Below, in pieces: positions 1 through 40,179 of a DNA stretch of 40,179 bases. The position numbers and the translations under genes were made by a program. The DNA comes from Edaphobacter sp. (GTDB taxonomy: Bacteria > Acidobacteriota > Terriglobia > Terriglobales > Acidobacteriaceae), in contig JAOAPF010000005.1 in the NCBI GenBank assembly GCA_025462755.1, positions 1 to 40,179 on the forward strand, read 5' to 3'. Position 1 is the first letter of the stretch, and the number at the start of each line of letters is the position of its first letter. Below the pieces are notes generated by a model that saw only the letters and a program-made list of their open reading frames with translations, was not told where the DNA came from and searched no databases.

Positions 1-38
1 ACTTAGGAAATCAGATATACCAAGTATCCTGTACGTAT

Positions 39-1421
39 ATGCCAACCGCTTCACCCACAGCGCCGCAGCTCAATCTCACCACAGAGGAGCAGCTGACAGG
101 CAAGGCCCCCTTCGAATCCTGGGGCCGCTACCCCAGCTACAACGCCAAGGTCCTCCCGCTCCACTGGCAGAGCGACTTTCCGGCCGTCACCGCCGGCCTC
201 CACAACGGCGCTCTCCCCGTCGGCATGGGCCGCAGCTACGGCGACGTCTGCCTCCTCAGAGACGGCAATCTCCTGCTCACCACCGGAATGGATCGCCTCA
301 TTGCTTTCGATCCCGAGACCGGCTTCCTCACCGCCGAAGCCGGTATCACCCTCGCGCAGATCCTCGACTTCGCCGTCCCCCGAGGCTTCTTCCTCCCCGT
401 CTCCCCGGGAACAAAATATGTAACCCTGGGTGGAGCGATAGCCAACGACATCCACGGCAAAAATCACCACACCGCCGGAACCTTCGGCCGCCACATCACG
501 CAGTTTGAGCTGCTCCGCTCCGACGGCTCGCGCATGCTGTGTTCCCCCACTGAAAATCCCGACTTCTACGCCGCCACCATCGGCGGCCTCGGTCTCACTG
601 GCCTCATCAGCTGGGCGACGCTCCACCTCAAGCCTATCGTCTCCCGCATGATCGACTACGAAGGCATCCAGTTCCACGGCATCGACGAGTTCCTCGACCT
701 CACCAACCAGAGCCAGGACATCGAGTACACCGTCAGCTGGATCGACTGCGCCTCCAACGGCCGCAACTTCGCCCGCGGCATCTTCATGCAGGGCGACCAC
801 TCCGCCCGAAGGGACGAGCTCAAACCCTCAGCCAAACCAAAACTCATCTTCCCCTTCGACGCCCCCGCCTTCGCCCTCAACCATCTCAGCGTCAGCCTCT
901 TCAACACCGCCTACTTCCACAAGCAGATCCACAAACGCGTCGTCTCCCAGCAGGACTACGAGCCCTTCTTCTATCCACTCGACAAGGTCCTCCACTGGAA
1001 TCGCATGTACGGCAAGCGCGGGTTCCTTCAGTTCCAGTACGTCATCCCCTGGCAGCACGCCAAAGAGGGAACCATCGCCATCCTGCACGAGATCGCCAAA
1101 TCCGGACTCGCCAGCTTTCTCGCCGTCCTCAAGGTCTTCGGCGACACCCCTTCCCCCGGCATGATGAGCTTCCCCAAACCGGGCATCACCCTCGCCCTCG
1201 ACTTCCCCATCAAACCCGACAAAAGCTTCCCCCTCTTCGCTCGCCTCGCCGACATGACCCTCGAGTTCGGCGGCCGCCTCTACCCCGCCAAAGACGCAGC
1301 CATGACCGCGCCGCAGTTCCAATCCTTCTACCCGCAGTGGGAGCAGTTCGCCCGCTACCGCGACCCCATGCTCACCTCCAGCTTCTGGGAGCGGGTCACC
1401 GGAGACAGGCCAGGCCTATGA
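39..1421 (+). CDS. FAD-binding oxidoreductase, DprE1-like (decaprenylphosphoryl-ribose oxidase family)
   Basis: A 460-residue flavoprotein of the PCMH/VAO type. The N-terminal half carries the FAD-binding signatures GMGRSYGD (about residues 62-69), PVSPGTKYVTLGGAIAND (about 120-137) and a nearby IHGKNHH stretch. The C-terminal half is the substrate-binding cap, ending in a conserved-looking GGRLYPAKDAAM segment. In mycobacteria DprE1 oxidises decaprenylphosphoryl-ribose as the first half of an epimerisation to arabinose. That substrate is only inferred here. The downstream SDR overlaps it by ATGA (start 1418, stop 1419-1421), the arrangement expected of the DprE1/DprE2 partners, so the two are almost certainly co-translated. 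No signal peptide or membrane segment is visible. The ATG at 39 has no clear Shine-Dalgarno sequence, and the upstream context lies outside the window. It could be another sugar or alditol oxidase of the same fold. Confidence 0.85.
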   Translation: MPTASPTAPQLNLTTEEQLTGKAPFESWGRYPSYNAKVLPLHWQSDFPAVTAGLHNGALPVGMGRSYGDVCLLRDGNLLLTTGMDRLIAFDPETGFLTAEAGITLAQILDFAVPRGFFLPVSPGTKYVTLGGAIANDIHGKNHHTAGTFGRHITQFELLRSDGSRMLCSPTENPDFYAATIGGLGLTGLISWATLHLKPIVSRMIDYEGIQFHGIDEFLDLTNQSQDIEYTVSWIDCASNGRNFARGIFMQGDHSARRDELKPSAKPKLIFPFDAPAFALNHLSVSLFNTAYFHKQIHKRVVSQQDYEPFFYPLDKVLHWNRMYGKRGFLQFQYVIPWQHAKEGTIAILHEIAKSGLASFLAVLKVFGDTPSPGMMSFPKPGITLALDFPIKPDKSFPLFARLADMTLEFGGRLYPAKDAAMTAPQFQSFYPQWEQFARYRDPMLTSSFWERVTGDRPGL

Positions 1422-2194
1422 GCCCAACCCGGCAGAGCGGCACATCCAACCCGCCACCCCGCAAGATTCTCGTCCTCGGCGCCACCTCCGGCATTGCCGA
1501 AGCCACCTGCCGCATCTGGGCCACGCAGGGCGCAAGCCTCTTCCTCGTCGCTCGCAACGCCGAAAAACTCGCCGCCGTAGCCGCCGACCTTCGCACTCGC
1601 GGCGCGAGTTACGTCGACACAGCAGTCGCCGACCTCGACGACACCGACACCCATGCCGAACTCCTCGCCCAAGCCGTCAATTCCCTCACCGGCATGGACA
1701 TCGCCTACCTCGCCCACGGCATTCTCGGCGACCAGGCCGAAGCCGAGCAGGACTTCAACGCCGCCGCCCAGATCATCTACACCAACTTCATGGCTCCGGT
1801 CTCCCTCCTCACCTGGCTCGCCAACTTCTGCGTCCAGCGCCACGCCGGCACACTCGCGGTCATCTCCTCAGTAGCCGGCGACCGAGGCCGCAAGTCAAAT
1901 TACCTCTACGGATCCTCGAAGGCCGGCCTCTCCGCCTTCCTCGCCGGCCTGCGCAACCGAGTCGACCGCGAGGGCGTCCACGTCCTCAGCATCAAACCCG
2001 GCCCCACCCGCACCGCCATGACCGCCGCCATGCCCAACAGCGAGAAGTTTGCCGATGTCGATTCCGTCGCCGAATCCATCGTCAGCGCCATCGACAAGCG
2101 CAAGGACATCCTCTACGTCCCGTTCCAGTGGCAACCCATCATGTTCGTCATCCGCAACATCCCCGAGCGGATTTTCAAAAAGCTAAATCTATAA
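1418..2194 (+). CDS. SDR family NAD(P)-dependent oxidoreductase, DprE2-like
   Basis: A 258-residue short-chain dehydrogenase. The nucleotide-binding loop is GATSGIAEA (about residues 21-29), a variant of TGxxxGxG. The catalytic set is a Ser in VISSVAGD and YGSSK (Tyr and Lys). The C-terminus (RNIPERIFKKLNL) is hydrophobic and basic, as in DprE2-type reductases that act at the membrane. The start chosen is the ATG at 1418, which overlaps the previous stop as ATGA. An in-frame start at 1337 would lie deep inside the upstream gene and is not needed. In the DprE pathway this enzyme reduces the 2-keto intermediate made by the partner oxidase to the arabinose lipid. This is inferred from the pairing, and the actual sugar is unknown here. 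Confidence 0.85.
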   Translation: MSPTRQSGTSNPPPRKILVLGATSGIAEATCRIWATQGASLFLVARNAEKLAAVAADLRTRGASYVDTAVADLDDTDTHAELLAQAVNSLTGMDIAYLAHGILGDQAEAEQDFNAAAQIIYTNFMAPVSLLTWLANFCVQRHAGTLAVISSVAGDRGRKSNYLYGSSKAGLSAFLAGLRNRVDREGVHVLSIKPGPTRTAMTAAMPNSEKFADVDSVAESIVSAIDKRKDILYVPFQWQPIMFVIRNIPERIFKKLNL

Positions 2195-2474
2195 AATCGG
2201 GAAATTTGCGGTCAAAATTATATGAATTTCTGTCAATCGCTTAGGACAAAACTGCGAAAATCGGCCCTTTTCACTTGGCCACCCAATTGCAGTGGTGATA
2301 TCTCAAATACCACTTTAAAAGAGAGAGCCGTCTGGAACCCACAGCAGTCAGAATGTTCCATTCGTGTCGTCTTCTCTTGATTTCGATTTGCGGCCAGGGT
2401 GCACCAAATCAACGAGTGCGTCGTGGCTATTTTTTTGTCCGCTGTTTCAGATCTCCGAGAATGAGGCAATTTTC
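2195..2474 (+). promoter_or_regulatory. Leader region of the first Oar-like receptor
   Basis: This 280-bp gap lies between the SDR and the receptor and has no credible gene. It is more AT-rich than its surroundings. It contains a GTGGT (2292-2296) / ACCAC (2309-2313) inverted repeat with a 12-nt spacer, preceded by another CCAC, so the same tetramer occurs in alternating orientation three times. This could be an operator or a leader hairpin. No convincing -35/-10 pair was found. The ribosome-binding region for the receptor is GAGG-like, about 8 nt before the ATG at 2475. Confidence 0.35.
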
Positions 2475-5400
2475 ATGAACATGTTCCTTCGCAAGACTTC
2501 TCTCCTTCTGCTGCTCACAGCTATGGTCTCCTTGGCGTTAGTCCCCGCCTTGGCTCAATCCTCCCGCGGCACAATCACCGGCATCGTCCAGGACGCCGCC
2601 GGCGCAGCAGTCCCCGATGCCGATGTCACGCTCTTCTCACCCTCGACCGGCGTCTCCACGACCCTCAAAACAAACAAAGCTGGCATTTATCGCTTTGAAG
2701 CCGTCCTCGCCGGTGACTATATAGTCTCAGCAGTCGCCCCAGGATTTGCCAAGCGGGAGCTACCCGCCACGGTTACAATCGGCACTGTTGTCGGACGAGA
2801 CTTTAACCTATCTATCGCTGGCAACAACACAAGCGTTGAAGTCTTATCGATTAATTCTGCGGAACTCCAGACGGAAGACCCGCTGCGTTCGGCCACGATT
2901 GCGGCTACCGCTCTAGCCGAGCTTCCGATTTCCAATCAGAACTCGCTCAACCTTATCCTCACAGCGCCCGGAGTGGTTCGCTCCAATCAATCCGGTTCGC
3001 TCGACTCCGGCATCGGCGCAGTCAACGGTGCGCGTGCCCGCTCGAACAGCTTCCTCATTGACGGTCTGCAGAACAACGATATCTCTGTAGACGGGCCACA
3101 GTTCACCATCACCAACAACGACGAACTGCAGGAGGTCAACTTCCAGACCTCCAACTTCACGCCGGAATACGGACGTGCCGGCGGAGCCGTCGTCAGCCAG
3201 ATCACCAAGTCGGGCACCAACTCGCTCCATGGCACCGTCGCCTGGGTCTATCGCAGCCAGGTAATGAATGCTTCCAACAACACCCAGAGGATCAACTTCA
3301 ATAACGGCAGTACGCCGGTCCTGAAGAACATATTCCACGAGAACATTCCCGCCTTTACCGTCGGCGGTCCCGTCCTCATCCCTCATATCTATAACGGTCG
3401 TGACAAGACCTTCTTCTTTGGCGCCGGTCAGTTCGACCGCTACATCGCAAACGCAAGCGGCGCAGCCTACAACATTCCAACTGCCTCCGGATTCGCGAAG
3501 CTGCAGACGATGGCCGCATCTTGCCCGAATGTAGCCACCTACCTTGCGCTTCTCGGTTCTGCGCGTGGCTCATCTGGCACCGGCTCCAGCACCCCCTCGA
3601 TAGCCCTGCCGGCTGGTCTGGCATCCACATCCTGTTTTGGCGGGGCGCGAGCGGGTCAGACGGTAGAAATCGGGCAGTTCATCCGCAATGTGGGAGAGAT
3701 TTCGACCGACAACAACTACCTCGCCCGCATCGATCACGTTGCATCGCAAAAGCAGAACATGATGTTCCGCTTCCTGTATGACAACACCAGCGACAACATC
3801 GGCGGCGTTGTTGGCCTCAATCCTAACTTCGATGTTCCTTTCGCAGGCAAGACGTTTGGCATTAACTTCAACCACATTTATGCGTTCACCAACAGCTTTG
3901 TGAATGAGTTCCGTCTCGGCTTCTCGCGGGCAAACATCGGTTTCTTCCTTCCTAACCCAACCGGGATCGCTTCGACCACTCCGGACATATCCATCCCCGG
4001 AACAAGCAATGTTGCTCTTAGCTCCACCTTTCCCCAGGGACGCATATCGAACAACATTCAGCTTCAGGATTCCATGACCTACACCTTCGGGCGCCACGCC
4101 GTTCGCGGTGGCGTCGACCTCCTGCGGCAGCTCGCCACCCAGGTTGCGCCGTTCAATTCGCGTGGTCAGGTTGCATACTCGACCAGTGCCAGCAACGCCT
4201 TTACGGGTGGTGCCATCACCGGTCTCGCCAACTTCATCGACAACTACGGTGGATCCAGCACCGCTCCAGTCGCAATTGTCTTCGGCAGCGGAAGGTACCA
4301 TCCCAACCTCTTCACCATTGGCCTTTACGTGCAGGATACCTATAAGGCCACCCCTAACCTCACCCTCACCTATGGCATGCGCTACGAGAACTTCGGCCAG
4401 CCCGCCAACATCTTCAAGCACCCCGCCTTCGTCGGATATGGCCCTAACGACATCACCTCAACTGACAAGGTAAACCAGGACAACAACAACTTCGGACCTA
4501 CCGTTGGCTTCGCCTACACCCCGCATTGGAGCAGCCAGGGAATCGGAAATGGCACGACGGTTATTCGCGGCGGTTATCAGGTTACCTACGACGTGTTCTA
4601 CAACAACCTTCTCTCCAACATGGCGGCAGCATCTCCCAACGCCCTCGCCAACACGCCTGTTCCGAGTAACTCGACTGCGTCCACGCCTCGCGGCCTGGCA
4701 AACCTGTCGGCGGTCCTTCCCGCTCTCGTTCCCGTGCCTCTCACGCCTTACTCGCTTGAACAGTCCGACTTCAGCAAAAACATCCGCAACCCGTACTACC
4801 ACCACTTTTCGTTGGGGGTGCAGCACCAATTCCCGTCCAATATCGTCCTTGATGTAGCCTACGTCGGCTCGCTGGGCAGGCAGCTCCTCTACACCAACCC
4901 GCTCAATCCGGCTCTGCCCAACGCTACCTTCACCGCGACCGCAACCCAGACGACCGCGCTCTACGGTTCTCAGACCCTGCGTTACGCCCCAGGTCGAGGC
5001 ACCGTTCAGATCCGCGACTCAGGACTCACTTCCAACTACAACGCCCTTCAGGTACAGGTTCGCCGTCGCACGGCACCGACACCCGTTGGAACCTTCGCCT
5101 TCTCCAGCTCGTACACCTGGTCGAAGAATCTCGATGTGCTCTCCGAGACCTTCGCGAGCAACTCGTCGCCTCAGAATCCCTCGCGCTCTCCTGTCTATGG
5201 CCCGCTCGGTTTTATTGACTACGGTCCGTCCGACAATGATCGTCGCAATGTCTCTGTTACCTACATGCAGTGGCAGATCCGTGGAGGGAGTCATAATCAC
5301 TTCCTGAATGCGGTCGTAGGCGGCTGGTCCGTGGCTCCAATCCTCACCGTTCAAAATGGCACCCCCTACACCATCGTTAACGGATTCGATCGCGACCTGG

Positions 5401-5867
5401 ACGGATCTTCCTTGGGCGATCGTCCAAACATCGGCAATCCAAAGGCGCCAGTCACCACACGTGCGCTTGTCGTCGCGAACAACGTCTGCGGTTCCGGCCT
5501 CCAGAATCCCAACCTTGTTACATCCACCAGCAATGGTTGCGTCACCTCCAGCGACGTTCACTTCGTTCAGGTCGCCACCTATCAGCCCACCAGCCCGCTC
5601 ATCGTCTCTCGAAACGCCAACTACACCAGTCGCTATCTCACCCTCGACTCCAACGTCTTGAAGAAGTTCGCCATCACCGAGCGGGTTGCATTCGAGCTTC
5701 GCGGCGAGTTCTTCAATATCACCAACAATCAGAACTTCGACACACCTCCGTCTTCGGGTTCCAACAACAGGAACGTAACCGTCTCAGCTGGTACCAACTT
5801 CAATAACACCAGCATCTTGAACGGCGGAAGCCGCACCATGAGGGTGGGTGGCAAGATCATCTTCTAA
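2475..5867 (+). CDS. TonB-dependent receptor, Oar-like, with carboxypeptidase regulatory-like domain
   Basis: An 1130-residue outer-membrane protein. Residues 1-27 form a signal peptide (basic start, Leu-rich core, cleavage after ALA before Gln28). Residues about 31-115 are a carboxypeptidase-regulatory-like Ig fold starting GTITGIVQDAAGAAVPDA. A plug-like region follows, with FLIDGLQNND, TPEYGRAGGAVV and ITKSGTNSLHG. The remainder is a long beta-barrel rich in Asn, Thr and aromatic residues. The chain ends in Phe (GGKIIF), the usual outer-membrane beta-barrel C-terminal signature. The first in-frame codon at 2364 would give an unusable N-terminus, so ATG 2475 is chosen. Proteins of this type are strongly expanded in Acidobacteria and are presumed to import polymers or peptides, but the substrate cannot be read from sequence. 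No SusD-like partner is adjacent. A strong terminator follows directly. Confidence 0.92.
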   Translation: MNMFLRKTSLLLLLTAMVSLALVPALAQSSRGTITGIVQDAAGAAVPDADVTLFSPSTGVSTTLKTNKAGIYRFEAVLAGDYIVSAVAPGFAKRELPATVTIGTVVGRDFNLSIAGNNTSVEVLSINSAELQTEDPLRSATIAATALAELPISNQNSLNLILTAPGVVRSNQSGSLDSGIGAVNGARARSNSFLIDGLQNNDISVDGPQFTITNNDELQEVNFQTSNFTPEYGRAGGAVVSQITKSGTNSLHGTVAWVYRSQVMNASNNTQRINFNNGSTPVLKNIFHENIPAFTVGGPVLIPHIYNGRDKTFFFGAGQFDRYIANASGAAYNIPTASGFAKLQTMAASCPNVATYLALLGSARGSSGTGSSTPSIALPAGLASTSCFGGARAGQTVEIGQFIRNVGEISTDNNYLARIDHVASQKQNMMFRFLYDNTSDNIGGVVGLNPNFDVPFAGKTFGINFNHIYAFTNSFVNEFRLGFSRANIGFFLPNPTGIASTTPDISIPGTSNVALSSTFPQGRISNNIQLQDSMTYTFGRHAVRGGVDLLRQLATQVAPFNSRGQVAYSTSASNAFTGGAITGLANFIDNYGGSSTAPVAIVFGSGRYHPNLFTIGLYVQDTYKATPNLTLTYGMRYENFGQPANIFKHPAFVGYGPNDITSTDKVNQDNNNFGPTVGFAYTPHWSSQGIGNGTTVIRGGYQVTYDVFYNNLLSNMAAASPNALANTPVPSNSTASTPRGLANLSAVLPALVPVPLTPYSLEQSDFSKNIRNPYYHHFSLGVQHQFPSNIVLDVAYVGSLGRQLLYTNPLNPALPNATFTATATQTTALYGSQTLRYAPGRGTVQIRDSGLTSNYNALQVQVRRRTAPTPVGTFAFSSSYTWSKNLDVLSETFASNSSPQNPSRSPVYGPLGFIDYGPSDNDRRNVSVTYMQWQIRGGSHNHFLNAVVGGWSVAPILTVQNGTPYTIVNGFDRDLDGSSLGDRPNIGNPKAPVTTRALVVANNVCGSGLQNPNLVTSTSNGCVTSSDVHFVQVATYQPTSPLIVSRNANYTSRYLTLDSNVLKKFAITERVAFELRGEFFNITNNQNFDTPPSSGSNNRNVTVSAGTNFNNTSILNGGSRTMRVGGKIIF

Positions 5868-5881
5868 CTGATTCATCTCTT

Positions 5882-5920
5882 GACGCCGAAGTCCTTCCGG
5901 ACTTCGGCGTCTTTTTTTTT
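5882..5920 (+). terminator. Rho-independent terminator of the Oar-like receptor
   Basis: A perfect 13-bp stem (arms 5882-5894 and 5899-5911) with a TTCC tetraloop is followed by nine consecutive T residues (5912-5920). It begins 14 bases after the receptor stop codon. This is the clearest intrinsic terminator in the window. Confidence 0.95.
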
Positions 5921-5940
5921 GCTGTTTTCTGCCCAAAAAA

Positions 5941-6143
5941 CGCATGTCAAGCCCCCAAACGACCTAACCCCATATACAGCAACCACATCCCCGTGGCATT
6001 TTAGTTTCACTCAAACTGCTATACTGAATATAGAGATCAGAAAAAGAAAGCCCCGGCCATTCCCGGGGCTAATTTGTTGATAACAAGTATTTTAGCTGCA
6101 ACCCATTTATTATCAATATTTTGCCGACACTAACTACCTGCAA
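5941..6143 (+). repeat. 203-bp dispersed intergenic element, copy A
   Basis: This stretch aligns over its whole length, with no net insertion or deletion, to the reverse complement of 11842-12044. Strictly conserved blocks are CGCATGTCAAG (5941-5951), AAACGACCTAA (5957-5967), TGGCAT then TTAGTT then CACTCA with single-base differences between them (5994-6013), TATACT (6020-6025), a GC-rich hairpin ending GGGGCTAA (6049-6072), ATTTTGC (6118-6124) and TGCAA (6139-6143). Similarity continues about ten bases upstream (GCCCAAAAAA). A G-rich run lies further downstream in both copies. It sits between the receptor terminator and the convergent transglutaminase gene. Function is unknown. Confidence 0.85.
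6049..6070 (+). other. Conserved GC hairpin within repeat copy A
   Basis: An 8-bp perfect stem, AGCCCCGG (6049-6056) with CCGGGGCT (6063-6070), closes a 6-nt loop. The other copy of the element has the same stem with a different loop, so the arms are conserved while the loop varies. The following bases (AATTTGTTG) are only weakly T-rich, so terminator activity is uncertain. Confidence 0.6.
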
Positions 6144-6182
6144 CCTCTTGGATAGAAGGACGTTACGCCCAAAATACCCACC

Positions 6183-6203
6183 GGGGGGAGGGGGGTACCC
6201 CCT
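6183..6203. repeat. G-tract and GGGGGTACCCCC palindrome after the transglutaminase gene
   Basis: Two runs of six G separated by one A (6183-6188 and 6190-6195) run into a perfect 12-bp palindrome (6191-6202). This adjoins the transglutaminase stop on the other strand. A run of seven G is found at the equivalent end of repeat copy B (11802-11808, C on the plus strand), so the tract may belong to the same element. Confidence 0.5.
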
Positions 6204-7241
6204 CTAAGGACGCGCCGGTGTTTGAACGGGAGACAAAGCAGTTGCAATATCGGCAGCCTGCTGTTGCTGTGCCATCTGCTGCTGACGAGTCGGCGGCGGT
6301 GGCTGATCCGGTAACCGCGTAGCCTTCTCCACAAGAATGGACCAGTCCTCAGGCACTGGTAACTCCTGATCGAATGAAGGAGTTCCCAGGCTTGGCGTCA
6401 CCTGCACGGCCACGGTCAACTCGCTTGCCGCCCGGCCGCGAAAGATACCGTGGGTCGGCGGAACGTCTGCATAGTCCCGGCCGATCGCCGTACGAATGTG
6501 GCGGTCGCCCCCAACCAGCCAGTTCGTCGGATCGAACCCCACCCACCCCAGCGGAGGAATCAGCGCCTCCACCCAGGCATGCGTCGCCGAACTGATCGAT
6601 CGATCCATATCGCTCTCCCCGTGGAACAGGTAGCCGCTCACATACCGGCAGGGGATCCGCAGCTTCGACCGCACCAGAGCGATCATGATGTGGGCAAAAT
6701 CCTGACAAACCCCGGTTTTGGTGCTGAGCGCGAGATCGATAGGCGAATCCACCTTGGTCGATTTCGGTTTGTAATCGAAATATTCGTACATCTGCTGGTT
6801 CAACTTATGCAGCACCATCAGCGGGTCGTCTCTGCGGCGCACGTCAAAGTGCGCAGCGAGATCATCCAGCGCCTGTGTTGTCAGGGTAAACTCGCTCGGC
6901 AAAAGCATCTCCCAGTAGTCGCCCTGATTCACCATTGCATCCACGTCCGCCCACGCATCAGGCGCCAGAAACGCCGGTATCTGAGCCGCCGGCTGCACCT
7001 CGACCACCGATTCGGCAACGATCACCAACTGCCCATGCATCCCAGGAATATCAAAGTGATGCACATTGTTTGCAAGATGGTCTCGGTAGCTGAAGACCCG
7101 GCACCGCGGGCTCACCGAAAGATGAAACGTCAGACAACGCTGGTTCTGGTCGCTGCGCGGATGCATCCGCGTCTCCATCATGCTCTCGCTGACCTGGTTG
7201 CTGTACAGAAACTTCGTCAGATGGCGAATCGAGTAATACAT
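6204..7241 (-). CDS. Transglutaminase-like cysteine protease/amidase family protein
   Basis: A 345-residue cytoplasmic protein without a signal peptide. Residues about 1-80 are the small beta-rich domain that precedes bacterial transglutaminase folds. The papain-like core carries the triad Cys179 (TKTGVCQDFAH), His221 (ATHAWVEA) and Asp237 (GFDPTN). The last 35 residues are Pro/Gln-rich and look disordered. Members of this family cleave or form amide bonds. In this genomic setting (third gene after an ATP-grasp ligase and an alpha-E protein) it is thought to remove or remodel the peptide-like product. The start is ATG 7241, with AAGGA about 8 nt upstream, 18 nt after the alpha-E stop. The gene ends against an imperfect GC palindrome. 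Confidence 0.9.
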   Translation of the reverse strand: MYYSIRHLTKFLYSNQVSESMMETRMHPRSDQNQRCLTFHLSVSPRCRVFSYRDHLANNVHHFDIPGMHGQLVIVAESVVEVQPAAQIPAFLAPDAWADVDAMVNQGDYWEMLLPSEFTLTTQALDDLAAHFDVRRRDDPLMVLHKLNQQMYEYFDYKPKSTKVDSPIDLALSTKTGVCQDFAHIMIALVRSKLRIPCRYVSGYLFHGESDMDRSISSATHAWVEALIPPLGWVGFDPTNWLVGGDRHIRTAIGRDYADVPPTHGIFRGRAASELTVAVQVTPSLGTPSFDQELPVPEDWSILVEKATRLPDQPPPPTRQQQMAQQQQAADIATALSPVQTPARP

Positions 7242-7259
7242 AGCCCGTCCTTGTAAGAC

Positions 7260-8246
7260 TTACCCTGCCAGCGCAGCCTGAATGGAATAGTCAACGTACA
7301 ACTCGTAGATCGTCTCGTGAATAGCGCGGCACTGCGCCTGGATGCTTCGCAGATACCCCACCACGTCCTCGCTCAGAATTTCTTCGACGCTGCTGTAACT
7401 CAGCGACGCCCGCAATTTTCCACTGAGCCGTTGCAAACCCTCGGCTCGGCTCTTTCCGCTGTCTCCCTGTATCTTCTCGAGCGCACACTGCACGCTGTCG
7501 ATCGAGAACCGCACGGAATGGGGAAACTCCGCATCCAGCAGAAGGAACTCGAAGATCCGGTCCGGTGTCAGGTCGGCCGTATACACCTTGCAGTACGCCT
7601 CAAAGGCTGTCGCTGAGCGCAGAAGTCCCATCCAGTCCAGATACTCATTGCCTTCGCCGACTCGTTCCGAGTGGCCCCACAGATCGGCGTGGTAAGCCTC
7701 CAGCAGCAACGCCGTCGCTGAAGCGCGTTCGAGGTATCGTCCGACCTGAATGAACTGCCAGCCTTCGCCGTGATTCATGGTCGAGTCGGTAACCCCCTGA
7801 AACTGATGCACCGCCTCCATCACCGACTGCAGGAATTCGCTGGGTCGCGTCATCCCAGCCGCCTGCGCCTCTGCCTGTCTTTCGATCTGCAACTCCGGCC
7901 GCGTCACCTGCAGATAAAGGCTGTTCAACCGATGCCACTGCTCCGTCGAAATCTGCTCTCTCACATGCCGCGAGTTCTCCCGCGCGGCAATGATGCAAGA
8001 GAGAATCGAAGCCTTGTTCGTTGTATCGAAGGTCAACGCCTGCGTCAGCGCATACGGCTCGCCCTTCCACTTGATGTCCTTCGGCCTGCCCAGCGCCTGC
8101 AGCACCCGTTGCCAACGACGCTCCGCACTCGCCGCGCTCTCATCCAGCATCAAGTTCAGATTCACATCCAGCAGCCGCGTCGTGTGCTCTGCGCGCTCGA
8201 GATACCGGCTCATCCAGTACAAACTATCGGCAACGCGTGAAAGCAT
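7260..8246 (-). CDS. Alpha-E domain-containing protein
   Basis: A 328-residue all-helical protein starting MLSRVADSLYWMSRYLERAEHTTRLLDV, the characteristic N-terminus of the bacterial alpha-E family. Acidic/aromatic helices with repeated YLERA patterns follow (second copy about residues 168-173). Start choice: an AAAGGAG sequence abuts the first possible ATG (8252) but lies 6 nt before the second ATG at 8246, so 8246 is preferred. The upstream ATP-grasp stop overlaps this ribosome-binding site, implying tight coupling. The family is known almost only through its conserved association with circularly permuted ATP-grasp and transglutaminase-like genes. Its biochemical activity has not been established. 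Confidence 0.9.
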   Translation of the reverse strand: MLSRVADSLYWMSRYLERAEHTTRLLDVNLNLMLDESAASAERRWQRVLQALGRPKDIKWKGEPYALTQALTFDTTNKASILSCIIAARENSRHVREQISTEQWHRLNSLYLQVTRPELQIERQAEAQAAGMTRPSEFLQSVMEAVHQFQGVTDSTMNHGEGWQFIQVGRYLERASATALLLEAYHADLWGHSERVGEGNEYLDWMGLLRSATAFEAYCKVYTADLTPDRIFEFLLLDAEFPHSVRFSIDSVQCALEKIQGDSGKSRAEGLQRLSGKLRASLSYSSVEEILSEDVVGYLRSIQAQCRAIHETIYELYVDYSIQAALAG

Positions 8247-8257
8247 CGGCATCTCCT

Positions 8258-9724
8258 TTACTGGCTCAGCACCCAGGTATCTTTACTGCCGCCACCCTGC
8301 GACGAATTCACCACCAGCGACCCACGGGTCAGGGCTACACGCGTCAGCCCACCTGGCACAATCGTCACCTTGTCGCCGTACAGTACATACGGCCGCAGAT
8401 CCACATGCCGCGGTTCCAGCTCGTCGCCGATCAGACATGGCGCCCGCGAAAACGAGATCGTCGGCTGCGCAATGTAGTTTCGCGGATCAGCCTCGATCTT
8501 GCGCGCAAACTCCTCCCGCTCCGCCTTTGTCGACTGCGGCCCGATCAGCATTCCATAGCCGCCGCTCTCTCCCACCGCCTTCACCACCAGTTTGTCGAGA
8601 TTCTCGAGAACATGCTGCCGTTCCTTCGGACGGGTCGGCAGATACGTTTCCACGTTCTTCAACACCGGCTCCTCCGTCAGGTAGTACTTGATGATGTCAG
8701 GCACATACGCATACAGAGCTTTGTCATCGGCCACGCCGGTGCCGAATGCGTTTGCCAGCGTGACATTTCCCCCGCGATAGGCATTGAACAGGCCCGCTAC
8801 ACCGAGGATCGAATCTCCACGAAACGCCAGCGGATCAATGAAGTCGTCATCCACGCGCCGGTAGATCACATCCACGCGCCGCAGCCCATTGGTCGTTCGC
8901 ATGTAGACGATGTTGTCGTGTGTCACCATATCGCGACCCTCGACAAGCTCGATCCCCATCTGCCGCGCGAGATAGGCGTGTTCGAAGTAAGCCGAGTTAA
9001 AGACTCCCGGCGAAAGCAGCACGATGTTCGGTTCCGGGCGGCCTTCGGGTGCGAGCGACCGCAGCGTGCCCAGAAGGAGTTGCGTGTACTGCTCGATTGG
9101 CCGCACATTGTAGGTGCGAAACAACTCCGGAAAGATCCGCTTCATCACCCTGCGGTTGGTCAACATGTAACTCACCCCGCTTGGCACGCGGAGATTGTCC
9201 TCCAGCACCACGAACTCGCCATTCTCCAGCCGGATCAGGTCTGTCCCGCAGACCGCGATGTAGACATTGCGCGGAACCTGCAATCCGGCCATCTGCCTGC
9301 GATAGTGTTTGCAGCTGTAGACCATCTCCCGCGGAACGATCCCGTCCTCAAGAATTAGCCCCTCGTTATAGATGTCCTTCAGGAAGAGATTCAGCGCGGT
9401 AATCCGCTGCGTCAGTCCTAGCTCCACGGTTGCCCATTCGGCCGCAGTGATGATGCGAGGCACTAAGTCGTACGGAAAGATCTTCTCCGTACCCTCCTCG
9501 CGCCCATAGACGGTGAAGGTAATGCCCTGGTTCAAGAAGCTGAGATCGGCTGCCTGCTTCCGCCGTTGCAGCTCCTCCACGGGCAGGGAAGTGAAGTGCT
9601 CCAGCAGCGGCTCGCAATGACGATGCAGATCGCCTGGGCCGGAAAACATCTCGTCGTAGGCATGGTCCAGCAGATAGTTTTTCAGTGCTGCGTGCTCGAA
9701 ATGGGAGGACTGGATTGGCAGCAT
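8258..9724 (-). CDS. Circularly permuted type 2 ATP-grasp protein
   Basis: A 488-residue protein of the circularly permuted ATP-grasp family, which is predicted to use ATP to activate a carboxylate and form an amide or peptide bond. Visible family signatures are YDEMFSGPG near the N-terminus, the [18 protein letters not shown] block, the [11 protein letters not shown] block and a glycine-rich nucleotide loop [14 protein letters not shown]. The C-terminus has [22 protein letters not shown] followed by [13 protein letters not shown]. No signal peptide is present. The ATG at 9724 is preferred because AAGG lies 6 nt upstream. A GTG at 9748 would add eight residues. It is the first gene of a three-gene minus-strand operon with alpha-E and transglutaminase. 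The substrate is unknown. Confidence 0.9.
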
Positions 9725-9946
9725 TGGGAGCCTTGAGTATAGCGGCACAACCGAGGCTGTCCAAACGCATTTCGCGCCTCATCGTGCCGCCATATTGGTT
9801 TTCAACGTGTTACAGCCGCATTAACCGTATCTTCTTCTATTCCGCTCACTTCGTCAGCCAGCGCGGAGCTAACTAGGATAGACTAGAAGAGACGCGCACT
9901 TTTCCCAAAACACCACACCTAAGCGCATAGACAGGACAAAAAAGCA

Positions 9947-11782
9947 GTGAGCAACTCAACCGCAGTCGCCATTAAGCCCATCTTTAACATCGCCATCATC
10001 GCCCACGTCGATCATGGCAAGACCACCCTCGTCGACGCCATGCTGCGCCAGAGCGGCACCTTCCGCTCCAACGAGGCCGTCGTCGAGCTCGTTATGGATT
10101 CCAACGATCTTGAAAAAGAGCGCGGCATCACGATTCTTGCGAAGAACACCGCCCTCTACTATCACGACAACAAGATCAACATCGTTGACACTCCGGGCCA
10201 CGCCGACTTCGGCGGCGAAGTTGAGCGCGCTCTGAAGATGGTCGACGGTGTAGTTCTCCTCGTCGACGCCTCGGAAGGCCCTCTGCCCCAGACGCGCTAC
10301 GTCCTCTCCAAGGCCCTCGAAGCAGGCCTTACCCCGATGGTCGTGATCAACAAGATCGACCGCCCCGACGCGCGTCCGCAGGAGGTGCTGAACGAGGTGT
10401 ATGACCTCTTCATCGACCTTGACGCCGACGAGTCCGTCCTCGACTTCCCAGTCCTCTACACCAACGGCAAACTCGGCACCGCAACCACTGACCCCGCGAT
10501 CCCGGGCACTGATCTCCAGCCCCTCTTCGAGCAGATCATCACCACAATTCCCGTCGCCAAAGGCGAGCCCGAGGGCGCCGTCCAGATCCTCGTCACTAAT
10601 CTCGACTACTCTGATTACCTTGGGCGTCTTGCGATTGGCCGCGTCTTCAATGGCACCATGCGCACTGGCCAGGAGTACTCGGTCGCCAAGCTCGACGGCA
10701 CCTTCACCAAGCACAAGATCACCAAGCTCTTCAGCTTCTCGGGTCTCAAGCGCACCGACATCGAAGAGACCCAGGTCGGCGACATCGTCGCCATCGCCGG
10801 CATTCCCGGCATCACCATCGGCGAGAGCTTCTGCGACGTTGAGAATCCGCAGCCGCTTCCTCCGATCACCATCGATGAGCCGACGATCGCCATCCAGTTC
10901 AACGTCAACAACGGCCCCTTTGCCGGTCGCGAAGGCAAGTTCGTCACCTCGCGCAATCTGCGCGACCGTCTCGACAAAGAACTCCTGACCAACGTCTCGC
11001 TCAAGATGCAGGACACAGGCTCGCCCGATTCGTTCAAGGTGCTGGGTCGCGGCGAACTGCAGCTTGGCATCCTCATCGAGATGATGCGCCGCGAGGGCTT
11101 CGAGATGATGGTCAGCCGTCCCGAGATCGTCACAAAGAAGATCGGCGATCAGGTGATGGAGCCGGTCGAGCATCTCTCCATCGACGTCCCGGAGAACTTC
11201 GTCGGCACCGTCATCGAGCGCCTTGGACCGAGAAAAGGCGAGATGACGAAGATGGTGAATCACGGCTCTGGCCGCGTGCGGATGGAGTTCCGCATCCCCA
11301 GCCGCGGGCTGATCGGCCTCCGCTCTGAAATGCTGACCGAAACACGCGGCACCATCATCATGAACTCCATCCTCGATGGCTACATCGACTACCAGGGCGA
11401 GATTCCGCAGCGCGCCTCCGGTGCTCTTATCTCTGACCGCCAGGGCACCACGACTGCCTACGCGCTCGAAGGCCTGCAGGACCGCGGCATCCTCTTCGTC
11501 GCCGACGGCGTTGAGGTCTACGAGGGCATGGTTGTCGGCGAACACAGCCGTGACAACGACCTCGACGTCAACTGCGTACGCGAGAAGAAGCTCTCGAACA
11601 TGCGCGCGTCCGGTTCCGACGATGCTGTCCGCCTGGTGCCCTACAAGCAGCTCACGCTCGAGCAGTGCATCGAGTTCATCGCGGATGACGAACTTGTCGA
11701 GGTGACCCCGAAGTCGCTCCGCATGCGTAAGAAGGTGCTGCAGGCCAACCGTCGCCCCCGGAAGGGCTCGGGGAACGAATAA
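9947..11782 (+). CDS. typA: Translational GTPase TypA/BipA
   Basis: A 611-residue ribosome-binding GTPase of normal family length. The GTPase domain shows G1 [10 protein letters not shown], the switch region ERGITI, G3 [14 protein letters not shown] and G4 NKID. Elongation-factor-like domains II/III and the TypA-specific C-terminal domain follow, including [18 protein letters not shown] and the [15 protein letters not shown] region. It acts on the 50S subunit and is important in ribosome assembly and cold or stress adaptation (family knowledge). Translation starts at GTG 9947 with AGGA 10 nt upstream. It is divergent from the ATP-grasp operon across about 220 bp in which no clear promoter could be pinned down. 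Confidence 0.97.
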
Positions 11783-11841
11783 GCACGAGACTGGCAGTGG
11801 TCCCCCCCATTGCCCGCGATAAATCCCTTAGTTTCAGTGAC

Positions 11842-12044
11842 TTGCAGAGGGTAGACGCCTGCAAAATAATCAAAACAAAGGAGTTATCGCTTAATTAGCC
11901 AGAATCAATAACTTAGCCCCGGCCTGTGCCGGGGCCTTCGTTTCTTCCCCACTGTTTTAAGTATACCGAACTGAGTGGAACTAACATGCCAACTCAATCT
12001 TGTTTCGTTTGAGTGATTTAGGTCGTTTTGGGACTTGACATGCG
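11842..12044 (-). repeat. 203-bp dispersed intergenic element, copy B (inverted)
   Basis: The reverse complement of this stretch matches 5941-6143 over exactly the same length, with no net insertion or deletion. Conserved blocks, read on the minus strand, are CGCATGTCAAG, AAACGACCTAA, the TGGCAT/TTAGTT/CACTCA cluster, TATACT, the GC hairpin ending GGGGCTAA, ATTTTGC and TGCAA. The regions between blocks have diverged heavily. It lies downstream of typA. The rest of the roughly 680-bp gap before the kinase gene (12045-12464) contains a run of nine T residues and GC-rich imperfect hairpin sequence (about 12137-12165), but no convincing gene. Confidence 0.85.
11916..11945 (+). terminator. Probable typA terminator formed by the repeat hairpin
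   Basis: A perfect 8-bp stem (GCCCCGGC 11916-11923, GCCGGGGC 11928-11935) with a CTGT loop is followed on the plus strand by a T-rich stretch (TTCGTTTCTT). It lies about 130 bp after the typA stop and is part of repeat copy B. It may therefore terminate typA in this orientation as a by-product of the element. Confidence 0.55.
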
Positions 12045-12464
12045 ATTTTTGGCCTGTTTTTGAACAAATTTTTTTTGGGGCAAAGACCGACGGCGCAAGT
12101 AAGGCCAATACAAAGACCGCGACAGTGGCAAGAGTTTGGGCGCTTCGCCCTTCGGGCTTCGCTCCGGTCTCTGCAAAAACGCTAACCGTTTTGCGAAGGT
12201 TGTTGCGGCGCGTCGGCGTTCGCTGAGCGTTATGGCGATTTGGCAAGAACTGAGAATGAGCGCTAACTTCCGAATGGCCGACAAACCGGCCCAAATCTAA
12301 CCTTTGATTACCAGAGGCTGGGCCGCCCGCTTCTAAAGCGCCCGCAACTGAGATATGGGGCTCGAATTTCAAGGGTGGCGTACACTTGGAGGGCTCACAC
12401 CGCGAGCAGAAAGATCACGCCAGATTGTTCCGACGCACGACGGTCCCGGAGGGATCGGTGTCGA

Positions 12465-15400
12465 ATGCCCTCTTCCCAAGTACAAAAACCGCCTCCCAAA
12501 AGTACATCACTGGAGATTCCAGTCGTGGCGATCGGCGCATCGGCAGGTGGTCTGGAAGCTCTTACGGCGATTCTCCGTGCTCTTCCCACTGATATCGCCA
12601 TGGCATTCATGCTGATTCAGCATCTTGACCCTAAACGCCATAGTATTTTGCCAGAGCTGCTCTCGAAGGCGACCAGGATTCCTGTGCTGGAAGCCATCGA
12701 TGCAATGAAAATCGAGTCGAATCGTGTCTATGTGATGCCGAGCAACGTGGATATCTCCATCCTGGATGGCCACTTTGGGCTGACACAGCGAGTTGCAGAC
12801 CACAAGCAGCATTTGCCCATCAATATCTTTATGCGCTCTCTAGCGGATGTTCGCAAAAGCCAAGCCATCGGCGTCATTCTCTCAGGCACCGCCTCGGACG
12901 GCACCGCAGGCGTTGAAGCGATTCGCGCCGAAGGAGGGGTGACCTTCGCGCAGGATCCTGAGACAGCGAAGTTCGATGGCATGCCTCGGAGCGCGATTGA
13001 ATCCGGCTGCATCGATCATGTTCTATCTCCCGAGAAGATTGCGGCTGAATTGGTCTGGATGAGCACTCATCCTAACCAACGGCGAAAACTGGCAGACTCC
13101 AGCGAGGAGCCAAAGGACGATGACCACGTTTTCGATTCGATTTTAGGGTTGGTTAGCACCTCGCAAGGCGCCGACTTTACCAAATACAAACCCAACACCA
13201 TTCATCGGCGCACGCAGCACCGTATGGCCGCTCTCAGGATCTTTTCCCTCGCTGCCTATCTCACTTATCTCGGAGAGCATCCGGAAGAGGTGGCAACGCT
13301 CTCTAATCACGTCCTGATTCCGGTAACAGAGTTCTTTCGCAATCCAGAGGTCTTTGAGGATCTCGCAAGTACGATTTACTCGGCGATTGTTGGAGAAAGG
13401 GCAGATGGAACGCTCCGTATATGGGTGGTCGCTTGCTCCAGTGGCGAAGAGGTGTATTCGCTGGCGATGACCTTGCTGGAATTTCTGGGTGCAAGAGCAG
13501 ATGGTATCCGCATTCAGATCTTTGGCACGGACATTAATGAGAGGGTGATTGCGAAAGCCCGCTCCGGCACCTACCCCGACAGTGCCATGAAGAATGTCTC
13601 AGCGGACCGCATTGCAAGGTTTTTTACAAAAGTGGCAAGTGGATACAGGGTCAACAAAGCGATCCGCGATCTATGCGTCTTTGCGCGTCAGGATGTCACC
13701 AAGGACCCGCCATTTTCAAGTCTGGATCTTATCTCCTGCCGGAATTTCCTGATCTATGTTCAACCGGAGCTGCAGGAAAGAATCATCTCGACCTTCCACT
13801 ACGCTTTGAATTCATCCGGTTTTCTGCTGCTGGGAAACGCCGAGAGCGCAGCCTCTTATCCGCAGATGTTCACGCCGCTTAATAAGAAAAGCAAGATCTA
13901 TTCCAAAAAGGTTGGCAATCACCTTCAACAGCATATGTTCAAGACAAGCAGGACTTCCATTAAAGCGACTGCATTGCCCGTAGCGAAAGTGCAACCCATC
14001 AGCCGCGCCAGCCAGAATGAAGCGGAGTTGCAGCAGATCGCAGATCGAATCGTATTGAAGGAGTGCGCCCCAGCAGGTGTGATCGTCAACGATACCCTCG
14101 AAATCCTTCAGTTTCGCGGGCGAACCAGTCCCTATCTGGAGCCTGCGTCCGGACGTGCGAATCTCAACATCCTGAATATGGTCCGCGAAGAGCTGGCCAT
14201 CGCCTTGCGTACCGGCATGGCCTTGGCCAGAAAAAAGGCTGTTCCAGTCAAGAAGAACGTCACTTTTGAACACAACAAAAAAAAGCGTGCAGTGCATTTG
14301 TCCGTGATTCCCATGGACGAACCAGCTTCCGGAATGGGGCGGTGTTATCTCATCCTCTTTGAGGACGTAGCCCTTCCGATCGAGCCGCATGATAAAACGG
14401 GTTCGCGGCTGCCTTTGAAGGCAACCGCTCTTGCCCGGAGGGCACTCCTTGAGCAGAAGCATGAATTGCAAGCCGCACGCGCTCTGCTCAAGGAACACCT
14501 GGGAGCACAGGAAGCGCTCCGCGAAGATTATCAGTCTGCAAACGAAGAAATGCTCTCCGCGAACGAAGAGCTACAAAGCACGAATGAAGAGCTGGAAACC
14601 TCGAAAGAGGAACTGCAAGCTACGAATGAAGAACTGAACACGGTCAACGATGAGTTGAACAGCAACAATTCCACCCTTCACCTTCTTGGCAATGACCTGA
14701 AGAATCTGCTCGAAAGCACCGTAATTCCTATCGTGATGGTGGATACGGGCCTGTGTATACGCCGCATGACTCCTACGGCGGAGACAGTCTTCAAAGTGCT
14801 TCCCTCGGATATCGGACGGCCCATTACCGATATCAGGCCGGACCTCGACGTTGATTTGAAACCATTGCTTACAACCGTTCTTCGGGATGCTGTGAACCTC
14901 GAACGAGAGGTGCAGGATCAGCATAGCCATTGGTATCGGCTGCAGATAAAACCCTACAAAACGCTTGATAACCGCATCGATGGCGCGGTTCTGGTCCTAA
15001 TGGACATCGATGTTATCAAGAAGCGTAATCGGGAGCTGGTTCTTGCGGGCGAGTTTACCAAGTCCATCATCGAAACCATGCCGGAACCTGTGCTTGTATT
15101 GAGCGCAGACTTGCATATCCTGATGGCGAATCATGCTTTCTACCAGGCCTTCGAAGTTAAGCCGGAGGCAACACTGAACCAGTTTGTGTATAGCCTCGGA
15201 GATGGACAGTGGAATAAGCCCGACTTACGAACTCTGCTGGAAGAGGTCCTGCCGCACGACAGAAACTTCTTAAACCATGAAGTCATATACGATTTTCCTG
15301 GCATCGGCTGGAAGTCTTTCATGCTCAGTGGGCGTTACATGGTGCAGGAGCCGGATACGGCTCCCCTGATTCTCTTGTCACTCACTGATATGACCAAACG

Positions 15401-16121
15401 CAAGAAGATCGAAGCTGCGCTCATTCAGGCGGAAAAGCTGGCCATTGCGAGCCGTCTGGCGGCGACCATCGCTCATGAGATCAATAATCCGCTGGAGGCG
15501 ATTACCAACCTTCTTTATCTCGCCTCGAAAGGCGATGACGCAGCAGCCGCAAAATTATATGCAGCCCAGGCGCTCGAAGAGGTAGGCCGCGTGTCCCACA
15601 TCACACAGCAGACACTTAAATTTTACCGACAATCCACGGCGCCATCGTCGGTGCAGGTCTCCGAGATATTGGATTCTCTGCTAGTGCTGTACCACGGAAG
15701 GCTCCTGGCCAATAACATCTCGGTCCATCGCCAATATAGAGAAGGACCGTCGGTCCTGTGCCTGGCAGGAGATCTTCGTCAGATCTTTGCGAACATCATC
15801 GGGAACGCGGTCGATGCAATGAAGTCGGGAGGCTCGCTGACCATGCGGGTAAGAACATCGTTCGATTGGCATAATCAAGAGCGACCCGGCATCCGTACTA
15901 CGATTGCAGACTCCGGTACTGGGATGGACGCCGAGACGCTCCGCAGACTTTATGAACCGTTCTTTACGACCAAAAACGAGACTGGCACGGGGCTCGGGAT
16001 GTGGGTGTCCGCTCAACTTGTTGAACGGCTGCAAGGCGATCTGCGGGTATCGAGCACGATGCGCTCTGGCATGAGTGGGACGACCTTCTCCCTATTTTTA
16101 CCCCTTGAGCTGTCGAAATAG
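12465..16121 (+). CDS. CheB/CheR/PAS hybrid sensor histidine kinase
   Basis: A 1218-residue multidomain signalling protein. The CheB methylesterase domain (about 15-205) keeps the Ser26 (GASAGG), His53 (QHLDP) and Asp145 (GTASDG) triad. The CheR methyltransferase domain (about 245-465) contains RRTQHRMAAL and SCRNFLIY. A heptad-rich coiled coil (about 683-742, repeated NEELxxxNEEL units) leads to two PAS-like segments (about 743-985). A histidine kinase follows, with phospho-acceptor His1004 (AATIAHEINNPL) and an ATPase domain (DSGTGM, TGTGLGM) at the end. No receiver domain and no chemotaxis genes are adjacent. The ATG at 12465 follows GGAGGG by 11 nt. An in-frame GTG at 12375 would add 30 unlikely residues. 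Codon use is visibly less GC-rich than in neighbours, which hints at separate acquisition. Confidence 0.93.
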   Translation: MPSSQVQKPPPKSTSLEIPVVAIGASAGGLEALTAILRALPTDIAMAFMLIQHLDPKRHSILPELLSKATRIPVLEAIDAMKIESNRVYVMPSNVDISILDGHFGLTQRVADHKQHLPINIFMRSLADVRKSQAIGVILSGTASDGTAGVEAIRAEGGVTFAQDPETAKFDGMPRSAIESGCIDHVLSPEKIAAELVWMSTHPNQRRKLADSSEEPKDDDHVFDSILGLVSTSQGADFTKYKPNTIHRRTQHRMAALRIFSLAAYLTYLGEHPEEVATLSNHVLIPVTEFFRNPEVFEDLASTIYSAIVGERADGTLRIWVVACSSGEEVYSLAMTLLEFLGARADGIRIQIFGTDINERVIAKARSGTYPDSAMKNVSADRIARFFTKVASGYRVNKAIRDLCVFARQDVTKDPPFSSLDLISCRNFLIYVQPELQERIISTFHYALNSSGFLLLGNAESAASYPQMFTPLNKKSKIYSKKVGNHLQQHMFKTSRTSIKATALPVAKVQPISRASQNEAELQQIADRIVLKECAPAGVIVNDTLEILQFRGRTSPYLEPASGRANLNILNMVREELAIALRTGMALARKKAVPVKKNVTFEHNKKKRAVHLSVIPMDEPASGMGRCYLILFEDVALPIEPHDKTGSRLPLKATALARRALLEQKHELQAARALLKEHLGAQEALREDYQSANEEMLSANEELQSTNEELETSKEELQATNEELNTVNDELNSNNSTLHLLGNDLKNLLESTVIPIVMVDTGLCIRRMTPTAETVFKVLPSDIGRPITDIRPDLDVDLKPLLTTVLRDAVNLEREVQDQHSHWYRLQIKPYKTLDNRIDGAVLVLMDIDVIKKRNRELVLAGEFTKSIIETMPEPVLVLSADLHILMANHAFYQAFEVKPEATLNQFVYSLGDGQWNKPDLRTLLEEVLPHDRNFLNHEVIYDFPGIGWKSFMLSGRYMVQEPDTAPLILLSLTDMTKRKKIEAALIQAEKLAIASRLAATIAHEINNPLEAITNLLYLASKGDDAAAAKLYAAQALEEVGRVSHITQQTLKFYRQSTAPSSVQVSEILDSLLVLYHGRLLANNISVHRQYREGPSVLCLAGDLRQIFANIIGNAVDAMKSGGSLTMRVRTSFDWHNQERPGIRTTIADSGTGMDAETLRRLYEPFFTTKNETGTGLGMWVSAQLVERLQGDLRVSSTMRSGMSGTTFSLFLPLELSK

Positions 16122-16470
16122 AGGAGCCGTAGGCGAGTAACCTCGGAACGGAAGATTTAGGAAGAAAGGCTCCGAACCAATCACTGGACTACTCTTGGAT
16201 CACGGGCAATTCGGAACTTATCTCAGATGGCGAGACACGGATTGTCACAACGCTTTATGGTTATGCGCGCATGGTATCCCAATTGCGTTCGTCGCGATCG
16301 GCGTTCCATGCGGGTCGATGCAAAAGAGAAATGTTCCTTCTGGACACCCTGAGGGAAGAAGCTACTTACGAATCCGGAGAGAATCTTGCGATGAGCCTGC
16401 AAACGGGCGGCCACCCGATTGGGGTAGCCGCCGGTTTGCGGATGGGACACGCGGCTTTCTTTTTTCGGGG
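16122..16470. other. Intergenic region between the kinase and sodA genes (convergent)
   Basis: About 350 bp with no supportable gene. Open frames on both strands are short or run into the sodA gene antisense. A GGAGCC (16123-16128) / GGCTCC inverted repeat with a spacer of about 40 nt follows the kinase stop. The strongest structure is the long hairpin at 16399-16439, listed separately. Confidence 0.5.
16399..16439. terminator. Long hairpin between convergent genes, possible bidirectional terminator
   Basis: The arms pair as GCAAAC/GTTTGC, then a 1x1 mismatch, then GGCGGC/GCCGCC, then a wobble pair and ACCC/GGGT around a small loop. This gives roughly 16-17 bp of stem. On the plus strand a T-rich stretch (TTTCTTTTTT) follows only after about 17 bases, and on the minus strand no T run follows. 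Its position 32 bp downstream of the sodA stop and after the kinase suggests transcription termination or mRNA 3-prime protection. Classical intrinsic terminator criteria are not fully met. Confidence 0.45.
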
Positions 16471-17088
16471 TTACTTGTAGCTTTTGGCGGCGGCGAAGCG
16501 CTTGTTGACCTCGTCCCAGTTGACGGTGTTCCACCAGGCGGCGAGGTAGTCGGGGCGGCGGTTCTGGTATTTGAGGTAGTAGGCGTGCTCCCAGACGTCA
16601 TTGCCCAGGATTGGGTAGCTGCCCTGCGAGATGGGATTGTCCTGATTTGCGGTAGTGACGATGGCGAGCTTGCCGGCTTTGAAGATGAGCCAGCCCCAGC
16701 CGGAGCCGAACTGCTTCGCCGTGGTCTCGTTGAACAGCTTCTTGAAGGATTCGAAGTCGCCGAAGTCGGCCTTGATCTGGGCCGCGATGTCGCCTGAGGG
16801 ATCGCCGCCGCCCTTGGGCCTCATGATCTGCCAGAACATGGTGTGGTTGACGTGGCCGCCGCCATTGTTCTGCACAACTTTGCGCACGTCTTCGGGAATC
16901 GCGTTGAGATCCTTGAGGAGCTCCTCGGGAGATTTGTTGCCGAGATCCGGGTGTTTTTCTACTGCGCCGTTGAGATTCGTGACGTAGGCCTGGTGATGCT
17001 TGTCGTGGTGAAGCTTCATCGTCGCTTCATCGATGTGGGGCTCAAGAGCCGCGTAATCGTAGGGCAAAGGGGGTAGTTCGTAGGCCAC
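16471..17088 (-). CDS. sodA: Superoxide dismutase, Mn/Fe family (Mn-type signature)
   Basis: A 205-residue enzyme that dismutates superoxide to oxygen and hydrogen peroxide in the cytoplasm, with no signal peptide. The metal ligands are His27, His82, Asp164 and His168 (DVWEHAYY). The signatures NNGGGHVNH and TANQD (Gln149) are those typical of the manganese form rather than the iron form, so a Mn-type assignment is favoured. Metal use is inference. Start is GTG 17088, supported by AGGAG placed about 7 nt upstream. The gene faces the kinase gene convergently and is divergent from the GH15 gene, sharing a roughly 200-bp upstream region. Confidence 0.96.
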
Positions 17089-17284
17089 GGTAGTTCTCCT
17101 GTCGTTGCTTGTTTGTGTCAGCTAGTAGCGCGCTGACCACTGGTCTTGGTGTTTGTTTCGATGCGGAGCCGGGTTAACGCGATGCATTTGAAGAGACAGC
17201 GCAACCTCGAAAATCATAACGCAGATGAGCATTCATCGTTCATTTACCGCGCAAATGTAACCAATCCCAAAAATCTGCGCTCTA

Positions 17285-19747
17285 ATGGACAAAATGAGTG
17301 ATTTGAGTGCTGCCTACCGCTGGCTGGAAGATGACGGACCCGCATTTGGGGCTCCGGGTGTAGACCCTCGCTGGACCTCAAGCGAGAAGGATGCGGTATC
17401 AACAGCGTATGCGGCCTCCAGTCGAGTCTGGTTTACCATCTCGCACGGCACGTTGAACGAGATCTACTACCCCACCATCGATCGTCCTCAGACCCGCGAT
17501 ATGGAGTTACTGTTCTCCGATGGAGAGACCTTCTTTCATGAAGAAAAGCGCGACCTGGCCTATGACTTTCACTACATCGACAGCAGCGCTCCTGCGGTAC
17601 GAGTAACAGGCCGAGACCCGATGGGGCGGTACACCGTGACGAAGGAGTTCATCAGCGATCCGCACCATCCGGTGGTGTTGATGAATGTGAAGATCAGCGG
17701 GGACGAGGCGCTGCTTTCCAGGCTGAAGTGCTATGCGCTGCTCGCGCCCCATTTGAACGGCGGCGGGGCGGGAAACTCGGCGCGATCGATCGATGTAGCG
17801 GGAAAGCGCTGCCTGCTGGCGTGGAAGGGCCAGACCATGCTGGCCATGGGAGCGGATTGCGGCTTCAGCCGGTCGTCGTGCGGCTACGTGGGGACCAGCG
17901 ACGGCTACCAGGATCTGTGCATCGACATGAAGATGACCTGGCAGTTTGGCCAGGCGCTGGACGGCAACATCGCCGTGATGGGGGAGATCGATGTTGCGCA
18001 GCATCGCGAGTTCACCATCGCCATCTCGTTCGGGGACGGGAACCATGCCGCCATTGCGCAGATGATGCAGACCCTGGCAACTCCGTACGACGAGCACCAG
18101 AGGCGGTTCCTGCTGCAATGGGGACGATCGATTCCGCCCCCGAGGCTGGCCTCAGCCGCAAAGGACGGCGGTAAGCTGATGCGCATCAGCCACAACGTGC
18201 TGCTCACGCACGAGGACAAGACGTATTCGGGCGCGTTTATTGCATCGGCATCGATTCCATGGGGGAATTCGAAGGGCGACACGGATCTCGGCGGCTACCA
18301 CCTGGTGTGGACGCGCGATATGGTGCAGACGGCCACAGCTCTGCTGGCGTGCGGGCGTACCGACACTGCGATGCGCGCCCTGGTGTATCTCGCGTGTACG
18401 CAGCGGACGGACGGCAGCTTCGCGCAGAACTTCTGGATCGATGGCACACCGTACTGGACCGGCATTCAGCTGGATGAGGTGGCGTTTCCGATCATCCTGG
18501 CATGGCGCCTGTGGAAGATGGAGGGGCTAGGCGACTTCGACATCTTTCCGTTTGTCGAGCGCGCCGCGGCGTTTCTGGTTCGCTATGCTCCGGTGACCCA
18601 GCAGGAGAGGTGGGAAGAAACGGCGGGCTATTCGCCCTCAACCCTGGCCGCGGTGATCTCCGCGCTGGTGTGTGCCGCCGACATTGCCCGTGCCCGGCAG
18701 GCGGCGGAACTGGGCAGCTATCTGGAAACGTATGCGGACTGGCTCGAATCGCACCTCGATGAGTGGACTACGACAACGGAAGGAGTGCTGCTTCCCGAGA
18801 TCAAATACCACTACATGCGGATACGTCCACCGTGCGAAGGCGAACCGTTCTACAACCCGCAGCTTCCTGCAGGCTGGATTCACATCAACAATCGTGAGCC
18901 GGGAGAGAAGGCCGACTTCGAGGCCCGTGAGGTGATCGACGCAGGTTTTCTGGAGCTGGTGCGCTACGGCATTCGCCGCGCCGATGACCCGCTGATCGTC
19001 GATTCGTTGAAGGTGGTCGATCACTGCCTGAAGATCGAGACGCCGTTGGGCGACTGCTGGCGCCGCTACAACCACGATGGCTATGGTCAGAAGAAAAACG
19101 GCGACCCGTACAACGGCTCGGGTCAGGGCCGGGCGTGGCCTATCCTTACCGGCGAACGCGGACACTACGAAATGTGCGCCGGGAATGATTACAGCGCACA
19201 TATCAAGGCCATTGAACAGTTCAGTTCGATGGGAGGCATGCTGCCCGAACAGATTTGGGACTATAGCGATATCCCATCCAAGGGAATGTACCTGGGGCGT
19301 CCAGCGGGCTCCGCGCAGCCTCTGGTGTGGGCGCATGCGGAGTATCTGAAGCTGCTTCGCTCGGCTGCGGACGGGCGTGTCTTTGACCGCATTCCCGTGG
19401 TGGAGTCGCGCTACGGCGTTGCGCCGGGAAAGCGAACCTTTACCAACCACATCGAGATCTTCGAAATTACCCGGCCTCTGTCCAGGATCTTCTCCGGATA
19501 TACGCTGCGCATCGTGGACCGCGAGCATTTTCGTGTTGTCTACACGTTCGACAACTGGGCGACGACGCTCACCGCGGACGCGCGTTCTGTCGGTTATCCC
19601 GGCTTATTTGTGGATATCCCTACAGCCCCGGACCAGACCGGACATATCCTGTTTACCCTGGCGTGGCGCGGGCAGGACAGCCAGGAACGTTGGCTGGGCA
19701 GAAATATTGATGTGTCGGTTATCGCTCCGCCTGAATCTACCAAGTAG
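17285..19747 (+). CDS. Glycoside hydrolase family 15, glucan 1,4-alpha-glucosidase (glucoamylase)
   Basis: An 820-residue protein. The N-terminal part (about 20-290) is the beta-sandwich glucodextranase/glucoamylase N domain seen in bacterial GH15 enzymes (ISHGTLNEIYYPTIDRPQTRD near its start). The (alpha/alpha)6 catalytic domain follows, with WTRDMVQTATAL, YWTGIQLDEVAFPI and WPILTGERGHYE. Probable general acid is Glu444 in RWEETAGYSPST and probable general base is Glu655 in LPEQIWD. No signal peptide is present, so it most likely acts in the cytoplasm on glycogen or maltodextrins, releasing glucose. That fits the glk and pentose-phosphate genes downstream. A second ATG at 17294 is a possible alternative start, and neither has a clear ribosome-binding site. 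Preceding this gene, 17224-17237 holds a small GATGA/TCATC inverted repeat. Confidence 0.92.
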   Translation: MDKMSDLSAAYRWLEDDGPAFGAPGVDPRWTSSEKDAVSTAYAASSRVWFTISHGTLNEIYYPTIDRPQTRDMELLFSDGETFFHEEKRDLAYDFHYIDSSAPAVRVTGRDPMGRYTVTKEFISDPHHPVVLMNVKISGDEALLSRLKCYALLAPHLNGGGAGNSARSIDVAGKRCLLAWKGQTMLAMGADCGFSRSSCGYVGTSDGYQDLCIDMKMTWQFGQALDGNIAVMGEIDVAQHREFTIAISFGDGNHAAIAQMMQTLATPYDEHQRRFLLQWGRSIPPPRLASAAKDGGKLMRISHNVLLTHEDKTYSGAFIASASIPWGNSKGDTDLGGYHLVWTRDMVQTATALLACGRTDTAMRALVYLACTQRTDGSFAQNFWIDGTPYWTGIQLDEVAFPIILAWRLWKMEGLGDFDIFPFVERAAAFLVRYAPVTQQERWEETAGYSPSTLAAVISALVCAADIARARQAAELGSYLETYADWLESHLDEWTTTTEGVLLPEIKYHYMRIRPPCEGEPFYNPQLPAGWIHINNREPGEKADFEAREVIDAGFLELVRYGIRRADDPLIVDSLKVVDHCLKIETPLGDCWRRYNHDGYGQKKNGDPYNGSGQGRAWPILTGERGHYEMCAGNDYSAHIKAIEQFSSMGGMLPEQIWDYSDIPSKGMYLGRPAGSAQPLVWAHAEYLKLLRSAADGRVFDRIPVVESRYGVAPGKRTFTNHIEIFEITRPLSRIFSGYTLRIVDREHFRVVYTFDNWATTLTADARSVGYPGLFVDIPTAPDQTGHILFTLAWRGQDSQERWLGRNIDVSVIAPPESTK

Positions 19748-19863
19748 AGTTTGCAGCCTTCCAGAATGGTGATGCAGCGATCATGGTGCAATGCGGTGCA
19801 CAGATGCAGGGACCCGCGCTGGACTAGTACACTGTCGTAGATCGGCCAAATTTTCGAGATTCA

Positions 19864-19875
19864 GCTTCGCGAAGC
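19864..19875. promoter_or_regulatory. Palindrome upstream of transketolase
   Basis: GCTTCGCGAAGC is a perfect 12-bp palindrome ending 34 bp before the tkt start. It is a plausible operator half-site pair or a small 5-prime-UTR hairpin. The 162-bp gap after the GH15 gene otherwise shows no clear terminator. Confidence 0.3.
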
Positions 19876-19909
19876 GCGTCGCCTCTCTTGACGGAGCAAA
19901 GGAAAAGTA

Positions 19910-21907
19910 ATGAGCGAACAGCAGGATTTAAAGCAGCAGGAAATAGATCAACTTTCCATCAACGCACTCCGCTTTCTCGCCGTTGATGCTGTCGAAAAGG
20001 CCAAGTCAGGCCATCCCGGAGCTCCGCTTGGCGACGCCCCGATCGCTTACCTGCTGTATCACAAGATCATGAAGCACGATCCCTCGGATCCGAAGTGGAT
20101 CGACCGCGACCGTTTCGTATTGTCGAACGGCCACGCGTCGGCGCTGCTGTATGGTGCGCTGCATCTGTCGGGCTACGACCTGCCGATGTCGCAACTCGAG
20201 CAGTTCCGGCAGTGGGGATCGCATACTCCCGGCCATCCTGAGTATGGCGAGGCGCCGGGGATTGAGGTGACGACGGGCCCGCTGGGCCAGGGATTCGGCA
20301 TGGCTGTGGGGATGGCCACCGCGGAGAAGCATCTCGCGGCGGTGTATAACCGCGACACCTACAACATCGTCGATCACCACACCTACGTGCTATGCGGCGA
20401 CGGCGACCTGATGGAAGGCATATCGCACGAGACGGCTTCGCTCGCCGGCACGTTGGGCCTGGGCAAGCTGATTGTGTTCTACGACGACAACCTGATCTCG
20501 CTAGATGGCCCCACGGAGCTTTCCTTCACGGAAGATGTCACGAAGCGATTTGAGGCGTATCACTGGCATGTGCAATCCGTCGCCGACGGAAACGACTTGG
20601 CGGCGCTTGAGAAAGCGATCTATGCCGCAAAGGCGGAGACCACGAAGCCTTCGCTGATTCGGGTTCGCACCGTGATTGGCTATGGCAGTCCCAAGGCTGG
20701 CACTAGCAAAGTGCATGGCGAAGCACTTGGAGCCGAGAATGTGAAGGCGACCAAGAAGAATCTAGGTTGGCCAGAGGACAAGAGCTTCTTCGTTCCCGAA
20801 GAGGCGCGCGCCAACTGGGACACGATCAAGCTGCGCGGCAAGGATGCCCATGCAGCATGGGACGATGAGTTCGCCGAGTACAAGAAGGCATATCCCGAGC
20901 CGGCCGCTGAGTTTGATCGCGTCATCAAGGCGAAGCTCGCCGATGGGTGGGAGAAGAAGATCCCGACATTCCCGACCGACAAGCCGATCGCGACGCGCAA
21001 CGCCGGACAGACTGTAATGCAGGCGATCGAAAATGTCGTGCCGGAGCTGTTTGGCGGCGCAGCTGACCTGACCACCTCAACCAAGACGATCTTCAAAGAT
21101 TCCCCGAGTTTCCACGTTGACCCGAAGGGCCGCAACGTCTTCTTCGGCGTGCGCGAGTTCGGAATGATGGCGATGGTGAACGGAATGGCCGCGCATGGCG
21201 GGCTGATTCCCTTCGGCTCGACGTTTTTTGTGTTCACGGATTATTGCCGCCCGGCGCTTCGCCTGGCTGCGTTGATGAGCGTGCACTCGCTGTTCGTCTT
21301 TACGCATGACTCCGTTGGATTGGGTGAGGATGGACCGACGCACCAGCCCATCGAACACCTCATGAGCCTACGAATGATTCCTCAAATGACCGATTTCCGT
21401 CCCGCCGATGCGAACGAGACTGCCGCGTGCTGGCAGCTTGCGCTCGAACGCAAGGCCCCGAGTTTCATGGCGCTTTCGCGGCAGGACCTTCCGGTGCTCG
21501 ATGCTGCGATTGCCCAGGCTGGCGCGAAGAAGGGCGCATACGAGCTCTCGTCGAACGGCAAGGACATCATTCTGATCGCAACCGGCTCTGAGGTTTCGGT
21601 GATTGTGAAAGCCGCGGAGGAGTTGAAAGCTGCGGGCATCAACGCAACCGTGGTCTCGATGCCGAGCTTCAAGATCTACGACGAGCAGAGCGATAAATAC
21701 AAGGCCAGCCTGATGCCCGAAGACACGCCGAAGCTGGCGGTCGAGGCGGGAGCGACGATGGGCTGGTACAAGTATGTCGGCCACAACGGCGGCATCATCG
21801 GACTGGACCGCTTTGGCGCTTCAGCTCCTGGCGCCATCGCGCTCGACAAGCTGGGCATTAATGTGGCGCACGTGGTTGAAGAGGCGAAGAAGCTGGTCAA
21901 AAAGTAA
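19910..21907 (+). CDS. tkt: Transketolase
   Basis: A 665-residue thiamine-diphosphate enzyme of normal length that transfers two-carbon ketol units between pentose-phosphate and glycolytic sugars. The N-terminal TPP domain shows KSGHPGAPLGDAP, the GPLGQGFGMAVGMA loop and the GDGDLMEGISHE motif. The pyrimidine-binding domain has VREFGMMAMVNGMA and the HDSVGLGEDGPTHQPIEH region, with the activating glutamate region upstream. The C-terminal domain begins near the IATGSEV segment. AAAGGA lies 6 nt before the ATG. The stop is followed immediately by a 10-codon mini-frame and rpiA, so it heads the pentose-phosphate gene run. Confidence 0.97.
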   Translation: MSEQQDLKQQEIDQLSINALRFLAVDAVEKAKSGHPGAPLGDAPIAYLLYHKIMKHDPSDPKWIDRDRFVLSNGHASALLYGALHLSGYDLPMSQLEQFRQWGSHTPGHPEYGEAPGIEVTTGPLGQGFGMAVGMATAEKHLAAVYNRDTYNIVDHHTYVLCGDGDLMEGISHETASLAGTLGLGKLIVFYDDNLISLDGPTELSFTEDVTKRFEAYHWHVQSVADGNDLAALEKAIYAAKAETTKPSLIRVRTVIGYGSPKAGTSKVHGEALGAENVKATKKNLGWPEDKSFFVPEEARANWDTIKLRGKDAHAAWDDEFAEYKKAYPEPAAEFDRVIKAKLADGWEKKIPTFPTDKPIATRNAGQTVMQAIENVVPELFGGAADLTTSTKTIFKDSPSFHVDPKGRNVFFGVREFGMMAMVNGMAAHGGLIPFGSTFFVFTDYCRPALRLAALMSVHSLFVFTHDSVGLGEDGPTHQPIEHLMSLRMIPQMTDFRPADANETAACWQLALERKAPSFMALSRQDLPVLDAAIAQAGAKKGAYELSSNGKDIILIATGSEVSVIVKAAEELKAAGINATVVSMPSFKIYDEQSDKYKASLMPEDTPKLAVEAGATMGWYKYVGHNGGIIGLDRFGASAPGAIALDKLGINVAHVVEEAKKLVKK

Positions 21908-21940
21908 ATGGCTTTTTGGAACGCGACGGGAAGCCCATGA
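21908..21940 (+). CDS. Ten-codon mini-frame linking tkt and rpiA
   Basis: An ATG directly abuts the tkt stop codon (TAAATG) and opens a frame encoding MAFWNATGSP. Its TGA stop overlaps the preferred rpiA ATG as ATGA (21937-21940). This geometry would let ribosomes re-initiate from tkt through to rpiA. It may equally be chance. No homologue is claimed. Confidence 0.25.
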   Translation: MAFWNATGSP

Positions 21941-22659
21941 CACAGGACGATGCAAAGCGGATGGCGGCTCGGCGGGCTCTGGAGTTTGTCGAGGACGGGA
22001 TGCTGCTGGGACTTGGCAGCGGCTCGACCTCAAGAATGTTCATAGAAGAGCTCGGCGAGCGGGTAAAGCAAGGACTGCGCGTGCGCGGCATTGCGACATC
22101 GACCGCCAGCCGCCAGCTCGCTGAGTCGCTCTCCATTCCGATCATCACCTTCGACGACTCTCCCGTGCTTGATTTAGCTGTCGACGGCGCCGATGAAGTA
22201 GGCCCCGGCCTGGCTCTCATCAAAGGCGGCGGTGGCGCGCTGTTGCGCGAGAAGATCGTCGCAAGCGCTGCACGGAAGTTCATCGTTATCGCCGACTCGA
22301 GTAAGCTCGTCAATCAACTTGGCCGTTTTCCGCTACCCGTCGAAGTAATTCAGATGGCCTTGCCTGTCGTTACTCGAAAGCTTGATGCGTTCGGCCTTAA
22401 CCCAAGGCTCCGCTATCGTCCGGACGGCGCCAGATTCATCACGGACGAGGGCAACTTCATCGTCGACTGTTCATGCGGGGAAATCACCGATCCTGCGAAA
22501 ACAGCGGCGGATATACGAAGCATCCCCGGTGTTGTGGAGCATGGCCTGTTTTTGAGGATGGCGTCGGTTGCTCTGATTGCGAGTGATCAAGGCGTTATAG
22601 AAGTCAGCAAGTTATACGGCGACCGCTACAAGAAGGCAATCTCAAGGCTTGCATCGTAA
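21937..22659 (+). CDS. rpiA: Ribose-5-phosphate isomerase A
   Basis: A 240-residue enzyme interconverting ribose-5-phosphate and ribulose-5-phosphate. Signatures are GLGSGSTS (phosphate-binding loop), DGADEV with its catalytic Asp, KGGGGALLREKIVA with the catalytic Glu/Lys region, and DSSKLV. The ATG at 21937 has GGGAAG a few bases upstream. A TTG at 21916 in the same frame would add seven residues with no benefit. It is translated closely after tkt and sits 26 nt before the SDR gene. The C-terminus is ordinary, with no fusion. Confidence 0.96.
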   Translation: MTQDDAKRMAARRALEFVEDGMLLGLGSGSTSRMFIEELGERVKQGLRVRGIATSTASRQLAESLSIPIITFDDSPVLDLAVDGADEVGPGLALIKGGGGALLREKIVASAARKFIVIADSSKLVNQLGRFPLPVEVIQMALPVVTRKLDAFGLNPRLRYRPDGARFITDEGNFIVDCSCGEITDPAKTAADIRSIPGVVEHGLFLRMASVALIASDQGVIEVSKLYGDRYKKAISRLAS

Positions 22660-22685
22660 CCGAATCCTGCGCGTCCTATATTGAT

Positions 22686-23564
22686 ATGACAATCACTTCC
22701 ACCCCCGCTTACGTTTCCGCCACTAAGGACCGCACCTGGTTCATTACCGGAGCCTCTACCGGCTTCGGCCGGGTGCTCGCCGAAGAAGTCTTGAAGGCAG
22801 GAGGCAAGGTTGTTGCCACCGCCCGCAATCGCGACAAGGTAGCGGACCTCGAAGCCAGGTATCCGCACACGGCAAAGGCGTTTGCACTCGACGTGATCGA
22901 CGCCGGTCAAGTGGATTCTGCGGTGACGCAGGCGTTCGCACAGTTCGGGCGGGTGGATGTTCTGGTGAATAACGCAGGCTATGGGCTGGCCGGTGCGATC
23001 GAAGAGGTCTCCGAGGCAGAGTACATGCCGATGTTCGAGACCAACGTCTTTGGGCTGCTGCGGGTAACGCGCGCCTTTCTGCCGCATCTTCGCAAGCAGC
23101 GAAGTGGCCATATCCTCAATCTTTCTTCGATTGGCGGCGTAGTCGCGAGCCCCGGCATGGGTTATTACAACGCCACCAAGTTTGCCGTCGAAGGGATATC
23201 AGAAGCCCTGGCTGCCGAGGTCGCCCCGCTGGGTATTCGTGTAACCATTATTGAACCGGGACCGTTTCGCACCGACTTCTTGGGCCGTTCGGGCGTGGTG
23301 GCGAAGACTCGCATCGCCGACTACGACGGGACTGCAGGCAACATGCGCAAGTACTTCGCCGAAAACGACGGGAAGCAGAAGGGCGATCCTGTTCGCGCGG
23401 TGCACGCGATGATGCAGGTCGTCGAGTCGCCAAATCCCCCGCTACGTCTGCTGCTTGGCGCGAGCGCATTACAGCGGCTCCGCAGCAAACTTGCGAATTG
23501 GGAGAAAGAGATTGCAGCATGGGAGCAGGTCACTGTCAGCGCGGATTTTCCGGAGGGTGAATGA
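22686..23564 (+). CDS. SDR family oxidoreductase, substrate unknown
   Basis: A 292-residue classical short-chain dehydrogenase. The dinucleotide loop is TGASTGFGR (TGxxxGxG), followed by the NNAGYG motif. The catalytic Ser is in NLSSIGG and the Tyr-Lys pair in YYNATKF. After the first strand ARN follows, where an Arg would suit NADP. The C-terminal part (RLLLGASALQRLRSKL) resembles the group often annotated as oxidoreductase or short-chain dehydrogenase/reductase with no defined substrate. It lies 26 nt after rpiA in the pentose-phosphate run. Its position suggests, but does not prove, a role linked to sugar or redox metabolism. No Shine-Dalgarno sequence is evident. Confidence 0.85.
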   Translation: MTITSTPAYVSATKDRTWFITGASTGFGRVLAEEVLKAGGKVVATARNRDKVADLEARYPHTAKAFALDVIDAGQVDSAVTQAFAQFGRVDVLVNNAGYGLAGAIEEVSEAEYMPMFETNVFGLLRVTRAFLPHLRKQRSGHILNLSSIGGVVASPGMGYYNATKFAVEGISEALAAEVAPLGIRVTIIEPGPFRTDFLGRSGVVAKTRIADYDGTAGNMRKYFAENDGKQKGDPVRAVHAMMQVVESPNPPLRLLLGASALQRLRSKLANWEKEIAAWEQVTVSADFPEGE

Positions 23565-23605
23565 ATTCCCGCGCTGTATGAAAGTTTAAGAGAACAGAGG
23601 CCGTA

Positions 23606-23628
23606 TCCGCTTGAATTGTGAAAGCGGA
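23606..23628. promoter_or_regulatory. Inverted repeat upstream of gnd
   Basis: The arms TCCGCTT (23606-23612) and AAGCGGA (23622-23628) are perfectly complementary with a 9-nt spacer, 49 bp before the gnd start, in the longest gap (112 bp) within the pentose-phosphate run. It could be an operator for an internal promoter or a weak hairpin. There is no T tract after it, so it is not an intrinsic terminator. Confidence 0.35.
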
Positions 23629-23676
23629 CGAATTTGAATTACCTAAACAGCTAAAAAACAAGGAAGGAAACACTGC

Positions 23677-24588
23677 ATGGAATTGGGAATCATTGGACTC
23701 GGCAAGATGGGCTTCAACATGGCGGAACGCCTGCGTCTTGCAGGACACAAGGTTGTCGGCTTCGACTTCAATAAAGACGCAACTGCAAAGCTGACGGCAG
23801 CGGGATCGTTGGGCGTCAACTCGCTTGTGGACCTGGTGAAGAATCTTGCTGCTCCTCGTGCGATCTGGATCATGGTTCCCTCCGGCGATCCTGTGGACCA
23901 GACCATCGCGAGGCTCGAGCCGCTGATGGAGAAGGGAGACACCTTCATCGATGGAGGCAATTCCAACTACAAGGACACACAGCGCCGCCACGCCGAACTG
24001 ACGAACAAGGGCTTTCATTTTGTGGATTGCGGCACATCCGGCGGCGTGTGGGGTCTGAAGGAGGGATACAGCCTGATGATTGGCGGCGACAAGGAGCCGG
24101 TCGAACGGTTGGGGCCAATCTTCGAAACCCTGGCTCCAGCCCAGGATCAAGGCTGGGGACGTGTAGGACCTTCGGGATCAGGGCACTTTGTCAAGATGGT
24201 GCACAACGGAATTGAATATGGCATGATGCAGGCGTATGCGGAAGGCTTCTCGATCATGCACGCGAAGACGCCGCTGAACCTCGACCTGCCGCAGATCTCG
24301 AAGATATGGCAGAAGGGTTCGGTGGTGCGTTCCTGGCTGCTGGATTTGACCGCGGATGCGCTGTCGAAGAATCCTAAGCTGGATGGCCTGGAGGCATTTG
24401 TTCCAGACTCCGGCGAGGGCCGCTGGACGGTAATGGAGGCGATCGACCTGAATATCTCCGCACCGGTGATTACCGAGTCGCTGATACGCCGGCTGCGTTC
24501 GCGTGAGGAGAATAACTTTACCGACCGCATGATCTCGATTATGCGCGGCGCCTTTGGCGGTCACGACGTGAAGAAGTCAACCGATTAG
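23677..24588 (+). CDS. gnd: 6-phosphogluconate dehydrogenase, decarboxylating, short NAD-type
   Basis: A 303-residue enzyme converting 6-phosphogluconate to ribulose-5-phosphate and CO2. It belongs to the short form, about 170 residues shorter than the NADP-dependent E. coli type. It has the Rossmann loop GLGKMG (residues 7-12), DGGNSNYKDT, the substrate signature FVDCGTSGGVWG and the catalytic HFVKMVHNGIEYG. An acidic residue (Asp30 in GFDFN) ends the second strand where NADP enzymes have an Asn-Arg pair, which points to NAD preference. This is inference from family knowledge. A strong AAGGAAGG ribosome-binding site precedes the ATG. It is followed by zwf after 46 nt. Confidence 0.95.
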   Translation: MELGIIGLGKMGFNMAERLRLAGHKVVGFDFNKDATAKLTAAGSLGVNSLVDLVKNLAAPRAIWIMVPSGDPVDQTIARLEPLMEKGDTFIDGGNSNYKDTQRRHAELTNKGFHFVDCGTSGGVWGLKEGYSLMIGGDKEPVERLGPIFETLAPAQDQGWGRVGPSGSGHFVKMVHNGIEYGMMQAYAEGFSIMHAKTPLNLDLPQISKIWQKGSVVRSWLLDLTADALSKNPKLDGLEAFVPDSGEGRWTVMEAIDLNISAPVITESLIRRLRSREENNFTDRMISIMRGAFGGHDVKKSTD

Positions 24589-24634
24589 CAACTGTCAGCT
24601 GCAGTGAATTACTACAGCACGAGAGGGTAAGAAT

Positions 24635-26185
24635 ATGCCGACCACAGAAATCACCGCCGCCGCTCCCGCTCCCGCCACTGTGCAGCCGGAGCGCATACCC
24701 GATCCATGCATCGTTGTGATCTTCGGGGCCTCGGGCGACCTGACCAAGCGCAAGCTTCTCCCGGCGCTCTTTCACCTGGAGCAGTCCGGCCTGCTGCCCA
24801 AAAACTTCGCGGTCGTCGGCGTTGCCCGGCGGCCGCTGGAGAAGACCTTTGCCCAGGACATGAAAGAGGGCATCATCAGCGGTGGCGATGTCGACCCAAA
24901 CGACCCCAAACTCGATGAGTTCGTGAGCCGCATCCACTACCACGCGATGAACTTCGATGACTCCGCCGGCTACGACTCGCTCAAGGAGACGCTTGCCGAA
25001 CTTGATAAGAAGTACGGCACCATGGGGAACCGTCTCTTCTACCTTGCCACCGCGCCGGAGTATTTCTCGGACATCATTAAATATCTGGGCGACCATTGCA
25101 TGGCCAGACCCAGAGACTGTGGTGACGGCAAGAACTGGGTCCGCATCATCATCGAGAAGCCATTCGGCCACGATCTCGAGTCCGCCAAAGCGTTGAACGA
25201 TGAAGTCAATAAGGTATTCGACGAAAACCAGATATTCCGCATCGATCACTATCTCGGCAAAGAGACGGTGCAGAACATCCTGGTATTCCGTTTCGCGAAC
25301 GGCATCTTCGAGAACGTATGGAACCGCAACTACATTGACCACGTCGAGATCACCGCGGCGGAGAACATCGGCATTGAAGGCCGCGGCCCGTTTTACGAAA
25401 CGGCTGGAGCTCTTCGTGACGTAGTGCAGAACCATGTGATGGAATTGCTGAGCTTCGTAGCGATGGAGCCTCCGGTCTCATTTCAAGCCGATGCAGTGCG
25501 TGCCGAAAAGGTGAAGGTGTGGAAGGCCATTCAGCCGATTCACCCGGCCGATACGGTGCGCGGGCAGTATGGCCCTGGGATCGTCGAGGGCAAGCCCGTT
25601 GTGGGGTATCGGCAGGAGGACCGCGTCCATCCGCGTTCGCAGACCGAGACCTATGCTGCGTTGCGGCTGGAAATCGAGAACTGGCGCTGGGCTGGAGTTC
25701 CGTTCTACATTCGCGCGGGCAAACGGCTGGGGAAGCGCGTCACCGAGATCACCATCCAGTTCAAGCTGCCCCCGCTGCTGCTCTTCAAAGATGCTCAGGG
25801 CAAGGGCGGCGAAGGCATCCGTCCGAACGTACTCTCCATGCGCATCCAGCCGGACGAGGGGATCTCGCTGCAGTTTGGAGCCAAGGTTCCAGGCCCGACC
25901 ATGACCATCAGCAAGGTGAAGATGGATTTCAGCTATGCTCAGGCCTTCGGTAAGTCCTCGGCGAATGGATATGAGCGGCTGCTGCTCGATGCAATGCTTG
26001 GCGATGCGACCTTGTTCGCCCATCGCGATGGCGTGGAAGCGACGTGGGCTTTGATGACGCCAATCCTGCACGCCTGGGCAAACGATCCTATCCGCGATCT
26101 TCCCAACTATGCCGCAGGAACCTGGGGACCGGCAACGGCCGACGCTTTGATGAAGAGCGACGGACGCAAGTGGCGCAAACTGTAA
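24635..26185 (+). CDS. zwf: Glucose-6-phosphate 1-dehydrogenase
   Basis: A 516-residue enzyme oxidising glucose-6-phosphate to 6-phosphoglucono-lactone. The N-terminal Rossmann loop is FGASGDLTKRKLLPALF, in the usual GASGDLA-like form. The active-site signature is RIDHYLGKETVQN, containing the catalytic His and Lys. The Asn-rich N-terminal extension typical of some forms is replaced by an Ala/Pro-rich leader of about 20 residues. The C-terminal domain includes RAGKRLGKRVTEI and the PDEGISLQFGAKVPG segment. GAGAGGG precedes the ATG. The stop is only 20 nt from pgl, so the two oxidative-branch enzymes are co-transcribed. Confidence 0.97.
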   Translation: MPTTEITAAAPAPATVQPERIPDPCIVVIFGASGDLTKRKLLPALFHLEQSGLLPKNFAVVGVARRPLEKTFAQDMKEGIISGGDVDPNDPKLDEFVSRIHYHAMNFDDSAGYDSLKETLAELDKKYGTMGNRLFYLATAPEYFSDIIKYLGDHCMARPRDCGDGKNWVRIIIEKPFGHDLESAKALNDEVNKVFDENQIFRIDHYLGKETVQNILVFRFANGIFENVWNRNYIDHVEITAAENIGIEGRGPFYETAGALRDVVQNHVMELLSFVAMEPPVSFQADAVRAEKVKVWKAIQPIHPADTVRGQYGPGIVEGKPVVGYRQEDRVHPRSQTETYAALRLEIENWRWAGVPFYIRAGKRLGKRVTEITIQFKLPPLLLFKDAQGKGGEGIRPNVLSMRIQPDEGISLQFGAKVPGPTMTISKVKMDFSYAQAFGKSSANGYERLLLDAMLGDATLFAHRDGVEATWALMTPILHAWANDPIRDLPNYAAGTWGPATADALMKSDGRKWRKL

Positions 26186-26205
26186 TCTTCAACAGACAGG
26201 ACCCT

Positions 26206-27003
26206 ATGCCTCGGCCAGTCACAGTAATCTACCGCGTACTACCTACACCTGCGGCCACTGCACGGGCGGCTGCGCAGTTCTTCTCCGATGTCGCGGCGAA
26301 GGCTGCTGCGGATCGCGGCATTGCCCGTGTCGCGATCTCGGGTGGAACGACGCCGAAGTCGATGTTTGAGCTGCTGGCCGATCCTGCGGAGCCCTTTTTG
26401 AAGCAGGTGCCATGGGATCGGATCGAGCTCTATTGGGTTGACGAGCGCTGCGTGCCACCGGATCACCCCGAGTCGAACTACCGCATGACGAAGGAGGCGC
26501 TGCTCTCGAAGGTGCCGCTGCCTGCGGAGCGGGTTCACCGGATGGAGGGCGAGCTCGACCCAGAGGTCGCGGCGGCACGGTATGAGTCGGTGATTCGCAA
26601 TACCTTCAAGCTCGAAGGTGCGGAAACCCCAACCTTCGACCTCATTCTCCTCGGCATGGGAGACGATGGTCATACCGCGTCGTTGTTTCCCCATACTGAC
26701 GCGCTGAATGAGATGAGTCGCCTCGTCGTGCCGAACCATGTCCCCCAGAAGGATTCATGGCGCATTACCCTGACCTGGCTGGTCATCAATCAGGGCAGGG
26801 AGGTGGCCTTCCTGATCGAGGGCGAGGAGAAGGCGCAGGTGCTGCACGACGTCTTTCTCGGTCCCTATCAGCCGGACACCTACCCGTCGCAGATCATTCG
26901 TCCGGCGAACGGACGGCTCACGCTCTTGCTCGATCGGGCGGCAGCGGCTAAGCTTCCACCACCGAAAGATTCCGATTCCACAGGTACTTTGGAGCTCAGA
27001 TAG
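26206..27003 (+). CDS. pgl: 6-phosphogluconolactonase
   Basis: A 265-residue cytosolic lactonase of the SOL/DevB type that hydrolyses the product of Zwf. Visible signatures are AISGGTTPKSMFELL, the VDERCVPPDHPESNYRM block and LGMGDDGHTASLFPHT with the catalytic His. The ATG at 26206 is chosen. An in-frame start at 26044 would lie inside zwf and adds a non-homologous stretch. The stop codon is directly followed by the glk ATG, so translation of the two is coupled. Confidence 0.96.
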   Translation: MPRPVTVIYRVLPTPAATARAAAQFFSDVAAKAAADRGIARVAISGGTTPKSMFELLADPAEPFLKQVPWDRIELYWVDERCVPPDHPESNYRMTKEALLSKVPLPAERVHRMEGELDPEVAAARYESVIRNTFKLEGAETPTFDLILLGMGDDGHTASLFPHTDALNEMSRLVVPNHVPQKDSWRITLTWLVINQGREVAFLIEGEEKAQVLHDVFLGPYQPDTYPSQIIRPANGRLTLLLDRAAAAKLPPPKDSDSTGTLELR

Positions 27004-28038
27004 ATGATCCTCGCTGGCGATGTTGGAGGGACCAAGGTCCACCTTGAACTGTACAACTTCGCCAATGGCCGGTTGCAGCCGGTCCGCGACCAGAAGTTTC
27101 CGGCACATGAATTTGCCGGCCTCGACGACGTAGTGAACAAGTTCCTTGCCGCCGGTAGCGAGGGCAGGGATCAGATTGTCGCCGCGTGCTTCGGTTGTCC
27201 GGGCCCGGTTCGCGATGGACGGCTGAAACTGACGAACCTTCCCTGGACGTTGGACGAGCGTGATCTCGAGAGATCGCTTGGGATTCCGCACATTTTTTTA
27301 ATCAATGATCTGGAAGCGAACGGGTACGGTATCCCGGAACTCGCACCCGAGAGCATCTTTACGCTGCACAGTGGCGACCCGGACGCGAGTGGCCATGCCG
27401 GGTTGATCGCGGCAGGCACGGGGCTTGGCGAGGCGCTGCTGATCTGGGAAGGCAACCGGCACCGGCCGATTGCGTCCGAGGGCGGACACTGCGACTTCGC
27501 AGCGCGGACCAGTCGCGAGGTCGCCCTTCTCGAGTATCTCCACAACACGCTCAATGGGCGCGTGAGCTGGGAGCGCGTCGTCTCCGGTCTCGGGATCAAA
27601 AACATCTACGCTTTTCTTCGCGACGTCGAAAAGATTAACGAACCCGGGTGGCTCCATGACCGCATGCTGGCGGAGGACCCCAACGCCGTTATCGGCCAGT
27701 GCGCCGAAGACGGGTCGAGTTCGCTTTGTTTTGAAACGATGAAGGTCTTCTGCGGGGCGTATGGGGCCGAGGCGGGAAACATCGCGCTGAAGGTGATAGC
27801 TACAGGCGGCATCTACCTCGGCGGCGGGATCGCTCCTAAAATCCTGAAGACGCTGAAGAACGGCATGTTCCTTCAGGCGTTTCTGGATAAGGGACGGCTG
27901 TCTCCTCTACTTCAGTCGATTCCCGTTCGCGTGATCCTCGATGACACCTGCGCGCTATTGGGAGCGGCTGCCTACGCCGAGGCACGGGCATCGGAGATCT
28001 CCGGCTATTCCGAACGCGCTGAGTCGATCCAGGGCTGA
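27004..28038 (+). CDS. glk: Glucokinase
   Basis: A 344-residue ATP-dependent glucokinase of the bacterial Glk family (not a ROK repressor, as no DNA-binding N-terminus is present). Motifs are the phosphate loop LAGDVGGTKVHLELY at the N-terminus, INDLEANGYG with the catalytic Asp, AAGTGLGEALL and SEGGHCDFAAR. The C-terminal ATP-binding region has GGIYLGGGIAPKIL. The start abuts the pgl stop, with GGAG 9 nt upstream inside pgl. Placed with the GH15 gene and zwf, it provides the phosphorylation step between free glucose and the oxidative pentose-phosphate route. Confidence 0.96.
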   Translation: MILAGDVGGTKVHLELYNFANGRLQPVRDQKFPAHEFAGLDDVVNKFLAAGSEGRDQIVAACFGCPGPVRDGRLKLTNLPWTLDERDLERSLGIPHIFLINDLEANGYGIPELAPESIFTLHSGDPDASGHAGLIAAGTGLGEALLIWEGNRHRPIASEGGHCDFAARTSREVALLEYLHNTLNGRVSWERVVSGLGIKNIYAFLRDVEKINEPGWLHDRMLAEDPNAVIGQCAEDGSSSLCFETMKVFCGAYGAEAGNIALKVIATGGIYLGGGIAPKILKTLKNGMFLQAFLDKGRLSPLLQSIPVRVILDDTCALLGAAAYAEARASEISGYSERAESIQG

Positions 28039-28153
28039 TTGTTCCAACGCGTCTGCGGCAAACAACAGGGGCATGCCTTCCTGGAAGGGCTTAGTCTCAA
28101 GCCGTTATACTTGTCCGAGCCACGTGCCTTCGAAATCCATCCCGTCTCCTCCG

Positions 28154-28921
28154 ATGTCATCTGCCGGAAATGCTCATGCCTCTTCTTCCGGGAGAGCAGC
28201 GCCGCCATCTCGCGGGGTCGATCTGTCCCACCGCGCGGAGCTGGTCGAGATGATGGATCAGCCGTGCAGCTATGAAGAGCTGCGAGGGTGCCTGCATGAC
28301 ATTGCAAGAGTCAATCATCTTACATTCGCCTATCGACCTACCATTTCGTGGATGGAAGAGTTGGTAGCGGTTCATCCGTCGCCGGAGCCGTTGCGCGTCG
28401 TGGATGTGGGCTGCGGCGATGGCGATATGCTGCGGCGAATCGATGCGTGGGCCGCGAAGCGCGGAGTTCCGGTTGCGCTGACCGGCATCGACCTGAACCC
28501 GTACGCCATTCGCGCTGCAAGAGAGGCGACGCGGCAGGCGCAGCGGATCGACTGGATTGTGGGCGACGCACTCTCGAATGCTGCGATGGGAGACATCGAC
28601 GTGGTGATCTGTTCCCTGCTGACCCATCACCTCACCGATCCGCAGATTGTGCAGTTTCTACAATGGACGGAGCGGACGACGCGACGCGGCTGGTTCGTTA
28701 ACGATCTCCATCGCAAGCCGGTGCCGTATTACCTCTTTCGCCTATGGGCGCGGTTCACGAACTGGCATCCGTTCGTCAAGAACGACGGGGCAGTGTCGAT
28801 CCGCCGCAGCTTCGTCGTGGAGGACTGGCAACGTCTATGCGCGGCCGCCGGACTCGAGGCGAGGACCGTCTCAATCGAGGAGTATCGTCCCGCGCGCCTA
28901 TGTGTTGGGCGGATCAAATAA
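28154..28921 (+). CDS. Class I SAM-dependent methyltransferase
   Basis: A Rossmann-type methyltransferase of about 255 residues. Motif I is VVDVGCGDGDML, the acidic second-strand motif is GIDLNP, and a post-motif region WIVGDALS/VVICSLLTHHL follows. A conserved N-terminal block (LSHRAELVEMMDQPCSYEELRG, shown here only by its ends L...G) resembles a family often found beside type III polyketide synthase genes, though none is in this window. The start is uncertain. ATG 28154 lies 115 nt after glk and lacks a clear ribosome-binding site, and ATG 28073 and GTG 28124 are alternatives. The substrate cannot be deduced. Its link to the upstream sugar genes may be only positional. Confidence 0.8.
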   Translation: MSSAGNAHASSSGRAAPPSRGVDLSHRAELVEMMDQPCSYEELRGCLHDIARVNHLTFAYRPTISWMEELVAVHPSPEPLRVVDVGCGDGDMLRRIDAWAAKRGVPVALTGIDLNPYAIRAAREATRQAQRIDWIVGDALSNAAMGDIDVVICSLLTHHLTDPQIVQFLQWTERTTRRGWFVNDLHRKPVPYYLFRLWARFTNWHPFVKNDGAVSIRRSFVVEDWQRLCAAAGLEARTVSIEEYRPARLCVGRIK

Positions 28922-28987
28922 GCAACTCGTCACAAAGCATTCACTCGCGTTCGTGCGAGCTCACTATGATTAAGCAGAGGCCCATTC

Positions 28988-31687
28988 ATGTCGTTTCGCA
29001 GGACTGTCTTTGCTCTCTCAGCCCCTCTCCTCATCACAAACTTCGCAGCCCAGGCGCAACGGCTTCCCGTCGGCGTCCGCCCGGAGCACTACAGGCTTAC
29101 GCTGACTCCTGACCTCAAGGCTGCGACGTTTAGCGGAGAGGAGACGATCGACATCATCCTCGATGCGCCGAGCAAGAAGATTACGTTGAATGCGGCAGAT
29201 CTGAAGTTCGTCTCGGTGCAGGAAACCCACTCAGAACTAATACGAGTTGTGATAAAGGGTGGAACTCAGCACGAAATTGCGGGAACCATTCCCGGCAAAC
29301 TGGTGAGACAGGATGGGTTCCCTCTACTAGATGCGACCGACGAGCAGGCCACATTTTTATTCCCGAAAGAGCTGCCGGCCGGCAAGGTCACCTTAGCGAT
29401 CCAGTACACCGGCATCCTCAACGACAAACTGCGCGGCTTTTATCTTTCGAAAACCAGGAAGCGCAACTACGCGGTGACGCAGTTCGAACCCACGGATGCA
29501 CGCCGCGCCTACCCGAGCTTCGACGAGCCGGCGCTGAAGGCGATCTACGACGTCACCCTCGTCGTAGACACTGCGGACACGGCAATCTCCAACACCAACA
29601 TCCTCGCGGACATACCCGGCCCAGTTGCCGGAAAGCACACCCTGCGCTTTGCGACCACGCCGAAGATGTCGACGTATCTCGTTGCATTTCTTGTCGGCGA
29701 CTTCAAATGCACCGAAGGAAAAGCAGATGGTGTGCCGATCCGCGCCTGCTCCACTCCGGACAAAGTGGAACTGACGAAGTTCGCTCTGGAATCAGCGAAG
29801 TATGTGCTGCACTACTACAACGACTACTTCGGAATTAAATATCCGATGCCGAAGCTCGATATGGTGGCACTGCCGGACTTCGAAGCAGGAGCGATGGAGA
29901 ACTTCGCTTGCATCACCTATCGCGAGACCGATCTGCTGGTCGATATCAAAACAGGCAGTATTCCGGAGAAGAAGCGCGTAGCGGTTGTAGTCGCGCACGA
30001 GATGGCGCACCAGTGGTTCGGCGACATGGTGACGATGCAGTGGTGGGACAACCTCTGGCTGAACGAAGGCTTTGCGACATGGATGGAGACCAAGCCGCTC
30101 GCAGAGTGGAAGCCGGAGTGGAACTACCCTCAGGACGATGCACAGGATCTCGACCAAACGCTGAACCTCGATGCACAGAAGACGACGCGAACCATTCGCG
30201 CGTTGGCGAACACTCCCGATGAGATCAACGAGATGTTCGACGGGATCGCGTATGGCAAGGCGGGCGCGGTAATCGGCATGGTCGAGCACTATATCGGCAA
30301 AGAGGCCTTCAGGCAGGGCGTGCACAATTACCTGCAGGCGCACCTGTATGGGAATGCAACGGCCGAGGACTTCTGGACTGCCCAAACGGCAAACTCTCAC
30401 CTGCCAGTCGACAAGATCATGTCGAGTTTCGTCGCCCATCCAGGAGTGCCGCTGCTGACGCTTTCAGAGCGGCAGGCGAGCGGCGTGCCGGTCTCCCAGG
30501 GCCGTTTCTACCTCTCCTCCACGGCTGCCGCACAAGTCACATCTACTGACGGAAAAAATCAGCAAGACCAGCACTGGACCGTGCCCGTCTGTTTGAAGAC
30601 CAGCGACAAGCCGATCTGCCCCATCCTGACACCCGAGGACTCGAGCATTCCGCTGCCGATGGATGTTGCCGTGCCGACGCTCTACGCCAACGCCGGCGGC
30701 AAGGGGTACTACCGAACCCTGTACACGCCGAACCAGTACAACGAGATCGTCGCCAAAGCCGAAACTGTGCTGACACCGCCGGAGAGAATTGGCTTGCTGG
30801 GGGATCGCTGGGCGCTCGTCCGCTCGGGGCAGGCAACAGTCGGCGGATACCTCGATCTTGTTCTCGCGCTGAAGCAGGACCCCAACGCCGCCGTGCTCGA
30901 CCTCGTCCATCGCCAGCTCGAGAGGGTCGACTCCGACATCGCCACAGACGAGGATCGCGACGAGTTTGCAGCAGTGGTGCGGCATCAATTCGGCCCGGTT
31001 TATGCTGCGCTAGGACGTCCTGTGAAGGGAGAGCCGTTCGACCGCCAGCAGCTTCGCGGCACTCTGTTCGAGATGCTTGGAGCGGCGCAGGATCCCGCCG
31101 TGCTCGCCCAGGCCCACCAGCTCACAACGCGGGTCTTCGCCGTCGACAACAAAAAGGACAAGACGCTGGATGCGACGCTCTCGGATTCGGCGGTGCTGGT
31201 GAGCGCAAGCAACGGGGACGCTGCACTCTACGGCAAATTGCTCGCCGTCAGCAGAAATTCCGGCGATCCCGGCGAGAAGACGGATGCGCTACGCACATTG
31301 GGGCGATTCCGCGATCCCGAGCTGGTCAAGCGCACGCTCGACTACCTCGTCTCAGGCGAGGTGAGGAACCAGGACACCTGGATCGTGCTGATTGCGCTGC
31401 TGCGGGACCGCGCGACACGGGACCAGACTTGGGACTACATCCAAAAAAACTGGGACAAGGTTCATGCGCAGTTGACAGTTTCGTCAGGCGCAGAGATCGT
31501 CAGGGCAACGGGAAACTTCTGCACCGTGCGGCGACGCGACGAAGTGATCAGCTTTTTCGCGACGCACAAGATCGGAGCCGCGGAACGCACTCTTGCCAAG
31601 GCTGTTGACAGCATCGACGACTGTATTCAGCTGCGCTCCAGCCAGGAGCCTGATTTACACACATGGCTGCAGGCGCAACCGAAATAG
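28988..31687 (+). CDS. M1 family metallopeptidase (aminopeptidase N-like), exported
   Basis: An 899-residue zinc aminopeptidase. Residues 1-23 form a signal peptide (basic start, hydrophobic core, cleavage after AQA), so it acts in the periplasm or outside. The exopeptidase motif GAMENF is present. The zinc site is His337-Glu338-x-x-His341 with Glu360 (HEMAHQWFGD ... NEGFA). The N-terminal beta-saddle domain and C-terminal helical ERAP1-like domain match the family's usual 850-900 residues. AGAGG lies 7 nt before the ATG. It would supply amino acids from peptides. No obvious operon partner exists, and the 67-bp gap before it contains a short CTCGC/GCGAG inverted repeat. Confidence 0.94.
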   Translation: MSFRRTVFALSAPLLITNFAAQAQRLPVGVRPEHYRLTLTPDLKAATFSGEETIDIILDAPSKKITLNAADLKFVSVQETHSELIRVVIKGGTQHEIAGTIPGKLVRQDGFPLLDATDEQATFLFPKELPAGKVTLAIQYTGILNDKLRGFYLSKTRKRNYAVTQFEPTDARRAYPSFDEPALKAIYDVTLVVDTADTAISNTNILADIPGPVAGKHTLRFATTPKMSTYLVAFLVGDFKCTEGKADGVPIRACSTPDKVELTKFALESAKYVLHYYNDYFGIKYPMPKLDMVALPDFEAGAMENFACITYRETDLLVDIKTGSIPEKKRVAVVVAHEMAHQWFGDMVTMQWWDNLWLNEGFATWMETKPLAEWKPEWNYPQDDAQDLDQTLNLDAQKTTRTIRALANTPDEINEMFDGIAYGKAGAVIGMVEHYIGKEAFRQGVHNYLQAHLYGNATAEDFWTAQTANSHLPVDKIMSSFVAHPGVPLLTLSERQASGVPVSQGRFYLSSTAAAQVTSTDGKNQQDQHWTVPVCLKTSDKPICPILTPEDSSIPLPMDVAVPTLYANAGGKGYYRTLYTPNQYNEIVAKAETVLTPPERIGLLGDRWALVRSGQATVGGYLDLVLALKQDPNAAVLDLVHRQLERVDSDIATDEDRDEFAAVVRHQFGPVYAALGRPVKGEPFDRQQLRGTLFEMLGAAQDPAVLAQAHQLTTRVFAVDNKKDKTLDATLSDSAVLVSASNGDAALYGKLLAVSRNSGDPGEKTDALRTLGRFRDPELVKRTLDYLVSGEVRNQDTWIVLIALLRDRATRDQTWDYIQKNWDKVHAQLTVSSGAEIVRATGNFCTVRRRDEVISFFATHKIGAAERTLAKAVDSIDDCIQLRSSQEPDLHTWLQAQPK

Positions 31688-31967
31688 TTCCTTAACGTAA
31701 GTTACGGCCGCTGAAGACTTTGTTTTGGCATTCTCTGCGTTTGGTCCGGCCATGTGGTCAGGAGTGCCTCGACTACTCTCGCAATCATCAACCAGGCGAC
31801 GCGCAAGTCGGCGAAGTACCACGGAAGGCACCCCGAGAGAGCGAAGGGCCACTCTTTCCGAGAAGAACATTAAAATCTTAATTCATACACAAAAGTGTTA
31901 TGCAGTCAGGGTCATTCTGCGTTGACATTCAACTTTCGTGACGGTACCTTCCCAATTGAGGACACAA
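31688..31967. other. Intergenic region with the PExPT gene promoter
   Basis: This 280-bp stretch follows the M1 peptidase and contains no supportable gene. Its right end becomes AT-rich and carries the promoter candidate described separately. No terminator for the peptidase was recognised. Confidence 0.4.
31922..31950 (+). promoter_or_regulatory. Candidate sigma-70-type promoter of the PExPT mini-gene
   Basis: A perfect TTGACA (31922-31927) is followed after exactly 17 bp by TACCTT (31945-31950), which matches the -10 consensus at three of six positions. The ATG is 17 bp further on, with GAGGACA as the ribosome-binding site. The perfect -35 and spacing give moderate support, and the weak -10 lowers it. 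Confidence 0.45.
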
Positions 31968-32159
31968 ATGAAGAAAACTTGTCTTGTACTAGCCGGCATC
32001 GCCCTCCTCTCTTCCGTCGCCCTCCCGCTATATGGACAAGGCGGTTGCGTGAACTCCCCAGAAAATCCAACAGCTATTCTTGCTGTCGTCGGCTCCGCAG
32101 GTGCATTTTTTGTATCCGTTCGTGCTCGCGTCAAGGCTCGCCGCAGTTCGTCCAAGTAG
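31968..32159 (+). CDS. PExPT-CTERM-type mini-protein, exosortase substrate
   Basis: A 63-residue protein built almost entirely of targeting signals. Residues 1-23 are a signal peptide (MKK start, hydrophobic core, cleavage near LYG before Gln24). Residues 31-35 are PENPT, a PExPT sorting motif. Residues 36-51 are a transmembrane helix, and residues 52-59 are a basic cluster (RARVKARR). This tripartite tail is what exosortases recognise, and an exosortase gene begins 74 nt downstream. After both cleavages only about residues 24-34, with one Cys (27), would remain. The start is ATG 31968 with GAGG upstream, not the more distal in-frame codon at 31938. Confidence 0.8.
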   Translation: MKKTCLVLAGIALLSSVALPLYGQGGCVNSPENPTAILAVVGSAGAFFVSVRARVKARRSSSK

Positions 32160-32233
32160 TTCGTCCTGGCAGAAACTCCACAGAGGCTGGCTACCAATTA
32201 CTCCCCTGGTACGTCACCTGAAGCTAAATTTGT

Positions 32234-33898
32234 ATGCCAACTTTTCCGGCTGCCGCTGAAGTCAGCCCCCTCCCTCGTGCTGGAGCGGCTGGACTCAACG
32301 TGCCCCGTTCTGCAGTATTAGCGGTGCTCCTCGCCGTCCTCGGTCTTTCCACCATCTGGTCCTCCATGCATAGCCTCTGGGCCATGTGGACCACTGACGC
32401 TCTAAAGTCCATCGGCATGTTCGTTCCGCTGGTCAGCCTCGTGCTCATCCTGCGGGTGTGGCGTTCGCTCGGCTGGGAGATGGATGGCAGTTGGTGGGGT
32501 TTGGCCATCTTGGTCGCGACGGCAGTCGTCGTGCAGATGCGCGACCGATCGATCCTCATCCTGGTCCTCTCGCCGCAATGGCAGATCTCTCTTCCACCGC
32601 CCCCACTTGTGGTCTTTGCCTATGGCGCGGGAGTGGTTCTGCTGTTCGGAGGAACGCGGCTCTTCCGGGCAGCACTGTTGCCCTTGATCCTGCTCTTCTT
32701 CGTCAATCCAGTTCCACACATCTTCAACACCCTGATCGATCTGCCGCTGCAGCGCGCCTCCGCCCATGTGGCACGGTCGTTTGCGATTGCGCTCGGCCAG
32801 CCGCTAAGTCCGGACCAGCTCCGTCTGATGTTTACGCCGGACTTCGGCATGTTCATCGCTCCCGGTTGTAACGGCATTCGCGGCGCGATCACGATGGGCT
32901 TTATCGCGCTGGTCGCGGGATATGTGTATCGATTCCGCTGGTACGCCCATGCCGCCGTAGTGGCTGGGGCAGTCCTGATGGGTTATGTGTTCAACTTTGC
33001 CCGGCTCTGCATCCTGGTGCTCTACTACATCGTTGCGCTGCGCATCACCTGGCTGCAAAACCGGGCGGAGATGGGCGACTACATCATCGGCGCATGCCTC
33101 TTTCTCCTTGGCACCTTCCTGCTCTTTTACGTCGTGCGAAGGTTGAGCGAGTCGCCCGGACAGATTAAGCCCCCTGCGCTGAACTTCACGGGCAGGCTCG
33201 CCCCAGCCTCCGGACCTGCTTTCTATCCCCGCTTTGCGTCCCTGCTTCTGCTGGTGCTGTTCAGCAGCTACGGCGTCGCGCGTTCTTACGCCTATACCCA
33301 CAGCGGCCCCTTCGCAGCGCAGATGAGAGCGGAACAGGACGCACCCGGACAGTTTCCCGCACGCATCGGCCGATACACCCTCTCGCGAACCTGGAACGAG
33401 AACTTCTTCACCGGTCCACTCATCTATCACTGGGCCCAATACGTGGAGGAGGGTGGAGCGTCCTCTGTCTCGATCGGAATATCGCCTGTTCTCGGTTCGC
33501 ACGACACGCTTATCTGCCACACGGCGCGCGGCGAAGACCCCCTCTGGCGCGATCAGCTGACTCTGGCCACTGCGAGCAATATTCCGGTCGATTTTTCGGG
33601 ATCGTTCTTCAACGATGGTGCAACCCAGTATCTCGAAGCGGCGACCGTATGCAGCGGCACATCCTGCGGCGAACGCTCCAGCGACGCCAGGCATATCGGC
33701 TTCCTCTACAGCAAGCCGGACACACACTCGCTGTTCACGCAGGAGCCGCAGCGCCCCATCCCCATTCTCCTGCGGGCTGAAACAATCGACACCACCCTGC
33801 CTGCTGAGTTGGCACGCCAGCAACTGATGACCACCATGCGCTCGTTTCTATCGTCCGTTGATCTGGACAGTCTCACCCAACCGTACCGTCACGAGTGA
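32234..33898 (+). CDS. xrtJ: Exosortase, probably the exosortase J type of Acidobacteria, with C-terminal periplasmic domain
   Basis: A 554-residue multi-pass membrane protein. Residues about 25-310 contain roughly eight hydrophobic helices. The exosortase nucleophile Cys212 is in APGCNGIRGA and the conserved Arg257 in NFARLCIL. At the place where the family usually has a His (His-x-x-x-Gly), Asp282 is found (GDYIIGA). One more helix (about 335-352) leads into a soluble domain (about 355-554) resembling the EpsI-type partner often fused or adjacent to exosortases. It should cleave and transfer the PENPT protein encoded just upstream. The specific xrtJ label is from memory of the acidobacterial system and is less sure than the exosortase assignment. 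Confidence 0.85.
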   Translation: MPTFPAAAEVSPLPRAGAAGLNVPRSAVLAVLLAVLGLSTIWSSMHSLWAMWTTDALKSIGMFVPLVSLVLILRVWRSLGWEMDGSWWGLAILVATAVVVQMRDRSILILVLSPQWQISLPPPPLVVFAYGAGVVLLFGGTRLFRAALLPLILLFFVNPVPHIFNTLIDLPLQRASAHVARSFAIALGQPLSPDQLRLMFTPDFGMFIAPGCNGIRGAITMGFIALVAGYVYRFRWYAHAAVVAGAVLMGYVFNFARLCILVLYYIVALRITWLQNRAEMGDYIIGACLFLLGTFLLFYVVRRLSESPGQIKPPALNFTGRLAPASGPAFYPRFASLLLLVLFSSYGVARSYAYTHSGPFAAQMRAEQDAPGQFPARIGRYTLSRTWNENFFTGPLIYHWAQYVEEGGASSVSIGISPVLGSHDTLICHTARGEDPLWRDQLTLATASNIPVDFSGSFFNDGATQYLEAATVCSGTSCGERSSDARHIGFLYSKPDTHSLFTQEPQRPIPILLRAETIDTTLPAELARQQLMTTMRSFLSSVDLDSLTQPYRHE

Positions 33899-33925
33899 TC
33901 GCGGCCCTTGGTATCCTTAGTCCTC

Positions 33926-36265
33926 ATGAGATCATCATTTCGCAGAGTTTCACTATCTCTCGCCTTGGTGATGGCCTGCATTCTTGCCCTCTATCTTGCA
34001 GGATGCGGTGGCTCAAGCGCTCCAGTCACCCGTCCCACCCTCACCATCACCGCTGGCAACGCAAGCCGAGTCTACGGTGCTCCTAACCCGGTCTTTACCG
34101 CTTCGGCCAGTGGAGCGCTTTCCGGTGACACCTTTACCCTCACCACCTCCACCGTCGCAATGCCCTCGTCTCCTGCCGGCACCTATTCGATAGTTCCCTC
34201 CGCCACAGGCGCCAATCTCGCCAACTACAACGTCGTCTACGTCAACGGCACCCTGACCGTCGACAAAGCCATCCTCACCGTCACGCCTAACAACCAGAGC
34301 ATCGTCTCAGGATCTGTGCTCCCCACTCTCTCCGCCACGATCTCCGGCTATGTCAATGGAGATGGGCAAACTGCCGTCACCGGACTCCCGGCTGTGACCA
34401 CCACCGCGACCTCCTCCTCTCCGGCCGGCTCTTACCCGATTGTCGCCAGCCTAGGTACTCTCGCCGCCACCAATTACAGCTTTACCTTCGGAACCGGCAC
34501 TCTCACCATCACTCCAGCCGCCAATCCCGGAGCCGCCTTCAGTGGCCGGGCGTTAGCCGGCACGCAACCAGTCGTGGGAGCTACGGTTCAACTCTACGCT
34601 GCGGGCACGTCGGGAATCGGCTCCGCAGGAAGTGTGCTGCTTACCAACACGCTGACCACCGATGGAGCCGGAGCCTTCACTGTCCCCGCTGGATACGCCT
34701 GCCCGGCGGCAGCCTCGCAGCTTTACGTCATCGTCCGCGGAGGACAGGTCGGAGCCGCCGCCAATGCGGCCATCGCTCTCGCCGCGCCGATCGGCGCCTG
34801 CAACCAGCTTGCATCCAGTTCACAGTTCGTCATCAACGAAGTCACCACCGTCGCCACGGCCTACGGACTCGCCCAGTTTCTCAGCCCCGGCGGCAACATC
34901 GGAGCAACTCCAACCAACACACAAGGCCTAGCGAACGCTGTAGCCACGGTAGCCAGTCTGGCAAACCTCACAACAGGAACATCCCCTGGCGCGTCCTTCC
35001 CCCAAAACGGCGCATCGCCCGCCGCAAAGATCAACTCCCTGGCCAATCTGTTGCATAACTGCCTGGCGAATGCCCCTCCGGTAGGTTGCAACCCGCTTTT
35101 CTCTGCAACGACTCCCAGCAACGGCACCGCTCCAAGCAATACTCTGGATGCTCTCCTGAATCTTGTGCGTAATCCCGGCAACAATGCCGGCTTACTCTAC
35201 ACACAATCGATCTTCGGTGCCGCTCCTTTTAAACCAGCCCTGACCGCTGAACCCGCGGACTGGACGATGTTCATCACCTACACCGGCGGAGGCATGAACA
35301 CCCCCACCGCCCTCGGCGTCGACGCCACCGGCGACATCTGGGTCGCCAGCTACCACAGCGCCGTATCGGAGTTCTCCCCTACCGGCACTCCCGTCTTTCC
35401 TAACGGCATCACCGGCGGTGGCCTCTTTAACTCCTACGGCCTTGCCATCGACGCTCAAAACAACGTTTGGATTCCCAACGAGGACAGCACCCCAAGCGGC
35501 GTCAATGGCGGCAACGGCAGCGTGACCGTTCTCAACTCAAGCGGTCAGCCAACCTCCGGCCCATCCGGCTACATCGCCGGAGGTATCGCCTACCCGCTTG
35601 CGATTGCCATCGACACCAACGCTGCGGCCTGGGTGATTGACTACCTTAACCAGCACCTCACACTGCTCTCCAGCACCGGTCAGCCGCTGTCCGGCGCGAC
35701 CGGGTATTCCTCGCCTGAACTCCAATTTCCAGTCTCCCTCGCCATCGACGCGAACAATAACGCCTGGGTGGGGAACAGCTACGGCGGCGCCGTCGTCAAG
35801 GTCTCTCCCGACGGCAAGTTCACCAGCTATCCCTGCTGCAACTGGGCCGGCGGCATAGCCATCGATCAGCGTGGCTACGTCTGGGTCGCCAATTACATGG
35901 GCGACAGCATCAGCCAGTTAGCCGGTGACGGTACAGTTATTTCCAGCGGCTACAGTGACGGCAAGGCGAGCATCTCCCATCCGCAGGGCATTGCCATCGA
36001 TGGGTCCGGCCACGTCTGGGTCACGAACATCCTCGGGTTCTCAATTACGGAGCTGGCTGGATCGGCCGCAAACTCACCGGGACAGATTCTGTCGCCCACT
36101 GCAGGATGGGGGCGCGACGCAGGTTTGGCCGCTAGCTGGGCCGTCACGATCGATGCCAGCGGCAACCTGTGGGTGTTGTGCAAAAACAAGAACACCCTAA
36201 CCGAAATCGTCGGACTGGCGACGCCCGTGAAGACTCCTCAGATAGGCCCGGTGCAGTCGCCTTAA
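33926..36265 (+). CDS. Lipoprotein with MBG repeats and a beta-propeller (NHL/Vgb-like) domain
   Basis: A 779-residue exported lipoprotein. The signal peptide ends in the lipobox Leu24-Ala-Gly-Cys27. Residues about 37-195 are two MBG (YDG-type) repeats, each with xVYGxPNPxF-like or gap-filled versions and ending in G-T-L-T-V/I. A carboxypeptidase-regulatory-like insert is followed by an Ala/Asn-rich linker (about 205-435). The C-terminal half (about 440-765) has at least six repeats of the type A(I/V)D..NNxWV.N, as in NHL or streptogramin-lyase-like propellers. The start is ATG 33926, since a TTG at 33908 only adds residues before the signal. It begins 27 nt after the exosortase stop, so the two may be co-transcribed. 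A carbohydrate- or surface-binding role is inferred only from architecture. Confidence 0.85.
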   Translation: MRSSFRRVSLSLALVMACILALYLAGCGGSSAPVTRPTLTITAGNASRVYGAPNPVFTASASGALSGDTFTLTTSTVAMPSSPAGTYSIVPSATGANLANYNVVYVNGTLTVDKAILTVTPNNQSIVSGSVLPTLSATISGYVNGDGQTAVTGLPAVTTTATSSSPAGSYPIVASLGTLAATNYSFTFGTGTLTITPAANPGAAFSGRALAGTQPVVGATVQLYAAGTSGIGSAGSVLLTNTLTTDGAGAFTVPAGYACPAAASQLYVIVRGGQVGAAANAAIALAAPIGACNQLASSSQFVINEVTTVATAYGLAQFLSPGGNIGATPTNTQGLANAVATVASLANLTTGTSPGASFPQNGASPAAKINSLANLLHNCLANAPPVGCNPLFSATTPSNGTAPSNTLDALLNLVRNPGNNAGLLYTQSIFGAAPFKPALTAEPADWTMFITYTGGGMNTPTALGVDATGDIWVASYHSAVSEFSPTGTPVFPNGITGGGLFNSYGLAIDAQNNVWIPNEDSTPSGVNGGNGSVTVLNSSGQPTSGPSGYIAGGIAYPLAIAIDTNAAAWVIDYLNQHLTLLSSTGQPLSGATGYSSPELQFPVSLAIDANNNAWVGNSYGGAVVKVSPDGKFTSYPCCNWAGGIAIDQRGYVWVANYMGDSISQLAGDGTVISSGYSDGKASISHPQGIAIDGSGHVWVTNILGFSITELAGSAANSPGQILSPTAGWGRDAGLAASWAVTIDASGNLWVLCKNKNTLTEIVGLATPVKTPQIGPVQSP

Positions 36266-36489
36266 GGTCGTGCCGGAAGTTTTGACGGCGAAGATCCACT
36301 TAGCCCAATCTCCACCAATCCAGTTTTTGGCCTGGCGAGGTACAACCACCTCGACTTCGCCGGCTTCGTCCGTTTGAGCCCTTTCCGGTTTCCGGAGAAA
36401 CCTCCGATTCGCCTGCGCTCCTCAGTTTGAGGCCCTTGTGCTCGTTCCAATTCACCCCTGAAAAAATTCCATTTAGCACTTGACAGCTC

Positions 36490-36642
36490 TTGCAGCAAGG
36501 GAAGAAGCTTTCTAACGCATCCAAGGTGGTCGGACCTCACGTGGCCAAAGCAAAGAGCGGGCTCAACTACACACTTAGACCAGCTAAGGCCAAGACCAGC
36601 ACGACCAGCAAGACCAGCAAGACCAGCTTTACCCCGAAATAA
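36490..36642 (+). CDS. Small Lys/Thr/Ser-rich open frame, hypothetical
   Basis: A frame of up to 50 codons (TTG 36490), or 38 (GTG 36526) or 33 (GTG 36541). It ends at TAA 36640-36642, just before the second receptor gene. The encoded peptide is basic and finishes with repeated Lys-Thr-Ser units and FTPK. No start has a good ribosome-binding site and no function is known. It could be a real small basic protein, a gene remnant, or a by-product of the tandem repeat. Confidence 0.25.
   Translation: MQQGKKLSNASKVVGPHVAKAKSGLNYTLRPAKAKTSTTSKTSKTSFTPK
36576..36627 (+). repeat. 9-bp tandem repeat array (AAGACCAGC units)
   Basis: Four contiguous units run from 36592 to 36627: AAGACCAGC, ACGACCAGC, AAGACCAGC and AAGACCAGC. 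A fifth, TAGACCAGC, lies at 36576-36584. Because the unit is a multiple of three the array keeps one frame open, encoding Lys-Thr-Ser repeats. Such an array can change copy number by slippage. Confidence 0.8.
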
Positions 36643-36661
36643 CTTATTGCGAGGTCACCGT

Positions 36662-39600
36662 ATGACGTTCAACAAAATTCCCGGCAAAATTCACACCCAG
36701 GCCACGCTGCGCCCTGGACCTTCCAAAATCCGTGCATTCTCCGGACTCCTTCTGCTCCTCATCGCCACCGTGTTGCTCCTGAACTCATCGGCCATCGCCC
36801 AGCTCTCGGGCAAGGGCGAGATCAAAGGAGTCGTCACCGACGCGAGCGGAGCCGTAGTTCCAGACGCTACCGTCACCGCCACGTCGACCACACAGGGGAC
36901 CAAGCTCACCCGCACCACCTCGAGCTCCGGTGACTTCGATCTGACTCCGCTGAATCCCGACATCTACAGCGTCACAGTTACCCGCCCAGGCTTTCAGACC
37001 GTCACTCAGGAGAATGTCCACGTCAATGCGCTCGAGATAGCCGACCTCAAAATAGCCCTGACCGTAGGCTCGGAGACCCAGACTGTCAACGTCTCCGCCG
37101 CCCCGCCTCAGTTGGAGACCAGCAACGCCACCCTCGGCGCGACCATGGAAAACGATGTCTACTCCGCGCTCCCCATCGAGATGGGAGCCTACGGCCAGCC
37201 CGACCAGCGCCGCGCCACCGACTTCGCCTTCCTCATGCCCGGCGTGCAGTCGAACAACACCAACGGCAACGCCACTACCAACTCCGGCATCGTCAACGGC
37301 TCCGGCAGCCGCGGCGCAGTCTCTGCGATCTACATCGATGGCATCCCGTTCGTGCGCGCCGGCGGCAACGGCGACCCGCGCTTCGTTTGGACGGCCATTT
37401 CAGTCGATGCAGTCGATCAGTTTCAAGTCCAGACCAACGGATACTCCGCCATCTACGAAGGCCAGGGCATTCAGAACTACAACATCAAGGCGGGCGGCAG
37501 CAAATATCACGGGTCCGTTTACGAGTTTTTCCGCAACACTGCGCTGGATACCTGGGGTTTCTTCGGTCCCGCAAACATCAGCCCCATTACCGGCAAGCCA
37601 GTAAAGCCCATCGAGCACAGCAACGAGTACGGCATCAATCTCAGCGGACCTCTCGTTCCCGTCGGTTCCTGGCGAGAGAAGCTCTTCTTCTTCGGCAACT
37701 ACAATGGTTTTCGCTACTCCAGCCAGACCCCCACACCGATGACCTTTCCCACGCCGGCCGAACAGGCAGGTAACTTCAACGGACTGATCACAGGCGGAAT
37801 CTTCGATCCTTCGACCGAGGCGCAGTGTCAGGCGTTCAACGGATCTCCCTGCCGTTATCGCTATGGCTTCACTCACGGAGCCACCCCCGGCTCTCCCCAG
37901 ATATCAAACTGCCCGGCCACCCACACCTGCGAGGACGTAATTCCCGCCAGCCAGTTTTCTGCCATCGCTCTCAAGCTTCAGAGTTTTCTTCCCTCGGGAA
38001 TCGGTACGTCAGCGACCAACAACTACATCTCTCCTAACTCCACCGGCCTGACCAACTGGTCCACCACGGATCGCATCGACTACAACCTATCCTCGAAAGA
38101 CACCCTGAGTTTCCTGGCAGCCATTGGACGACAGGCCAGCGCCGTGCCCCAGGGCCAGACCACTGCCGGCCGCAACATCGGTCCCGTCCCGTACAACTAC
38201 GGTCAGGCCTTCACTCCAAAGACCGCGGTAGGTGTAATCGAAGAGACGCATATCTTCTCGCCCAAAATCGTTAACCAGTTCAAATACGGCTACGCGCGCT
38301 ACAACGGCCCCACCATCAATCCCAACATCACGCCCGCCTATGCCGCGTCGAACCTGGGTATCACCGGTCTTCCCGCCGGCCAGGCTGGCGGTGGCTTCCC
38401 AGTCGTTACCTTCACGGGCACGGCAGCGCCCACCAACTGGGGCGGTGCGCAAGCCAACATCACCATCGCCGAAAACTACACGCTGCTCGACAACGTGCAG
38501 TGGAACGTCGGCAAGCACTCACTCACGATCGGTGGCCAGATCGCCTGGATGCTCTATAACGTCACACCCCTTACCGGCGGATCGAGCTTCTTGACTCTCG
38601 CCACCGCACCCACCGAAACCGCGGGCCTCCTCAACGGCACCTTCGCCGCCACCCCGAACACCGGCCTCTCCTATGCCAGCTTCCTCATCGGCCAGATCGA
38701 CCGAGGCAGCCTTACCCAGAATGTCGTGCAGGAGTACGGTTCGCGCTACCGTGCCATCTCTCCCTATATTCAGGACAACTGGAAGGTCAGCCCGAAGCTC
38801 ACGCTCGACATCGGAGTTCGTTATGACTTCTTCCCGACCCTCCGCGAAGTGCACGACAATATGAGCTTCTTCAACCCCAATCTCACCAACCCTGTCACCG
38901 GCGCCCCTGGTGCGCTGCAGTTCGCAGGCACCGGACCCAATACCTGCAACTGCCGCACTCCCGTCAACGACTACTACAAGAACATCGGCCCGCGCCTCGG
39001 CCTCGCCTATCAGATCGACCCCAAAACCGTCATCCGCGCAAGCTATGGCGTCATGTACACCCACGGCAACGGAGTCGGCGGCGGCAGCGGTACAGCAGGA
39101 GTGGCCGGCAACACGCTCGGCTTCTCGGCCAGCCCCAACTTCACCGCCAACGCCCAGCTGCTCGGCGGACTCAACTGGAGCGGCAATAACAGCGCCTTCC
39201 CCTCCTACGCCCCAGGCGCAGGACGCGCCTCCAGCCCGGCGTTCGGAACAGGATTTACCACCACCACCGGCTTTACCGCGGCGCCTTCCACCGTCAGCTA
39301 CTACGACCCCTACCTCGGCGGACGCGCGCCGCAGTACATCAACTGGAGCTTCGGCTTCCAGCATCAGTGGACCGACACCGTTACCACCAGCATGAGCTAC
39401 GTCGGATCGCAGGGCCACTTCCTGATCGCCGACGCCAGCAACGCTCGCGGCTTCTACGCCAACCAGCTTGATCCTCAATATCTTGTCTACGGCAACAACC
39501 TCACTCTCTCCGGCAATGCAGCGGCAGCCTTCTGCGTGGCCAACAACCTGCCCTGTCCGAAAAACTTCACCGCGAGTCAGCAGCTCGGTACTGCTCTCAG

Positions 39601-40179
39601 GCCATTCCCCTTCAGCGGCGCCTCTGACTTCTTCGCCAACACCTCCAACTCCAACTACAACGCCCTGCAGGTCACGGCAAACATGCGCGCGACGCACGGC
39701 CTGACCGTTATGGCCAACTACACCTGGTCGCGCACCATCGACGATGGAGGCACCTTCCGCAGCGGTTATGCAATTCCCGCCGCGTTCTCGGGCACCGGAA
39801 AGGCTTGGAAGCAGGACGCCATCGAACGTTCGGTCTCGACCTCCAATCAGCCACAGCACGCGGTGATCACCGGCGTCTGGGACCTGCCCCTCGGCAAGAC
39901 CGTTCTCGCCACCGATCGATGGGAACGCGCAGTCTTCGGCGGCTTCAAGGTCTCTGAGATCTTCCAGATCTCCTCCGGCTCTCCGCTGCCCATCACCGCA
40001 TCGAGCTGCCCAACCAACCCCGCTCAGAACGCCTTCTCGTCTCCAGCAGGAGCCTGCATGCCCACTTACAATCCCTCCTTCAGTGGCCAGGCACGCATCC
40101 ATGGCAAATGGGGGCAGGGCGTCACTGCGGCAAACTTCAACGCCTCCAACAGCTCTCTCACTCAATCCTCCGCGAACCA
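36662..40179 (+). CDS. TonB-dependent receptor, Oar-like, with carboxypeptidase regulatory-like domain (3-prime end cut by window)
   Basis: An open frame of 1172 complete codons runs without a stop to the last base of the window, so the protein is partial at its C-terminus. The N-terminus has a long basic region followed by a Leu-rich core and a cleavage site after AIA (residue 46). Residues about 50-135 form the carboxypeptidase-regulatory-like domain (GEIKGVVTDASGAVVPDA). A plug-like part follows (SAIYIDGIPFV, VDAVDQFQVQTNGYSA), then a barrel with repeated YxxxNYTWSR and NSNYNALQ patterns. The ATG has GAGG 7 nt upstream. It belongs to the same expanded family as the receptor at 2475-5867 but is not a close duplicate. 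The substrate is unknown. Confidence 0.93.
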   Translation, partial: MTFNKIPGKIHTQATLRPGPSKIRAFSGLLLLLIATVLLLNSSAIAQLSGKGEIKGVVTDASGAVVPDATVTATSTTQGTKLTRTTSSSGDFDLTPLNPDIYSVTVTRPGFQTVTQENVHVNALEIADLKIALTVGSETQTVNVSAAPPQLETSNATLGATMENDVYSALPIEMGAYGQPDQRRATDFAFLMPGVQSNNTNGNATTNSGIVNGSGSRGAVSAIYIDGIPFVRAGGNGDPRFVWTAISVDAVDQFQVQTNGYSAIYEGQGIQNYNIKAGGSKYHGSVYEFFRNTALDTWGFFGPANISPITGKPVKPIEHSNEYGINLSGPLVPVGSWREKLFFFGNYNGFRYSSQTPTPMTFPTPAEQAGNFNGLITGGIFDPSTEAQCQAFNGSPCRYRYGFTHGATPGSPQISNCPATHTCEDVIPASQFSAIALKLQSFLPSGIGTSATNNYISPNSTGLTNWSTTDRIDYNLSSKDTLSFLAAIGRQASAVPQGQTTAGRNIGPVPYNYGQAFTPKTAVGVIEETHIFSPKIVNQFKYGYARYNGPTINPNITPAYAASNLGITGLPAGQAGGGFPVVTFTGTAAPTNWGGAQANITIAENYTLLDNVQWNVGKHSLTIGGQIAWMLYNVTPLTGGSSFLTLATAPTETAGLLNGTFAATPNTGLSYASFLIGQIDRGSLTQNVVQEYGSRYRAISPYIQDNWKVSPKLTLDIGVRYDFFPTLREVHDNMSFFNPNLTNPVTGAPGALQFAGTGPNTCNCRTPVNDYYKNIGPRLGLAYQIDPKTVIRASYGVMYTHGNGVGGGSGTAGVAGNTLGFSASPNFTANAQLLGGLNWSGNNSAFPSYAPGAGRASSPAFGTGFTTTTGFTAAPSTVSYYDPYLGGRAPQYINWSFGFQHQWTDTVTTSMSYVGSQGHFLIADASNARGFYANQLDPQYLVYGNNLTLSGNAAAAFCVANNLPCPKNFTASQQLGTALRPFPFSGASDFFANTSNSNYNALQVTANMRATHGLTVMANYTWSRTIDDGGTFRSGYAIPAAFSGTGKAWKQDAIERSVSTSNQPQHAVITGVWDLPLGKTVLATDRWERAVFGGFKVSEIFQISSGSPLPITASSCPTNPAQNAFSSPAGACMPTYNPSFSGQARIHGKWGQGVTAANFNASNSSLTQSSAN

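Follow-up and report, generated by a model that had tools for sequence, protein, structure and literature searches.

Why should two intergenic stretches of one Edaphobacter genome keep conserved blocks at fixed distances while the sequence between the blocks diverges? The question is raised by a window of 40,179 nucleotides (the whole stretch of DNA analysed here), in which positions 5941-6143 on the plus strand match 11842-12044 on the minus strand, ungapped, at 134 of 203 positions (66%). One copy letter-shuffled 5000 times gave a mean of 51.7 identities (sd 6.1) and a maximum of 73. The initial annotation had described a 203-bp pair without net indel that shares eight or more conserved blocks at identical spacing; the first point is confirmed, and for the second we count ten identical runs of at least 6 bp shared by the copies, here called A and B, along the gapless alignment. 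The pair was missing from the output of a repeat search seeded with 11 bases. The boundaries had been drawn too narrowly: a family profile whose 22 seeds include the two window copies extends over 5904-6231 and 12115-11776, and the element is about 300 bp long. Copy A has a gene for an outer-membrane beta-barrel on one side and a convergent gene for a transglutaminase on the other; its G-run stops at 6202, a single base short of the TAG of the transglutaminase gene. Copy B follows typA.

Could the pair encode a protein? A frame of 45 codons, starting at the CAT of block 1 and ending in the same TGA, is open in both copies, but it is kept at 45 codons or more in only 9 of the 65 family copies that hold CATGTCAAGYC and is therefore incidental. 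The annotation's view that the pair is non-coding despite its long frame is borne out, and a coding origin or small protein gene is rejected.

An alignment of 30 own-genome copies gives the order of the parts: a T-rich start, then blocks 1 and 2, a -10-like box, the GC hairpin, a tail rich in repeats and finally a G-run. The tail consists of three units of about 29 bp, and spacing is mostly constant across the element. Three of 35 listed copies (L025, L029 and L034) are absent from alignment A2; A3 took 19 of the 26 copies found and was aligned without structure; A5 was fitted to the structure and comprises 87 rows, and 86 of its 87 sources matched, L236 being the exception. In the window, the parts are as follows.

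5912-5940, plus strand: T-rich 5' part of copy A (T-run, CTGTTTTCTGCCCAAAAAA), conserved before block 1 in the 30 own-genome copies
5941-5967, plus strand: block 1 of copy A, CGCATGTCAAGCCCC and AAACGACCTAA, identical runs in both copies
5994-6013, plus strand: block 2 of copy A, TGGCATTTTAGTTTCACTCA, from the own-genome alignment and the runs shared by A and B
6020-6025, plus strand: -10-like box of copy A, TATACT, constant positions in 66 of 66 solo (stand-alone) rows
6049-6070, plus strand: GC hairpin 1 of copy A, arms 6049-6056 and 6063-6070, from paired cells in A3 and A5
6070-6096, plus strand: repeat unit 1 of copy A, a direct repeat of unit 2 at offset 29 (87 rows)
6099-6124, plus strand: repeat unit 2 of copy A, from A5
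6138-6170, plus strand: repeat unit 3 of copy A, inverted to unit 2, from A3 and A5
6089-6126 and 6138-6175, plus strand: arms of hairpin 2 of copy A, formed by units 2 and 3
6176-6202, plus strand: G-run tail of copy A, ACCCACCGGGGGGAGGGGGGTACCCCC, from the 30 own-genome copies aligned
12018-12044, minus strand: block 1 of copy B, CGCATGTCAAGTCCC and AAACGACCTAA, identical runs with copy A
11972-11991, minus strand: block 2 of copy B, TGGCATGTTAGTTCCACTCA, identical runs with copy A
11960-11965, minus strand: -10-like box of copy B, TATACT, from comparison with copy A and the solo rows
11916-11935, minus strand: GC hairpin 1 of copy B, arms 11935-11928 and 11923-11916 (A3 is one base off here)
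11811-11914, minus strand: repeat units 1-3 of copy B, with hairpin 2 arms 11896-11859 and 11847-11811
11796-11810, minus strand: G-run tail of copy B, ATGGGGGGGACCACT; the typA stop codon (11780-11782) is 13 bases away

The T-run of copy A also follows a terminator-like hairpin (5882-5911) of the upstream gene. The GC stem that the annotation had described, with kept arms and an altered loop, is real in both window copies. Geometry was counted in 66 solo rows of A5 that the model itself chose and aligned, which bears on the constancy of box and spacing; one antisense row was dropped from these counts and kept in those of covariation and repeat units. Block 1 lies 56 bp from a TTAG in 58 of the 66 rows, the TTAG 19 bp from the -10-like box in all 66, and unit 2 58 bp from the end of unit 3 in 58, while the distance from the box to hairpin 1 varies. 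T1, A2, A4 and T6 of the box are invariant in 66/66 rows; it reads TATACT in 50, TATAAT in 9 and TAAAAT in 4, with three others. At offset 29, the direct repeats formed by units 1 and 2 have an identity of 0.519, which is 0.043 above independence as against 0.021 or less at other offsets (87 rows). Two own-genome copies (L028 and L050) contain two different IS1595-type transposase genes (PF12762) near the start of unit 3, by eye at the same place, so the element is itself an insertion target.

How large is the family? Exact instances of the block-1 motif CGCATGTCAAGYCCC number 31 in the genome, and 13 further places have one mismatch; at up to two mismatches there are 73 places versus 24 for the reversed pattern. 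A covariance model, R1, was built from 19 copies, 18 of them own, including both window copies, and one from G150. Its copy counts are lower bounds because only the best candidates per genome were scored (36 in the genus survey, 18 in the family survey and 150 in a six-genome count), and its E-values are rough. The six-genome count gave at least 68 copies in the own genome (G000), 83 in G602, 70 in G542, 26 in G399 and 42 in G095, which belongs to another genus, and 0 in G600 of the same genus. Contamination of the G000 assembly (7.1 Mb) stands at 6%, and a different contig carries part of a second typA (87% identical), so that the assembly, and its copy count likewise, may mix two related species. 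R1 matches at E 0.001 in 51 of 60 genus genomes and at 1e-4 in 10 of 120 family genomes, from 7 of 79 genera; in the family survey, G031 and G095, the second genus, have at least 18 matches each and five genomes of other genera have 1 to 4 each. The match in copy B, one of R1's own sequences, covers 11811-12040 at 179.1 bits. Database records with the element pattern come from Edaphobacter, Granulicella and Acidobacteriaceae bacterium KBS 89 (21 stretches). Viral contigs held 0 instances of the exact pattern, and a virus-borne origin is rejected.

The window pair is thus part of a large dispersed non-coding family that lies between genes of Edaphobacter-like soil bacteria, gene neighbours and intergenic position being judged by a home-made ORF scorer. 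The initial annotation had suggested a covariance-model search for further intergenic copies, and many were found; an isolated pair, or relatives with random indels and no covariation, would have spoken against that annotation, and the outcome favours it. The element was not found described in the libraries (Rfam) and literature searched. In the window, no Rfam match exceeds its cut-off; at 18 loci, the gathering threshold is passed only by tRNAs outside the element, and a few weak matches of unrelated families that overlap it (E 0.21 to 5.6) fall far below theirs. Among the papers listed, none describes it, judged by title or abstract start. Figures for Granulicella aggregans are among those tabulated in a survey of REP sequences, whose repeats may or may not include this element (PMC12306157).

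What, then, do the copies have in common besides their sequence? A link new relative to the initial annotation is provided by a putative zinc-protein gene family, which we provisionally label CRHI. The spacing of C-x-H, C, C and H in the protein resembles that of a zinc knuckle, and a helical stretch is conserved. Four own-genome copies lie directly before a CRHI gene. Six of the seven CRHI matches in this genome cover the N-terminus, and nhmmer places the element or part of it upstream of all six (partial at L052 and L053). In a set of 30 CRHI loci, 11 have a same-strand upstream R1 match below 1e-4 and 19 do not, with weaker matches at the same place in others; among 20 loci of subfamily 2, 17 have such a match and 3 do not. 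Altogether, 28 of the 50 loci tested have the element upstream, and 26 of these 28 elements end within about 100 bp of the gene, the other two, at L247 and L236, lying at roughly 260 and 410 bp. In the second genus, a single CRHI match was found in each of G031 and G095, and the element lies upstream of both. Before the ATG, 4-22 nt away and in the Shine-Dalgarno place, 30 of 31 subfamily-1 genes have a G-run, and 23 of 24 subfamily-2 genes have a GGAG-type site at the same distance.

A CRHI match at 1e-6 is found in 51 of the 60 genus genomes, and genomes that have CRHI carry 1 to 12 matches. Element and CRHI co-occur in 47 genomes and are both absent from 5; the element occurs alone in 4 and CRHI alone in 4. 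CRHI exceeds no family cut-off where cut-offs are shown and gives weak zinc-finger matches only; the best over 40 members are DUF5763 (E 1.9e-4) and zf-primase (E 0.0017), and none is a transposase. There is no PHROG match, and the predicted fold of the first 150 residues (pLDDT 77.4, pTM 0.53) has no PDB match at E 0.001. Twelve CRHI-family matches occur in G119 (genus g70), whose leaders have their own repeat-unit type and extra hairpins. By eye, the CRHI leaders at L053 and L243 form near-perfect long hairpins of unrelated sequence, a striking compensatory change.

Most of the copies examined have no such gene beside them: no CRHI gene or remnant was found at 48 of 52 own loci or at the 35 of 35 loci examined among the at least 83 copies of G602. 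Why would a genome keep them? We give about an even chance to the reading that each copy is a stand-alone duplicate of the self-regulated promoter and 5' leader of CRHI genes. This reading, drawn from sequence comparison, is based on the element's presence upstream of many CRHI genes, the fixed box and geometry, and the preservation of block 1. Transcription would begin at the -10-like box, with RNA polymerase assisted by the factor or factors that bind blocks 1 and 2. The three repeat units (about 29 bp each; two direct, one inverted) would be sites for a protein, most likely CRHI, which would thereby control its own gene. Solo copies may have been kept to place further transcription under the same control, or to bind the protein.

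Several observations weigh against the promoter-leader reading. Constant as the -10-like box is, a consensus scan found no -35 box 16-18 bp upstream of it, and hence no sigma-70 hexamer pair, in either window copy; the one sigma-70 match of the promoter scan lies on the other strand, inside the repeat units. A sigma-54 promoter at TTGGCA(C/T)G was dropped by eye, since the -12 GC of the consensus is not conserved. No domain is recognised in CRHI; there is no CRHI match in 4 of the 51 genomes with the element, and 4 of the 9 genomes without the element do have one. Nor do leaders and solo copies match at the species level: within Edaphobacter, the solo units of a genome are as close to the CRHI leader of another genome as to that of their own (0.497 for own vs 0.496). 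Between genera, the own-genus likeness is higher (0.84 vs 0.58), and since the 5' part behaves in the same way (0.79 vs 0.55), plain relatedness accounts for it. Neighbouring genes occur in both orientations, their 3' ends facing the element in 46 of 69 scored cases on the left and in 41 of 74 on the right-hand side; a role as plain promoter of the adjoining gene is thereby excluded for many copies.

Is the element maintained by selection? We compared 52 own copies with 34 of the at least 83 in G602 and obtained 12 orthologous pairs, eleven by flank matching (four match both flanks and seven one, with orientation shared) and the typA copy; three other G000 copies that share a neighbour in another arrangement were excluded. 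Across the 12 pairs, identity is 88% in block 1, 79% in block 2 and 80% in the -10 region as against 58% in the filler, and the units (62%), hairpin 1 (66%) and G-tail (67%) are little above filler. Unrelated copies of the two genomes agree at 89% in block 1 and 51.5% in the filler. Seven pairs between G340 and G510 have 89/95 and 91/97 identities in the blocks (93.7 and 93.8%) versus 151/173 in the filler (87.3%); here the -10 region (108/124, 87.1%) is no better than filler, which, like the low values for units, hairpin 1 and G-tail in the 12 pairs, also counts against the promoter-leader reading, and the units stand at 83.2%. Selection on block 1 appears clear from these comparisons and on block 2 likely; for the rest of the element it is weak or unproven. 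Together with the spacing in the solo rows, the orthologous copies support the earlier claim of blocks at fixed spacing amid faster-diverging filler.

A quite different view is that the element is a non-autonomous mobile repeat, MITE- or REPIN-like, spread by a transposase or by CRHI and mostly selfish or neutral DNA. The dozens of copies per genome, in either orientation and more often beside the 3' ends of genes (87 of the 143 neighbour ends scored), fit this view, as do the at least 42 copies in G095 alongside a single CRHI match. Presence beside typA and at copy A's place varies between species; beside the transglutaminase gene, the element was found in 7 of the best-matching 24 of 46 genomes. 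We nevertheless consider a mobile repeat somewhat unlikely. Solo units are as alike within a genome (0.634, including 6 pairs of the second genus) as between genomes (0.632), a comparison of best R1 scorers, which biases it toward equality; this speaks against gene conversion or recent spread as the source of the conserved blocks, so that homogenisation does not account for them, and the best-scoring Edaphobacter copies give no sign of recent spread. The blocks outlast the filler at orthologous places, no transposase family is among the CRHI matches, and no clean empty site was recovered: where the place of L284 was compared in G510, G150 and G414, the element was at least partly matched in all three.

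Two features of the surroundings were also recorded. In G150, G414, G340, G510, G566 and G596, about 1 kb of extra sequence separates the transglutaminase gene from the one that follows; it is absent after the transglutaminase gene of the window (7242-7260). On the single contig of G095, all 9 of the 9 listed copies below 1.8 Mb are on the minus strand and 7 of the 10 above 2.3 Mb on the plus strand (19 listed copies); this could be a lagging-strand bias, GC-skew samples not having placed origin and terminus, and the bias by replichore is weaker in G542.

Does the element act as RNA? If it were a multi-copy small RNA, each copy would be transcribed, and the GC hairpin and hairpin 2 would form the working molecule. 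The constant -10-like box would suit such a gene. Hairpin 1 is paired in 91.4% of cells in A3 and 96.1% in A5; hairpin 2 is paired in 69.0% of cells in A5. In a sliding control, pairing in A5 was 73.2% in place and at most 44.4% when slid. Double-change cells number 313 in the A5 stems versus a shuffle mean of 173.1 (0 of 500 shuffles as high), and A3, with less power, shows the same pattern despite being aligned without structure (44 vs 29.1, 0/500). Set against this, A5 was fitted to the structure, and hairpin 2 has no preference for G-U (276 observed, 286 expected) over A-C (251 observed, 263 expected); hairpin 1 leans to G-U (31 against 41.6 expected, with A-C at 9 against 20.1) in few cells. 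The folding of copy A does not exceed that of its shuffles (z -1.0; 30 of 200 do as well), and RNAalifold on a plain MAFFT alignment gave only 11 pairs. In the second genus, hairpin 2 was not seen by eye, and the three units look by eye like direct repeats of another sequence. After its G-run, copy A has no terminator-like site on the element strand and copy B a weak one, and no Rfam cut-off is passed. A small RNA is, on balance, improbable.

The reading offered in the initial annotation is upheld in part. For one of its options, a structured RNA, the evidence is mixed: hairpin 2 covaries, and neither G-U preference nor the folding of copy A bears it out. Another, a multi-site protein-binding element, accounts for the data no less well. 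If several sites for the same protein changed in concert, the covariation would look like that of an RNA stem. We lean toward DNA sites for the units and keep the RNA reading as well.

Hairpin 1 of copy A is terminator-like on both strands; as a terminator of the element's own transcript it was rejected, since by eye a T-run follows in some copies and many have none. That the element serves as a transcription terminator for the convergent neighbour gene, through hairpin 1 and then a T-rich stretch on the opposite strand, is very doubtful: terminator-like sites at 6070-6049 (minus strand) and 11916-11935 (plus strand) do point along the convergent genes of the two window copies, and in 41 of 74 scored cases it is the 3' end of the right-hand neighbour that faces the element, but the other 33 start at the element, and blocks 1 and 2, the -10-like box and the CRHI genes are left unexplained.

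How does a duplicated CRHI promoter-leader compare with known systems? Autoregulatory 5' leaders are familiar, for example from ribosomal-protein genes. Like them, the element places hairpins and repeated sites before the CRHI gene, with a G-run at the Shine-Dalgarno place; unlike them, it has tens of stand-alone copies, and autoregulatory leaders are not known to be scattered in that way. Rfam's Acido-1 and Acido-Lenti-1 are likewise acidobacterial and intergenic, but at 18 loci Acido-1 gave no match and Acido-Lenti-1 a single one (L004, 21.8 bits, cut-off 37) outside the element.

The closer resemblance in layout is to the REPIN/RAYT systems of Pseudomonas and others, which share with it dozens of intergenic non-coding copies per genome, inverted-repeat parts and a tie to a lineage-specific protein gene with the same sequence beside it. 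In copy number, too, the family agrees, with at least 26-83 copies in five genomes and 0 in the sixth. As described for those systems, the RAYT partner gene encodes a REP-associated tyrosine transposase, and inverted copies of the repeat lie on either side of it (PMC2817692). The present element differs in its unit of about 300 bp with a -10-like box, where a REPIN is a pair of short palindromes; its copies look old; and it misses, as far as tested, both the transposase and the two-sided flanking. CRHI has no transposase match, and the element was found only upstream of the CRHI gene, in a search that took R1 to E 1 and up to 1.5 kb after the matched part at 30 loci, where long genes may not be spanned, and about 0.3 kb downstream or less at the 20 subfamily-2 loci. 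Tentatively, and with less confidence than the promoter-leader reading itself, we suggest that the family may be a transposase-free counterpart of REPIN/RAYT. In that case, duplicates of a CRHI promoter-leader would have reached tens of intergenic sites, where selection would have retained them while the compared species diverged, and one protein would control related promoters across the genome, most of which would yield products other than genes.

Repeats between bacterial genes are commonly regarded as selfish or inert. The copies described here carry the sequence found upstream of CRHI genes, a -10-like box, and a block 1 that is kept while the orthologous filler changes. The question of whether scattered repeats act as regulatory sites thereby becomes testable in cultured soil bacteria, and the element gives a first handle on CRHI, an uncharacterised family of putative zinc proteins.
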